In this document: one piece after another, positions 1 to 52,767 of the stretch
How the letters are laid out: the number at the start of each line of letters is the position of its first letter
How positions within the stretch are numbered: position 1 is the stretch's first letter
The notes under the pieces: generated by a model
Told to the model about the DNA's origin: nothing
Database searches by the model: none
What the model saw: the letters and a program-made list of their open reading frames with translations, nothing else
Translations under genes and position numbers: made by a program
Assembly: GCF_022968795.1 (NCBI RefSeq)
Contig: NZ_JALJRB010000030.1
Span: 1-52,767, forward strand
Length of the DNA: 52,767 nt
Origin: Desulfatitalea alkaliphila
GTDB taxonomy: Bacteria > Desulfobacterota > Desulfobacteria > Desulfobacterales > Desulfosarcinaceae
Reading direction: 5' to 3'

Positions 1-31
1 CAGTGATTAAGCGGTTTTTTTCCGGATTCCG

Positions 32-210
32 CTCAATTCGGCATATTAGCCGTTACCGCGAATATTTAATGTTAAAATATCCTATCGCCACTAAATCAAG
101 AACATTTTTTAGAATTTACGGACTTTTTTCAAAATAGAGATTGACATTTGGATTGGTGCTAATTACGAAAGCCGCATAATATTCAATTTAGAATATTAGC
201 CGACCGGGTA
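32..210 (+). promoter_or_regulatory. Upstream region of the integron integrase gene
   Basis: This AT-rich stretch precedes the integrase gene. A TTGACA -35-like box lies at 141-146, but no good -10 box follows at 16-18 bp, so the promoter call is weak. A degenerate direct repeat is visible: a block ending ATATTAGCCG at about 32-52 recurs at about 182-202, with 17 of 21 positions matching. In integrons the attI site normally sits 5' of intI and cassettes extend away from it, so attI would be expected here and cassettes to the left. I could not assign a convincing attI or attC core. No gene is seen in 1-224. Confidence 0.3.
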
Positions 211-224
211 AAGGGGGCAGGGTT

Positions 225-1751
225 ATGATCACAGTTCCACCGGACCTTCAGGTTGGTTTTCAAGCGCTTCTTGCTCGCAAAAACATACCGGAAAAATATC
301 GTTCTCATTACAGCAGATGGCTTCGGTACTATTGGGATTTCTGTCACAAGTACGATTATCCGGTATCAAGCAATCATAGTTTGGTTCCGTTTATCGGCAA
401 ACTGCGTGAAAAACAGCAGGCAGCGTTTCAGATCGAGCAGGCTGCGGACGCCATTGGCACTTATTATGAATTGGCGGGTGGTGCAAAGGGGGCACCGGGT
501 GCCGGGAGGGGAACGGCCGAGGGCGAATCCCTGGCGGGCGCGCCTCAAAAGGCGATTTCGAAATCCTGCCCGAGTGTTGGAAAAACCGTCGATGGTGCCG
601 GGGTGACGCCGCGCCCTGGGGCGACATATGATCCGCCTGCATCCGGCCGGCTTGCGGTGCATGCACCGGCGGTCCGCGCTTACGGCACAGGGACGGATGG
701 CGTCAGGCAGCCTGGTGGCGATCATCAATTCACGGAAAGAGCCGGCGCTGAAAAAGGCGAGCGACGGAAGACAGGCGCAAATTGGCAATCTGCTTTCGAT
801 GCCCTGGACGCCGAAATCAAGCTGAGGCATTATTCCCGTAAAACGTTGAAGAGCTATTCGGGCTGGCTTGGACAGTTTCAGGCGTTCACCCGATCGAAGC
901 CGCTGGATTCCCTGTCGGATACCGACATAAAGGGGTTTTTGACCTATCTGGCCGTGCAACGAAATGTGGCGGCGGCGACTCAGAACCTGGCATTCAATGC
1001 CCTTCTTTTTTTCTACCGCCATGTTCTGAAGAAAGAACCGGGCGATCTTAAAAATATCGCCCGGGCCAAACGCAAGCCTTATATTCCAGTTGTGTTGGCG
1101 CGGCACGAGATCGATCAGATTATTAGCCAGCTTGCGCCGCCATTGGATTTGGTCGTCATGCTTCTTTATGGTTGTGGCCTGCGCCTGTTTGAATGCCTGA
1201 ATCTTCGCTTGAACAATTTCAATCTCGATGCCCTCATTTTGACGGTTCACGACGGCAAGGGGAAAAAGGATCGCACGGTGCCCATGCCCGAGACGGCGTT
1301 ATCCCGGATTCGAGGCCAGATGGAATATGTTCGGGCGCTTCACGGACAGGATCTGAAGGCCGGATACGATGGCGCTTTCATGTTCGGTTCGATAGAGAAA
1401 AAATTTAAGAACGCCGCGAAGGAGCTTGCCTGGCAATGGTTTTTCCCCGGCTTCTCGATGACACATGTTCCCCAAACCGGGGAAAAGAGACGCTATCATA
1501 TTCACGAACGGCATGTCCAAAAAGCCATCAAGGCGGCGGTGAGAGACGCCGGGTTGTTCAAGCGTGTCACGTCCCATTCGTTTCGCCACAGCTATGCCAC
1601 CCATTTGCTGCAAGCCAACTATGATATTCGAACGATCCAGGACCTCCTGGGGCACAGCGATATCAGAACGACGATGATCTACACCCACACGATCAAAAGC
1701 CGGACCTTCAAGGAGACAAAGAGCCCTCTGGATTTTCAGCTTTCGGAATGA
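225..1751 (+). CDS. intI: Integron integrase (IntI-type tyrosine recombinase), long form
   Basis: This 508-residue tyrosine recombinase would catalyse attI x attC cassette insertion and excision. The catalytic set is visible: Arg in CGLRLFECL (about 325), the HxxR of HSFRHSYATH (about 447), His in LLGHSD (about 470) and Tyr in TTMIYTH (about 480). The IntI-specific insert that separates integron integrases from XerC/D is present between these (KELAWQWFFPGF, then RRYHIHERHVQKAIKAAV). Residues 1-85 look like a first copy of the SAM-like N-terminal domain, and residues 187-270 a second. They are joined by a Gly/Ala/Pro-rich linker (about 90-185) with high GC and unusual composition. Typical IntI is about 320-340 aa; longer forms with an N-terminal extension occur in deltaproteobacteria. 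The gene opens with ATG after a purine-rich AAAGGGGGCAGG. No cassette lies downstream, so any array should be left of the window. Confidence 0.88.
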   Translation: MITVPPDLQVGFQALLARKNIPEKYRSHYSRWLRYYWDFCHKYDYPVSSNHSLVPFIGKLREKQQAAFQIEQAADAIGTYYELAGGAKGAPGAGRGTAEGESLAGAPQKAISKSCPSVGKTVDGAGVTPRPGATYDPPASGRLAVHAPAVRAYGTGTDGVRQPGGDHQFTERAGAEKGERRKTGANWQSAFDALDAEIKLRHYSRKTLKSYSGWLGQFQAFTRSKPLDSLSDTDIKGFLTYLAVQRNVAAATQNLAFNALLFFYRHVLKKEPGDLKNIARAKRKPYIPVVLARHEIDQIISQLAPPLDLVVMLLYGCGLRLFECLNLRLNNFNLDALILTVHDGKGKKDRTVPMPETALSRIRGQMEYVRALHGQDLKAGYDGAFMFGSIEKKFKNAAKELAWQWFFPGFSMTHVPQTGEKRRYHIHERHVQKAIKAAVRDAGLFKRVTSHSFRHSYATHLLQANYDIRTIQDLLGHSDIRTTMIYTHTIKSRTFKETKSPLDFQLSE

Positions 1752-1879
1752 GCCGCGGCGTTGGGGTGTTCGAGACGCGTGGTTTCTGCTGGTCGTTGAA
1801 TTTGGCCAAATCATTTCGAATGGGAAGCCACGAAGGCGCCGATGGGGGAACCATCCAATGGAGGTCGTGACTTTTTGCC

Positions 1880-2030
1880 GTCCGGATTCGGGGACGTTGG
1901 GGGACGTTGTTGACTATTGTGACGTGCAGCGCTCGGTGTTTTGAGATCAGCCTATCGAAGGTTTTTTAAAAAGAAAATGGAAAGGTATGTCCATATCGTC
2001 AACAACGTCCCCAACGTCCTGAAATCGTCA
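1880..2030. repeat. Long imperfect inverted repeat (REP-like element)
   Basis: The left arm (1892-1914, GGACGTTGG followed by GGACGTTGTTGAC) is matched on the opposite strand by 1998-2019, with one extra G in the left arm. Imperfect pairing continues a few bases outward on both sides (about 1884-2026). The loop is about 83 nt. The tandem GGGACGTT units resemble ends of REP-type elements mobilised by Y1/RAYT transposases in deltaproteobacteria; that comparison is from memory. No transposase is present. The 1752-2216 gap holds nothing else I can support. Confidence 0.5.
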
Positions 2031-2216
2031 CCGTCGAAAAGGGCGAAGGCGAATGATGGTGGTTGATGCACATGCACATAAGTCCTGACGTGACAGGAGG
2101 CGATTGTCAAGGAAAGGCAAAACAGGGTATGGGGCGACCTTGACACAAACAGGCACGAGCTGTAATCAAACGCTTGTGAAATGGTACAATAGAAAAGTTG
2201 GGCGCTGGGAGCCGGA

Positions 2217-2594
2217 ATGAAGAACAGGACCAAGGGCCAATTGGAAGCTGAAATCAGCGAAGCCGTTATACGCTTTGAAAAGGAATTCATGGGCCGGGGG
2301 CCTCTGGAGACCAAAACCTACATCATTGACGATATGGTGCTGGTAAGACTCCGCAATGTTCTCACGCAAGCCGAGTTGAAGCTGGCCGACGTTCACGGAA
2401 GCAAGGATGGGCGGGAGTTGGTCAAGCGCGTTCGCATCGCGCTGTTGGAGCAGGGGCGCCCGTTGCTCGAAGAGGTGATCGAGAACATCCTGGGCGTGAA
2501 GGTCAAAAGCCTGCATACGGATATCAGCACGGTCACGGGTGAAAGAGTGATCCTCTTTTCACTGGCCACCACTCCGGATATTCCACAAAAATGA
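2217..2594 (+). CDS. DUF2294 / MpsC-like protein
   Basis: This small soluble protein of 125 residues has no signal peptide or membrane segment. The pattern (KGQLEAEISEAVIRFEKE, then GRGP, then VRLRNVLTQAELKLA, then a C-terminal LLEEVIENILGVKVKSLHTDIS) matches the DUF2294 family, PF10057, now named after MpsC of the staphylococcal MpsABC system. MpsAB is a Na+-linked membrane-potential/bicarbonate uptake system; the role of MpsC itself is unclear. No mpsA or mpsB homologue is seen in this window. The gene stands alone between the inverted repeat and the purC leader. Family assignment is fairly secure; function is unknown. Confidence 0.75.
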   Translation: MKNRTKGQLEAEISEAVIRFEKEFMGRGPLETKTYIIDDMVLVRLRNVLTQAELKLADVHGSKDGRELVKRVRIALLEQGRPLLEEVIENILGVKVKSLHTDISTVTGERVILFSLATTPDIPQK

Positions 2595-2648
2595 TAACCA
2601 ATTGAAATTGCATTCATTGAACGTTATCGCGCTTGTTGTAAAATTCAA

Positions 2649-2807
2649 TTGACAAATATTGGCGGTTATGGTTTAGCTGCCATCGGATCTGTTGTGGCAA
2701 AAGGGCGTGATCGCTCGCAGTTGCCTCGGGGGATCCGGAAACTTGAAAATAACGCCTTAGAGTTGGAACGACCCCTTCAACGCAGCTGAAGGGTGCGTGA
2801 TAAATAC
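2649..2807 (+). ncRNA. Structured leader of purC (riboswitch-like or small RNA)
   Basis: A TTGACA box at 2649-2654 with a poor -10 (TTTAGC at 17 bp) precedes a foldable segment. Pairings read by eye: CGGATC (about 2685) with GATCCG (about 2730), enclosing GGCAA/TTGCC, which encloses the GGGCG-TGAT-CGCTC hairpin; then a 7-bp hairpin CCCTTCA/TGAAGGG at about 2773-2793. An intrinsic terminator and the purC Shine-Dalgarno follow. This order (aptamer-like fold, terminator, gene) resembles a transcriptional riboswitch or attenuator. It lacks the conserved ZTP (pfl) and purine-riboswitch motifs I know. A free-standing small RNA ending at the terminator is the alternative. Confidence 0.45.
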
Positions 2808-2850
2808 AAGGCCGTCGCTCGTTTTATTAAACGGGCGGCGGCCTTTTTTT
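2808..2850 (+). terminator. Intrinsic terminator in the purC leader
   Basis: The arms 2808-2824 and 2829-2845 pair over 17 positions with two G-U pairs around a 4-nt TATT loop, followed directly by a T-run to 2850. It lies 20 nt upstream of the purC start codon, so it must be read through for purC expression from any upstream promoter. This fits attenuation. Confidence 0.85.
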
Positions 2851-2870
2851 ATGCGAAAGGAGAATCCGCC

Positions 2871-3758
2871 ATGGTCAATGGCAACTCAAGCGCCTACACG
2901 TTTTTGCGGCAGGGCAAGGTCCGGGATGTCTACGCCGCCGGAGATGAACGTCATCTTCTGATTGTCGCCAGCGATCGCATCTCGGCCTTCGATCATGTGC
3001 TGCCCGATCCCATCCCGGGCAAAGGCACCATTTTGACCCGGCTGTCCAATTTCTGGTTCGACAGAACGAAGGAGCTGATTGCGAACCATATTGTCGACAC
3101 GCAACCCGATCCGGCCGGCTGGCAAGACGATGGCCGGTGGCGTCGCGACCAGTTGAGCGGCCGTTCGGTGCTGGTCCAAAAGGCCCGCCCGCTGGCCATC
3201 GAGGCGATCGTCAGGGGCTACCTGGCAGGTTCCGGCTGGAAAGAATACCGGAAAACGGCAAGCGTCTGCGGCATTGCGCTGCCGGAGGGCCTGTTGGAGG
3301 CGGACCGCCTGCCGGAGCCGATTTTCACCCCTTCCACCAAGGCAGAGGCGGGAGCGCACGACGAGAACATCACCTTCGACAAGGCCGTGGACCTGGTTGG
3401 CAAGGAAGTGGCCGAGAAGGTGCGGGATATCAGTTTGCAGCTATACTGCCATGCACGGGATTTCGCCTCAGCAAAAGGCATCATCATCGCCGATACGAAA
3501 TTTGAATTCGGCATGATCGACGGCGAGCTGGTTTTGATCGATGAGTTGTTTACGCCGGATTCGTCCCGCTTTTGGCCCATGGACAGCTATTCGCCCGGAG
3601 GCTCTCCGCCGAGCTTCGACAAGCAGTTCGTGAGAGACCACCTCGAGAGCGTTCGATGGGCCAAACAACCGCCGGTTCCCCAACTGCCGCAAGAGGTCAT
3701 CGCCAAAACATCCCGAAAGTACGAAGAGGCCCTCAGGCGGCTGACGGAAGCGGATTGA
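2871..3758 (+). CDS. purC: Phosphoribosylaminoimidazole-succinocarboxamide synthase (SAICAR synthetase)
   Basis: PurC joins CAIR and aspartate using ATP to give SAICAR in cytoplasmic de novo purine synthesis. The 295-residue protein carries the hallmark [10 protein letters not shown] near residue 12, [32 protein letters not shown] (substrate loop), IFTPSTKAE and DTKFEFG. The length is right for the family. A longer reading from GTG 2793 would translate the terminator hairpin; the ATG at 2871 has AAAGGAGA at proper spacing and gives the normal N-terminus. purE follows 30 nt downstream, giving two steps of one pathway side by side. Regulation is probably through the structured leader upstream. 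Confidence 0.95.
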
Positions 3759-3788
3759 AACCAACCCGAGACAAGGAGGTGACTTGAT

Positions 3789-4313
3789 ATGAGCGGTACA
3801 GCTATCCATCAGGATCCAAAGGTCGCTGTGGTCATGGGAAGCAAGTCCGATTACGAGGTGATGAAGGCGTGCGCCAAGGTGTTGGCGGACTTCGAGGTAC
3901 CCTATGAGATTCGGGTGATCTCGGCCCACAGGACGCCGGATCGGGCCCACGAATTCGCCACCGGCGCAGAAGAACGGGGTCTGCAGCTGATCATCGCCGC
4001 CGCCGGCAAGGCGGCTCATCTGGCCGGCGTATTGGCGGCTTTGACGACTTTGCCGGTGCTCGGTGTGCCCATGACCACATCGGATCTGGGCGGTTTGGAC
4101 TCTTTGCTTTCAATGGTGCAGATGCCCGGCGGTATTCCGGTGGGCACCACGGCCATCGGCAAGGCGGGGGCCAAAAACGCCGCCTTGCTGGCGGTGGCCG
4201 TCTTGGCGCTCTCCGACACGCGTTTGCGGGATGCACTCAAGGCCTACCGGCATCGCATGCAGCAGGAGGTGGCGGCGGATGATGCCGAGGTGGCCCGCAG
4301 GGGCCTCGTCTGA
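3789..4313 (+). CDS. purE: 5-(carboxyamino)imidazole ribonucleotide mutase / AIR carboxylase
   Basis: PurE forms CAIR, the PurC substrate. The class I enzyme isomerises N5-CAIR made by PurK; class II uses AIR and CO2 directly. The 174-residue protein has VVMGSKSDYEVM (ribonucleotide/phosphate binding), ISAHRTPDR, then AAAGKAAHLAGVLAALTTLP and SLLSMVQMPGGIPVGT. In class I enzymes the glycine-rich loop usually reads AGGAAHLPG; here it reads AAGKAAHLAG, so the class is uncertain from sequence alone. No purK is in this window. The SD AAGGAGGTGA precedes ATG 3789. Confidence 0.93.
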   Translation: MSGTAIHQDPKVAVVMGSKSDYEVMKACAKVLADFEVPYEIRVISAHRTPDRAHEFATGAEERGLQLIIAAAGKAAHLAGVLAALTTLPVLGVPMTTSDLGGLDSLLSMVQMPGGIPVGTTAIGKAGAKNAALLAVAVLALSDTRLRDALKAYRHRMQQEVAADDAEVARRGLV

Positions 4314-4398
4314 GCCAAGGCGCAATGCGAGTGAAGAATCCAGTGGCGGACACCTTCGAATCGTCCTGAAGCACGTCTGCCGTCAAAGGAGTGGCAAA

Positions 4399-4983
4399 AT
4401 GAACGACGCTAAAAATATCCGCCCCAACCTGGTCGGTGATCAGCCCCGGGTGGATCCCAGCGCCCTTATCGATCCATCCGCGCAAATCATCGGCAACGTC
4501 ATCATCGGCAAGGATGTTTTCGTCGGTCCCTTGGCGGTCATTCGGTCCGATGAGCGCGGACCGGACGGCAAGGTTGCTCCGATTGTCATCGGTGAAGAGG
4601 TCAATATCCAGGACGGGGTGATCATTCACAGCCACGGCGGTGCCGTTGTGACGATCGGCGCCAGAACTTCGGTGGCCCACGGCGTGACCATCCACGGTCC
4701 GTGCGAGATCGGCGAAGCGTGTTTCCTGGCCATGCGGTGCACCATCTACGCTGCCACCCTGGAATCAAGGGTTTGGGTGAGCATGAACGCCCTGGTCATG
4801 CGCACGCGAATTCAGGCCCACTATTACGTACCGGCGGGAAGCATCATTCGGTCGAGCTCGGATGCATTGGGGCTGCGGATCGTTTCGCAAAAGGAAGAAC
4901 GTTACATGCAAAATGTCCTCAAGGCCGCCAACCAGCTCAGGGAGGATTATTTCAATACGCTTGCGGCGATGAAAGCCGGCTGA
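4399..4983 (+). CDS. Gamma-type carbonic anhydrase-like / LbH hexapeptide-repeat protein
   Basis: This 194-residue left-handed beta-helix protein is built from hexapeptide repeats (IIGNVIIGKDVFVGPLAVI, then VTIGARTSVAHGVTIHGPCEIG). The histidines in IIHSHGG and the H-x4-H of AHGVTIH sit where gamma-carbonic anhydrases bind metal, so CO2/HCO3- interconversion is plausible; related acyltransferases share the fold. A helical C-terminus (about 165-194) would close the trimer. The start is ATG 4399 with AAAGGAGTG upstream; in-frame codons back to 4231 overlap purE and are not used. It sits between purE and a biotin-dependent carboxylase, both of which handle CO2 or bicarbonate. Confidence 0.75.
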   Translation: MNDAKNIRPNLVGDQPRVDPSALIDPSAQIIGNVIIGKDVFVGPLAVIRSDERGPDGKVAPIVIGEEVNIQDGVIIHSHGGAVVTIGARTSVAHGVTIHGPCEIGEACFLAMRCTIYAATLESRVWVSMNALVMRTRIQAHYYVPAGSIIRSSSDALGLRIVSQKEERYMQNVLKAANQLREDYFNTLAAMKAG

Positions 4984-5049
4984 AGGGCGGCCGAGCTTCA
5001 TAATTTCAACTATTCTGCGTTGTAAATCGAGCAATAGAAGGTGAATCCG

Positions 5050-6603
5050 ATGCGAATGCAGTATGAAGCCACCCTCGAAACCCTCGAAAACCTTCGTGCC
5101 GAATCCATTGCCGCCGGCGGTGCGGAAAAGATCAATGCCCAGCACCGCAAGGGCAAGCTCACGGCCCGGGAGCGCATCGATCTGTTGGTGGATGACGACT
5201 CCTTCGAAGAGTTCGATGTGCTCAAAACCGGCCGCGGCGGCGCCTTGGGCAGTGAGCCCACTTACGCGGGCGACGGTGTCATCGCCGGTCACGGCGCCAT
5301 CGACGGTCGGGAGGTCTTTGTCTTCAGCCAGGACTTCACCGTCATGGGCGGCTCCCTGGGCGAAGCACATGCCCAGAAGATTTGCAAGGTCATGGATTTG
5401 GCGGTCAAGGTGGGCGCGCCGATCATCGGTCTCAGTGATTCGGGTGGTGCGCGCATCCAGGAGGGTGTGGACGCCCTTGCGGCTTATGGGGAGATTTTTC
5501 ACCGCAACGTCCGCGCCAGCGGCGTGGTGCCCCAAATATCGTGCATCATGGGGCCTTGCGCCGGAGGAGCGGTCTACAGCCCTTCAATCACCGATTTCGT
5601 TTTCATGGTGCGGGAATCTTCCTATATGTTCGTGACCGGTCCGAGTGTGGTCAAGACCGTCACCCACCAGGAAATCACTTCCGAGGATTTAGGCGGCGCC
5701 CAAATCCATGCTCAAAAAAGCGGCGTGGCGCACTTCATCGCCTCAAACGACGTGCTTTGCCTGCGCGAGGTGCGGCGGCTGGTCAACTATCTGCCTTCCA
5801 ACTTCCGCCAGCGGGCGCCCATGATGGATCTGCGCGATCCGGCCGACCGCATCGATCCCGCTCTGGATTATCTTGTGCCCGAAAACCCCAACCAGAGCTA
5901 TGACATGAACGTACTGATCCACAGCATTCTGGATGGCGCCGAATTCATGGAGGTCCACCCCGGCTTTGCACGCAATATCATCTGCGGCTTCGGGCGACTG
6001 GGGGGGCAGACCATCGGTCTGGTGGCCAATCAGCCGGCGGTGCTGGCAGGGGTTTTGGACTCGGATGCATCTTTCAAGGCCGGCCGTTTCGTGCGCTTTT
6101 GCGATGCCTTCAATATACCCCTGATCGCCCTGGTGGATGTGCCCGGCTTCATGCCCGGACCCGACCAGGAGCACGGCGGCATCATCCGGCACGGCGCCAA
6201 GTTGCTCTACGCCTTTACCGAGGCCACGGTGCCGCGCATCACTGTGATTGTGCGCAAAGCGTACGGTGGCGCTTATCTGGTGATGAACTCCAAGCATATC
6301 CACTGTGATGTCAATTACGCCTGGCCCACCGCCGAGATCGCGGTCATGGGGCCCAAAGGTGCCGCGGAAGTGATTTTTCGCAGGGAGATTCAGTCGGCCG
6401 AGGACCCCGAAACGGTGCTGAACGAAAAAATGGCCCATTATCGCCGCACTTTCGCCAATCCCTTTTTGGCGGCCAAACGCGGTTATATCGACGATGTGAT
6501 CTTTCCCAGGGACACCCGCCACCGCCTGATACGCACCCTGCAGGTGCTGGAGGGCAAAGAAGCCAAGCGGCCCGAACGCAAGCATGGAAACATCCCACTG
6601 TGA
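5050..6603 (+). CDS. Acyl-CoA carboxylase carboxyltransferase (beta) subunit, propionyl-CoA carboxylase type
   Basis: This subunit transfers the carboxyl group from carboxybiotin to an acyl-CoA. The 517-residue protein shows the crotonase-fold carboxyltransferase pair: an N-terminal half with LTARERIDLLVDDDSFEE, QDFTVMGGSLGEAHAQKI and LSDSGGARIQEG, and a C-terminal half with NIICGFGRLGG, VDVPGFMPGPDQEHGGIIRHGAK and KAYGGAYLVMN. This is the PccB/MmdA layout. The paired biotin carboxylase downstream argues for a carboxylase and not a decarboxylase. The acyl-CoA specificity cannot be read; propionyl-CoA is the usual choice for this type. Start: ATG 5050 with AGAAGGTG 6 nt upstream, preferred over GTG 5041. 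Confidence 0.88.
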   Translation: MRMQYEATLETLENLRAESIAAGGAEKINAQHRKGKLTARERIDLLVDDDSFEEFDVLKTGRGGALGSEPTYAGDGVIAGHGAIDGREVFVFSQDFTVMGGSLGEAHAQKICKVMDLAVKVGAPIIGLSDSGGARIQEGVDALAAYGEIFHRNVRASGVVPQISCIMGPCAGGAVYSPSITDFVFMVRESSYMFVTGPSVVKTVTHQEITSEDLGGAQIHAQKSGVAHFIASNDVLCLREVRRLVNYLPSNFRQRAPMMDLRDPADRIDPALDYLVPENPNQSYDMNVLIHSILDGAEFMEVHPGFARNIICGFGRLGGQTIGLVANQPAVLAGVLDSDASFKAGRFVRFCDAFNIPLIALVDVPGFMPGPDQEHGGIIRHGAKLLYAFTEATVPRITVIVRKAYGGAYLVMNSKHIHCDVNYAWPTAEIAVMGPKGAAEVIFRREIQSAEDPETVLNEKMAHYRRTFANPFLAAKRGYIDDVIFPRDTRHRLIRTLQVLEGKEAKRPERKHGNIPL

Positions 6604-6611
6604 GGTTTGTC

Positions 6612-8621
6612 ATGTTCGATAAGATCCTGATCGCCAACCGCGGCGAAATCGCCGTGCGGATCATACGCACCTGCAAGCGTCTGGGCATCCGGACGGTGGC
6701 CGTTTACTCCGAGGCCGACAGCCGGGGCCTCTTTTGCCAGATGGCCGACGAGGCGGTGCCCATCGGCGGCGCGCAGGCGCGCGATTCCTACCTTGACACG
6801 GAAAAGATCGTTGCCGCGGCCATGGCCGGACAATGCCGGGCCGTGCATCCCGGTTATGGCTTTCTCTCCGAGAACCCCCACTTCGCCCGTTCGGTAGAGG
6901 CGGCCGGGCTGGTTTTCATCGGCCCGCCGCCGGCCGCCATTGCCGCCCTGGGGGAAAAGCTCGCGGCAAAAGAGTTGGCGGTCAAGGCCGGCGTACCGGT
7001 CATACCGGGCCACGGCGATGCCTTGAAGGATGAAGCCGAGGCGCTGGCCGTGGCCGACGCCATCGGCTACCCCGTGCTGTTGAAGCCGGCCGCGGGGGGC
7101 GGCGGCAAGGGTATGCGAATCGTGCAAACCCCCGAAGAGATGGAGACCGCACTGGCGTCCAGCCGCCAGGAGGCCCGCAAAGCCTTTGGCGACAGCCGGA
7201 TTTTCATGGAAAGATATATCGAAAACCCCAGGCATATCGAAGTGCAGGTCCTGGCCGATGCCCACGGCAACGTGGTCCATCTGGGCGAACGGGAATGCTC
7301 CATTCAGCGGCGATACCAGAAGATCATCGAAGAGTCCCCCTCGCCGGCGGTTTCGGAGCAATTGCGGCGGCGCATGGGCGCTGCGGCTTGCGATCTGGCC
7401 CGCAAGGCCGGTTACGTGAATGCGGGCACGGTGGAGTTCGTGTTGGACGGTCAGGGCCATTTCTATTTTTTGGAGATGAATACCCGTTTACAGGTGGAGC
7501 ATCCCGTCACCGAGATGGTGACGGGCCTCGATCTGGTGGAGTTGCAATTGCGCATCGCCGGCGGCGAGCCGCTGCCTTTCGGGCAAGACGAAGTTGTGCT
7601 GGACGGATGGGCCATGGAAGCGCGCATCTGCGCAGAAGACCCCGCCAAGGCCTTCATGCCCTCCACCGGGATGATCACGCGCTACTCCGAGCCGCGGGGG
7701 GCCGATGTGCGGGTGGACAGCGGTTTCGGCACGGGCGGTGCCATCAGCCCCTATTACGACTCCCTGCTGGCCAAGGTGATCTGCCGCGGCGGGGACCGGG
7801 AGGCCGCGCGCACCGCTTTGGTGGAGGCGCTCAACGGTTATCACATCGAAGGGGTGCTCACCAATATCGACTTTGTCGGCAGCGTGCTGTGCCATCCGGA
7901 ATTCCTGCAAGGCAACCTCTCCACCGATTTCATCCAGCGCCATTTCGAGGGCAGCCAGTCGTTGACGCCGCCCAATGCGGGCCATTTGCGGCACATGGCC
8001 TTGGCCGCGGCGCTCATTTATCATGTGCGCAGCGAAGCGGTGCGCGACTCGCTGCGCCCCGCCGTCTCCCCCATCGGCGGCCGACGGATCGATCCGGGGA
8101 CCCGCAGCTACACGGTCAAAGCCGAAAAGGCGCTTTTTGACGTGCGACTGGAGGGCGATTCACTCAGCCGGCATTGGATTTTCCACGTCAACGGTACTGT
8201 TTACATGGTGGAGACGCCCGAACTGGAGTTCTACCGCCGCAGGCTCAAACTCAAGATCGACAACCAGATTCACCGTTTCCGGCTACGCATCGAGGAATCC
8301 TTCGTTGTCGTCTCCTTCAGCGGCGTCACGCGGCTGTTCGAAATCTACAGCCCCAAGGAGTGGGAGGCCATGCGGTTCATGCCCGAGCGGACCGAGCGGC
8401 GCGCCCAAAATGTGCTGGCATGCCCCATGCCGGGGTTGGTGGTGGCGGTGCTGGTCGGCAAGGGAGACCGGGTTTTCAAGGGACAAAACCTGGTGATGCT
8501 TGAATCCATGAAAATGGAAACCGGGGTGGCTTCGCCGGTTGACGGTGTCGTGGCCGATGTCCGGGTCCAGGCCGGACAGCCGGTGGAAGCGGAGCAAACG
8601 TTGTTGCTGTTTGAACGTTGA
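6612..8621 (+). CDS. Acyl-CoA carboxylase biotin carboxylase / biotin carrier (alpha) subunit
   Basis: This 669-residue subunit carboxylates its own biotin using ATP and bicarbonate. Residues 1-450 form biotin carboxylase: KILIANRGEIAVRIIRTCKRLGI, HPGYGFLSENPHFA, the ATP-grasp glycine loop KPAAGGGGKGMRIV, and EMNTRLQVEHPVTEMVTG. The C-terminus is a biotinyl domain with LESMKMET; the biotinylated lysine is Lys634 of 669. The linker (about 490-595) is of the PccA type. ATG 6612, with GAGG 6 nt upstream, is preferred over GTG 6600, which overlaps the previous stop. It is transcribed with the carboxyltransferase subunit, with an 8-nt gap. Confidence 0.92.
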   Translation: MFDKILIANRGEIAVRIIRTCKRLGIRTVAVYSEADSRGLFCQMADEAVPIGGAQARDSYLDTEKIVAAAMAGQCRAVHPGYGFLSENPHFARSVEAAGLVFIGPPPAAIAALGEKLAAKELAVKAGVPVIPGHGDALKDEAEALAVADAIGYPVLLKPAAGGGGKGMRIVQTPEEMETALASSRQEARKAFGDSRIFMERYIENPRHIEVQVLADAHGNVVHLGERECSIQRRYQKIIEESPSPAVSEQLRRRMGAAACDLARKAGYVNAGTVEFVLDGQGHFYFLEMNTRLQVEHPVTEMVTGLDLVELQLRIAGGEPLPFGQDEVVLDGWAMEARICAEDPAKAFMPSTGMITRYSEPRGADVRVDSGFGTGGAISPYYDSLLAKVICRGGDREAARTALVEALNGYHIEGVLTNIDFVGSVLCHPEFLQGNLSTDFIQRHFEGSQSLTPPNAGHLRHMALAAALIYHVRSEAVRDSLRPAVSPIGGRRIDPGTRSYTVKAEKALFDVRLEGDSLSRHWIFHVNGTVYMVETPELEFYRRRLKLKIDNQIHRFRLRIEESFVVVSFSGVTRLFEIYSPKEWEAMRFMPERTERRAQNVLACPMPGLVVAVLVGKGDRVFKGQNLVMLESMKMETGVASPVDGVVADVRVQAGQPVEAEQTLLLFER

Positions 8622-8631
8622 GGAGAAGCGG

Positions 8632-10497
8632 ATGCACCCGTTGCTTGCAATCGAATCGTCACAATCCATTTTGTTGCTGGGAAATGAAGCCATCGCCCGC
8701 GGGGCGCTGGAGGCGGGTGTCGCCTTCGCAACCGCTTATCCCGGCACACCGTCCTCTGAAATCGCCCTTCAATTTTTTCAGATTTCCCGTGAGAGCGATC
8801 TTTACTTCGAATACAGCGCCAATGAGAAGGTGGCCCTGGAAATGGCGGCCGGAGCGGCCATGTGCGGGCTTCGCGCCATGACCAGCATGAAGCACGTGGG
8901 CCTCAATGTGGCGGCGGACGCCCTCATGACGCTCGCCTACACGGGGGTCAACGGCGCCCTGGTGCTCGTCGTCGCCGACGATCCGTTTATGTTTTCCAGC
9001 CAGAACGAGCAGGATACACGCTGGTACGGCAAGCTCAGCGGACTGCCTATCCTGGAACCGTCCACGGTGGCCGAGGCCAAGGAAATGACCCTGTCGGCCT
9101 TCGACCTTTCCGAGTCGCTCAAGCTGCCGGTGCTCCTGCGCACCACTACGCGCATCAACCACGCCAGCGGCATGGTCACCATGGGGCCATTGCGCGAAAG
9201 GATCGTCAAGGGCGCGTTTGAAAAGGACCCCATGTCTTATGTGTGTATTCCCGCAGTGTCGCGCGAGCTGCACCCAAAGCTGCTGGATAAGATGGGCAGG
9301 GCGGCCGCCATGGCCGATGAAAGTCCCTGGAACCGCATCGAAGGCGACGGCCGCTGGGGCATCGTCTGCAACGGCGTGAGCTACGGTTATGTCAGCGATG
9401 CCATACACGAACTCGGTGCGGCCGACCGCTTCAAGGTCCTGCGTGTGGGTTTTTCCCATCCTTTTCCGGAAATCTTGACCCATTGGTTTTTGGAAGGGTG
9501 CGAAAAGGTGCTGGTGGCCGAAGAGGGTGAACCGTATCTGCAGGAGGCCGTGCGCAATTGCGCCCATCGCAATGGCATGATGTTGCCGATTCACGGCAAG
9601 GGGGAGGGACTTTTTTCAAGACTGTACGAATTCGACCCTACAACGGTAAAAAGGGTGATATCATCCTATTTCCATCTGCCCTTTACTGCTTCGGCCTCCA
9701 TTCGAACCGACGACCTGCCCGAAGTTCCGGCCCGGCCGCCCAATCTGTGTCCCGGTTGCCCCCACCGGGCCGCCTACGCGGCCGTGCGAGAGGTCTTCGG
9801 CGACGAGGCCATCTACCCTACCGACATCGGTTGCTACACGCTGGGGCTGTTGCCGCCTTTGCGCATGGGCGATTTTTTGATCGCCATGGGCGCCGGCATC
9901 GGTACGGCCGGCGGTTTTGCGCGCGCCACGGGGCGCAAGGTGGTGGCCTTCATCGGCGACTCCACCTTCTTCCACAGCGGCCTTTCCCCTTTGGCCAGCG
10001 CGGTTTACAACAACCACGATTTCATGGTGGTCATACTGGACAACGGCACCACCGGCATGACCGGGCATCAGCCCCACCCGGGCGTGGATCTGCGCCACCT
10101 GAACCTGGAACGCGCGCCGGTGTCCATCGAAGCCGCGGTGAAAGGTCTGGGCGTCGAAAATCTGCTCACCGTCAACCCTTTCAAATATCGGAAAACCGTT
10201 GCGGCGGTGCGCGAGCTGGCACGGCACCCGGGGGTTTCGGTGCTCATCGCCCGTGCACCGTGTCCGCTGTACGAACGCACTTTGCCCCATTATCGCAAAC
10301 GGCGTCCGTTCCGGGTGAACGCCGCAAAGTGCCGGGGCCACAAGGTTTGCCTGAGCAAACTGGCCTGCCCGGCCTTTTTCGCAGCCGAAGGCCAGGTCGG
10401 CATCGACCCGGATCGCTGCACCGGATGCGCCTTGTGTGCACAGCTGTGTCCCGAAAATGCCATAATGCCGGCGCGCGACAAGGAGGCGGCGCGATGA
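8632..10497 (+). CDS. iorA: Indolepyruvate:ferredoxin oxidoreductase, alpha subunit
   Basis: IorA decarboxylates aryl-pyruvates from aromatic amino acids to aryl-acetyl-CoA with reduction of ferredoxin. The 621-residue protein has the pyrimidine domain (GNEAIARGALEAGVAFATAYPGTPSSEI), then the thiamine-diphosphate domain (NLCPGCPHRAAYAAV, then GDSTFFHSGL and LDNGTTGMTGHQPHPG), then a ferredoxin tail. The last 4Fe-4S motif is intact (CTGCALCAQLCP). The first reads C567-x2-H570-x2-C573-x5-C579, with His where the second Cys is expected. Start ATG 8632 has GAGGAGAAG just upstream. The ATGA overlap with iorB indicates coupling. Confidence 0.93.
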   Translation: MHPLLAIESSQSILLLGNEAIARGALEAGVAFATAYPGTPSSEIALQFFQISRESDLYFEYSANEKVALEMAAGAAMCGLRAMTSMKHVGLNVAADALMTLAYTGVNGALVLVVADDPFMFSSQNEQDTRWYGKLSGLPILEPSTVAEAKEMTLSAFDLSESLKLPVLLRTTTRINHASGMVTMGPLRERIVKGAFEKDPMSYVCIPAVSRELHPKLLDKMGRAAAMADESPWNRIEGDGRWGIVCNGVSYGYVSDAIHELGAADRFKVLRVGFSHPFPEILTHWFLEGCEKVLVAEEGEPYLQEAVRNCAHRNGMMLPIHGKGEGLFSRLYEFDPTTVKRVISSYFHLPFTASASIRTDDLPEVPARPPNLCPGCPHRAAYAAVREVFGDEAIYPTDIGCYTLGLLPPLRMGDFLIAMGAGIGTAGGFARATGRKVVAFIGDSTFFHSGLSPLASAVYNNHDFMVVILDNGTTGMTGHQPHPGVDLRHLNLERAPVSIEAAVKGLGVENLLTVNPFKYRKTVAAVRELARHPGVSVLIARAPCPLYERTLPHYRKRRPFRVNAAKCRGHKVCLSKLACPAFFAAEGQVGIDPDRCTGCALCAQLCPENAIMPARDKEAAR

Positions 10498-11087
10498 AAA
10501 CATTACGGATCATGATCGTGGCGGTGGGCGGGCAAGGCAATATCCTGGCGGCCCGCATCTTGGGCGAAGCGGCGGCCGCGGTCGGAATCACGCCGCGAAT
10601 GTCGGAATTCCATGGCATGGCGCAACGTGGCGGGGTGGTGGAGTCCATGGTTTTGCTTGGCGAGGGACGCGCCTATTGCATCCCCGATGGCGAAGCGGAC
10701 ATCCTGCTGGGATTCGAGCCTTCCGAAACCATCCGGGCCGCCAAAAAATGCGGTGCCCACAGCGTGATCATCACCAACACGGCCCCACAACCGCCATTTA
10801 CCGTGGCCACCGGCCAGTCCCGCTATCCGGACATCGACGCTGCCTTGGCGAAGCTGGCGGGTCGGGTCAAACGTCTTATCGCCTTGGACGCCACCTCTTT
10901 GGCGGCGCGGGCCGGATCGCCCTTGTCATTGAATATGGTGATGCTGGGGGCCTTGGCCGGCAGTGGTGCGACGCATCTGCCGCCCGAGAAGTTGCGTGAT
11001 GCCATTCAAGCCAAAACAAAGGCGGCCCATACCGGCGCCAATTTGGCGGCTTTTGAACTGGGGGCAAATACGGGCGCACAAATGTAA
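10494..11087 (+). CDS. iorB: Indolepyruvate:ferredoxin oxidoreductase, beta subunit
   Basis: This 197-residue gamma-domain subunit pairs with IorA. The family signature is near the N-terminus (IMIVAVGGQGNILAARILGEAA), followed by SEFHGMAQRGGVVESMV, which contributes to CoA/thiamine site architecture in 2-oxoacid:ferredoxin oxidoreductases. It starts inside the last codons of iorA (ATGA overlap), so the two are made in equal amounts. Finding iorAB directly behind an acyl-CoA carboxylase suggests one catabolic unit handling aryl- or acyl-CoA intermediates; that link is inference. Confidence 0.9.
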   Translation: MKTLRIMIVAVGGQGNILAARILGEAAAAVGITPRMSEFHGMAQRGGVVESMVLLGEGRAYCIPDGEADILLGFEPSETIRAAKKCGAHSVIITNTAPQPPFTVATGQSRYPDIDAALAKLAGRVKRLIALDATSLAARAGSPLSLNMVMLGALAGSGATHLPPEKLRDAIQAKTKAAHTGANLAAFELGANTGAQM

Positions 11088-11166
11088 ATAGCGGCGCGAT
11101 CCCTATCGGGTCCCTTCTTTTCTACCTCTGCGAGGTGCGAATGCAACATACAGACATATATATACC

Positions 11167-12333
11167 ATGGTTTTGAAAACGAATGATAAGCCGGCAGCTT
11201 TGTTGGCGCTAGAAGATGGCCGTGTTTTTGATTGCGCGTCGTTCACCGGACCCGGCGAAGCATCGGGGGAGATCGTCTTCAACACCGGCATGACCGGTTA
11301 CCAGGAGATCCTCACCGATCCGTCGTACAACGGGCAGATGGTGGTCATGACCTACCCGCTGATCGGCACCTACGGCGTCAATTCCGAGGACATGGAGTCC
11401 GAAGGCATTCGTGCCGAGGCCCTGATCGTCAAAGAGTATCAGGCCGATCCAAGCAACCACCGGGCCGGCGAGGCCCTGGCCGATTTTTTGCGGCGCCACG
11501 GCAAAATGGGCATTGAGGGACTGGACACGCGCGCTTTGACCCGGCACATCCGCACGGCCGGCGCCATGCGCGCCTTTGTCTCCACCGCCAATCTCGATCC
11601 GCGCTCCTGTATCCAAAAAGCCCGCGCTATTCCCCCAATGGTGGGTCGCGATCTGACCCGCGCCGCATCAACGTGCGAACCTTACCGCTGGGTCAATGGA
11701 GAAAAAGTATTCTTTGCTTCACCGCAGGCCTGTTTCCGAAAGGGGGTTTGGACGGCGCAAGGCCGCAAACCATCGGTGGCGGCCATCGACTATGGCGCCA
11801 AGCATAATATTCTGCGCTGCCTCGAAGCATCCGGTTTTGAGGTCATCGTCGTGCCGGCTGCGACCAATGCCGCGGATGTCATGGCCATGGCGCCGGATGC
11901 GGTATTTCTTTCCAACGGCCCGGGCGATCCGGAGCCGGCCGTCCAGGCGGTTCGCACCGTTCGGGAGCTGCTCGGATACCGGCCCATGTTCGGCATTTGT
12001 CTCGGTCACCAACTCATGGCCCTGGCCCTGGGGGGCAAGACGTTCAAACTCAAGTTCGGCCACCGGGGGGGCAATCAGCCGGTGAAGCACTTGGCCACCG
12101 GCAGGGTGGAGATCACCTCGCAAAACCATGGTTTTGCCGTGGCCCCGGATAGCTTGGACCAAGGGGAGGTCGAACCGACCCACATCAACTTGAACGACGG
12201 GACGCTGGAAGGCTTCCGCCACCGCAGGTTGCCGCTCATGGCGGTGCAATACCATCCGGAAGCCGCTCCCGGGCCCCACGATGCCGGCTATTTGTTCGAA
12301 ACATTTCGGCGAATGATCGCCGCAAATCCTTGA
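11167..12333 (+). CDS. carA: Carbamoyl-phosphate synthase small (glutaminase) subunit
   Basis: CarA hydrolyses glutamine and channels ammonia to CarB for carbamoyl phosphate (arginine and pyrimidines). The 388-residue protein has the CarA N-terminal domain ([36 protein letters not shown]) and a class I glutamine amidotransferase domain with GICLGHQ (catalytic Cys278), SQNHGF and the His/Glu of QYHPEA. No clear Shine-Dalgarno precedes ATG 11167; the 79-nt leader is pyrimidine-rich then AT-rich. carB follows 41 nt after the stop. Confidence 0.95.
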
Positions 12334-12374
12334 AGAGGGGCGAAGTAGTAGCCCCGGGGACAACGATAAAACCG

Positions 12375-15300
12375 ATGCCCAAACGAACCGACATCCAAAA
12401 AATCCTGATCATCGGCGCCGGCCCCATCGTGATCGGCCAGGCATGCGAGTTCGACTACTCCGGCACCCAGGCATGCAAGGCACTCAAATCCGAAGGGTAC
12501 GAGGTGGTGTTGGTCAACAGCAACCCTGCCACCATCATGACCGATCCCGAAATGGCGCACCGCACCTACATCGAGCCGGTGACCGCCGATACCGTAGCGG
12601 CCATCATCGCCAAAGAGCGGCCCGACGTCCTGCTGCCGACCCTGGGCGGCCAGACCGGGTTGAACACCGCCGTCGAGCTGCATCGGATGGGGGTGTTGGA
12701 GGCCCATGGGGTGGAGCTGATCGGCGCCAACCTGGAGGCGATCCGAAAGGCCGAGGACCGCGATCTTTTCCGGCGCGCCATGACCGATATCGGTTTAACG
12801 ATGGCGCCCAGCGACATCGCCACGGATATGGAAAACGCCAGGGCCGCCGCCGATCGCATCGGCTACCCGGTCATCATCCGTCCGGCCTTTACCCTCGGCG
12901 GTACCGGCGGCGGCGTGGCCTATAATCCCGAGGACCTGGAAACCATCGCCGCCGCCGGACTTCAGGCCAGCCTCATCGGTCAAATCCAGGTCGAAGCGTC
13001 GGTGCTGGGTTGGAAGGAGTTCGAGCTGGAAGTGATGCGGGACGGCAAAGACAATGTGGTCATCGTCTGTTCCATCGAAAATGTCGATCCCATGGGCGTT
13101 CACACCGGCGACAGCATCACTGTGGCGCCGGCCCAAACCTTGTCGGATCGCGAATACCAGCAGATGCGTAACGCCGCCATCGCCATCATGCGCGAGATCG
13201 GCGTGGACACCGGAGGCTCCAACGTGCAGTTCGCCGTCAACCCGCGGGATGGGCGGATGCTGGTGGTGGAGATGAATCCGCGGGTCTCCCGCAGCTCGGC
13301 CCTGGCCTCCAAAGCCACCGGTTTTCCCATTGCCAAGATCGCCGCCTTGCTGGCGGTGGGATACACGCTGGACGAGCTGCCCAATGACATCACCGGCCGC
13401 ACCGTGGCCTCCTTCGAGCCGGCCCTGGATTATTGTGTTGTGAAAATGCCGCGGTTCGCTTTCGAAAAATTTCCCGAGTGCGAGGACAATTTGACCACTT
13501 CCATGCAATCGGTGGGCGAGGCCATGGCCATTGGTCGCACCTTCAAGGAGGCCCTCCAGAAGGCGATCCGCTCCCTGGAAACGGGCCGTCCTCCGATAAT
13601 GGACAACCCGCCTTCGGAGACGCTCATCGCACGGAAACTGGCACAGCCCAACTCCCAGCGCATTTTCTACTTGCGCCACGCCCTGTCGGTCGGCTGGTCC
13701 GAACAGCGGCTTTTCGAACTGACCGGCATCGACCCCTGGTTTTTGAATCAGATGGGCCATCTGGCCCACCTGGAAAGGGAATTGGCGTCGGCGCGTGGGC
13801 CCTTGCCCGCAGCCCTGCTGCGCAAGGCCAAAGCCTGGGGGTTTTCAGACGAACAGATCGCCCGCCTCACCGGTGTCACGGAAGCGGTCGTTGGCAAACA
13901 TCGTCGCGGCTTGGAGATATTTACGGCATACAAGCAGGTGGATACATGTGCTGCGGAATTCGAAGCGGCCACACCGTATTACTATTCGACCTATGAAACC
14001 GAATGCGAGGCGCGCGCCGTCAACGGCGCCAAGGTGATGATCATCGGCGGAGGTCCCAACCGTATCGGGCAGGGCATCGAATTCGATTACTGCTGCGTTC
14101 ATGCCGCCTTTGCATTGGCCGAGGAAGGGGTGCAGAGCATCATGGTCAACAGCAACCCCGAAACCGTGAGCACCGATTACGACACATCCGACCGCCTCTA
14201 TTTCGAACCGTTGACCTCGGAAGATGTGCTGCACATCGTGGAGACCGAAAAGCCAATGGGCCTCATCGTCCAGTTCGGTGGCCAGACGCCGCTGAATCTC
14301 GCCCTGCCGCTGCACCGGGCCGGCGTGACCATCCTTGGCACTCATCCACAGGATATCGCCAGGGCCGAAGACCGGTCGTTTTTCAGGGCCATGCTGCAGC
14401 AACTGGGTTTGCACCAACCGGCCAGCGAGGCGGTGCTAACGGTGCGCGAGGCGGCAGCGGCGGCAGCGGCCATCGGTTTTCCAGTCTTGGTAAGACCCTC
14501 CTATGTGCTCGGCGGCAGGGCCATGAAGATCGTGTTCGATCCGTCTGAATTGGAAACCATTGTCCGGTTGGCACTTGAGGCGTCTCCCGGACACCCCGTG
14601 CTTATCGACAAATTTCTGGAAAATGCCGTGGAGGTGGATGTGGACGCGGTGTCGGACGGCGCGAACACCTGTATCGCGGGCCTCATGGAGCATATCGAGG
14701 CAGCCGGCATCCACTCCGGCGACTCGGCCTGCGTTCTGCCGCCCCGAACGCTGGGCGGCAAGGTCATCGAGGAAATCCGTGCCGCAACGCGTGCCATGGC
14801 CGCCGAGTTGCGTGTGGTGGGACTGATGAACGTGCAATACGCCGTTCACAATGACAAGCTCTTCGTGCTGGAAGTCAATCCACGTGCCTCGCGCACCGTT
14901 CCTTTCGTGAGCAAAGCCACGGGAGTGGCCTTGGCCAAGGTGGCCGCCAAAGCGATGCTGGGCCGTTCTTTAACGGAAATGGGCATTGATGGCGATTTGC
15001 CTTTGCCACGGCATGTCAGTGTTAAAGAGTCGGTCTTCCCCTTCGTTAAGTTGTCGGGGGTGGATCTGCTTTTGGGGCCGGAGATGAAGTCCACCGGGGA
15101 GGTGATGGGCATTGCGTCGGATTTCGGCGCCGCCTATGCCAAGGCCCAACTGGGCGCGGGCCAGCGATTGCCTACCTCCGGAGCCGTCTTCATCAGCGTG
15201 GAAGACAAGGACAAACCTTCGGCGGTGGCCATTGCCGTCGGGTTTCGGTCATTGGGCTTCGACATTTTGTCCACCGAGGGCACCGCCCGCTTTCTGGCGC

Positions 15301-15611
15301 AGCACGGCGTTCAATGCCGAACCATCAAAAAGGTGTCCATGGGCCGGCCCCATGTGGTGGATGCCATCAAAAACAAGATAATCCAACTGGTGGTGAACAC
15401 CGCCGGTGCAAGCGGACCGCTCAAGGATGGCTATGCCATTCGCCGGGCGGCGCTGGCCTTCAATGTTCCCTACACCACCACCATCCATGGTGCCGAGGCC
15501 TCGCTGATGGCGATTTCAAGCATGAAGCGGGAGGCGATCGGTGTGCTTTCCATTCAGGACCACTACAGCAGGAAGAACGGCCGCGAGGGGGTTGACGGGG
15601 TTCGGGGATGA
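12375..15611 (+). CDS. carB: Carbamoyl-phosphate synthase large subunit
   Basis: CarB makes carbamoyl phosphate from bicarbonate, ammonia and two ATP. The 1078-residue protein has the two homologous ATP-grasp halves: half one with [19 protein letters not shown] and [14 protein letters not shown], half two with [19 protein letters not shown] and [14 protein letters not shown]-terminal MGS-like allosteric domain (about 940-1078) includes [11 protein letters not shown] and [20 protein letters not shown]. The length matches E. coli CarB (1073). The start is ATG 12375 ([14 protein letters not shown]); TTG 12330 would add an atypical extension. The upstream Shine-Dalgarno is weak. Confidence 0.96.
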
Positions 15612-15798
15612 TGTCCCGGCAAAGGCCGCGCGCACGGCCTCTTCGTGTTGAACACGCACCTTGTAGGGATAGAAACAGGCACGCACAGCGGCCCGTCGGA
15701 GCCGACCCGGCTGCAAACGGATGACGGTTGACGGGTTGCCGGAAAGACGCCTTGCAATGAATACATCCATAAACCCGGCAGAAAGGAAATCCGAACCA

Positions 15799-16035
15799 AT
15801 GACGACCGATTATCGAATCGATGCGCAACGCTGCAAAGGCTGTGCTTTGTGTGTCGCCGTTTGTCCCAAAGGCGTTCTTGAGATGTCCGTTCATTTGAAC
15901 CTAAATGGCTATTCCCCGGTTGTCCGCGCACACCCGGAAAAGTGTGTGTACTGCGCGCTGTGCTGCACAATGTGCCCAGACGTGGCTTTGACCATCAGGG
16001 AGAATGGCTGCCGTGCTTCAAACCATGCGGCTTGA
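15799..16035 (+). CDS. vorD: 2-oxoacid:ferredoxin oxidoreductase, delta (ferredoxin) subunit
   Basis: This 78-residue two-cluster ferredoxin subunit carries electrons from the thiamine site to soluble ferredoxin. Both 4Fe-4S motifs are intact: CKGCALCVAVCP and CVYCALCCTMCP. It heads a four-gene set (delta, alpha, beta, gamma). ATG 15799 is chosen because GAAAGGA precedes it by 11 nt and the ferredoxin fold starts at once. ATG 15757 would add 14 residues without a ribosome site. The 187-nt gap after carB contains a short GGCCG/CGGCC hairpin (about 15625) and a TTGACG box at 15728-15733, hinting at a separate transcript. Confidence 0.88.
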   Translation: MTTDYRIDAQRCKGCALCVAVCPKGVLEMSVHLNLNGYSPVVRAHPEKCVYCALCCTMCPDVALTIRENGCRASNHAA

Positions 16036-16071
16036 GTCGCCAACAGCCGCCATAGAAAGGAAAGTCCGTTT

Positions 16072-17157
16072 ATGGCCAAAGTACTGATGAAGGGCAATGA
16101 GGCCATCGCCGAAGCCGCCGTCAGGGCTGGATGCCTCAACTATTTTGCTTATCCGATAACGCCCCAGTCCGAAATCGGCGAATATCTTGCCCGCCGCTTG
16201 CCCGAAGTGGGCGGCATGTTTCTCCAGGCGGAAAGCGAGATTGCCGTGGTCTACATGCTTTACGGCGCCGCCGGTTGCGGCGCCAGGGCCTTCACATCCT
16301 CTTCGAGCCCCGGGATCAGCCTGATGAGCGAGGGTATCAGTTACCTGGTGGGCGCCCAGTTGCCGGCTGTTTTCGTCAACATCATGCGCGGCGGGCCGGG
16401 TCTGGGCGGCATCCTGCCTTCCCAGGCGGATTATCTTCAGGCCGTCAAGGGTGCCGGGCACGGGGATTGCCGCATGTTCGTCCTGGCGCCGGCAAGCGTA
16501 CAGGAAGCGGCGGATATGATGGCCGACGCCTTCGCACTGGCGGAGAAATACCGGAATCCGGTCATGGTGCTTGGGGACGGCCTCATCGGACAGATGATGG
16601 AACCGGTATCGTTCAAGGCGCAAAAAGCCGTTGCCATGGAGAACAAGAGTGCATGGGCAACGACCGGGATGTCGGCCCGCGACGGCAACACCCCCAACCT
16701 GGTAAAGTCCCTGCACCTGGACCCCGCCCTTCTGAACCAGCACAATCTGGACCTAAAGGCCAAGTACGAGCGCATGGCCCGTGAAGAAATGCGGTGGGAA
16801 ATGTACAACGCCGAAGGCGATTACCAAGTCCTGCTTGTAAGCTTCGGCACCATGAGCCGTGTCTGCCGTACGGCTGTCGATATGCTCAAGGCCAAAGGAG
16901 TTGACGTGGCGCTGTTGCGGCCGATTACCCTGTTTCCTTTTCCGGAAGAACAGATCGCAATGGCCGCCGAGCGCTCCTGCTGCAAGGCCGTCCTCAGTGT
17001 CGAGATGAACATGGGGCAGATGGTCGATGATGTGAAACGATCGGTGGGAAGACAAAAACCGGTCAGTTGGTACGGAAAGTGCGGCGGCGAGGTGCCGACA
17101 CCGGAAGAGGTCGCCGGCGTGGTCGAAAAGACCATCGCGGATATGGATTTCACTTAA
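16072..17157 (+). CDS. vorB: 2-oxoacid:ferredoxin oxidoreductase, alpha subunit (VorB/KorA type)
   Basis: This 361-residue subunit holds the pyrimidine-binding and domain II modules. MAKVLMKGNEAIAEAAVRAG, then YPITPQSEIGEYLARRLPEVGG, SSSSPGISLMSEGISYL and MRGGPGLGGILPSQADY match subunits annotated as 3-methyl-2-oxobutanoate:ferredoxin oxidoreductase VorB; KorA is close. Substrates could be branched 2-oxoacids or 2-oxoglutarate, and sequence alone does not decide. The SD GAAAGGAAAG lies before ATG 16072. It is 36 nt from the delta gene. Confidence 0.88.
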   Translation: MAKVLMKGNEAIAEAAVRAGCLNYFAYPITPQSEIGEYLARRLPEVGGMFLQAESEIAVVYMLYGAAGCGARAFTSSSSPGISLMSEGISYLVGAQLPAVFVNIMRGGPGLGGILPSQADYLQAVKGAGHGDCRMFVLAPASVQEAADMMADAFALAEKYRNPVMVLGDGLIGQMMEPVSFKAQKAVAMENKSAWATTGMSARDGNTPNLVKSLHLDPALLNQHNLDLKAKYERMAREEMRWEMYNAEGDYQVLLVSFGTMSRVCRTAVDMLKAKGVDVALLRPITLFPFPEEQIAMAAERSCCKAVLSVEMNMGQMVDDVKRSVGRQKPVSWYGKCGGEVPTPEEVAGVVEKTIADMDFT

Positions 17158-17177
17158 GTGCAAACAGGAGAAAAACG

Positions 17178-17939
17178 ATGGCGCGATTTTTCACGCGGCC
17201 TCAATCATTGGCCGATCGTCCCACGCATTATTGCCCGGGGTGCACCCATGGCGTGATCCATCGCCTGATTGGCGAGGTGATCGACGAATTGAACCTCCAA
17301 GGGGATACGGTCGGGGTCGCCCCGGTGGGGTGCGCCGTGCTGGCATACAATTACTTCAATTTCGATTTCCAGGAGGCCGCTCACGGACGCGCGCCGGCGG
17401 TTGCCACGGGAATAAAGAGGGTAAGGCCCGACTTGATGGTGTTTACCTATCAGGGTGACGGGGATCTTGCCAGTATCGGCATGGGTGAGATCGTCCATGC
17501 GGCCTCCCGCGGGGAAAAATTCACCACCATTTTCGTCAACAACGCTGTTTACGGGATGACCGGCGGCCAGATGGCCCCCACCACCATGCCGGGTCAGCGG
17601 ACCACGACCTCTCCCTTTGGCAGAGATGTCGACCGGGTGGGCATGCCGATCAAGGTGGCCGAGTTGCTGGCCGCGCTGCCCACACCGGCCTATGTCACCC
17701 GTCAGTCGGTCATCACACCCAAGTACATCAACCGGGCCAAGAAGGCCATTCACAAGGCTTTCCAATTGCAGATGCGCAACGCCTGCTACAGTTTCGTGGA
17801 AATTGTAAGTACCTGTCCGACCAACTGGGGTATGACACCCGTGGAGGCAATTGCCTGGACGGAAAATACCCTGCTCGCCTACTATCCGCTCGGTGACGTT
17901 AAAATGCCGGAAGTTATGGAGGTGACCAGTGCAAACTGA
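17178..17939 (+). CDS. vorA: 2-oxoacid:ferredoxin oxidoreductase, beta (thiamine-diphosphate) subunit
   Basis: The 253-residue subunit binds thiamine diphosphate and the proximal cluster. HYCPGCTHGVIHRLIGEVID supplies the first cysteines, and YQGDGDLASIGMGEIVHAA is the GDG...N-type Mg/TPP motif, continuing to NNAVYGMTGGQMAPTTMPGQRT. CPTNWGMTP near residue 220 is typical of KorB/VorA. Start ATG 17178 with AGGAG; the in-frame extension back to 17067 overlaps vorB and is rejected. The stop overlaps vorC by 11 nt. Confidence 0.9.
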   Translation: MARFFTRPQSLADRPTHYCPGCTHGVIHRLIGEVIDELNLQGDTVGVAPVGCAVLAYNYFNFDFQEAAHGRAPAVATGIKRVRPDLMVFTYQGDGDLASIGMGEIVHAASRGEKFTTIFVNNAVYGMTGGQMAPTTMPGQRTTTSPFGRDVDRVGMPIKVAELLAALPTPAYVTRQSVITPKYINRAKKAIHKAFQLQMRNACYSFVEIVSTCPTNWGMTPVEAIAWTENTLLAYYPLGDVKMPEVMEVTSAN

Positions 17940-18486
17940 AGTGATGTTCGCCGGGTTCGGCGGCCAGGGGATACTGGCCAGTGGCAAGATCCTCGCACAG
18001 GCAGCCATGACTCAAGGCTTCGAGGTGGCCTGGGTGCCCTCCTACGGCCCGGAAATGCGGGGTGGGACCGCTTATTGCCTGGTGGTGATCAGCGATGCGC
18101 CCATAGGCTCGCCCATTGTCAAAAGACCGCAGCATTTAGTGGCCATGAACCGACCTTCAATGGAAAAATTCGCCCCGATGCTCAAGCCCAAAGGAACGAT
18201 TCTGATCAACACGACACTGATTCCGGTGGATGCCGGAAGGGATGACCTCGACCAGGTCATGGTACCGGCCACCGCGCTATCTTCTGCCTTGGGCAACAGC
18301 AAAGCGGCAAACGTGGTCGCTCTTGGTGCCTTTATTGCTCGAACCGGCATACTTGCTTTTGAAACGCTCATTGCTACTGTGAAAGCGGAGTTTGCGCAGA
18401 AGGAAAAGCTTGTGGATCTGAATCTCAACGCCTTGGAGGCAGGGCGCGCATCGGCTCTCGACCCTTGCCGCGGGCAATCGATCTAA
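17929..18486 (+). CDS. vorC: 2-oxoacid:ferredoxin oxidoreductase, gamma subunit
   Basis: The 185-residue gamma subunit completes the enzyme. The N-terminal FAGFGGQGILASGKILAQAA and SYGPEMRGGTAYCLVVIS motifs are diagnostic. The start is GTG 17929 (GAGGTGA 6 nt upstream), inside the end of the beta-subunit gene, so expression is coupled. No terminator is obvious in the 227-nt gap that follows. The GC-poor gap (18487-18713) contains TTGACC at 18645-18650 with TATGCC 17 nt later, a possible promoter for the next cluster. Confidence 0.9.
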   Translation: MQTEVMFAGFGGQGILASGKILAQAAMTQGFEVAWVPSYGPEMRGGTAYCLVVISDAPIGSPIVKRPQHLVAMNRPSMEKFAPMLKPKGTILINTTLIPVDAGRDDLDQVMVPATALSSALGNSKAANVVALGAFIARTGILAFETLIATVKAEFAQKEKLVDLNLNALEAGRASALDPCRGQSI

Positions 18487-18713
18487 TGCTTGGATCGCAC
18501 CTGAAAAGAATTTCCATTTTGTTACATCTCCGCTTGTGCCCGTCTTGGCCTGATAAAATAAGGCTAAACGCGCTTTCGCCAATTTCGAATGCCCGCCGTG
18601 CAGAAACGGAAACAGTAACCCTGCATGGCACATAATCCTATCGCTTGACCGCGGCAGCCAATGTTGCTATGCCATTTTTAACTGAAAACATTGACAATAT
18701 TGGCGATGTGGAA

Positions 18714-19427
18714 ATGGAAACCCAACTGCGTTTCGATATTCAGGCCCAACCGGACGACACCACTTGCGGTCCGACTTGCCTGCAGGCGGTTTACAACTAT
18801 TACAATGACCCCATTCCCCTGGGCCGGTTGATTCGGCAGGTCGAACAGCTCGAGGGCGGCGGCACCCTGGCGGTGTTGCTGGGATGCCATGCCCTGCAGC
18901 GCGGGTATCGGGCCAAGATTTACACCTTCAACCTGCAGGTGTTCGATCCCACGTGGTTCAAGTTGGACCGCGCCGGGATGCAGGAACGGCTGGAGCGGCA
19001 GTTGCGGGTGAAGAACAATCGCAAAATGCGCACGGCCGGCCAGGCCTACCTGACCTTTTTGCAGTTGGGCGGCACCCTGCGCTTCGAGGACTTGACCGGC
19101 GCCTTGATTCGCGGGTTGCTCAAGCGGGGTGTGCCCGTTTTGACCGGCCTTTCGGCCACTTTTTTGTATCGCACCGCGCGGGAGCTCGAGGTGGGGCGGG
19201 AGATGGTCTACGATGACATCAAGGGTGAGCCCACCGGCCATTTCGTGGTGTTGTGCGGCTACAACCGGGCCGATCGGACCGCGCTGGTGGCCGACCCTTT
19301 GCTGCCCAACCCCATCAGCGAAAGCCAGATCTATCCCGTGCGCCTCAGCCGCCTGGTGTGTGCCATCATGCTGGGCATCTGGACCTATGACGCCAATTTG
19401 TTGGTCATCACCCCCGGCAAAGGCTGA
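18714..19427 (+). CDS. C39-like (papain-fold) cysteine peptidase
   Basis: This 237-residue protein begins with a C39-type active-site box: Gln12 (oxyanion), then Cys18 in DDTTCGPTCLQAVYNYY. The partner His is in GHFVVLCGY and the Asp/Asn in VADPLLPN, spacing typical of C39 bacteriocin-processing and related papain-fold peptidases. There is no ABC-transporter or membrane domain, so it is a free-standing soluble enzyme. It opens a same-strand cluster with two amidoligases and two hydrolases, suggesting it trims or hydrolyses the product they make. ATG 18714 is chosen because the conserved domain starts there; ATG 18669 is possible. Catalytic call by motif; substrate unknown. Confidence 0.75.
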   Translation: METQLRFDIQAQPDDTTCGPTCLQAVYNYYNDPIPLGRLIRQVEQLEGGGTLAVLLGCHALQRGYRAKIYTFNLQVFDPTWFKLDRAGMQERLERQLRVKNNRKMRTAGQAYLTFLQLGGTLRFEDLTGALIRGLLKRGVPVLTGLSATFLYRTARELEVGREMVYDDIKGEPTGHFVVLCGYNRADRTALVADPLLPNPISESQIYPVRLSRLVCAIMLGIWTYDANLLVITPGKG

Positions 19428-19477
19428 TTGGCCTTGGGCGGGGGTTTTCCCGATGCCCGACAGTGAAGGGAGCAAGC

Positions 19478-20947
19478 GTGAGTGTTTTGGTGGTGATCGA
19501 AAATCCCGAAGAGTGCCCGCTGACCTTTACCGGGGTCGAGCCGGTGGCGGCCCGCGCTTACCTGTCGGACCACTCCTTTTCCGGACTCAAGGGCGCCAAG
19601 GTGTTCAACATCTGCCGCTCTTACCGTTACCAGAGCATCGGCTACTATGTCAGTTTGCTGGCCGAGGCGCGCAATCACAAGCCGGTGCCCAGCATCACCA
19701 CCATTCAGGACATGAAGTCGGTGGGTATCATCCGCCTGGTGTCCGGCGAGCTTGACGAAACACTGCAAAAGCTTTTCTTGCCGGACGACCCACAGAAGCT
19801 GTCCATTTTCATTTACTTCGGCAAATGTCCCGACAAGCGTTTCGAGGCCCTTGGTTCGCGGCTGTTCAAGTATTTTCCCACCCCCTTTCTGCGGGCCGAT
19901 TTCGGATGCTACAGCAACTGGCAGTTGACCAACGTATCCCCTCTGGCGGTCAAGGAGATCCCCGTCGCCGACCGGGAATTTGCCCAGGCGGTGGCTTCCG
20001 AATATTTTGCCGGCAAGAAACTCTACATCCCCAAGCGCTCCGTATCGCGGTACGATCTGGCGATTTTGCACGATCCTGCGGAGCAGCGCCCGCCATCGGA
20101 CGCCAAGGCACTCAAACGGTTCGCCAAGGCCGCCGACACATTGGGTATCGGGACCGAGTTGATCACCCGGGAGGATTCCAACCGGCTTTCGGAGTTCGAC
20201 GCCCTGTTCATACGCGAGACCACCAACGTGGACCATCATACCTATCGCATGGCCCGCAAGGCGGTGGCCGAGGGGCTGGTGGTGATCGACGACCCGGAGT
20301 CCATTCTGCGCTGCTCCAACAAGGTGTACCTGGCCGAACTGCTGGGCCGCGCCCGGATTCCGATCCCCAAGACCATCATCGTGCACACCCGCAACATGGA
20401 GCAGCTGGTGGACGAGATCGGCTATCCGTGCATCCTCAAGCAGCCCGACAGCGCTTTTTCCCAGGGCGTGGTGCGGGTCGAAAACAGGGACGACTTGGTG
20501 GAGCAGTTGCGCCTGCTGTTCAAAAAATCGGAACTGGTGATCGCCCAGGAGTATTTGCCGTCCCACTTCGACTGGCGCATCGGCATCCTCGACCGCAAGC
20601 CGCTGTTCGCGTGCAAATACTACATGGCCGGCAGCCACTGGCAGATCGTGCGCAAAGACAAGGGGGGGCGGGAGGTGTACGGCAAGGTGGAGACGTTGCC
20701 GGTGGGCAAGGCGCCGGCGGCGGTGGTCAAGACCGCCCTCAAGGCGGCCAATGCCATCGGCGATGGCCTTTACGGCGTGGACCTCAAGCAGGTGGGCAAG
20801 GGGGCCTGCGTGATCGAGGTCAACGACAATCCCAACATCGAAGCGGGCTACGAGGACGACGTGCTGCAGGACGAGCTCTATCTGCGCATCATGGAGGTGT
20901 TTCTCAAACGCATCGAAAACCGCACGGCCGGGAGCCGCATCCCTTGA
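19478..20947 (+). CDS. RimK-like ATP-grasp amidoligase with N-terminal RLAN domain
   Basis: This 489-residue protein would join a carboxylate and an amine through an acyl-phosphate. Residues 1-150 match the RLAN domain, which precedes many RimK-like ATP-grasps (SFSGLKGAKVFNICRSYRYQ, then SITTIQDMKSV). The ATP-grasp module spans about 270-470: DDPESILRCSNKVYLAELL, ILKQPDSAFSQGVVRV (about 319), EYLPSHFDWRIGILDRKPLF and the metal-binding IEVNDNPNIEAGYED (about 446). E. coli RimK adds glutamates to ribosomal protein S6, but the partners here differ. GTG 19478 has GAAGGGA 6 nt upstream. TTGA overlap with the next gene. Confidence 0.85.
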   Translation: MSVLVVIENPEECPLTFTGVEPVAARAYLSDHSFSGLKGAKVFNICRSYRYQSIGYYVSLLAEARNHKPVPSITTIQDMKSVGIIRLVSGELDETLQKLFLPDDPQKLSIFIYFGKCPDKRFEALGSRLFKYFPTPFLRADFGCYSNWQLTNVSPLAVKEIPVADREFAQAVASEYFAGKKLYIPKRSVSRYDLAILHDPAEQRPPSDAKALKRFAKAADTLGIGTELITREDSNRLSEFDALFIRETTNVDHHTYRMARKAVAEGLVVIDDPESILRCSNKVYLAELLGRARIPIPKTIIVHTRNMEQLVDEIGYPCILKQPDSAFSQGVVRVENRDDLVEQLRLLFKKSELVIAQEYLPSHFDWRIGILDRKPLFACKYYMAGSHWQIVRKDKGGREVYGKVETLPVGKAPAAVVKTALKAANAIGDGLYGVDLKQVGKGACVIEVNDNPNIEAGYEDDVLQDELYLRIMEVFLKRIENRTAGSRIP

Positions 20948-22182
20948 GCGCTGCAGTGCTGCACCTGTTCGATGCCATCGGCATCGAGCTGGAGTACATG
21001 ATCGTGGACCGCGACACGCTGGCGGTGCTGCCCGTGGCCGACCGCATCCTGGCGGCGGCGGCCGGCAAAGTCGTTTCCGAGCTGTCCATGGGGCCCCTGG
21101 CCTGGTCCAATGAGCTGGTGCTGCATGTGATCGAACTCAAGACCGAAGGTCCGGCGCCGACTTTGACGGGAATGGCGGACGCCTTCCAGGCGGATGTGCG
21201 GCGCATCGATGATCTGGCGGCGCCCCTCAACGGGCGGCTCATGCCCACGGGGTGCCATCCCTGGATGGACCCGCAGACCGAAACGGTGCTCTGGCCCCAC
21301 GAATACAGCCCGGTCTACCAAGCCTACAACCGCATTTTCGGCTGCCGGGGCCACGGCTGGTCCAATCTGCAGAGCATGCACATCAATCTGCCTTTTCAGG
21401 GAGACGAGGAGTTCGCGCGGCTGCACGGCGCCATTCGCCTGCTGCTGCCGATCATGCCGGCCCTGACCGCCAGCTCCCCCATTCTGGACGGCCGACCCAC
21501 AGGCTATCTGGACAACCGCATGGCGGTCTACCGCCACAACGCCGACCGTGTGCCGGCGGTGGCGGGCCACATCGTGCCGGAGCCGGTGTGCTCCGCGGCG
21601 GACTATGACCGCCAGATTTACAACCCCATGTTCGCCGCCATCGGCCCCCTGGACCCGGACGGCGTGTTGCGCCAGCCCTTTCTCAATTCCCGCGGGGCCA
21701 TCGCCCGCTTCGAGCGGGGCGCCATCGAAATCCGGGTGCTGGATGTGCAGGAGTGTCCGGCGGCCGACTTGGCGGTGGCGGCATTGGTCCAGGGCGCATT
21801 GCGGGCCTTGTGCCGGGAGCGATGGGGCGCCGTGGACGACATGCAGGCCTTGTCCACCGAACATTTGGCCGACCTGCTGACGGCGGTGATTCGCCGGGCG
21901 GATGACGCGGTGATCGAGGACCGGGCCTATTTGCGCCTGCTGGGCGTCAATGACCGCGCGGCGACGGCCGGGGAGGTGTGGCGCCATTTGGCCGCCGCCT
22001 GCGTGCCCGAGTCCGCTCTGGACCCGGCTTTGGCAGGGCCTTTGCGCACAATGTTGCAGCGCGGTTGCCTGGCGCGCCGCATCTTGCACGCCCTGGGCCA
22101 AAATCCCCATCAGCGGCGGCTGGCGGAGATCTACCGCGCCCTCTGTGATTGTTTGCACCAGGGGACCATGTTTGATGGTTGA
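20944..22182 (+). CDS. Glutamate-cysteine-ligase-like (GCS2 family) carboxylate-amine ligase
   Basis: This 412-residue GCS2/YbdK-like amidoligase has the fold of gamma-glutamylcysteine synthetase. Metal/ATP residues appear in IGIELEYMIVD (Glu15, Glu17), MPTGCHPWMDP, SNLQSMHINLPF and IEIRVLDVQECP. It would form an amide bond between an amino acid carboxylate and an amine. The start is TTG 20944, overlapping the ATP-grasp stop (TTGA), with GGGAG 8 nt upstream; GTG 20956 is an alternative. Two different amidoligases in tandem imply a product with at least two amide bonds. Its own substrate is unknown. Confidence 0.8.
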   Translation: MSAAVLHLFDAIGIELEYMIVDRDTLAVLPVADRILAAAAGKVVSELSMGPLAWSNELVLHVIELKTEGPAPTLTGMADAFQADVRRIDDLAAPLNGRLMPTGCHPWMDPQTETVLWPHEYSPVYQAYNRIFGCRGHGWSNLQSMHINLPFQGDEEFARLHGAIRLLLPIMPALTASSPILDGRPTGYLDNRMAVYRHNADRVPAVAGHIVPEPVCSAADYDRQIYNPMFAAIGPLDPDGVLRQPFLNSRGAIARFERGAIEIRVLDVQECPAADLAVAALVQGALRALCRERWGAVDDMQALSTEHLADLLTAVIRRADDAVIEDRAYLRLLGVNDRAATAGEVWRHLAAACVPESALDPALAGPLRTMLQRGCLARRILHALGQNPHQRRLAEIYRALCDCLHQGTMFDG

Positions 22183-22900
22183 GCACCGGGTGGTGATATC
22201 CTGCGAGCACGGGGGCAATACCATTCCCAAGCCTTATCGCGCCCTGTTCGCGTCCCAAGCGGGCTTGCTCACGACCCACCGGGCATTCGATCCGGGGGCC
22301 CTGGCCTGCGCGCGCCGTCTGGCCGCCCGGTTCGACGCGCCGCTGTTTGCGGCCACCACCTCGCGACTGCTGGTGGACTTGAACCGAAGTCCGGGGCACC
22401 CCCGGCTCTTTTCGAACATCACCCGCGATTTGCCCGCGGCCGAGCGGCGACGGATCGTTGACCGCTACCACAGCCCCCATCGCAACCGGGTGCAACAGGC
22501 CGTGCAGACCGCCCACGACACCGGGGCCACGGTGGTCCACATCGCCTGCCACAGCTTTACGCCGGTGCTCGACGGCCGCGCGCGCATCATGGATGCCGGG
22601 CTGCTCTACGATCCGCGGCGGGAAGGCGAACGTCTTTTTTGCGCTGTATGGAAAAAAGCCTTGCAGGCGGCTTGTCCCGCGTGCCGGGTGCGGCGCAACG
22701 CGCCATACAAGGGGATCTCCGACGGACTGCCAACGGCCTTGCGCAGGCGGTTCCATTGCCGGTATATCGGTATCGAGCTGGAATTGAACCACCGTTCCTA
22801 TTTCGAGGACAAGGCGTTTTGGCGGCGTCTGTGCGATGCCGTGAACGTCAGCTTGGCCGCCACCCTCAAGGCTCGGGCCGGGTTTTTGGAAAGTATTTGA
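22175..22900 (+). CDS. N-formylglutamate amidohydrolase-like protein
   Basis: This 241-residue zinc-dependent amidohydrolase family member (FGase, HutG-like) shows CEHGGN (residues 10-15), the signature LLVDLNRSPGHP (about 67-78), HIACHSFTPVLDG (about 122-134) and IGIELELN near the C-terminus. No histidine-utilisation genes are nearby, so the classical hut role is unlikely; in amidoligase clusters this family probably hydrolyses an acyl-amino-acid bond. ATG 22175 overlaps the ligase stop by 8 nt, with AGGGGA upstream. Longer in-frame readings overlap the ligase and are rejected. Confidence 0.8.
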   Translation: MVEHRVVISCEHGGNTIPKPYRALFASQAGLLTTHRAFDPGALACARRLAARFDAPLFAATTSRLLVDLNRSPGHPRLFSNITRDLPAAERRRIVDRYHSPHRNRVQQAVQTAHDTGATVVHIACHSFTPVLDGRARIMDAGLLYDPRREGERLFCAVWKKALQAACPACRVRRNAPYKGISDGLPTALRRRFHCRYIGIELELNHRSYFEDKAFWRRLCDAVNVSLAATLKARAGFLESI

Positions 22901-22951
22901 AACGCAACACGCCGGCTCTGCCATGGCCGGCGATCATCGAGGAGGCGAACC

Positions 22952-23998
22952 ATGACCTACCGTCTGCTGCAACAACTGGTGCAAACCCCCGGCATTTCCG
23001 GACGCGAAGAGAAGGTGCGCGCCCTGGTGGTCGATCGAATGGAACAACTCGGCGCCGCGGTGCGCACGGACCCCATGGGGAGCCTGATCGGCCACTTACC
23101 CGGTCCCGGGCCGCGGGTGGCCCTGGTGGCCCACATGGACGAAGTCGGCTTCCTGGTGAGTAAGGTCGAGCCGGCGGGTTGGGTGCGGGTCATGCCGGTG
23201 GGCGGGATCGACCCGCGGGTGTGCGGCGCCCAGAAGGTGGTGGTGCACGGCCGCCGGGATGTGCCGGGGATCGTGGGCAGCACGCCGCCGCACCTGCTCA
23301 AAAAGGGCGATGGCGCCGCGAGCAAGGAGGCACTGCCCATCGAGGAGAGCTTCATCGACCTGGGGTTGCCCGCCGCAGAGATCCAAACCTTGGTGCAGGT
23401 GGGGGACCCGGTGACCTTCGGCACCGAAGGGTGGGAGAACGAACACGCCTTTTTCGCCAAGGCCCTGGACGATCGCGTGGGGCTTTATGCCATGCTGCGC
23501 GCCGCCCGCCTGGCCGACCGGCGCGGCTGCGACCTCTATTTGATCGCCTCCACCCAGGAGGAGTATGGCCTGCGCGGCGCGGGCCCGGCTGTCTTCGGGG
23601 TGCAGCCCCACATCGTGCTGGCCTTGGAAGGCACGGTGGCCTCGGACACGCCGGGCATCAAGTTGCCGGCCAACACCATGGTCACGGCGCAGGGCAAGGG
23701 GCCGGAGATTCGCTTGTCGGACCGGGCCATGCTCTCCCATCGGCCCCTGGTGGATTTTCTGGTGCAACTGGCCCGCGAGGCGCAGATTCCCCATCAATTG
23801 ATCGTGAAAAACACCGGCGCCACCGACGCGGCCATCAGCCAGGTGGCCGGCGTCGGCGTACAGGCTTGCGCCTTGTCTGTACCGACCCGCTATTTGCACG
23901 CCCCGGTGGCCATGGTGCGCAAAACGGACGTGGCCCACACCGTGGCCCTGACGTCCGCTTTCATCCAACGGGCCGGCGAGATGGCGGCAGCGGTCTGA
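22952..23998 (+). CDS. M42 family metallo-aminopeptidase
   Basis: This 348-residue member of the M42 (tetrahedral, TET-like) aminopeptidases removes N-terminal residues from short peptides in the cytoplasm. Dinuclear metal ligands and catalytic acids are visible: AHMDEVG (about 60), KALDDRVG (about 171), TQEEYGLRGA (about 203), LALEGTVASDTPG (about 229) and the final His in RYLHAPV (about 315). SD GGAGGCG precedes ATG 22952. It lies 51 nt after the hydrolase gene on the same strand, so it probably belongs to the peptide/amide cluster. Convergent with mtgA, 5 nt between stops. Confidence 0.87.
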   Translation: MTYRLLQQLVQTPGISGREEKVRALVVDRMEQLGAAVRTDPMGSLIGHLPGPGPRVALVAHMDEVGFLVSKVEPAGWVRVMPVGGIDPRVCGAQKVVVHGRRDVPGIVGSTPPHLLKKGDGAASKEALPIEESFIDLGLPAAEIQTLVQVGDPVTFGTEGWENEHAFFAKALDDRVGLYAMLRAARLADRRGCDLYLIASTQEEYGLRGAGPAVFGVQPHIVLALEGTVASDTPGIKLPANTMVTAQGKGPEIRLSDRAMLSHRPLVDFLVQLAREAQIPHQLIVKNTGATDAAISQVAGVGVQACALSVPTRYLHAPVAMVRKTDVAHTVALTSAFIQRAGEMAAAV

Positions 23999-24003
23999 TC
24001 GGT

Positions 24004-24750
24004 TTATTCGTTCAGGGGTGCGAGAAATGCCGGGCCGCCCATCAGGCGGACCTGCTGTTGGATTTGGTCGGCGCGCCGGCGCACGAACTCCGACGGCGGC
24101 GCCAGGCTGTAATTGCCCGGGCTGGGCAGCACCGCCGCCAGCAAAGCCGCCTGGCGATCGTCCAGGCGGGAGGCAGGGATGCCGAAATAGCGGCGGCTGG
24201 CGGCGTGAACGCCGAAGGTGCGTGGACCGAATTGGGCGACGTTGAGGTACACTTCCAGAATGCGTTTTTTGGGCCAGCAAATTTCGATCACCACCGTCAA
24301 TCCGGTTTCCAGCCCTTTGCGCAGCCAGGTGGAGGTGTGCCACAGGAAGAGGTTCTTGGCCACCTGTTGGCTGAGGGTGCTGGCGCCCCGGGGTTTGTCG
24401 CGCCAACGGTTCTCCTTGATCGCCTCCTTGATGGCTTCGAAGTCGAAGCCCCGGTGATCGAGAAAGCGCTGGTCTTCGGCCGCCACGACGGCAATGGGCA
24501 TGGCCTCCGATATGTACTGCCATGCCACCCAGGTGTATTCGGGCTTGCCGCCCTTCCATTTGTGCCCCAGGATGAAGGCGCTGGTGGGCAGCGGCACCCA
24601 GCGGAAAACCAGGACCAGCAAGAAAAGGGCCGCCAAGAATCCCAGTAGACCATAGCCCGTCACCTTGAACAGTCGTCGGGCGATCCCCCTGCGGGGTTTG
24701 TCGCGCCGCCGCGGCGAACGACCGGACTGGGAAAGGACGTTGGCGGCCAT
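24004..24750 (-). CDS. mtgA: Monofunctional biosynthetic peptidoglycan transglycosylase
   Basis: MtgA polymerises lipid II into glycan strands. The 248-residue protein has a basic N-terminus, one membrane anchor (about 33-53), then the GT51 domain: VVAAEDQRFLDHRGFD with the catalytic Glu, RGASTLSQQVAKNLFL, KKRILEVYLNVAQFG and the ARRYFG-like ASRRYFG. There is no transpeptidase domain, so it is monofunctional. It is the last gene of a minus-strand trio, 3 nt after oadB, an unrelated function that suggests shared transcription only. Confidence 0.93.
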   Translation of the reverse strand: MAANVLSQSGRSPRRRDKPRRGIARRLFKVTGYGLLGFLAALFLLVLVFRWVPLPTSAFILGHKWKGGKPEYTWVAWQYISEAMPIAVVAAEDQRFLDHRGFDFEAIKEAIKENRWRDKPRGASTLSQQVAKNLFLWHTSTWLRKGLETGLTVVIEICWPKKRILEVYLNVAQFGPRTFGVHAASRRYFGIPASRLDDRQAALLAAVLPSPGNYSLAPPSEFVRRRADQIQQQVRLMGGPAFLAPLNE

Positions 24751-24753
24751 CGG

Positions 24754-25878
24754 TTACAGCATCGCCAGGAAAATCCCCGCGGCGATGGCCGAGCCGATCA
24801 CGCCGCCCACATTGGGCCCCATGGCCACCATCAGGAGGAAATTGTTGGGGTTGGCCTCCCGTCCGACGGTCTGGACCACGCGGGCCGACATGGGCACCGC
24901 CGAAACGCCGGCGGCCCCGATGAGGGGATTGACTTTGCCGCCGGTGGCCTTGTTCATGATTTTGCCCATGAGGACGCCCGAGGCGGTGCCGATACCGAAG
25001 GCGATCAAACCGAGAACGATGATCTGGATGGTTTCAAAGGTGAGAAAGTAGCCCGCGCTGCATTTGGCGCCCACCGTCAGGCCGAGGAATATGACGATGA
25101 TGTTGTTCAATTCGTTCTGGGCGGCCTTGCTCAGACGGTCGGTCACGCCGCACTCGCGGAACAGGTTGCCCAGCATCAGCATGCCCAGCAAGGGCAGGGC
25201 GGTGGGCAGGAACAGCCCGGTCACCAGGATGACGACGATGGGAAACAGGATCCGTTCCCGCTTGGAGGTTTCCCGCAGTTGCTCCATGGGGATGGCGCGT
25301 TCCTCCTTGGAAGTCAGCAGCCGCATGATGGGCGGCTGGATGATGGGCACCAGGGCCATGTAGGAGTAGGCGGCCACCGAAATGGCGCCCAGCAGGTGGG
25401 GCGCTTTCTGGGAGGCGAGGTATATCGCCGTGGGTCCGTCGGCGCCGCCGATGATGCCGATGGAGGCGGATTCCGCATTGGTGAATCCCAGTGCCAGGGC
25501 ACCCAAATAGGTGCCGAAGATGCCGACCTGGGCCGCTGCACCCAGCAGCAGGGTTTTGGGGTTGGAGATCAAGGGCGAAAAGTCGGTCAAGGCGCCGATG
25601 CCCAAAAAGATCAACGGCGGGTAGATGCCCAGTTCGATGCCCATGTAAAGATAGTGCAAAAGCCCGCCCGGTTGGCCGTTTTCCGGCCCCGCCATCAGCA
25701 AGGAGAGGGGAAAGTTGACCAGCAGCATGCCGAAGCTGATGGGCACCAGCAGCAGCGGTTCGTATTTTTTGGCAATGCCCAGATAGAGCAGGAACAGGGC
25801 GATCACCATCATGATCATGTTGGGACCGTTTAAATTGGCAAAGCCGGTGGCGGTCAGGAAGTATGTGAATTTTTCCAT
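24754..25878 (-). CDS. oadB: Na+-translocating decarboxylase, beta subunit
   Basis: The beta subunit of the oxaloacetate/methylmalonyl-CoA/glutaconyl-CoA decarboxylase family couples decarboxylation of carboxybiotin to Na+ export. The 374-residue protein is strongly hydrophobic with about ten membrane segments and carries the family's Na+-site loop [18 protein letters not shown], plus [23 protein letters not shown] and [18 protein letters not shown]. The alpha subunit is not adjacent; the carboxyltransferase at 5050-6603 is distantly related but is paired with a biotin carboxylase. With oadG 15 nt upstream. Confidence 0.92.
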
Positions 25879-25893
25879 TGGAATCCGTTCCCT

Positions 25894-26328
25894 TTATGCG
25901 TGTTTCCAGGTGAAGCGGCCATCACCGGCCGGTGCGAGGAAGCCGGCGTCGCGAAGACGGTTGACGGTCAGATGGGGATGGGGAAAGCGGTTGGCGTCGG
26001 CCGCCTTGTAAAGTGCCTGCAAGGTGAACGGCGCATCCAACTGTTGGATCAGCGGATCCCAAAGGGTGGCAACGGCGGCGATCTCCGTCGGGCAGACAGG
26101 GGGGTGGGGTAGCAGATCGTCATCCGGTGCAACGGTGGGAGGCGCCGCGTCCGCATCCGGCGCCGTGCCGGCGGGCAGCAATGTTTTGCGCTTTTCCCAC
26201 AGTTCAAGCAGGTTGTGCAGTTGAGAGATGACGATGGACAGAACGATCAGGGAAGAAAAAACGATGCTGACACCCAAAGCTGCCATTTGCCAGCCATGGG
26301 CATCGTTGATAGCTTCCAGGCCATACAT
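25894..26328 (-). CDS. oadG: OadG-family gamma subunit of Na+-pump decarboxylase
   Basis: This 144-residue single-span membrane protein has the helix at about 16-36 (ALGVSIVFSSLIVLSIVISQ) followed by a charged and then Pro/Asp-rich linker. This is the usual gamma-subunit layout, which assembles alpha with beta. The C-terminal 60 residues (LWDPLIQQLDAPFTLQALYK, then HPHLTVNRLRDAGFLA) look like a small winged-helix-type fold not typical of the short OadG proteins; that is inference. AAGGAGGCG gives a strong ribosome site at ATG 26328. It is the first gene of the oadG-oadB-mtgA unit. Confidence 0.7.
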   Translation of the reverse strand: MYGLEAINDAHGWQMAALGVSIVFSSLIVLSIVISQLHNLLELWEKRKTLLPAGTAPDADAAPPTVAPDDDLLPHPPVCPTEIAAVATLWDPLIQQLDAPFTLQALYKAADANRFPHPHLTVNRLRDAGFLAPAGDGRFTWKHA

Positions 26329-26684
26329 GAAACGCCTCCTTGATTCGCATCGACGATCTGACGGGGCGATGGCGGTCCGATGAGCTACGGTACCATCGCA
26401 TGAGGGCTAAATATGGTTCAAAGCGTTAAGGGAAGTCAATAGAAAAGGCCACCGGCCCGGCACCAGGCGCAAGCCGGGGGAGATGTGCAGGCTTGGACAT
26501 CACCACTGGGCGTGCTCCGGACACCGTTGTACGCATTTTTGGGGTGCGCACCCTGCACAAAAGCATCGGTCCGTGATGCACCATCCGAATAGTTGCGCAC
26601 GCGAAAATTCTGTGTTAATCCTTTTTCGTCGCATGGGTACGACAATGTCGAACACTTCAGTTTGTCGATACCGGCAATCAAATC
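26329..26684. promoter_or_regulatory. Divergent intergenic region between oadG and mnhA
   Basis: This 356-nt region must hold promoters for both directions. Visible structures: the palindrome GGGTGCGCACCC at 26542-26553; an inverted repeat CCCGGC/GCCGGG at about 26456-26478 with an 11-nt loop; and GCATC/GATGC flanking 7 nt at about 26563-26579. No clear sigma70 promoter or known riboswitch was found, and no convincing small gene. Confidence 0.35.
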
Positions 26685-28991
26685 ATGGATGGCGAACAAG
26701 CGCAACGGGACGATTCCGATATGGCCGCCTCTTCATCCGCAAAGCATGGCGCCGATACCGCACGGGCCGGCCTCTACACGGCCGTTTTGCCGCTGGGGCT
26801 GTTGATCGGGTTGGTATACTGTTGGCCCGCCGTGGCCGTGGGAGAAGTGCTGCGCCTATCGTGGCCCTGGATACCCGCCATAGATCTGCATCTGCAATTT
26901 CGAATCGATGGACTGGCATTGTTGTTCGGATTGATTGTCAGCGGTGCCGGTGTGATGGTCACCCTTTACTCGGCCGGCTACATGGCCGGACATCCCCGAA
27001 CGGGCCGCTATTTTTTCTTTCTGCACGGCTTCATGCTCTCCATGATGGGTATCGTAACGGCGGACAATCTGCTGCTGCTCTTCGTTTTTTGGGAAGGCAC
27101 CACCGTCTTTTCCTACCTGTTGATCGGTTTCGACAACGAATCGAGCACGGCGCGGGACAACGCCCGGCAAGCCCTGCTGGTCACCGGGGCCGGGGGGCTG
27201 GCACTGCTCATCGGTATCCTGTTGCTGAAAACGGCCGGGGGCAGCTACACCATCAGCCAGTGGATGGCCGACGATAACGGCATTCGGGCCCACGGGCTGT
27301 ATCCCTTCATCCTGGTCATGGTATTGCTGGGCGCATTCACCAAGTCCGCCCAGTTTCCGTTCCATTTCTGGCTGCCCAACGCCATGAGTGCGCCCACTCC
27401 CATCAGCGCCTTTCTGCATGCGGCCACCATGGTCAAAGCGGGCATCTACCTGTTGATGCGCTTCCACCCATTGCTCGGCGGAACCACCGCCTGGATGTGC
27501 ACCCTGGTGATCGTGGGGGGCATCACGGCGGTCTGGAGCGCTTTGCAAGCTTTCGGCCCCCTGGATATGAAACGGGTGCTGGCCTTCACCACCACCATGG
27601 CCCTGGGGATGATGACCATGTTTCTCGGCGGCCGGACGGCGCCGGTGCTCACGGCGGCGGCCACTTTTTTGTTGGTGCACGCCCTCTACAAGGCCGCCCT
27701 CTTTCTGGCGGTGGGCATCATCGATCATGAGGCCGGCACGCGGCGGCTGGACCGCCTGGGCGGTCTGGGGCGCGCCATGCCGCTGACCGCCCTGGCCGTG
27801 GCGGCGGCGGCCTTTTCCATGGCCGGTTTTCCGCTTTTTTTCGGCTTCATCGGCAAGGAGATCATGTACAAGGCCGCTCTGGCCGAGGATATGTTTCCCC
27901 TATTCGCCACCGTGGCGGCGGTGCTGGCCAATGCGCTGATGGTCGCCGTGGCCGCCGTGGTGCTGCTCAAACCCTTTGCCGGTCGGCGGCCCGCGGCGTT
28001 GCCGGCGGTCCACGATCCCCCCTGGACCATGTGGCTGGGACCGGTGGCCCTAGGGCTGCCGACCATCGTCTTCGGCATCTTCCCCGAGTGGGTCTCCGGC
28101 CAACTCATCGAGCAGGCCGTATGGGCCTTCCACCCGGCCCGTGAAGAGGTGGTGCTCAAACTGTGGCACGGTTTCAACATACCTTTGCTGCTCAGCGCGG
28201 TAACCCTTTCCCTTGGGGCCGTCATCTTCGGGTTGCGGCATCCCTTGGGGCGTCTGATGACCGGTATCGAGGCGCGGTTGCCGCTGAGCGCCGGCGGCAC
28301 TTATGACACCGGGCTGCAACTCTTTCTCAAAAGTGCCAAGGCGACCACCAACAAATTGCAGAACGGTTCCCTGCATTTTTACCTGACCATCGTTTTGCTG
28401 GTATTGGTGGCGGCGGTCGCCTGGCCCTGGATGCAGCGGGGGGTGTTGACCATTGCATGGCCCGATCCGGCGGACCACTTCTCCGCCTTGGGGGTGGTGG
28501 TCGTGATCGCCCTGGGCACCGCCGTGGTGCTGGTCGCCAAGAACCGGCTGATGGCCATCGGCGGATTGGGCGCCGTGGGCGCCGGGGTGGCCCTGGTGTT
28601 CCTGATGTTCGGGGCACCGGACATCGCTCTGACCCAATTGTTGATCGAAACCTTGACCTTGATCATCGTCTCTTTGGTGCTGTTGCGGCTGCCGCCGCTG
28701 GAAGCGGCCAAGAAGCGGCGCACCTATCGGCGCGTGATGGACGGCGCTCTCGCCCTGGGGGCCGGTTGGGTGATGACCTCCTTGCTGCTGGGCGTGCTGC
28801 AGCATCCCCTGGATCGTTCCCTGACCGCCTTTTTCGCCGGACAGAGTTACCTGGCGGCCCACGGCCGCAACATCGTCAACGTCATCCTGGTGGATTTCCG
28901 TGCCCTGGACACCTTCGGTGAGATCACCGTGGTGGTGCTGGCCGCCTGGGCCGGTGTTTCCCTGATTCGCAAAACCAAGGAGCCCTCCTGA
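26685..28991 (+). CDS. mnhA: Mrp-type Na+/H+ antiporter, subunit A
   Basis: MnhA/MrpA is the large NuoL-like subunit of the seven-protein cation/proton antiporter. The 768-residue protein has many membrane spans; key motifs are FVFWEGTTVFSYLLIGF (proton-path Glu), the TKSAQFPFHFWLPNAMSAPTP box with its Lys, and FLHAATMVKAGIYLLMR. The C-terminal third (about 590-768) contains the MbhD/MbhE-like segments with GAPDIALTQLLIETLTLIIV. ATG 26685 lacks a good ribosome site; ATG 26721 is an alternative. The gene ends in a TGATG overlap with mnhB. The operon is complete and gap-free from A to G. Confidence 0.93.
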   Translation: MDGEQAQRDDSDMAASSSAKHGADTARAGLYTAVLPLGLLIGLVYCWPAVAVGEVLRLSWPWIPAIDLHLQFRIDGLALLFGLIVSGAGVMVTLYSAGYMAGHPRTGRYFFFLHGFMLSMMGIVTADNLLLLFVFWEGTTVFSYLLIGFDNESSTARDNARQALLVTGAGGLALLIGILLLKTAGGSYTISQWMADDNGIRAHGLYPFILVMVLLGAFTKSAQFPFHFWLPNAMSAPTPISAFLHAATMVKAGIYLLMRFHPLLGGTTAWMCTLVIVGGITAVWSALQAFGPLDMKRVLAFTTTMALGMMTMFLGGRTAPVLTAAATFLLVHALYKAALFLAVGIIDHEAGTRRLDRLGGLGRAMPLTALAVAAAAFSMAGFPLFFGFIGKEIMYKAALAEDMFPLFATVAAVLANALMVAVAAVVLLKPFAGRRPAALPAVHDPPWTMWLGPVALGLPTIVFGIFPEWVSGQLIEQAVWAFHPAREEVVLKLWHGFNIPLLLSAVTLSLGAVIFGLRHPLGRLMTGIEARLPLSAGGTYDTGLQLFLKSAKATTNKLQNGSLHFYLTIVLLVLVAAVAWPWMQRGVLTIAWPDPADHFSALGVVVVIALGTAVVLVAKNRLMAIGGLGAVGAGVALVFLMFGAPDIALTQLLIETLTLIIVSLVLLRLPPLEAAKKRRTYRRVMDGALALGAGWVMTSLLLGVLQHPLDRSLTAFFAGQSYLAAHGRNIVNVILVDFRALDTFGEITVVVLAAWAGVSLIRKTKEPS

Positions 28992-29404
28992 TGCGGTCCG
29001 TCATTCTCCAAACCGCCACCCGCCTGATGGTGGGCCTGATCATGATCTTCGCTTTCTACCTGCTGCTGCGCGGGCACCACGAGCCGGGGGGGGGATTCGC
29101 CGCCGCCCTGGTGGCCGGCACCGGTTTCGCCCTGTTCGCCATTGCCGAGGGGCCGGCCAAGGTGCGGGCCGCCGTTCGGCTGCGGCCCACCCTCATCGGC
29201 ATGCCCGGTCTGGCCATCGCCGCACTGTCCGGCATGCCGGCCGTGTTGGCGGGCAAGCCCTATTTGACCGGCATCTGGTGGCGCTTGGGCGACGCCGGGG
29301 GCGGTGCGCTGACCATCGGCACCCCCCTGTTTTTCGACATCGGTGTGTTTCTGGCCGTGCTGGGAGCCATTCTGTCCATCATCCTGGGGCTGGAGGAGCA
29401 CTGA
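28991..29404 (+). CDS. mnhB: Mrp-type Na+/H+ antiporter, subunit B
   Basis: This 137-residue membrane protein has four spans. The N-terminal pattern RSVILQTATRLMVGLIMIFAF and LLRGHHEPGGGFAAAL, with the invariant His-Glu-Pro-Gly-Gly-Gly loop, is diagnostic for MnhB/MrpB. It overlaps the mnhA stop by one base and ends one base before the short spacer to mnhC. Confidence 0.93.
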   Translation: MRSVILQTATRLMVGLIMIFAFYLLLRGHHEPGGGFAAALVAGTGFALFAIAEGPAKVRAAVRLRPTLIGMPGLAIAALSGMPAVLAGKPYLTGIWWRLGDAGGGALTIGTPLFFDIGVFLAVLGAILSIILGLEEH

Positions 29405-29405
29405 T

Positions 29406-29813
29406 ATGGAAGGGGTATTGGCCCTCCTGGTCGGCCTGGTTTTCGCCGCAAGCATCTACTTGATGCTCTCGGGTGTCCTGGTCAAGTTCGTCTTCGGCTT
29501 CGCCTTGGCCAGCAATGCCGTCAATCTGCTGATCTTTACCGCCGGACGCCTGGAACACGACCGCCCCCCCTTGATTCCCGTCGGGGCCGAGACGCCGGTC
29601 GGGCCGACGGCCAACGCGCTGCCCCAGGCCTTGATCCTGACCGCCATCGTGATCGGTTTCGCCATGCTCACCTTTTTGATGGTTTTGCTTTACCGTACCT
29701 ATGCCGAAACCGATACCCTGGATGCCGACGATCCCCGACTGATGGACGAAACGCCCGCCGATGATGATGACCATGGGGACGGTTCTGTGCCCCAAGAGGG
29801 GGGGCGGTCATGA
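29406..29813 (+). CDS. mnhC: Mrp-type Na+/H+ antiporter, subunit C
   Basis: This 135-residue NuoK-like subunit has three membrane helices. Signature stretches are GVLVKFVFGFALASNAVNLLIF and DPL-like TANALPQALILTAIVIGFA. The C-terminus (about 105-135) is a hydrophilic acidic tail, ETPADDDDHGDGSVPQ, longer than in many MrpC proteins. The in-frame extension to 29343 overlaps mnhB; the ATG at 29406 fits operon spacing. ATGA overlap with mnhD. Confidence 0.92.
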   Translation: MEGVLALLVGLVFAASIYLMLSGVLVKFVFGFALASNAVNLLIFTAGRLEHDRPPLIPVGAETPVGPTANALPQALILTAIVIGFAMLTFLMVLLYRTYAETDTLDADDPRLMDETPADDDDHGDGSVPQEGGRS

Positions 29814-31318
29814 GCATGCTCCTGGTGTGGCCCATCTTGCTGCCCATGCTCACCGCCATTGCCACGGTACTGTGCCGGGCCAAAGTGGACACGGCCCACT
29901 GGATGACCCTGGTCGGCGCCGCCCTTCACCTGGCCGCCGCCGTGGCGTTGCTGGCGGCGGTGCATGAGGGGCGGATTCTGGCGGTTCAGATGGGCGGTTG
30001 GCCGGCACCCTTCGGCATCACCTTGGTGGCCGACGCCTTCAGCGCGGTGATGGTGCTGATCACCGCCGTGATCCACAGCGCGGTGATGGTTTACTCGCGG
30101 CGGGACATCGATCCGGACCAGGTGCGGGCCGGCTACTACGTGTTCATGCAGATTCTGGCGGCGGCGGTTTGCGGCGCCTTTCTTACCGGCGATCTGTTCA
30201 ACCTGTATGTCTGGTTCGAAGTGATGCTGATGGCCTCCTTCGGCCTACTGGTCATGGGGCGTCGTCGTGCCCAGCTCACCGGCGGGATCAAGTATGTGAC
30301 CCTCAATCTGGTCTCCACTTTGCTCTTCCTGGCGGTCATCGGATTGATTTACGGCATGACCGGCACGCTGAACATGGCCGATCTGCACGGCAAGATCGCC
30401 CTGGTGCCGCACCCGCCCCTGGTCACGGCGGCGGCCATGCTGCTGATGGTGGCCTTCGGCATCAAGGCGGCCTTGTTTCCGCTCTTCTTCTGGTTGCCGG
30501 CGGCCTATCCCACCCTGCCCGCCGCCGTGGCTGCCTTCTTCTCCGGGTTATTGAGCAAGGTGGGGGTGTACGCCATGATCCGCATGTTCACCCTGGTGTT
30601 CACCGCGGATGCCGGCGTGACCCACCACACCATCCTGTTCACCGTGGCGGGGTTCACCATGGTCTTCGGCGTGATCAGTGCCGCGGCCCAGATGGAGATG
30701 CGCCGGATCCTCTCGTTCCACATCGTCAGTCAGATCGGCTACATGGTGCTGGGGCTCTCCTTGATGACCCCCCTGGCCCTGACCGGGGCCATCATCTATT
30801 TGCTGCACAACATCCTGGCCAAGTCCAACCTCTTCCTGGCCGGCGGCCTGGTGCGGCAGGCCGCCGGCTCGTTTCACCTGGACCGGGTGGGCGGCATCTA
30901 CAACAACTACGGCCTGTTGAGCATCGGCTTTCTCGTTTCGGCCCTGGCCCTGGCCGGCATGCCGCCCTTGTCGGGTTTCTGGGCCAAGCTGCTGGTGATC
31001 CAGGCCACCCTGGAGAGCCGCCACTACGCCATGGCTTTGGTGGCGGCCGCAGTGGGGCTGCTGACCCTCTTTTCCATGATCAAGATATGGGCCGAGGTGT
31101 TCTGGAAGCCGGCGCCCCCCCCGGCCGATGCGCACCAGGCGCCGGAAGGCCGACGCAAACTTTCCGCCTGGATGCTGGCCCCCATGCTGGCCCTGGCGGG
31201 CATCACCCTGGTAATGGGCCTGGCCATGGAACCGGTGATCCGTTTCGCCGAAATCGCCGCCGGTCAACTGCTCGATCCGCGGGCTTATGTGACGGCGGTG
31301 CTGGAAGGCATGCCATGA
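29810..31318 (+). CDS. mnhD: Mrp-type Na+/H+ antiporter, subunit D
   Basis: This 502-residue NuoN/M-like proton-conducting subunit has about 14 spans. Key residues: Glu in LYVWFEVMLMASFGLLVM, Lys in FGIKAALFPLFFWLPAAYPT, and Lys in FFSGLLSKVGVYAMIRMF. It starts within the mnhC stop (ATGA) and its own stop overlaps the mnhE start. Confidence 0.94.
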   Translation: MSMLLVWPILLPMLTAIATVLCRAKVDTAHWMTLVGAALHLAAAVALLAAVHEGRILAVQMGGWPAPFGITLVADAFSAVMVLITAVIHSAVMVYSRRDIDPDQVRAGYYVFMQILAAAVCGAFLTGDLFNLYVWFEVMLMASFGLLVMGRRRAQLTGGIKYVTLNLVSTLLFLAVIGLIYGMTGTLNMADLHGKIALVPHPPLVTAAAMLLMVAFGIKAALFPLFFWLPAAYPTLPAAVAAFFSGLLSKVGVYAMIRMFTLVFTADAGVTHHTILFTVAGFTMVFGVISAAAQMEMRRILSFHIVSQIGYMVLGLSLMTPLALTGAIIYLLHNILAKSNLFLAGGLVRQAAGSFHLDRVGGIYNNYGLLSIGFLVSALALAGMPPLSGFWAKLLVIQATLESRHYAMALVAAAVGLLTLFSMIKIWAEVFWKPAPPPADAHQAPEGRRKLSAWMLAPMLALAGITLVMGLAMEPVIRFAEIAAGQLLDPRAYVTAVLEGMP

Positions 31319-31788
31319 ACCTGTTCGTCCTCAACATCGCCTTTGCGGCCCTCTTCGTCACCTTGCTGGAAGGTGGCGGATTGCCCACTTTTCTGTTCGG
31401 GTTTGCCTTGGGTTACGCCGTGCTCTGGCTCACCAAGCCGCTCTATCCCAAGACCCGCTACTTTCAGAAGTTTCCCAAGACCATCAATCTCACGCTTTTC
31501 TTTCTCAAAGAGTTGGCCGTTTCGAACCTGAAAGTGTTGTGGGACGTGATTACACCCAAACACATCAACCGGCCCGGCATCATCGGCGTGCCCTTGGCGG
31601 CGCGCAGCGACCTGGAGATCTTTCTGGTGGCCAATCTGCTTTCCCTCACGCCGGGCACCCTCAGCGTCGACCTGTCCGAGGACCGGCGCACCCTGTATGT
31701 GCATGTCATGTTCCTGGAAGATGTGGAGGAGACCCGGCGGCAGATCAAGTCGGGGCTCGAACGGCGCGTACTGGAGGTGACACGATAA
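31315..31788 (+). CDS. mnhE: Mrp-type Na+/H+ antiporter, subunit E
   Basis: This 157-residue protein has two or three N-terminal membrane segments and a cytoplasmic domain containing SNLKVLWDVITPKHINRPGI and LLSLTPGTLSVDLSEDRRTLYVH, the MnhE family signature. ATG 31315 overlaps the mnhD stop (ATGA). The longer in-frame reading from 29998 is a shadow of mnhD. Confidence 0.92.
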   Translation: MNLFVLNIAFAALFVTLLEGGGLPTFLFGFALGYAVLWLTKPLYPKTRYFQKFPKTINLTLFFLKELAVSNLKVLWDVITPKHINRPGIIGVPLAARSDLEIFLVANLLSLTPGTLSVDLSEDRRTLYVHVMFLEDVEETRRQIKSGLERRVLEVTR

Positions 31789-32108
31789 TGATTGCAGCGG
31801 ATCAATTCTTGACCATCGCCATTCATGGCGCCCTGCTGGTGCTGCTGATCAGCATGGCCCTGGTGCTGTGGCGGCTGTTCCGCGGCCCCAGCGCCGCCGA
31901 CCGCGTGGTCGCCATGGACCTGCTTACCGTGCTGGTGCTGGCCTTCGTGGTGGCCTTTGCTATCTACACCCGCGAAACCACCTATCTGGATGTGGCCATC
32001 GCCTACGCCTGCATCGCCTTCTTGGGCACCATCGCCCTGGCGCGCTTTCTGCTGCGGGCCTATCACCGGATGTGGTGTTACGAACAGGAGGGCAAGCTGG
32101 ATGAGTGA
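31788..32108 (+). CDS. mnhF: Mrp-type Na+/H+ antiporter, subunit F
   Basis: This 106-residue, three-span membrane protein carries the MnhF motif LWRLFRGPSAADRVVAMDLLTVLVLAF. Its ATG shares one base with the mnhE TAA, and its stop overlaps the mnhG start. Confidence 0.92.
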   Translation: MIAADQFLTIAIHGALLVLLISMALVLWRLFRGPSAADRVVAMDLLTVLVLAFVVAFAIYTRETTYLDVAIAYACIAFLGTIALARFLLRAYHRMWCYEQEGKLDE

Positions 32109-32469
32109 ATACATCGCCGGTATTCTGATATGGGTGGGCAGCGGTTTCTGTTTCGTGGCCGCCCTGGGCATCGTACGCCTGCCCGACACCCTCACCCGCA
32201 TGCATGCCGCCACCAAGGCGGGCACCCTGGGCGCCGGCCTGCTGATCATCGGCGGGGCCGTTTTTTTCCAGGAGCTGCTGGTCACCTTGAGGGCCCTGAC
32301 CATCATCGCCCTGGTGGTGCTCACCGCTCCGGTGGCGGCCCATCTCATCGGCCGGGCTTCTTATGAGAGCGGGGTGCCCCTGTCCGATCGCACCTGGATC
32401 GACGAACTGGAGGCCTACGAAAACGAAAAGCGTGCCAGCGAGCAGTATTGTCAGCCGGGGGAGTGGTAG
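32101..32469 (+). CDS. mnhG: Mrp-type Na+/H+ antiporter, subunit G
   Basis: This 122-residue, three-span membrane protein has the MnhG signature GIVRLPDTLTRMHAATKAGTLG and TAPVAAHLIGRAS. The C-terminal 35 residues are hydrophilic. It starts 8 nt inside mnhF and is the last gene of the operon. A convergent minus-strand small ORF ends 65 nt downstream. Confidence 0.93.
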   Translation: MSEYIAGILIWVGSGFCFVAALGIVRLPDTLTRMHAATKAGTLGAGLLIIGGAVFFQELLVTLRALTIIALVVLTAPVAAHLIGRASYESGVPLSDRTWIDELEAYENEKRASEQYCQPGEW

Positions 32470-32534
32470 GCGACGTTCTGGCCCTTTGGTGCGTTGCCCT
32501 GCCGCCGCCGCCCCAAGTAACGGCAGGCCGGCGG

Positions 32535-32711
32535 TCAGTTCATAGATGGTACCAGGATTGTCGCGTCCAGCCGCAGTCCTTCGGCCAGGGCCACGCTCAG
32601 CGCGTTTTTGCGGAGCCACCGCAGGTAACAGCGTTGAAATGCGGGATTCGTAAAACCGATGGTCTCGCCCATCCAGCTCAGTTCCTGTTGAATGCGCCAA
32701 TACAGTTGCAC
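32535..32711 (-). CDS. Unrecognised 58-residue ORF downstream of a cobalamin riboswitch
   Basis: This small ORF reads from GTG 32711 to TGA 32535. A strong ribosome site (AAAAGGAG, 32720-32727) lies 8 nt upstream. The product has no membrane segment or signal; it is rich in Arg, Leu, Gln and three Trp, starting MQLYWRIQQELSWMGETIG and containing FQRCYLRWLRKNALSVALAE. It has one Cys and no His. I recognise no family. It is the only ORF behind a promoter, cobalamin riboswitch and intrinsic terminator on the same strand, and mnhG faces it from the other side, so nothing else can be the regulated gene. It could be a real B12-controlled small protein or a remnant of a lost gene. Confidence 0.55.
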   Translation of the reverse strand: MQLYWRIQQELSWMGETIGFTNPAFQRCYLRWLRKNALSVALAEGLRLDATILVPSMN

Positions 32712-32770
32712 GGGGCACGCTCCTTTTCACGACCGTTCTCTATTTTTCACCGGCGAGGGTGCCGCCCGTA

Positions 32771-32812
32771 TTCAAAACAAGAAAACCCGGATCGAAGTGC
32801 TTCGATCCGGGT
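32771..32812 (-). terminator. Intrinsic terminator between B12 riboswitch and small ORF
   Basis: A perfect 13-bp stem (32785-32797 with 32800-32812, CCGGATCGAAG-type arms) has a 2-nt centre; on the minus strand it is followed by a T-rich tract TTTCTTGTTTT. It lies about 60 nt downstream of the riboswitch aptamer and about 60 nt upstream of the small ORF, the position expected of a ligand-controlled terminator. Confidence 0.85.
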
Positions 32813-32873
32813 CGGCCCTGTTTGCCACGGATGTTGGATGGGGCGGGGCGGTCTCCTCGCTGCCATTGCCCTT

Positions 32874-33038
32874 GCGCCAGGCAGGTCTTCTGACTTTCGG
32901 ATCATCCGCGCGGCCGCGCCTTCCCGGCAGGTCGTTCACCAGTGGCATATGTCGGCCGCCGTCCCCGATTACAGCGGCGGGCCCGTCCCCGATTCCCACG
33001 GGGTTCCCTGTTCGGCTCCTTGCGGAGCACCTGGGCGC
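32874..33038 (-). ncRNA. Cobalamin (B12) riboswitch
   Basis: Read on the minus strand, the element has the hallmarks of the adenosylcobalamin aptamer: a closing stem in which GCGCC-CAGGT (33038-33029) pairs with ACCTG and GGCGC near 32874-32886; the B12-box GCCACTG (32940-32946); the CGCCGCTGTAA segment (about 32975); GGGAAGGC (about 32926); and the terminal AGTCAGAAGACCTGCCTGG. The length, about 165 nt, is typical. When B12 is bound such elements normally lower expression of the downstream gene, here the 58-residue ORF, through the terminator at 32771-32812. Confidence 0.93.
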
Positions 33039-33046
33039 TGACCGTC

Positions 33047-33074
33047 ACTTTAGTCCAATGCCGAAGAAAGTCAA
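33047..33074 (-). promoter_or_regulatory. Sigma70-type promoter of the riboswitch unit
   Basis: Minus-strand -35 TTGACT (33074-33069) and -10 TAAAGT (33052-33047) are separated by 16 bp. Transcription would begin near 33040, exactly at the 5' end of the cobalamin aptamer, which supports both calls. Confidence 0.75.
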
Positions 33075-33179
33075 GGGGCCATCGTCGCTCCGAAAATCAA
33101 ACGGATGTGTTTGTCTTTTCTGTTTGCAAATGTGTGCTCGCGCGGTAAAAAGTGTCCACCTGGCGACGAGGGAGGCATC

Positions 33180-34910
33180 ATGGCACAGCATCCGGCAGAT
33201 CCAATGCATTACGAACTGGCGCGCATCCGCACGGAGGCGGCCACCGGGTATTTCGACGCCCGGCCGGAGGCGCCGCTCTCCTTTGCGCAAGCCCTGTCCT
33301 GGTGCCGATCTCATCCCAACGACCAGTTCATGCGCAAGCATTTGCTGCGCATGGTGGCCGAATGGTCGCCCGACGAGATGCAGGATCACATTCGGCGCGC
33401 CGACCGGGAGGATCTGTTCCTGCAGGCCCTGCTGCTGGAGGCGTGTATTGTCTTGCAGCCCTTTTTTCCTTTGCAACGGCGTTTTTCAGACAAACAACAG
33501 TCACGGTTGGCCGCCTTTGCGCCCTCGATTTACATCAAGGCCCACCGGCTGCGGGACCACCGCCTGCACCGCCGCTGGATCAAGCTGTTGCGCCCCAATT
33601 TCCTGCGGCATGACCCATTGCCGGCCCCTGAACCCATTGATTTGGCGGCGCCGGTTGCAGCGCAGGCCGTGGATCGGGCCATGGCCGCCCCCGAACCTTT
33701 GGACCGGCTGGCCGAGCGGCTCGCGCCGCCGGACGGGCCGGTGGCACCGGCGGGGCCCGATGCCGCCGCCATGGCCGCCGAGGCGCTGGCGCGGTTGACC
33801 CGCGCCGGGATCGATGTGGGGCCTGAGATGCGTCACGAAGCATCCCTGAGTCCCATCGCCCTTTTGCGCGAATGGCAATTGAATTTCGGCGTGGCCTGCG
33901 GCCGACACCACTATCGCCTCACAGGTCGCCAGATCGCCTTCGGCCGGGGATTGTCCTTGGAGAACGCACGGGTGGCCTGCGTCATGGAGATCGTGGAGCG
34001 GGTGTCGGCCTACGCCGACATCGCCGACAACGCGGCCCGGGGGTACGCACAGGACCTGCCCCTGGTGCGGGCCCGGTTTTCTGAATTGCAGCAGGAAGGT
34101 TTTGCTGCCCTGGATCCCGACCGGTTGGGATTGGAGGCGCCCTACCGGGACGAACCGCTGTACTGGGTGGAAGGTCGCAGCGCCGCCGCAGCCGGCGCCC
34201 AGCCTGTGCGGGTGCCGGCCCAAGCCGTGTTCTTGTTCAGCAATCTGGACGAGACGGCCCTCTTTTCCGGGCTGGGGTCTACCGGCTTGGGCGCCGGCGC
34301 CACCCCGGCCCAGGCCCGCTGCCAGGCGCTGCTGGAGGTGATCGAGCGGGATTGCGCCGCCACGATGCCCTGTGTCCCGGCTCTCTGTTTCGATATCGAA
34401 CCGGACGATCCCGCCGTCGCACGCCTGATGCAGCACTATGCGGCACGGGGCATCCGGGTGGGGTTTGTCGACCTGACCGGCCCCTTGGGAGTGCCGTGCT
34501 GTAAAAGCTACGTCGTGGCGGCGGACGGCACGTTGGCCATCGGCACGGGCGCCCATCTGGATGCCCGACGGGCCCTGCTTTCGGCCCTCACCGAAACCAC
34601 TTATCCGTTTCCCAACGGGCCGCCTTCGCGACCGCCGTCGCCGGCGGCGGTCAGGGTACCCCTGTCCGCCTTGCCCGATTACGACCGCGGCGATCCGGAG
34701 CGGAACCTGCACATGCTGGAAAACCTGCTGCTGGCCAACGGGTTCGAACCGATCTATGTGGATTTGACCCGTGCGGACCTGGGACTGCCCGTGGTGCGCG
34801 CCATCGTGCCGGGCATGGAGTTGCTGGGCGATTTCGATCGCTTTTCCCGGGTCCACCCCCGCCTTTACGGTCACTACCGTAAATATGCCCCGGGTCCTGA
34901 AGCGAAATAA
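33180..34910 (+). CDS. YcaO-domain protein
   Basis: YcaO enzymes use ATP to activate amide bonds, making azolines, thioamides or related backbone changes. The 576-residue protein has an uncharacterised helical N-terminal region (1-190), a Pro/Ala-rich linker (about 145-205), then the YcaO domain (about 230-570). The ATP-site glutamates are in ENARVACVMEIVERVSAY and QARCQALLEVIERDCA, and the later helix LDARRALLSALTETT is present. The C-terminus (PRLYGHYRKYAPGPEAK) lacks the PxPxP ending of azoline cyclodehydratases. No partner (E1-like, TfuA) and no clear precursor peptide is adjacent. Start ATG 33180 with GAGGGAGG. Substrate unknown. Confidence 0.82.
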   Translation: MAQHPADPMHYELARIRTEAATGYFDARPEAPLSFAQALSWCRSHPNDQFMRKHLLRMVAEWSPDEMQDHIRRADREDLFLQALLLEACIVLQPFFPLQRRFSDKQQSRLAAFAPSIYIKAHRLRDHRLHRRWIKLLRPNFLRHDPLPAPEPIDLAAPVAAQAVDRAMAAPEPLDRLAERLAPPDGPVAPAGPDAAAMAAEALARLTRAGIDVGPEMRHEASLSPIALLREWQLNFGVACGRHHYRLTGRQIAFGRGLSLENARVACVMEIVERVSAYADIADNAARGYAQDLPLVRARFSELQQEGFAALDPDRLGLEAPYRDEPLYWVEGRSAAAAGAQPVRVPAQAVFLFSNLDETALFSGLGSTGLGAGATPAQARCQALLEVIERDCAATMPCVPALCFDIEPDDPAVARLMQHYAARGIRVGFVDLTGPLGVPCCKSYVVAADGTLAIGTGAHLDARRALLSALTETTYPFPNGPPSRPPSPAAVRVPLSALPDYDRGDPERNLHMLENLLLANGFEPIYVDLTRADLGLPVVRAIVPGMELLGDFDRFSRVHPRLYGHYRKYAPGPEAK

Positions 34911-35069
34911 AGGCTTTCCCTTTTGCGGCATAGGTGATAGAAACCCATTCTTTTTGGCAACAGATAGGCTCTATGCGTTCGGGACGGGTCGGCTGTTGGC
35001 CACAACAGATGCAGTGCCTGCGAAGGGCTGCAACCGACAAAACGTGCCACGGCACGCAGGAGCGTATCC

Positions 35070-36713
35070 ATGACCCAGCCATTTGCCGCTTTGGGTCTGC
35101 ATCCCGTATTGGTGCAGACCGTCGCCGAGAAGGGGTATGATGCCCCGACCCCCATCCAGGCAAACATTATTCCCGCCATGCTCGAAGGCCGCGATGTGAT
35201 CGGCCAATCCCGGACCGGATCCGGCAAGACGGCCGGTTTCGCACTGCCCATGCTGCACGCCCTGGTGCCGGGACAGCGTCATGTGCAGTACCTCGTATTG
35301 GCCCCCACGCGTGAACTGGCCATTCAGGTGGCCGCGGCCATCTCGCAATACGGCCGCGGTGTGGGGGTGCGCGTGCTGGCCGTCTATGGCGGCCAACCCT
35401 ACAGCGAGCAGATAAAACCCTTGAAGAGGGGGGTCGATGTGGTGGTGGGCACCCCCGGTCGCCTGCTCGACCTGATGGCCCGCAAGGCGTTGGACCTTGG
35501 GCGAGTGGCCGGTGTCGTCGTGGACGAGGCCGACGAAATGCTCAGCATGGGCTTCATCGGGGACATCGAAGCCATTCTGCAAGCCACGCCGGCCGATCGC
35601 CGCACCGCTCTGTTTTCGGCCACCATGCCGGCGCCCATCCGCGCCCTGGCCCAGCGTTACCTGCGCGATCCACTGGTTTTTTCCATGGGCAAGGAGAAAC
35701 TGACCGTGGCCACGGTCGAGCAACGTTACTACCTGGTCAACGAGAACGACCGTCTGGCGGCCCTGACGCGGCTTTTCGAAGTGGAACCCATCGTCAGCGC
35801 CCTGGTGTTCGCCCGCACCCGCCTGGGTACCGGTGAGTTGGTCAACGCGCTGGTCGGTCGCGGTTTTACGGCCGAAGTGCTCAACGGCGATCTGAACCAG
35901 GAGGCGCGGGAGCGGGTGCTGCAACGCTTCCGCAACAACCGGATCAAGGTCCTGGTGGCCACCGACGTGGCCGCAAGGGGGTTGGACATCGATCATGTCA
36001 GCCATGTGTTCAACTACGACCTGCCCCAGGACCCCGAAGTGTATGTGCACCGCATCGGCCGCACCGGACGGGCCGGTAAAACGGGTGTGGCCATCAGCCT
36101 GCTGACCCCCAAGGAGCGCTGGTTCCTGCGTAAGGTGGAGTCTTTCACCAAACAAAAAATGACCCCCGCCGAGCTGCCCACGCCGGAGGCGATCCAAATC
36201 CGGCGCGACGAACAGCTGGTCGAGCAGATGGGCATCTGGCTGCGTCGCGGAAGGTGCCGGCGGGAAAGGGAATTGGTGACCACCCTCATGGAGCAGGGTC
36301 ACGATCTTGCTGAAATCGCCGCCGCTGCGCTCAAGCTGGTGCGCGCCGAGGAGGGCAACCGTCCCATTGCGCCCATCGGCGAACTGCTCGAGGAACGCCC
36401 CCGGGCCGCCCGGCCGGCCCCCCGCCGCGGCGAATGGACCAAAGGCCCGTCGCCGACCGCCGACCGCCGATCCCATGAAAACGGCATGGTGCGTCTGGCC
36501 CTGAACACCGGCAAATCCCATGGTCTGAGCGTGGGCCACATCGTGGGCAGCCTGGCCCACCATGCCGATATTCCGGGCGCGTGCATCGGCAGGATCCGCA
36601 TCGAAGATCGAACCACCTACGTGGATGTTCCCGAAAAAGTGGTGGCCCGGGTGTTGGGGATGAAGGCGCCTTACCGCATCGGGCGCCAGCAGGTCACGGT
36701 CGCCCTGGCTTGA
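35070..36713 (+). CDS. DEAD-box RNA helicase with DbpA-type RNA-binding C-terminus
   Basis: This 547-residue ATP-dependent RNA helicase is likely to act in ribosome assembly or mRNA turnover. Motifs in order: Q-motif region GYDAPTPIQ, motif I SRTGSGKT, PTRELA, TPGRLLDL, DEAD within VVDEADEMLSMGF, SAT (FSATMP), VFARTR, ATDVAARGLDID and HRIGRTGRAGKTG. After a linker rich in Arg and Pro (about 430-465), residues 470-547 resemble the DbpA RNA-binding domain (VRLALNTGKSHGLSVGHIVG, then IGRIRIEDRTTYVDVP). The 3' end overlaps the convergent tag gene by 20 nt. SD CAGGAGCG precedes ATG 35070. Confidence 0.93.
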   Translation: MTQPFAALGLHPVLVQTVAEKGYDAPTPIQANIIPAMLEGRDVIGQSRTGSGKTAGFALPMLHALVPGQRHVQYLVLAPTRELAIQVAAAISQYGRGVGVRVLAVYGGQPYSEQIKPLKRGVDVVVGTPGRLLDLMARKALDLGRVAGVVVDEADEMLSMGFIGDIEAILQATPADRRTALFSATMPAPIRALAQRYLRDPLVFSMGKEKLTVATVEQRYYLVNENDRLAALTRLFEVEPIVSALVFARTRLGTGELVNALVGRGFTAEVLNGDLNQEARERVLQRFRNNRIKVLVATDVAARGLDIDHVSHVFNYDLPQDPEVYVHRIGRTGRAGKTGVAISLLTPKERWFLRKVESFTKQKMTPAELPTPEAIQIRRDEQLVEQMGIWLRRGRCRRERELVTTLMEQGHDLAEIAAAALKLVRAEEGNRPIAPIGELLEERPRAARPAPRRGEWTKGPSPTADRRSHENGMVRLALNTGKSHGLSVGHIVGSLAHHADIPGACIGRIRIEDRTTYVDVPEKVVARVLGMKAPYRIGRQQVTVALA

Positions 36714-37299
36714 TTGCGTTGATCTCGGAGTGCCTGAAACAGTGCGTCAGGTGGTCATTGACCACCCCGGCCGCCTGCAAGAAGGCATAACAGATCGTAG
36801 TGCCCACGAATGAAAACCCTTTGGCCTTCAATGCCTTGCTCACACGGTCGGAAAGGGGCGTGGCGGCCGGCACCTGATCGGCGCGCGCCCAGTGGTTGCG
36901 GATAACCCGGCCCTCGGTGAAATCCCAAATAAAGTCGTCGAAGGATCCCCTCTCCGCTTGCACGCTTAGAAAGGCGCGCGCATTGCGCACCGCTGATTGC
37001 ACCTTGAGCCGGTTGCGAATGATGGCCGGATTTTCGAGGGCCGCGGCCAACTCCCGGTCCGACATGCGCGCGACCCGCCGCGGATCGAAACCGTGAAACA
37101 CCTTGCGAAATGCCTCCCGTTTGTGCAGCACCGTTTTCCAGGAGAGCCCGGCCTGGAAGGCGTCCAGCAGTAAAAATTCGAACCACTTGCGGTCATCGTG
37201 CAGCGGCACGCCCCATTCGTCGTCATGATAGCGCAGCATTAACGCATCGCTGCCCGGCCATGTGCAACGCGGTTTGTCGGCATTGTGAAGCGGGTGCAT
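36694..37299 (-). CDS. tag: DNA-3-methyladenine glycosylase I
   Basis: Tag excises 3-methyladenine from alkylated DNA. The 201-residue protein has RCTWPGSDALMLRYHDDEWG with the first zinc ligands, the catalytic region FEFLLLDAFQAGLSWKTVLHKREAFR, and the distal zinc ligands in VNDHLTHCFRH. The length and motif order match the family. Its last 20 nt overlap the helicase gene on the other strand. Confidence 0.93.
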   Translation of the reverse strand: MHPLHNADKPRCTWPGSDALMLRYHDDEWGVPLHDDRKWFEFLLLDAFQAGLSWKTVLHKREAFRKVFHGFDPRRVARMSDRELAAALENPAIIRNRLKVQSAVRNARAFLSVQAERGSFDDFIWDFTEGRVIRNHWARADQVPAATPLSDRVSKALKAKGFSFVGTTICYAFLQAAGVVNDHLTHCFRHSEINAIKPGRP

Positions 37300-37663
37300 G
37301 GCTTGCGGATCCTCCAGGTGAAAACAGAGACCGGACCACGCCGATCAGGGACGGTCGCATGATCCATGATGCCGGAGCCATATGGATGGGCCCCGACCCA
37401 GGTGCTGGTCAAGCTTAATGGCGTCTGCACGGCTGTATCCGTCGGGTCGTTCGATACTGCTAACCATGGAAAGGAACACTGTGTTAGAATTATTGTAATG
37501 GGGAACCGGTGTCAATGGTCGATCAATACCCGTCCGGGTGCATCCATCCGCGGTCGCGTTCCACCTTCAATCGACTTCGTTCCAATCGGCCCATGGATGG
37601 CGCCCCAAACCTGATGGCGTGCGGTCTATGGCAGCGAATTGGACCAAGGAGAACATCCGGCAA
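37300..37663. other. Intergenic region between tag and the kinase-like gene
   Basis: This stretch between divergent genes holds short spurious ORFs only. A TAGAAT -10-like box at 37485-37490 on the plus strand lacks a convincing -35. No repeat or RNA element was recognised. Confidence 0.3.
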
Positions 37664-38602
37664 ATGGCGTCCCGCTGGCTGGGGGATTCCAGCGCCTCTC
37701 TTGATATGGAGATCCACACCGACACCACGGACTTTTTCCGTGTGGAATATGGTGATGTGGTGGTCCTCAGGGACACGCCCTACCTGGTGCGGCAGAATGC
37801 CAAGGAAGAGCGGTTCGGGGTGGACGAGGACGTGAAATATTGGGTCAAGCGCGCCATTGACCTGCACAGCGGGGATGCCAAAATCATAAAACTCGCCTTT
37901 CATGAAAAATTTACATCCCGTATTGGCGACATTGCGTTCGAATGTTTTCGCAGCCCGCGTAAAGAGGCGCGGATACTGGACTTGGTAGCCGGCCACGGAA
38001 ACTTCATGCAGGGGTTTGCGGTTGAAGATGAAAAAGGCAACGTCGTGCGCGTTTTGGATTTGATCCACGGTCGACCGCTGTCCAAATATATCGAAGGCCT
38101 GAATGTGGGGCACCGCACCTATTTCACGGAACAGTTTCCGGGGATCCTGGAGCAATTCATGGCATGCATCAGGGCCATCGCGTTTCTGCACGAACATGGC
38201 GAAAAGCATGGCGATATCAGACGCGATCATATCTTTATCGACCGCGAGGACCACCGCTACCGCTGGATCGATTTCGACTTCAACTTCCGCCACCGGGAAA
38301 ACATTTATGCCTACGACCTGTTCGGCTTGGGAAACATTCTGTTGTTCCTTGCCGGCAAAGGGGATGTATTGCTGCATGACCTGCGCGATCAGCAAAGCTC
38401 GCTTCTCGATGTCCTGCAGGAGGAAGATTTAAATATCGTATTTCATAATCGGGTGGCCAATTTAAAGAAGATATACTCTTATATTCCGGAATCGCTGAAC
38501 CGGGTGTGCATGCATTTTGCCAAAGGTGCCAACTGGTATTATGAAAGCGCCACCCAACTGCACCACGATTTGGAAGTATTCAAGAATGAGTGGCAGACCT
38601 GA
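37664..38602 (+). CDS. Protein-kinase-like fold protein
   Basis: This 312-residue protein resembles bacterial kinase/aminoglycoside-phosphotransferase folds. The catalytic loop reads EKHGDIRRDHIFID (HGD...H in place of the canonical HxD...N) and the metal-binding triad is DFDF (WIDFDFNFRH) instead of DFG. An N-lobe beta-sheet region precedes it (DTPYLVRQNAKEERFG, then KIIKLAFHEKF with a candidate Lys). Activity may be retained or may be that of a pseudokinase. ATG 37664 has AAGGAGA 11 nt upstream; earlier in-frame ATGs lack a ribosome site. It lies 15 nt ahead of a universal stress protein gene, suggesting a signalling operon. Confidence 0.6.
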   Translation: MASRWLGDSSASLDMEIHTDTTDFFRVEYGDVVVLRDTPYLVRQNAKEERFGVDEDVKYWVKRAIDLHSGDAKIIKLAFHEKFTSRIGDIAFECFRSPRKEARILDLVAGHGNFMQGFAVEDEKGNVVRVLDLIHGRPLSKYIEGLNVGHRTYFTEQFPGILEQFMACIRAIAFLHEHGEKHGDIRRDHIFIDREDHRYRWIDFDFNFRHRENIYAYDLFGLGNILLFLAGKGDVLLHDLRDQQSSLLDVLQEEDLNIVFHNRVANLKKIYSYIPESLNRVCMHFAKGANWYYESATQLHHDLEVFKNEWQT

Positions 38603-38617
38603 CCCGTGGAGGGACTT

Positions 38618-39109
38618 ATGAACGATGACGCGGCAAACACTGGAAATGGCGAAAAAGTATTCAACCGCAACATTCTGATCGCCGTGGATGAATCAGCGAA
38701 CGCCCGCAGGGCGGTTGCCTACGTGGGACAGCTCCTGGGCGGGCTGGCGGGTTTCAATGTGATGCTTTTGCATGTGGTGCCGGAACCGGAGGAGGATTTT
38801 TTCCCCTCCACCGAGGAAAAAGAAAAATGGTTGGCGCACTACAGTGAAAAAGTGGATGGCATGTTGGCGGACTATCGTCAACTGCTGATTGAAAAGGGAT
38901 TTGCGCCGGATGCCGTATCGGTCCGTTCCACGCTGCGCTACTGTCCTTCCATGGCCGCTTGTATTCTGTCGGAGCGGGATGAGACCGGGTACAGCACCAT
39001 CGTCGTCGGCAGGCAGGGGCTTTCGCGCAGCGAGGAGTTCCTGTTCGGCAGCATTTCGAGCAAAATCGTCAGCCACGCACGCAAATGCACGATATGGGTC
39101 GTGGAATAG
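38618..39109 (+). CDS. Universal stress protein (UspA family)
   Basis: This 163-residue single-domain UspA fold protein begins with NILIAVDESANARRAVAYV and ends with the ATP-binding signature VVGRQGLSRSEEFLFGSISSKIV, so it is likely of the ATP-binding type. ATG 38618 has GGAGGGA just upstream. It lies between a kinase-like gene and a synthetase/acetyltransferase gene, with short gaps on both sides (15 and 75 nt), so a joint role in energy-state or stress response is plausible but inferred. Confidence 0.9.
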   Translation: MNDDAANTGNGEKVFNRNILIAVDESANARRAVAYVGQLLGGLAGFNVMLLHVVPEPEEDFFPSTEEKEKWLAHYSEKVDGMLADYRQLLIEKGFAPDAVSVRSTLRYCPSMAACILSERDETGYSTIVVGRQGLSRSEEFLFGSISSKIVSHARKCTIWVVE

Positions 39110-39184
39110 AAAAAAAAGGTTGTGCCATTGAATTGAATAGCGTTCATGCCCGCCTTCTTTCTTCCAAACCAAAGGGGTGATGCA

Positions 39185-41878
39185 ATGACCATTCGCAATC
39201 TCGAGTTCATGTTCAACCCCTCCGCCGTCGCCTTGGTGGGCGCGAGCCGAAAGCCCGGCTCCGTCGGTGCCGTCATGGCCCGGAATCTGGTGAGCGCCGG
39301 CTTCAAAGGAGATATCTTCCCGGTCAATGCGAAGTACAAGACCATCGAAGGGCTGCCCGCCTATCCCGATGTGAACCGCTTGCCCAAAACGCCCGACCTG
39401 GCCGTTATCGCCACGCCGCCGGACACGGTGCCGCGCCTGATCGAAACACTGGGTCGGCGGGGTACCCGGGCGGCGGTGGTCATCACGGCCGGTTTCCACG
39501 AAGGCGGCAGCGAGAAAGGGCAGTGGTTGTGCACGCAGATGCTCAACGCGGCCCGCCCCCACCTGCTGCGCATCGTGGGGCCCAACTGCCTGGGCATCAT
39601 GGTGCCCGGCGTGGGCCTCAATGCGAGTTTCGGCCATGTGCCGCCTCTTCAAGGCAGCATCGCGTTCGTCGCCCAGTCGGGGGCGGTTCAAACCTCGGTG
39701 CTCGACTGGGCCACGTCCAAGGGCATCGGGTTTTCCCATTTCGTCTCCGTGGGCAACATGTCCGATGTGGATTTCGGCGACATGCTCGATTACCTGGCCG
39801 CCGACAAAAGCGCCAAAGCGATTCTGCTCTACATCGAGAACATTACCCATGCACGCAAGTTCATGTCCGCGGCCCGCGCGGCGGCCCGCATGAAACCGGT
39901 GATCGTGGTCAAGGCCGGACGGCACGCCGAGGGCGCCCGCGCCGCCGCTTCCCACACCGGTGCCCTGGCCGGCGCCGACGACGTTTACAACGCCGCCTTC
40001 GAGCGCGCCGGGCTGTTGCGGGTGATGGACATGCAAGCCCTCTTCGATGCCGTGGAGACCTTGGCCAAGTCGCGCCCGTTCGCCGGTGATTGTCTGGCCA
40101 TCCTGACCAATGGCGGCGGGATGGGGGTGCTGGCCACCGACGTCCTGATGGACAAACAGGGCCGTTTGGCCGATTTGGCCCCTGAGACCATCGACCGGCT
40201 CGATGGGGTGCTCCCGCGCACCTGGTCCCGCAACAATCCGGTGGACATCATCGGCGATGCCCCACCGGATCGTTATGCCGATGCATTGCGCATCCTGCTC
40301 ACGGACAAGGGGGTGGATGCCGTCCTGGTGTTGAATTGTCCCACGGCCGTGGCCTCCAGCACCGAAGCCGCCCGGGCGATGATCGATACGCTCAAGGAAA
40401 ACAGCGCAAAGATCGGCGCGCGGGGCATCTTCACCAGCTGGCTGGGCATCGATTCGGCGCGGGAGGCCCGCAGGATCTTTGCCGAAAACCGGATTCCGAG
40501 CTATCAGACACCGACGGAAGCCATTCGCGGGTTTATGCAGATGGTGCGCTACCGCCGCAGTCAGGCGATGCTGATGGAAACACCGCCCGGCATCCCGGAG
40601 GTTTTCGAGCCGGCAACCGAAGAAGCGCGCGAGATCGTTCATGCGGCGCTGACCGAAGACCGTACTTGGCTGACCGAAATGGAAACAACGGCGGTCCTGG
40701 CCGCATACCGCATTCCAGTGGTCGATACCCATGCCGTGGCGACACCTGAAGCGGCCGCCGCGCTGGCCGCACGGCTGGGCGCACCATTGGTTCTGAAAAT
40801 CCGATCACCCGATATCATCCACAAGTCGGATGCGGGCGGGGTGGCAGTGAACCTGATCTCGCCGGCAGCGGTGCAAGCCGCGGCGTTGCGTATGCAGCAA
40901 CACATTCGCGAAATCCGTCCCGATGCGACCTTGTCCGGCTTTGCGGTGCAGCCCATGGTGCATCGCCCCAACGCCCGGGAATTGATTGTGGGCGCCAGTG
41001 AAGACGTCCAGTTCGGGCCGGTGATTCTTTTCGGTCAGGGTGGTACGGCCGTTGAGATCATCCGTGACAAGGCCATTGCCCTGCCACCGCTGAACATGCA
41101 CCTTGCGCATGAGGTCATGCGCCGCACGCGCGTCTACGGATTGCTGCACGGCTACCGCGGCAAACCGGCCGCCGATTTGGACAGCATCGCGCTGACCCTC
41201 GTCAAAGTGTCGCAACTGGTCAGCGATATCGCCGAGATCGCCGAGCTGGACATCAATCCCTTGTTGGCCGATGAGCGGGGGGTGTTGGCACTGGACGTGC
41301 GCATCAAGGTCGCCCGATCACGACTGACCGCTGAAAAGCGTTTGGCCATCGGTCCTTACCCTAAGGTGCTGGAATCGACGCTGACCCTCGGCGACGGCCA
41401 AAAGCTATTGATCCGGCCCATTCGGCCGGAGGACGAACCGGCGTTGCAGGACCTTTTTTCCAAGCTCTCCATGGATGAAATCCGGCTGCGATTTTTACAT
41501 GCCATGAAGATATTGTCCCACCAGATGGCGGCCCGCTTGACCCAGATCGACTATGATCGTGAAATGGCCCTGGTGCTGTGCCCGCCGGGCGCAGAAACGG
41601 CAGCGGAGCTGTTCGGCGTGGTGCGCCTGGCCGCCGATCCGGACAACGAGCGTGCGGAATTCGCCATTCTTCTGCGCCGGGACATGACCGGCATGGGCTT
41701 GGGCCCCATGCTCATGCGCCGCATCATCGATTACGCCAGGCAAAAGGGGATCCGGGAGCTCCAGGGGGATGTGCTTTCCGATAACCGGGCCATGCTGAAA
41801 CTTTGCGAGGCCTTCGGTTTTAAAAGAAGACGCGACCCGCAGGATCCCGAGATTGTGATGGTCACATTGGCCCTTTGA
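39185..41878 (+). CDS. ADP-forming acyl-CoA synthetase fused to a GNAT acetyltransferase (Pat-like)
   Basis: The 897-residue fusion has a CoA-binding/ligase alpha region (1-460), an ATP-grasp beta region (about 490-715) and a C-terminal GNAT domain (about 735-897; LLIRPIRPEDEPALQDLF, then RRDMTGMGLGPMLMRRIIDYA). The alpha part keeps ASHTGALAG with His257, the residue that aligns with the phospho-histidine of archaeal ADP-forming acetyl-CoA synthetases, whereas protein acetyltransferases such as Pat/PatZ often lose synthetase activity. It could therefore be both an ATP-yielding acyl-CoA synthetase and a protein lysine acetyltransferase. ATG 39185 with AAGGGGTGA upstream. Confidence 0.85.
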   Translation: MTIRNLEFMFNPSAVALVGASRKPGSVGAVMARNLVSAGFKGDIFPVNAKYKTIEGLPAYPDVNRLPKTPDLAVIATPPDTVPRLIETLGRRGTRAAVVITAGFHEGGSEKGQWLCTQMLNAARPHLLRIVGPNCLGIMVPGVGLNASFGHVPPLQGSIAFVAQSGAVQTSVLDWATSKGIGFSHFVSVGNMSDVDFGDMLDYLAADKSAKAILLYIENITHARKFMSAARAAARMKPVIVVKAGRHAEGARAAASHTGALAGADDVYNAAFERAGLLRVMDMQALFDAVETLAKSRPFAGDCLAILTNGGGMGVLATDVLMDKQGRLADLAPETIDRLDGVLPRTWSRNNPVDIIGDAPPDRYADALRILLTDKGVDAVLVLNCPTAVASSTEAARAMIDTLKENSAKIGARGIFTSWLGIDSAREARRIFAENRIPSYQTPTEAIRGFMQMVRYRRSQAMLMETPPGIPEVFEPATEEAREIVHAALTEDRTWLTEMETTAVLAAYRIPVVDTHAVATPEAAAALAARLGAPLVLKIRSPDIIHKSDAGGVAVNLISPAAVQAAALRMQQHIREIRPDATLSGFAVQPMVHRPNARELIVGASEDVQFGPVILFGQGGTAVEIIRDKAIALPPLNMHLAHEVMRRTRVYGLLHGYRGKPAADLDSIALTLVKVSQLVSDIAEIAELDINPLLADERGVLALDVRIKVARSRLTAEKRLAIGPYPKVLESTLTLGDGQKLLIRPIRPEDEPALQDLFSKLSMDEIRLRFLHAMKILSHQMAARLTQIDYDREMALVLCPPGAETAAELFGVVRLAADPDNERAEFAILLRRDMTGMGLGPMLMRRIIDYARQKGIRELQGDVLSDNRAMLKLCEAFGFKRRRDPQDPEIVMVTLAL

Positions 41879-41932
41879 CCCTTGCGCTTAAGCATAAAGC
41901 CCAAGTCGGGACTTGCCCCATTTGAAATAGCG

Positions 41933-42184
41933 TCAGGTGTTCACCTTCGACGTCAAATAGGCGATGCAACCTTTCAGTGTGGCAAGGTGGGGGTAGTCTT
42001 CTTCGGGTATGTTCACCTGCAGCGTGGTTTGCAGCGCCGCGGCGAGGTTCATGAAATCGACGGAGTCGAAATCGAACTGATTGCGAAACCGGTCCGCAGG
42101 ATCGATGTTTGCGAGATCGGCTTCCGGCGCGATGGTGCGGATGATGTCCAGGATGGTTTTGCTGATCTGTTCTCGGGTCGCCAT
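41933..42184 (-). CDS. Acyl carrier protein (solitary)
   Basis: This 83-residue acidic four-helix carrier has the phosphopantetheine attachment Ser41 in NQFDFDSVDFMNLAAAL (DSV where FabD-type ACPs have DSL). No ketosynthase, adenylation or other fatty-acid/polyketide gene is adjacent, so its acyl partner is unknown. The start is ATG 42184 with GGAGA 8 nt upstream; the longer in-frame reading to 42307 runs through the promoter and is rejected. Convergent with the synthetase/GNAT gene. Confidence 0.85.
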   Translation of the reverse strand: MATREQISKTILDIIRTIAPEADLANIDPADRFRNQFDFDSVDFMNLAAALQTTLQVNIPEEDYPHLATLKGCIAYLTSKVNT

Positions 42185-42278
42185 TGGCATTCTCCGGGTT
42201 CGGGCTTGCCGGTTCAGGGATGAATGCCGTTTTGTTGCGGCCCGCAACGCCGGTGCATCCGTCCCGCCCCATGTGTGA

Positions 42279-42307
42279 ATTTTCACGGCAGCAGGGCGAT
42301 CTGTCAA
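42279..42307 (-). promoter_or_regulatory. Sigma70-type promoter of the acyl carrier protein gene
   Basis: Minus-strand -35 TTGACA (42307-42302), 17-bp spacer, then -10 GAAAAT (42284-42279). Transcription would start near 42272 and leave a leader of about 88 nt before ATG 42184. Confidence 0.6.
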
Positions 42308-42405
42308 TGAAAATAAATGCGGTTATGCACAACGCCCAAGCAAAATGAGAAGCGGGCGAAAGCAGCATCGGGATCGAAATCGATTTGGAAGGGTATGGGT
42401 TGTTT

Positions 42406-43179
42406 TTACCGCCGGAAAAGGAGGTCCACCACATTGCGCACATATTGCTCGTCGGAGATCCCGGCCAGCGCCTCGGCGGGGAAGGCTGCTTTGCGCCGGA
42501 ACAGGTCAGCCATGAGGGCGAACAGATCCACGCGTGCTTCAGGGGTCAGCAGGTCACGGCGCAGCAGGGCCTGCAAGGCCGTATCGGCCTCCACCGGTGC
42601 CACCTGTTGGCGCAGGCGGGCGGCCAGGTGGGGATAGGCCCGCAGGGAGTTGTGGCGGTTGCGGTCCAGGACGGCATCGATGCGCGGCGCGGCCAGGCGA
42701 CGGGTCCGCACCACCACGGTGTTGGCCGCCAGATCGCCCAACCGCTGGGCATGGCGACTGATCAGGCAGGCCAGGCCGCCCACGATGTAGAACAAGGGCA
42801 GGCTGTCCACGGCCCGCAGCAGATTGCGGATGACGATCTGGCTGAAGCGCAGTGGCAGGGCCCGCATATCCATGACGCGCAGGTGAAACAGCCGCTTGCC
42901 GAGGGTTTGACCGTTCCAGAACCACTCCAGGACGATGCCGTAGCCGATGTAGCAGATGAAATAGAACAAAATGGAGAAGGCCCGCGAGAGGTCCTGACTA
43001 AACACCCCCAGCAGGGCGGCGCCCATCTGGATGATTTTGGCCGCGGCCAGCAGGCAGACGGCATCCAGCAGCCAGGCCATGCAACGCACGATGGGCCCGG
43101 CCAGGGGCAGGGAGAAGAAGACCCCCTCGGGGGTGCGGATGGTCAGCAGATGGGAAGTGGTGGCGGTTGGCTGGATCAT
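42406..43179 (-). CDS. RDD-family membrane protein
   Basis: This 257-residue protein has an RDD domain: AWLLDAVCLLAAAKIIQ for the first helix with the Asp, YGIVLEWFWNGQTLGKRLFHLRVM, then RNLLRAVDSLPLFYIVGGLACLI and the closing QRLGDLAANTVVV. The C-terminal 90 residues are soluble and helical. It is the last gene of the long minus-strand operon and starts within the stop of the SpoIIM gene (ATGA). RDD proteins commonly occur with MoxR/DUF58 clusters; function unknown. Confidence 0.85.
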   Translation of the reverse strand: MIQPTATTSHLLTIRTPEGVFFSLPLAGPIVRCMAWLLDAVCLLAAAKIIQMGAALLGVFSQDLSRAFSILFYFICYIGYGIVLEWFWNGQTLGKRLFHLRVMDMRALPLRFSQIVIRNLLRAVDSLPLFYIVGGLACLISRHAQRLGDLAANTVVVRTRRLAAPRIDAVLDRNRHNSLRAYPHLAARLRQQVAPVEADTALQALLRRDLLTPEARVDLFALMADLFRRKAAFPAEALAGISDEQYVRNVVDLLFRR

Positions 43180-44273
43180 CCGTTTCCTTTCTCACCCCCC
43201 ATGGGCAGCAGGAGGCCTTTGTTCGTCCCATCCGCGGTTGCGCGCTGCATCCCCTTGCCCTGTCGCGCTGGGGCGATTTTGCGGCCACCCCGCCCTGCAT
43301 AGCGCAGAAACAGCACCAGCAGCAGCAGTTCCGCCGCGCCGAAGGCGATTTTGATTTCATAGGCGATGATGGGGGCGTGGTACTGGGAGAAAAAGGCTTC
43401 CACCACCCCGGCCCATACCAGCATCAGGGCCACGCCGCCGATGAGGGTGACCACGTCGGGACCCACGGTGCGCAACCGGTCGGCCATGGGTTTGTTCGAG
43501 GCGACGCCGATGAGGGCCCCTGCCAGCAGCAGCCCGGCCTGGCCGGCCAACAGGATGGCAGGGATCTCCACTACGCCATGGGGCAGCAGCCAGCCGGCCA
43601 GGAACAGGCTCTCGCCGGCGCGCACGTAGTCGGCCGCCACGGCACCCAGCATGACGCCGTTGCTGAAAAGCACAAGGACCGTGCCGATTCCCCAGGTCAT
43701 GCCCAGGGCGAGCACCAGGATGGAGACCCGGGTGTTGTGGGTCATGAGAAAAGCCGAAAAAGTGCTTTTGCTTCCTTCAAGCCGGTCGTGTTCTCCGGCG
43801 TCCTCTTCTTGGGCCACGCGTTCGGAGGGATCCATCAGCAGGTGGGGAAAGGGCATCAGGATCGCCTTGGCCTCCGGGTCGAAGAGGATGGCCGCGCCCC
43901 CGAAGAGGCTGCCCAGCAGCATGACGCTCAGGCTCAGGGCAAAGGCGGCCCGCCGTCGGCGGAAAGCGTTGGGAAAGATGCGCCATAACCAGCGCAAGGG
44001 TGCGAAGCGCACCGGTTTTTGCCGGGCGCCGTAGACCAGTCCGTAGGCGCGGCCCACCAGGGATTCCAGATAGTCGTGGGTAGCCTGTTCGGTGGCGTAG
44101 GTGTCGATCTTGGCCAGATCGGCCGAGGCCCGCTGGTAGAGGTAGTGGAGCCGCTGGATGTCATCGAAGGACATGCGCCGGTAGGGGTCGCGCTCCTGGC
44201 GCGCCAGCACTTGTTCCAATTCTTCCCAGAAGGGCTGCTCGCCGCGGATGAATTTTTGCAGATCGATGATCAT
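43176..44273 (-). CDS. SpoIIM-family (stage II sporulation protein M-like) membrane protein
   Basis: This 365-residue protein has a soluble N-terminal helical region (1-100; QLHYLYQRASADLAK-type stretch) and about six membrane segments. HNTRVSILVLALGMTWGIGTVLVLFSNGVMLGAV and LLPHGVVEIPAILLAGQAGLLL carry the conserved N-x-R, N-G and H-G-x-x-E features of the SpoIIM/COG1300 family. This organism is unlikely to sporulate; the family occurs broadly in RDD-MoxR operons. ATGA overlap with the following gene. Confidence 0.87.
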   Translation of the reverse strand: MIIDLQKFIRGEQPFWEELEQVLARQERDPYRRMSFDDIQRLHYLYQRASADLAKIDTYATEQATHDYLESLVGRAYGLVYGARQKPVRFAPLRWLWRIFPNAFRRRRAAFALSLSVMLLGSLFGGAAILFDPEAKAILMPFPHLLMDPSERVAQEEDAGEHDRLEGSKSTFSAFLMTHNTRVSILVLALGMTWGIGTVLVLFSNGVMLGAVAADYVRAGESLFLAGWLLPHGVVEIPAILLAGQAGLLLAGALIGVASNKPMADRLRTVGPDVVTLIGGVALMLVWAGVVEAFFSQYHAPIIAYEIKIAFGAAELLLLVLFLRYAGRGGRKIAPARQGKGMQRATADGTNKGLLLPMGGEKGNG

Positions 44274-44286
44274 GGGCGCTCACGCT

Positions 44287-45654
44287 CTACAGCAGTTGTC
44301 GTTGTTTGATTTCCATATACTGGCCGATGAGTTGGCTGCACAGCCGGTCCTTGTCCAGCAGGGCTAGGTCGGCGCCCGATTGCCGCAGCCGCCGGCGGGT
44401 GTCGTTCAAGGCGCTCCAAGTCATGTGACCCGCCAGATGTTCGTAGATACCCGCCGGGCTGTGCACGTCGTCCGAGGAGAAAAGGGGGTGCGCCCCCGGC
44501 GGCCGCAGCATGTTGACCCGCACCACATGCTGCCGGGTGCCGGCGCGCATGGCGCCGATGAAGCTTTCGGCCATCAGCGGGTCGTCCAGATGGGTCAGGA
44601 AGAGCAGCAGGGCCCGCTTGCGCACCCGGGTACCGAGGAAGGCGAAAAGTTCATCGAAGTCCGGTGAAACGGTTTGCGCCATGCGGTTGTAGAGCGCTTC
44701 GCGGCAGGCGTTGTAGTGGGCGCGCCCCCGGCCGGCCTTGATGAGGCAATCGGGGCGGGCGCCGAAGATGACCAGGCCGAGGCGGTCGCCGGCCCGGTCG
44801 GCGGCCAGGGCCATCACCAGGCAGGCGGTGATGTAGCGTTCGAAGATGGTCTCCGCCATGGCTTCCCCGGTCGCCGTTCTCTGTCGACGCCGGTCGCGTC
44901 CGAAGGCGGCGTTGCGGGTGCTCAACCGCGAGGCGTCTAAAATGACGTAGATCTCTTGGGACTGCTCCACCTGGTAGACCCGGGTGACCGGAAACCGGCG
45001 CCGGGCCGTGGCCTTCCAATCCACATCCTCATAGTTGTCGCCTGGTAGATAATCGCGCAGCTGCTCGAATTCGCGCCCTTTGCCCACCTTGCGCACGGTG
45101 CGCCAACCCCACTCCCGGCGGTCGAACAGACCCAGGATATGCTGTCGGTTGCCGGTCAGGTTGGGATAGACCCGGATTTCCACGTCCAAGGCCAAGCGGC
45201 GGCGCATGCCCCACAACCTCAAAGGGGAGGGCAGCTCGATGTGGCACGCCGTGAGCGCAAACCGACCGCGCCGCAGGGCGCGACAGGGCCACCGCAGGTG
45301 GTGTCGTTGTTGACCGGCCGCCAGATGGATCGACGCCACGGCACGGTCGCTGACGATGGCCGCCGGCAAGGCCGGGCCGATGCGTAATGTCAACGCCGCC
45401 GTCTGCGGCTTGATCACTTGCAGACCGATCAGCGCCGCTTGTTCGGCGGTCATGCGCACCAGCGGCGGCGCGTCGATCGCAATGCCGGCCAACCGCCGCC
45501 GACCGGCGACGGCGTCCACCGCCGCCGCCAGTCCCAGTAGCAAGGCAATGGCGAGAGCGGCCGGCTCCCAGGCCGGATCGCGGGCCACGGCCACGGCTGC
45601 GGGCAGCAGGAGCAGGGCCGTGAGGGCGATCAGTTTGAGGCGCGGCACCATCAT
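44287..45654 (-). CDS. DUF58-domain protein
   Basis: This 455-residue protein has two N-terminal membrane helices (about 7-50) and then a DUF58/von Willebrand-A-like domain. The DUF58 box is clear: [30 protein letters not shown] (residues about 190-220), followed by [10 protein letters not shown] (MIDAS-like Asp-x-Ser) and later [13 protein letters not shown]. Such proteins are partners of MoxR ATPases, probably in chaperone-like assembly of other complexes. The ATGATG start overlaps the moxR stop. Confidence 0.9.
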
Positions 45655-46616
45655 CGGGGAACGGTCACCTCCTGCAGCAGCTGTTCGATCACCTCCTCGA
45701 CGGCCAGCCCTTCAATTTCGTATTCGGGCCGCAGAATAATGCGGTGGCCCAACACCGGCACCGCCAAATCCTTGATATCGTCCGGGGTGACATAATCCCG
45801 ACCCGCCAGGGCCGCGGCGGCGCGGCTGCCGAGCAGCAGGGCCTGGGTCGCACGGGGGCCGGCGCCCACCAGCACGCCGGGATGGGTGCGGGTGCGGCGC
45901 ACGATGTCCACCAGGTAGGCCGTCAATTCGTCCTTGACCCGCACGCTGTTCAATTGCCGGCGCAGGCCGCCGAGCACTTCGGGGGTGATGACCGGGCGCA
46001 CGGCGCCGCTGTTGAGCACCGCCTCAGGGGCTTCATCGCCCAGCATGCGCCGGGCCAGTTGCAACTCTTCGTCCCGTTCGGGGTGGGTCATGGGGATCTT
46101 GAGCATGAAACGGTCCATCTGGGCCTCGGGCAGCGGGTACGTGCCCTGCTGCTCGATGGGGTTCTGGGTGGCGAAGACGGTGAAGTTGTCAGGCAGCGCC
46201 CGGGTGCGGCGGTCGATGCTCACCATCCGCTCCTGCATGGCCTGGAGCAAGGCCGACTGGGTCTTGGCCGGTGCGCGGTTGATTTCGTCGGCCAACAGGA
46301 AAGTGGTGAAGATGGGGCCTTTGACCAGGGCGAAACTGCCCTTCTGCATGTTGAAGACATGGGTGCCGACGATGTCCGCCGGCATCAGGTCGGGGGTGAA
46401 CTGGATGCGCCCGAATGCGCAACCCAACACATGGGCCAGGGTGCGCACCAGCAGGGTTTTGGCCACTCCGGGAACGCCCTCGATCAAGGCGTGATGGTTG
46501 GTGAAGACGGCGATCAAGGCGCTGTCGATCACCTTGTCCTGGCCGATGATCACCTTGGCGATCTCCTGCCGGGCGGCGGTCAGCACATCGGTCAATGGCG
46601 TGTCGTTGGCGGTCAT
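45651..46616 (-). CDS. MoxR-family AAA+ ATPase
   Basis: This 321-residue AAA+ ATPase has Walker [10 protein letters not shown] (about 47), Walker [15 protein letters not shown] (about 107), sensor [23 protein letters not shown] and sensor 2 [11 protein letters not shown]. It probably remodels client proteins together with the DUF58 partner encoded next. The start is ATG 46616; the in-frame extension to 46781 runs into the neighbouring gene. ATGA overlaps on both sides indicate strict translational coupling. Confidence 0.95.
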
Positions 46617-47866
46617 TGCGGGTTTCCTTGTTTGAGAAGTTGACAGATTCGGCGATAGAGCCCGACCGGATCCTTGCGACGCGTCGCGGCGTCGGTCTGT
46701 TCCAGCAGGGCTGCCACCCGGGCCACCCGTTCCTCCGGTATGCGGTGGATGGCGGGGCCGGCGCGCCAGGCCGCGTGACACACCGCGATCAGGTCAGCCA
46801 CTGCAACATGGCGCTGCATCAGCGCAATCCATCCATCCTGCGCGCCTTGATCGATGGCGCTTTGTACCCTGTCGGCCGGCGGTGCGGGTGGCTCGGGCAC
46901 CAGGGGGGCGGCATGGCGCCATATGATCAGCAGCGCCAACAGCAGCAGCGCGGCCGCCGGCGCCTGCAGGCGGAATTTGCGCATTAAACCGGCAATGCCC
47001 GGCTGTTTGGCCAGGCCCAGGTGAAATTCATCCACGACCAGCAGGTTGGGCAGCTGGAGCCACCAGGTCAGCAGCGCGCTGTAGCGGTGCTCGCGCAGCG
47101 CTTCGTTGCTGAGCAGGTAACTGTCGCCGGCCAGCACCACGGTGCCTCGGCCCCAGGTGCGCTGTAGCATCACCGGGCGGTCGTGCCAGCGGTAGATCAC
47201 TTGCCAATCGGGGTGGTCCGGGGCGAAGTGCTGTGGCGCACGCCAGGGGATGCGGTCCGGCAGGGTGGCCGGCGCGCCGCCGGCGCGGACGGCGAAATCA
47301 TCCAGGTCACCCGAAGGGGCCGGCAGCAAGGAGAGCCCGAGAAGGTCCAGCAGGTGGGTGTCATTGTCGCTTTGCACAGGGGCGGAGGGAGTCACATCGT
47401 CGCCTGCGGCGGCGTCGCTGTCCGTTCCATCCGTCTGCGCCGTTGTTTCCGCCGCGTCGCTGGGCGCCGTGTGTGCTCCCGGGTCTTCGCGCAGCACGGA
47501 TCCGGGCGGGACCAAGGTGACGACCAGCCGGCCGCCCCCCTCTTCCAACTGCTGCAGCAGTCGTTGCCAACCCGCCATCTCCAGGAAAGGGGCGCGGCCG
47601 GTCACGCCGCTGACCAGGAAGGTGGTATCGGCCGTGAGGACCAGTTGGTCCAGGGGGCGGAAATGGCGTTGTGCCTTGCCATGGGTCAGCGCCTGCACGC
47701 TTTCGAACAGTACTTGGGTGCCCAAAGGATCGCCGCGCAGGGAAGAGTAGGGCGGGTAAAGGTCGCCCGCCTGGAAACGCAGCCAGAAGAGCCAACCCAC
47801 GCCCAGGATGAACACGGCGGTGCAAACGGCAATCGCCACCAGGGTTTTACGCGTCGGAGCGGACAA
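46613..47866 (-). CDS. DUF4350-domain membrane protein
   Basis: This protein of about 417 residues has an N-terminal anchor ([20 protein letters not shown]), an extracytoplasmic DUF4350 domain ([24 protein letters not shown], and [22 protein letters not shown]) and a second membrane helix (about 315-335) before a cytoplasmic tail. An Asp/Thr/Ala-rich insert lies at about 125-170. The start is taken as TTG 47866 because AGGAAAGGA precedes it by 9 nt and the overlap with the upstream gene is then only 20 nt; an ATG start at 47950 would overlap by 104 nt. Typical component of MoxR-DUF58-DUF4129 operons. Confidence 0.75.
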
Positions 47867-49502
47867 GGGCGGCGATCCTTTCCTGGTCGGCGATGAAAGC
47901 GGACAATTGGTTTTCGGCCACCGGGTGCTTACCGTACCAGGCTTTTTCAAAGGCGGTCATGCAGCGGGAGAAGCAGGCCAGTAATTCCGGTTCGGCCTGG
48001 GCGCGCCGGGCCAGTTCGTTGCGGTACTCACGGTTCGATTTGAAGCGTGCCAGGGCGACGCGGCCGGCGTCGCCCAGTTGGGACAGCACGGCCAGGAAGA
48101 GGGCCCGCAAGGCCGCGCGCGGATCGTCGCGCGCCATCAAATCCCGGGCCAGGGTCAACCAGCGGTCACCCGGCAGATCGGCGGCGCTGAGGGTTTCGTC
48201 GTGAATATCCACATGCGGTTGTACTTGCGCGGCGACCGGACGGCGTTGGGTGGCGCGGCGGGACGACCACCAGCGGTGCAATCCCATCAGCAGCAATAAA
48301 AGCAGCAGTGCGCCGATCAGATAGAAGACCAGCCGGATGATTGGTCGCCAGTCCCTGCCGCCACCCAAGCGCTCCGTGGGTTGGGAAAAGCGCCGATCAA
48401 GCCAATCGACAACGGCTTCGATCCAGCGATCCACAGCCGCCACCGCCCCTATGATCCGCTCCGTCAACCACTCCAAGGTGCGCGCCACCCAGCCCGTGGC
48501 TTCATTGTCCGTTTCGGCAGGCGGCTTTTCTCGCGGCAGGCGCCAGGCGAAGCGGCGGTCCTGCAACAGGCGGTCGATGGTGTCGTCCAGGCGGCTTGCA
48601 TAGCCTGTCCCTTCGGTTGCGTTGGCGGTGTCGGCCTGCGCCGGCGCCGGCAGGGCGATGGTCGCAAGACAACCCCACACCAGCAGCAAAGCGGCGCCCT
48701 TTAAATACGGTTTAATGGCGGCCCGCAGGTCGGCGCCGCTGCTGCGGGCGGTGCTGTGGAAACAACGCAGCGTATAGGCCGCCTTGATCAGCGGATCGAT
48801 GCAGGCATAGGTCAGGGCGCAGACGGTGGTCAGAAAGGTGGTGTTGGTGATGGCCCGCAGGCCGCCGAAGGTGAAGGGGCTTTCGATGTCCAGCAGCCAC
48901 TTGGCCAAGTAGGGCAGCAACATCAGGCCGGTCATCAGATTCAAGCAAACGATCAGACCGAAAACCGAAAACAGGGTCAACAGCAGGTGATTCTGACCCG
49001 GCCAGGCAAGGGCCTGTGCCCGGGCTTCGCGTACCGCTTGTTTCAAGGAAAGGGTGTCCCGTCCGTCGAGCACGGTCAGGTTTTGAAAAAACGCATAGAC
49101 CCAGGCCAATGGCAGCACAATGAGCGCCGCAATGGGCAGCAGCACCAAGCCGCCGGCATGCAGGGCGGTTTGGCGCAGGGCGGTGGCCCGCCAGCGCCGC
49201 CGCGACCAAGGTGCGTCGACGGTACCGTGCAGCGCGTTCCACAAGCGGCGGCAAAAGCGTACCTGCCACACTTTCATCCATATGAACAGCAGAGCCAGTC
49301 CGCCCGCCGCCGGCGCCAGGTAGCGGTCGGCGTAAGGGTTGCGGCTCATGTCGGCCCAGAAGAAAAGCAGTCCCAGCAGAAAGGGGAGGGTGCCGATGTA
49401 GTAGGCGGCCAGCGCCGCGGCGCCTTTGCGGCGCAACAGATGAACGGCGTTTTCAGCCAGGGCCGGGGCGCCGGGGGCGCCATGGTCCGATTCGGTCGTC
49501 AT
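47847..49502 (-). CDS. DUF4129-containing multispan membrane protein
   Basis: This 551-residue protein has an N-terminal block of about six membrane helices (30-300), then an extracytoplasmic segment (about 300-395), another helix (about 400-420, LVFYLIGALLLLLLLMGLH) and a C-terminal DUF4129-like helical domain (DPRAALRALFLAVLSQLGDAG, then RFKSNREYRNELARRA). DUF4129 often ends transglutaminase-like membrane proteins, but no transglutaminase domain is present here. The start is ATG 49502, overlapping the previous stop. Confidence 0.75.
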   Translation of the reverse strand: MTTESDHGAPGAPALAENAVHLLRRKGAAALAAYYIGTLPFLLGLLFFWADMSRNPYADRYLAPAAGGLALLFIWMKVWQVRFCRRLWNALHGTVDAPWSRRRWRATALRQTALHAGGLVLLPIAALIVLPLAWVYAFFQNLTVLDGRDTLSLKQAVREARAQALAWPGQNHLLLTLFSVFGLIVCLNLMTGLMLLPYLAKWLLDIESPFTFGGLRAITNTTFLTTVCALTYACIDPLIKAAYTLRCFHSTARSSGADLRAAIKPYLKGAALLLVWGCLATIALPAPAQADTANATEGTGYASRLDDTIDRLLQDRRFAWRLPREKPPAETDNEATGWVARTLEWLTERIIGAVAAVDRWIEAVVDWLDRRFSQPTERLGGGRDWRPIIRLVFYLIGALLLLLLLMGLHRWWSSRRATQRRPVAAQVQPHVDIHDETLSAADLPGDRWLTLARDLMARDDPRAALRALFLAVLSQLGDAGRVALARFKSNREYRNELARRAQAEPELLACFSRCMTAFEKAWYGKHPVAENQLSAFIADQERIAALVRSDA

Positions 49503-49846
49503 TGGCTGCGCCACCAATCGGCCTGCCATACGGCCCCCTCGTGAAATTCATGGGGAATGGCCAGCAGCATCCAGCCCAGCAGATAGAAGAGGACCCAGAT
49601 CAGCGCCAACCCGCCGCCTCCTTGCAGCCAGGGCCACCAGCGGACCCACCAGCGGCCGCGGCGGACGGTCTTGGCGGCGGTTTCGCGGGCCAGGCAGCTG
49701 CTGCACAACATGCGATCGTCGTGTTCGGTGACGCACTCGCGGCAGAAAAAACGCCGGCAGGCCGGGCAGCGTGCCACGGCCTCACGGGCCGGATGGTGAA
49801 AACAGTGCTGCCGGGCGACCCGATCCCTGTCGACCATGGGGCTCAC
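49499..49846 (-). CDS. B-box-like zinc-finger membrane protein
   Basis: This 115-residue protein has an N-terminal zinc finger of B-box type: CFHHP (C-x2-H), ARCPAC, FFCREC, LCSSC, all with C-x2-C/H spacing, and one C-terminal membrane helix (LALIWVLFYLLGWMLLAI). It is followed by WW-rich segments. GTG 49846 overlaps the upstream stop (GTGA); ATG 49837 is an alternative. A second protein in the operon (50830-51393) has the same finger. Function unknown; a metal-binding sensor or scaffold is possible. Confidence 0.7.
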   Translation of the reverse strand: MSPMVDRDRVARQHCFHHPAREAVARCPACRRFFCRECVTEHDDRMLCSSCLARETAAKTVRRGRWWVRWWPWLQGGGGLALIWVLFYLLGWMLLAIPHEFHEGAVWQADWWRSQ

Positions 49847-50826
49847 CGTTTGCCTTGCAGGGTTGCCGCCGCCAGCCCCACCGCTCCCAGGGCCAGGGCG
49901 CCGGCGGCAAATCCGGTCAGCAGCGCCCAGCGCACCGGCCCTGCCGTGACGTGCAAGGCCAGGAACGATTGGATGAGGGACCAGTAGTCAAAAGCCAGTT
50001 CCGGATGGCGTATGGTGGCGTACATATACATGCCGTAGGCGAAGACGCCGTTCAAACAGGCCAGCACCAGGGTCAACCAGGTGGCCGTGACCAGCAAGGT
50101 GCCCCGGGCGGCGGCATGGCCGCGCACCAGAGCGGTGATCGCCAAAACCAGTGTCGTTACCAGGGTCGCCGTGCTCAAGGCCGCCAGGTACGGCTGCTGC
50201 AGCCACAACAGTAGGCCGCCGAACAGTCCGTGAGTGATGGCCACCGTGAACAGTATTTGGTGGAGCATCGGCTTGAAGGGCGGTGCAAGCGGGTCGTTCA
50301 TCCGCGCACCGGTGGTGTCCGCACCGATGTCCACCGTCGCGGCCGGCGGCCGGTCCGACGGGGCGGGGGGGCGGTAAACCCCCTGGGCCTTTTCGGCCTG
50401 GGCTTTGATCCGATCGAGCACCTTGATTGCCTGCCGTTCACGGATCTGTGTGGTCAGCCGTTCGCGCTGTACCGCGGTTTGAATGAACACTTCGCAACAG
50501 GGGCCCTTGACCAGATGGAGCAAAAGGCACAGGCCCCAGACCAGGGTGAAACCTTCCAGCACAAAGCCGCTGCTACCGAGTGTCAGGGCCATGGCGCCGG
50601 TGATCAGCGCCAAGCCGCCCCAGAAGGCGCTCCACAAATGGTGCAGGCGGTTGCGGCGCATTACCAGGGCCTGGATGTCTTTGAAATAGAAGCGCCTGTA
50701 GGTCTCCTGCATCATGGTGTGCTCGACCCACAGCAGATGGTCGGCGCCTTGCCAAAGGGTGCGCCGGTTGAAAAGGGACATCCAGCGGCCCGGCAACTTT
50801 TCATAGGGTTGGGGTCGGCGGGCCAA
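49843..50826 (-). CDS. Uncharacterised membrane protein
   Basis: This 327-residue protein has about six predicted membrane helices: two at about 68-108 (SAFWGGLALITGAMALTLG, then FTLVWGLCLLLHLV) and four in the C-terminal half (from about 188). A charged cytoplasmic loop (about 108-180) separates them. No family recognised. Start is TTG 50826: GGAGG lies 7 nt upstream, and this start leaves 3 nt after the preceding stop. Its place inside the tightly packed operon suggests it works with the zinc-finger proteins. Confidence 0.65.
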   Translation of the reverse strand: MARRPQPYEKLPGRWMSLFNRRTLWQGADHLLWVEHTMMQETYRRFYFKDIQALVMRRNRLHHLWSAFWGGLALITGAMALTLGSSGFVLEGFTLVWGLCLLLHLVKGPCCEVFIQTAVQRERLTTQIRERQAIKVLDRIKAQAEKAQGVYRPPAPSDRPPAATVDIGADTTGARMNDPLAPPFKPMLHQILFTVAITHGLFGGLLLWLQQPYLAALSTATLVTTLVLAITALVRGHAAARGTLLVTATWLTLVLACLNGVFAYGMYMYATIRHPELAFDYWSLIQSFLALHVTAGPVRWALLTGFAAGALALGAVGLAAATLQGKR

Positions 50827-50829
50827 GGT

Positions 50830-51393
50830 TCAGCCTCCAATATACAGGATCAGCAAAACAATCCAGGCGACCAGTTGGGCGCCGGCCAACACCGATGCGG
50901 TCACGGCCCGCCAATGCCCCTTGGGCAGGACGGGCGACGGGGTGCGCCAGTGGCGCACCGCGAAAAAGAGGGCCGCCGGCGCGGTGAGCAGCGTCGGAAA
51001 AACCATCAGGGCCGGCCAGAAGGCCAAATGCAGGGCGATCTCGTCCCGGCGCAGATAGCGCTGCTGGAGCGCGCCGATTTTGCGCTTGTCCCGGCCGGCC
51101 TGCAGGCAGGCCATGCAGATGGTGCGCCCCTCGAGGGCCACTTGACACACCTCGCACAGCAGGCGCCCGCAGTCCGCGCAGGGCGCCACCGCCAGTTGTC
51201 CGGGGTGGTGGAAGCATTCCGCCCGACCTTGAGCGGCCGCACCGAGATTGCCGGCCCCCTGCCCGTCGTTGGCCCAAAAGGCGTTGAACAGGTCGATTCT
51301 GAGCAGGGAGCGGCACCCGGGGCAAGACGCCGCACGGCCGGTGTTGACGGTCTCGGGGCCTTGGATGGTGTGACAATGGGGGCAGGCGATCAT
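50830..51393 (-). CDS. Zinc-ribbon plus B-box-like membrane protein
   Basis: This 187-residue protein opens with a zinc ribbon (IACPHCHTI, then SCPGCRSLL), continues with a B-box-like finger (CFHHPGQLAVAPCADC, LLCEVC, ICMAC; residues about 60-97), and ends with two membrane helices (about 125-145 and 165-185). The finger parallels that of the 49499-49846 gene, suggesting duplication within the operon. No catalytic motif is seen. Confidence 0.7.
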   Translation of the reverse strand: MIACPHCHTIQGPETVNTGRAASCPGCRSLLRIDLFNAFWANDGQGAGNLGAAAQGRAECFHHPGQLAVAPCADCGRLLCEVCQVALEGRTICMACLQAGRDKRKIGALQQRYLRRDEIALHLAFWPALMVFPTLLTAPAALFFAVRHWRTPSPVLPKGHWRAVTASVLAGAQLVAWIVLLILYIGG

Positions 51394-51412
51394 TGTGAGT
51401 TACCGGCTCCCG

Positions 51413-52252
51413 TCAGTTGCGCACCACACGGGTGCTGCAGATACGGTCGTGGAGGCTGCGCTTTTCGTTGTCGAAAGCCGCCATCAAATATCCGATCAGC
51501 AGGATCATGGCGCTGATGAATTCGGCAAAGTAGCGCCCCAGGCCGCGCAGGTAGCTCACCCGGGTCCCTTCGGCGGTGACCACCTTGAGTTTGCAGGCCA
51601 TTTTACCCGGTGTGGCGCCGAAGCGGCCGAGGAAAAAACTGGTGTAGAGCGCCGGAATCAGAATGGCGATCAACTGCTGCAGGCCGAGCAGCCACATTGC
51701 ACCGGAGGTGAAGAACGCCTCGGGATCGTCATAACTCGGTGCGGAGGTGGTGACCAGCAATCCCATGGCGCCGACCAAAATGGCTTGGAAAATGCCCAGG
51801 ATCAGATAGTCGATGATTTTCGCGCCGAACCGCACCCAGAAACCGGCGTATTGCATCACGGCCCCGGTAGCGACACCCTCTTTGAGGCGTTGCACGAAAA
51901 GCGGTTTACAGGCGGCGCAGATCGCCTGGCCGTCGAACCACACCACCTGCGTTTCGGGCGAAGAGCGGTGGCATTGGGAACAAACGACGGTTTCGCTGCG
52001 CAACACCGCTTCCGCGGGGGGTGGTGCCGGTGCGGCGGAAGGTTGTGGGGGCGGTTCCGGCGGGGTGTCCGCGGGAGGCTGCGAAGCGGCTCTTTTAGCG
52101 CCGACCAACTCCGCCAGGGGACGCCATTGCGCCATGGTGGTGTTGCGCACCAGGGTCCGGCCGTTGATCTTTTTGGCATGCACCAGTTCCTGCAGGCGGT
52201 CTTTGCCGACGGGTCCCACTTCCTGGGTGCCTTCCTTGTAAAACCACATCAT
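51413..52252 (-). CDS. GYF-like / zinc-finger / RDD membrane protein
   Basis: This 279-residue protein begins with a GYF_2-type domain (WFYKEGTQEVGPVGKDRLQE, then INGRTLVRNTTMAQWRPLAEL; residues 1-50), then a Pro/Ala-rich linker (about 55-85), a short two-CxxC zinc finger (VCSQC...ICAAC), and an RDD domain (GFWVRFGAKIIDYLILGIFQ, then RFGATPGKMACKLKVV and LHDRICSTRVV). It is the first gene of the ten-gene operon. ATG 52252 is chosen with GAGAGGAG 9 nt upstream; TTG 52255 is also in frame. Confidence 0.82.
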   Translation of the reverse strand: MMWFYKEGTQEVGPVGKDRLQELVHAKKINGRTLVRNTTMAQWRPLAELVGAKRAASQPPADTPPEPPPQPSAAPAPPPAEAVLRSETVVCSQCHRSSPETQVVWFDGQAICAACKPLFVQRLKEGVATGAVMQYAGFWVRFGAKIIDYLILGIFQAILVGAMGLLVTTSAPSYDDPEAFFTSGAMWLLGLQQLIAILIPALYTSFFLGRFGATPGKMACKLKVVTAEGTRVSYLRGLGRYFAEFISAMILLIGYLMAAFDNEKRSLHDRICSTRVVRN

Positions 52253-52489
52253 CAATCATGCTCCTCTCTTTTGCAGACGGCACCGCAACCCGGCACACTG
52301 CCTGCGCCGGAATGGATTCCGGAACTTTAATACGGTCCCGGCCGTCGGGATTGCATGTTACATGTTAAAGGATTTACAAGCCTTCGAAAATGAAAACAGA
52401 TGAATAACTTCAGGACCATAGCAAAATGATCGGTGGATGGGCAAGTTAAAATTATGCCCTGCCGCAATTCCTTTAGATGGCAATGGATA
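52253..52489 (-). other. Upstream region of the GYF/RDD-MoxR operon
   Basis: This region should contain the operon promoter. On the minus strand a TTGTAA box near 52381-52376 is followed by the direct repeat TAACATGTAACATG, but no strong -10/-35 pair is visible. No gene was seen. Confidence 0.3.
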
Positions 52490-52767
52490 GTTTTAAGTTT
52501 TAAGTTTTAAGTGTTAAGTTAAGGTATTCTGTCTGTTATATATTCTATACGGAGAACAGGCGGTGTCGCTTTTACGGATGCATGCATTCGATTATAGGGT
52601 GCCGGACGAAACGGCGATCAGTGGTTAACGATCCTGTAGGGTAGGGGCACGGCGTGCCGTGCCCCTACGGGCTGGATGCGTGGCAGTACCCATTTGCCCG
52701 ATCACCCCAAACCCAATAAAATCGATAGAATTCATTAACTTAAAACTTAACACTTAAAACTTAAAAC
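52490..52767. mobile_element. MITE-like element with heptad-repeat inverted ends
   Basis: The left end (52490-52523) is a run of GTTTTAA heptads with one GTGTTAA variant. The right end (about 52735-52767) is its inverted counterpart and runs to the window edge. In the middle, 52641-52668 is a 28-nt palindrome (13-bp arms GTAGGGGCACGGC around a GT centre). No ORF lies inside. Composition differs sharply from the GC-rich neighbourhood. This fits a non-autonomous miniature element or nested repeats; the right boundary may be beyond the window. Confidence 0.5.

Follow-up and report, generated by a model that had tools for sequence, protein, structure and literature searches.

In the riboswitch class represented by RF00174, B12 represses the gene that lies behind the aptamer. 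Small proteins of two other kinds also bear on the locus described here: FbpB, which is Fur-regulated and made on nutrient limitation, and the small cobalt-uptake subunits CbtB and CbiN, which are membrane proteins. The genes of cobalamin regulons have been sorted into biosynthesis, transport of B12 and its precursors, cobalt transport, and isozymes (PMC3766115), and in the accessible table of that survey the Desulfovibrionales are the sole delta-proteobacterial group seen. The accessible parts of PMC545781 and PMC3766115 give the usual regulon categories and no small protein of the kind found here. The literature searched, which included few subscription papers and was also queried by a sequence-motif search blind to papers that print none, holds no report of this small-protein family.

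The locus lies in contig NZ_JALJRB010000030.1 of Desulfatitalea alkaliphila, the whole of which (52,767 nucleotides) is referred to here as the window. As the sequence-only reading had described, a complete riboswitch unit is present on the minus strand with its parts in order: an RF00174 aptamer, a terminator, the ribosome binding site AAAAGGAG and a 58-codon ORF (Table 1). The aptamer scores well above the gathering score of 31.5 bits, covers all model positions from 1 to 189, and no other Rfam family reaches its gathering score in the window. The covariance search bears out the aptamer itself, while the span first given for it, 32874-33038, proves slightly short. For the promoter that had been claimed, a promoter-like site is recovered, with one such site found against 0.3 expected in the consensus scan. 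The claimed 13-bp terminator lies past the aptamer and ahead of the start codon, and provides an expression platform there. Since 1.1 such sites are expected per shuffle in a scan of the whole window, this hairpin is not significant by itself. Among loci in which the small gene is directly switched, a strong hairpin with a T tail occupies the stretch from aptamer to start in 9 of the 10 scanned, compared with 10 of 200 shuffles of these stretches. No clear antiterminator emerged from a duplex scan, in which the candidates differ and several pair with the aptamer part ATCGGGGACGGGCCCG, and the whole leader folds no better than shuffles (z -0.94). The gene that faces the unit, taken for mnhG by inspection both in the sequence-only reading and here, is convergent as reported and ends 65 bp from the stop of the small ORF. 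Predicted B12 control of the 58-residue product follows from the anatomy of the unit and the established behaviour of the riboswitch class. A reading of the ORF as a leader peptide or uORF was rejected; the next gene is convergent, and the ORF of relatives often sits after full genes.

Table 1. Features of the riboswitch unit and its immediate neighbours (window positions)
Feature	Position	Strand	Basis
Sigma-70-like promoter site, TTGACT-16-TAAAGT	33047..33074	-	Consensus scan, 9/12 matches
Cobalamin riboswitch aptamer, RF00174	32863..33049	-	cmscan, 103.2 bits, E 8.3e-25
Intrinsic terminator hairpin, expression platform	32784..32813	-	13 pairs, loop 4, T-rich tail
Ribosome binding site AAAAGGAG, 8 nt ahead of GTG start	32720..32727	-	Direct sequence reading
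58-codon small ORF; GTG at 32711, stop ending 32535	32535..32711	-	ORF list, homologues
mnhG-like gene, convergent, context only	32101..32469	+	ORF list; relatives by tblastn
YcaO-domain gene, divergent, context only	33180..34910	+	PF02624, E 3.2e-49

The small ORF has homologues. A tblastn search with its 58-residue product gave matches in 32 of 146 relatives (E <= 0.1), of which ~20 are full-length and convincing by eye. A profile of 20 rows places the family in 45 of the 389 genomes of a class draw, all labelled as the same order or closer. A profile of 44 rows places it in 20 of the 395 genomes of a phylum draw, and 12 of these 20 lie outside the class (labelled only 'same phylum'), one of them a weak match; the locus of the weak match in G521 was not taken in. 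A single narrow pattern applied to GTDB contigs yielded a further view of the spread, with 18 confirmed loci under titles that include Desulfatitalea, Desulfobacteraceae, Desulfosarcina and Deltaproteobacteria; the family may reach further than this. Members are 54-68 residues long, and homologues mostly retain both the start site and the length. Four residues (M1, Y4, L11 and W32) are invariant among 45 aligned members, and W5, G15, E16 and P23 are kept in 44 of the 45. Conservation spans residues 1-44 and the C terminus, where an Asn is found in 52 of 55 members. The total of 61 family loci includes six that were excluded from A3 and from the selection test: L126 (frameshift), L127, L128 and L129 (cut or partial), L193, and L110, which has a stop after residue 46 and is kept in the conservation column counts.

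The pattern of substitution is that of a protein-coding gene under constraint. Among the 25 closest pairs, 24 have a dN/dS between 0.08 and 0.41, and the remaining pair, at 0.66, consists of two copies within one genome. The window protein and its nearest relative (G004) are 67% identical with a dN/dS of 0.14, at a dS that has already reached 1.5. When all 1485 pairs are compared, a good many of which are distant, pN is smaller than pS in 1482. Judged by these comparisons, the 58-codon ORF is a real gene of a conserved family under purifying selection. A lack of homologues, or frameshifts in close relatives whose riboswitch precedes a different, larger gene, had been named beforehand as findings that would count against the ORF; neither was found, yet several loci are partial and one gene looks frameshifted. 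The latter, L126/L056 of Desulfosarcina cetonica, is apparently shifted near residue 11, by a sequencing error or as a pseudogene.

The window protein has one Cys, no His and no membrane-like segment, as had been noted. No membrane-like segment is found in any of 55 members, in which the top hydropathy window of 1.53 is below the usual membrane threshold. The pI varies from 4.6 to 10.1 across the family, neither of the two Cys positions is invariant, and no His is conserved. A membrane subunit or a classical metal-ligand chaperone is therefore not indicated. The predicted fold consists of two helices and a short third, followed by a low-confidence tail; for residues 1-40 the pLDDT is 90-94 in a relative and 79-87 in the window protein. 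The impression that the product resembles nothing known also stands, as Pfam and NCBIfam return 0 families for it at E <= 1 and PDB sequences give no match below E 0.7. When 44 members were searched against Pfam and NCBIfam, each family was matched by at most two of them, and a Foldseek search of PDB folds found no solved structure at E <= 0.001. One member has a DsrC-like match (Pfam E 0.006, NCBIfam E 0.09), which was judged to be chance.

Many of the family loci are associated with B12 genes or riboswitches. The 49 class loci were scanned for RF00174 with Infernal over 4.5 kb upstream and 1.5 kb downstream, or less where a contig ended, and 22 of them carry the riboswitch in these flanks. 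In 11 of the 49 the switch is direct, i.e. on the same strand, <=400 nt upstream and with no recognised gene between, whereas 0.011 direct loci would be expected from the density of riboswitches across the 45 carrier genomes when related loci are treated as independent. Because the loci are related, a formal probability for this excess is meaningless. The direct arrangement occurs in families f1, f42, f59 and f67 of the order and in f106 and f121 outside the class. RF00174 is also present at 5 of the 12 loci that lie outside the class, at three of them directly and at two in the order riboswitch, receptor, small gene, CobO (Pfam was run on one of the two). Over all 61 family loci, RF00174 is found in the scanned flanks of 27 and directly upstream in 14. 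A same-strand B12 gene lies <=5 kb away in 27 of the 61, with queries drawn from the same loci and identities assigned by Pfam. A riboswitch without such a gene accounts for 11 more, and 38 of the 61 are linked either way. The other 23 show no B12 link within the available flanks, which in 6 of them extend <500 nt upstream. Neighbours that were tested include members of the Pfam families CobO, CbiA/GATase_3, CbiK, CbiC, CbiD, FecCD, TonB_C and TonB-dependent receptors, where the labels 'BtuB' and 'BtuC' stand for TonB-dependent receptors and FecCD permeases in a B12 setting. No constant neighbour of the small gene was found across the family loci. Together with the conserved family and its dN/dS, these linked loci support the earlier suggestion of a new, putatively B12-responsive small protein.

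Several features of individual loci were noted in passing. In genus g89 a switch is detected in 3 of 9 loci, and L112, from this context, keeps a terminator and a ribosome site upstream of the small gene with no aptamer, apparently a truncated riboswitch. In f67 an MFS transporter gene lies beside the small gene (L117, L119, L123 and L125); it is divergent in two switched loci and on the same strand upstream in two loci without a riboswitch. Closely spaced pairs of cobalamin riboswitches occur in L087 (955-1145 and 1411-1602), G101:C8 and G177:C110, and the genome G023 has 24 RF00174 matches. The source genome has 8, the window site included. The other seven precede two TonB-dependent receptors, CbiM, CobT, a CobN-like gene, a CobD/CobQ-like ORF and an aldehyde ferredoxin oxidoreductase, with one receptor and the CobD/CobQ-like ORF assigned by eye only. 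The aldehyde ferredoxin oxidoreductase (L001, 1501-3191) is not an obvious B12 gene.

Within the genus of the window the context of the small gene varies but remains one of B12 loci. It stands alone behind a riboswitch in G000 and G004, between a riboswitch and CobQ in G006, between CbiA and CbiC in G002 and G005, between CbiA and a CbiD ORF in G010, and between BtuC and BtuB in G003. The last of these orders suggests that the solitary unit in the window may be a remnant of a larger operon. Profile search finds no small gene in two genus-mates, G001 and G009 (98% completeness), so the gene is dispensable. The family tree is built on few columns and has many unresolved forks, and the history that can be drawn from it is therefore limited to repeated change of context. 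Presence of the gene was also compared with that of pathway genes in 80 genomes, 33 carriers and 47 non-carriers, the latter defined by no tblastn match at E <= 0.1 and no profile match, so that divergent members could escape. Neither CbiC nor CobO discriminates between the two groups. CbiC is present in 22 of the 33 carriers and in 24 of the 47 non-carriers (Fisher P 0.18), and CobO in 30 and 41, respectively. Nor do the groups differ in having cobalamin riboswitches, which are found in 79 of the 80 genomes, non-carriers included. As presence is tied to none of these, uptake and activation, which are common to makers and scavengers of B12, would be the likeliest place for the protein to act.

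Based on these observations, the small protein seems to be a soluble, helical, B12-repressed factor that assists corrinoid acquisition or activation, a reading to which we give a probability of roughly 0.6. When adenosylcobalamin is scarce, the transcription-terminating riboswitch would turn on the single gene behind it. The product would be a soluble protein of ~57 residues with two predicted helices, a short third and the conserved C-terminal Asn. It could serve as an accessory factor in uptake (BtuB/BtuCDF) and in the steps that follow, for example where CobO adenosylates or CbiA amidates the corrinoid, and would most likely act by binding another protein. An overlooked B12 helper is probable because the family is conserved and is often placed among the B12 uptake and synthesis genes of related bacteria. 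More tentatively, the protein could be a carrier or adaptor in corrinoid trafficking or sensing, made only under B12 scarcity, that passes the corrinoid to the next enzyme. Such a role would explain why the gene is found in operons for uptake, cobaltochelatase, amidase and adenosyltransferase without a fixed partner.

A considerably less likely alternative to the helper is a B12-sparing regulator, whose targets would be the enzymes that use B12 or the mRNAs of these enzymes. In Bacillus, FbpB has a comparable role for iron. A regulator acting in trans would fit with riboswitch units that stand alone and with a gene that has no fixed partner, and 11 of the 33 carriers keep the gene although CbiC was not detected in them. 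When 44 members were compared with the FbpB model, a single one gave a match, at an E of 0.1 that is not significant. However, the gene is frequent inside structural B12 operons (CbiA-small-CbiC, CbiK-small, BtuC-small-BtuB), and with the range in pI noted above the family is not generally basic.

A RiPP-like precursor is an improbable identity for the small protein; a radical SAM/SPASM enzyme would mature it into a cobalt- or corrinoid-binding peptide. The logic of methanobactin is the model for such a metal-binding product. A radical SAM/SPASM protein is encoded <=7 kb from the small gene in 7 of the 49 class loci, from 6 genomes (one such gene is common to two loci of G160), and for two of these proteins the best NCBIfam match is the PapB ranthipeptide maturase, below cut-off. 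Six of the 33 carriers have such a protein, compared with one of the 47 non-carriers (Fisher P 0.018, uncorrected). However, with at most 26 candidates scored per genome, 27 of the 33 carriers, the source genome included, have no maturase match at E <= 1e-40, and a general radical-SAM RiPP precursor was rejected on this count. In two of the six carriers that have one (G023 and G095) the match lies away from the small gene, and the conservation pattern is unlike that of leader versus core. The YcaO gene that adjoins the window unit also fits a RiPP, but none was found <=5 kb from the other 60 family loci. The enrichment suggests that the radical SAM/SPASM gene is another B12-operon gene. Examples in B12-uptake operons are L083 (2703-3746), L082 (12155-13159), L103 (G160) and L120 (1956-2981). 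The YcaO protein beside the unit is 576 aa long and matches TIGR00702, the NCBIfam model for YcaO-type domains in general, above cut-off, with the SagD-type and McrA thioamidation models below theirs.

Two further explanations would make the ORF irrelevant, and both are very improbable. Antisense-acting riboswitches are described in the accessible part of PMC9943018, and the close convergence with mnhG would suit an RNA directed against its 3' end with an incidental ORF, but the ORF is conserved as a protein, its relatives adjoin quite different genes, and of the mnhG-like loci of relatives (7 returned, 5 scanned) only the one that also has the small gene carries a riboswitch. The other explanation, an orphaned switch that has lost its true target and is followed by debris, can borrow from the G003 order the loss of a larger operon in the window, but the debris it supposes is contradicted by purifying selection and by an ORF that is full-length, with its start, ribosome site and terminator, in G004 as well as in the window genome.

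The favoured helper in corrinoid acquisition or activation can be compared with three kinds of known system. Like FbpB-like proteins, members of the family are short, soluble and expected when one nutrient is scarce; they differ in having no significant match to FbpB, a riboswitch in place of a repressor, and a gene that is often inside pathway operons. Like CbtB and CbiN they are small proteins in B12 regulons, but no membrane-like segment and no conserved His are found among them. With the surveyed RF00174 regulons, as far as PMC545781 and PMC3766115 are accessible, they share the aptamer family and the kinds of neighbour (CbiK, CobO, CbiA, BtuB, BtuC and CobT), whereas the product here is a 58-residue protein without a family match. 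What is new relative to these systems is a protein family that forms part of the B12 regulon in several families of related bacteria. A conserved small protein in B12 operons, sometimes with a riboswitch of its own, points to a missing accessory step in corrinoid acquisition or activation, and the family offers a concrete target for study that is small and expressible, has conserved residues and would be induced under a well-defined condition.
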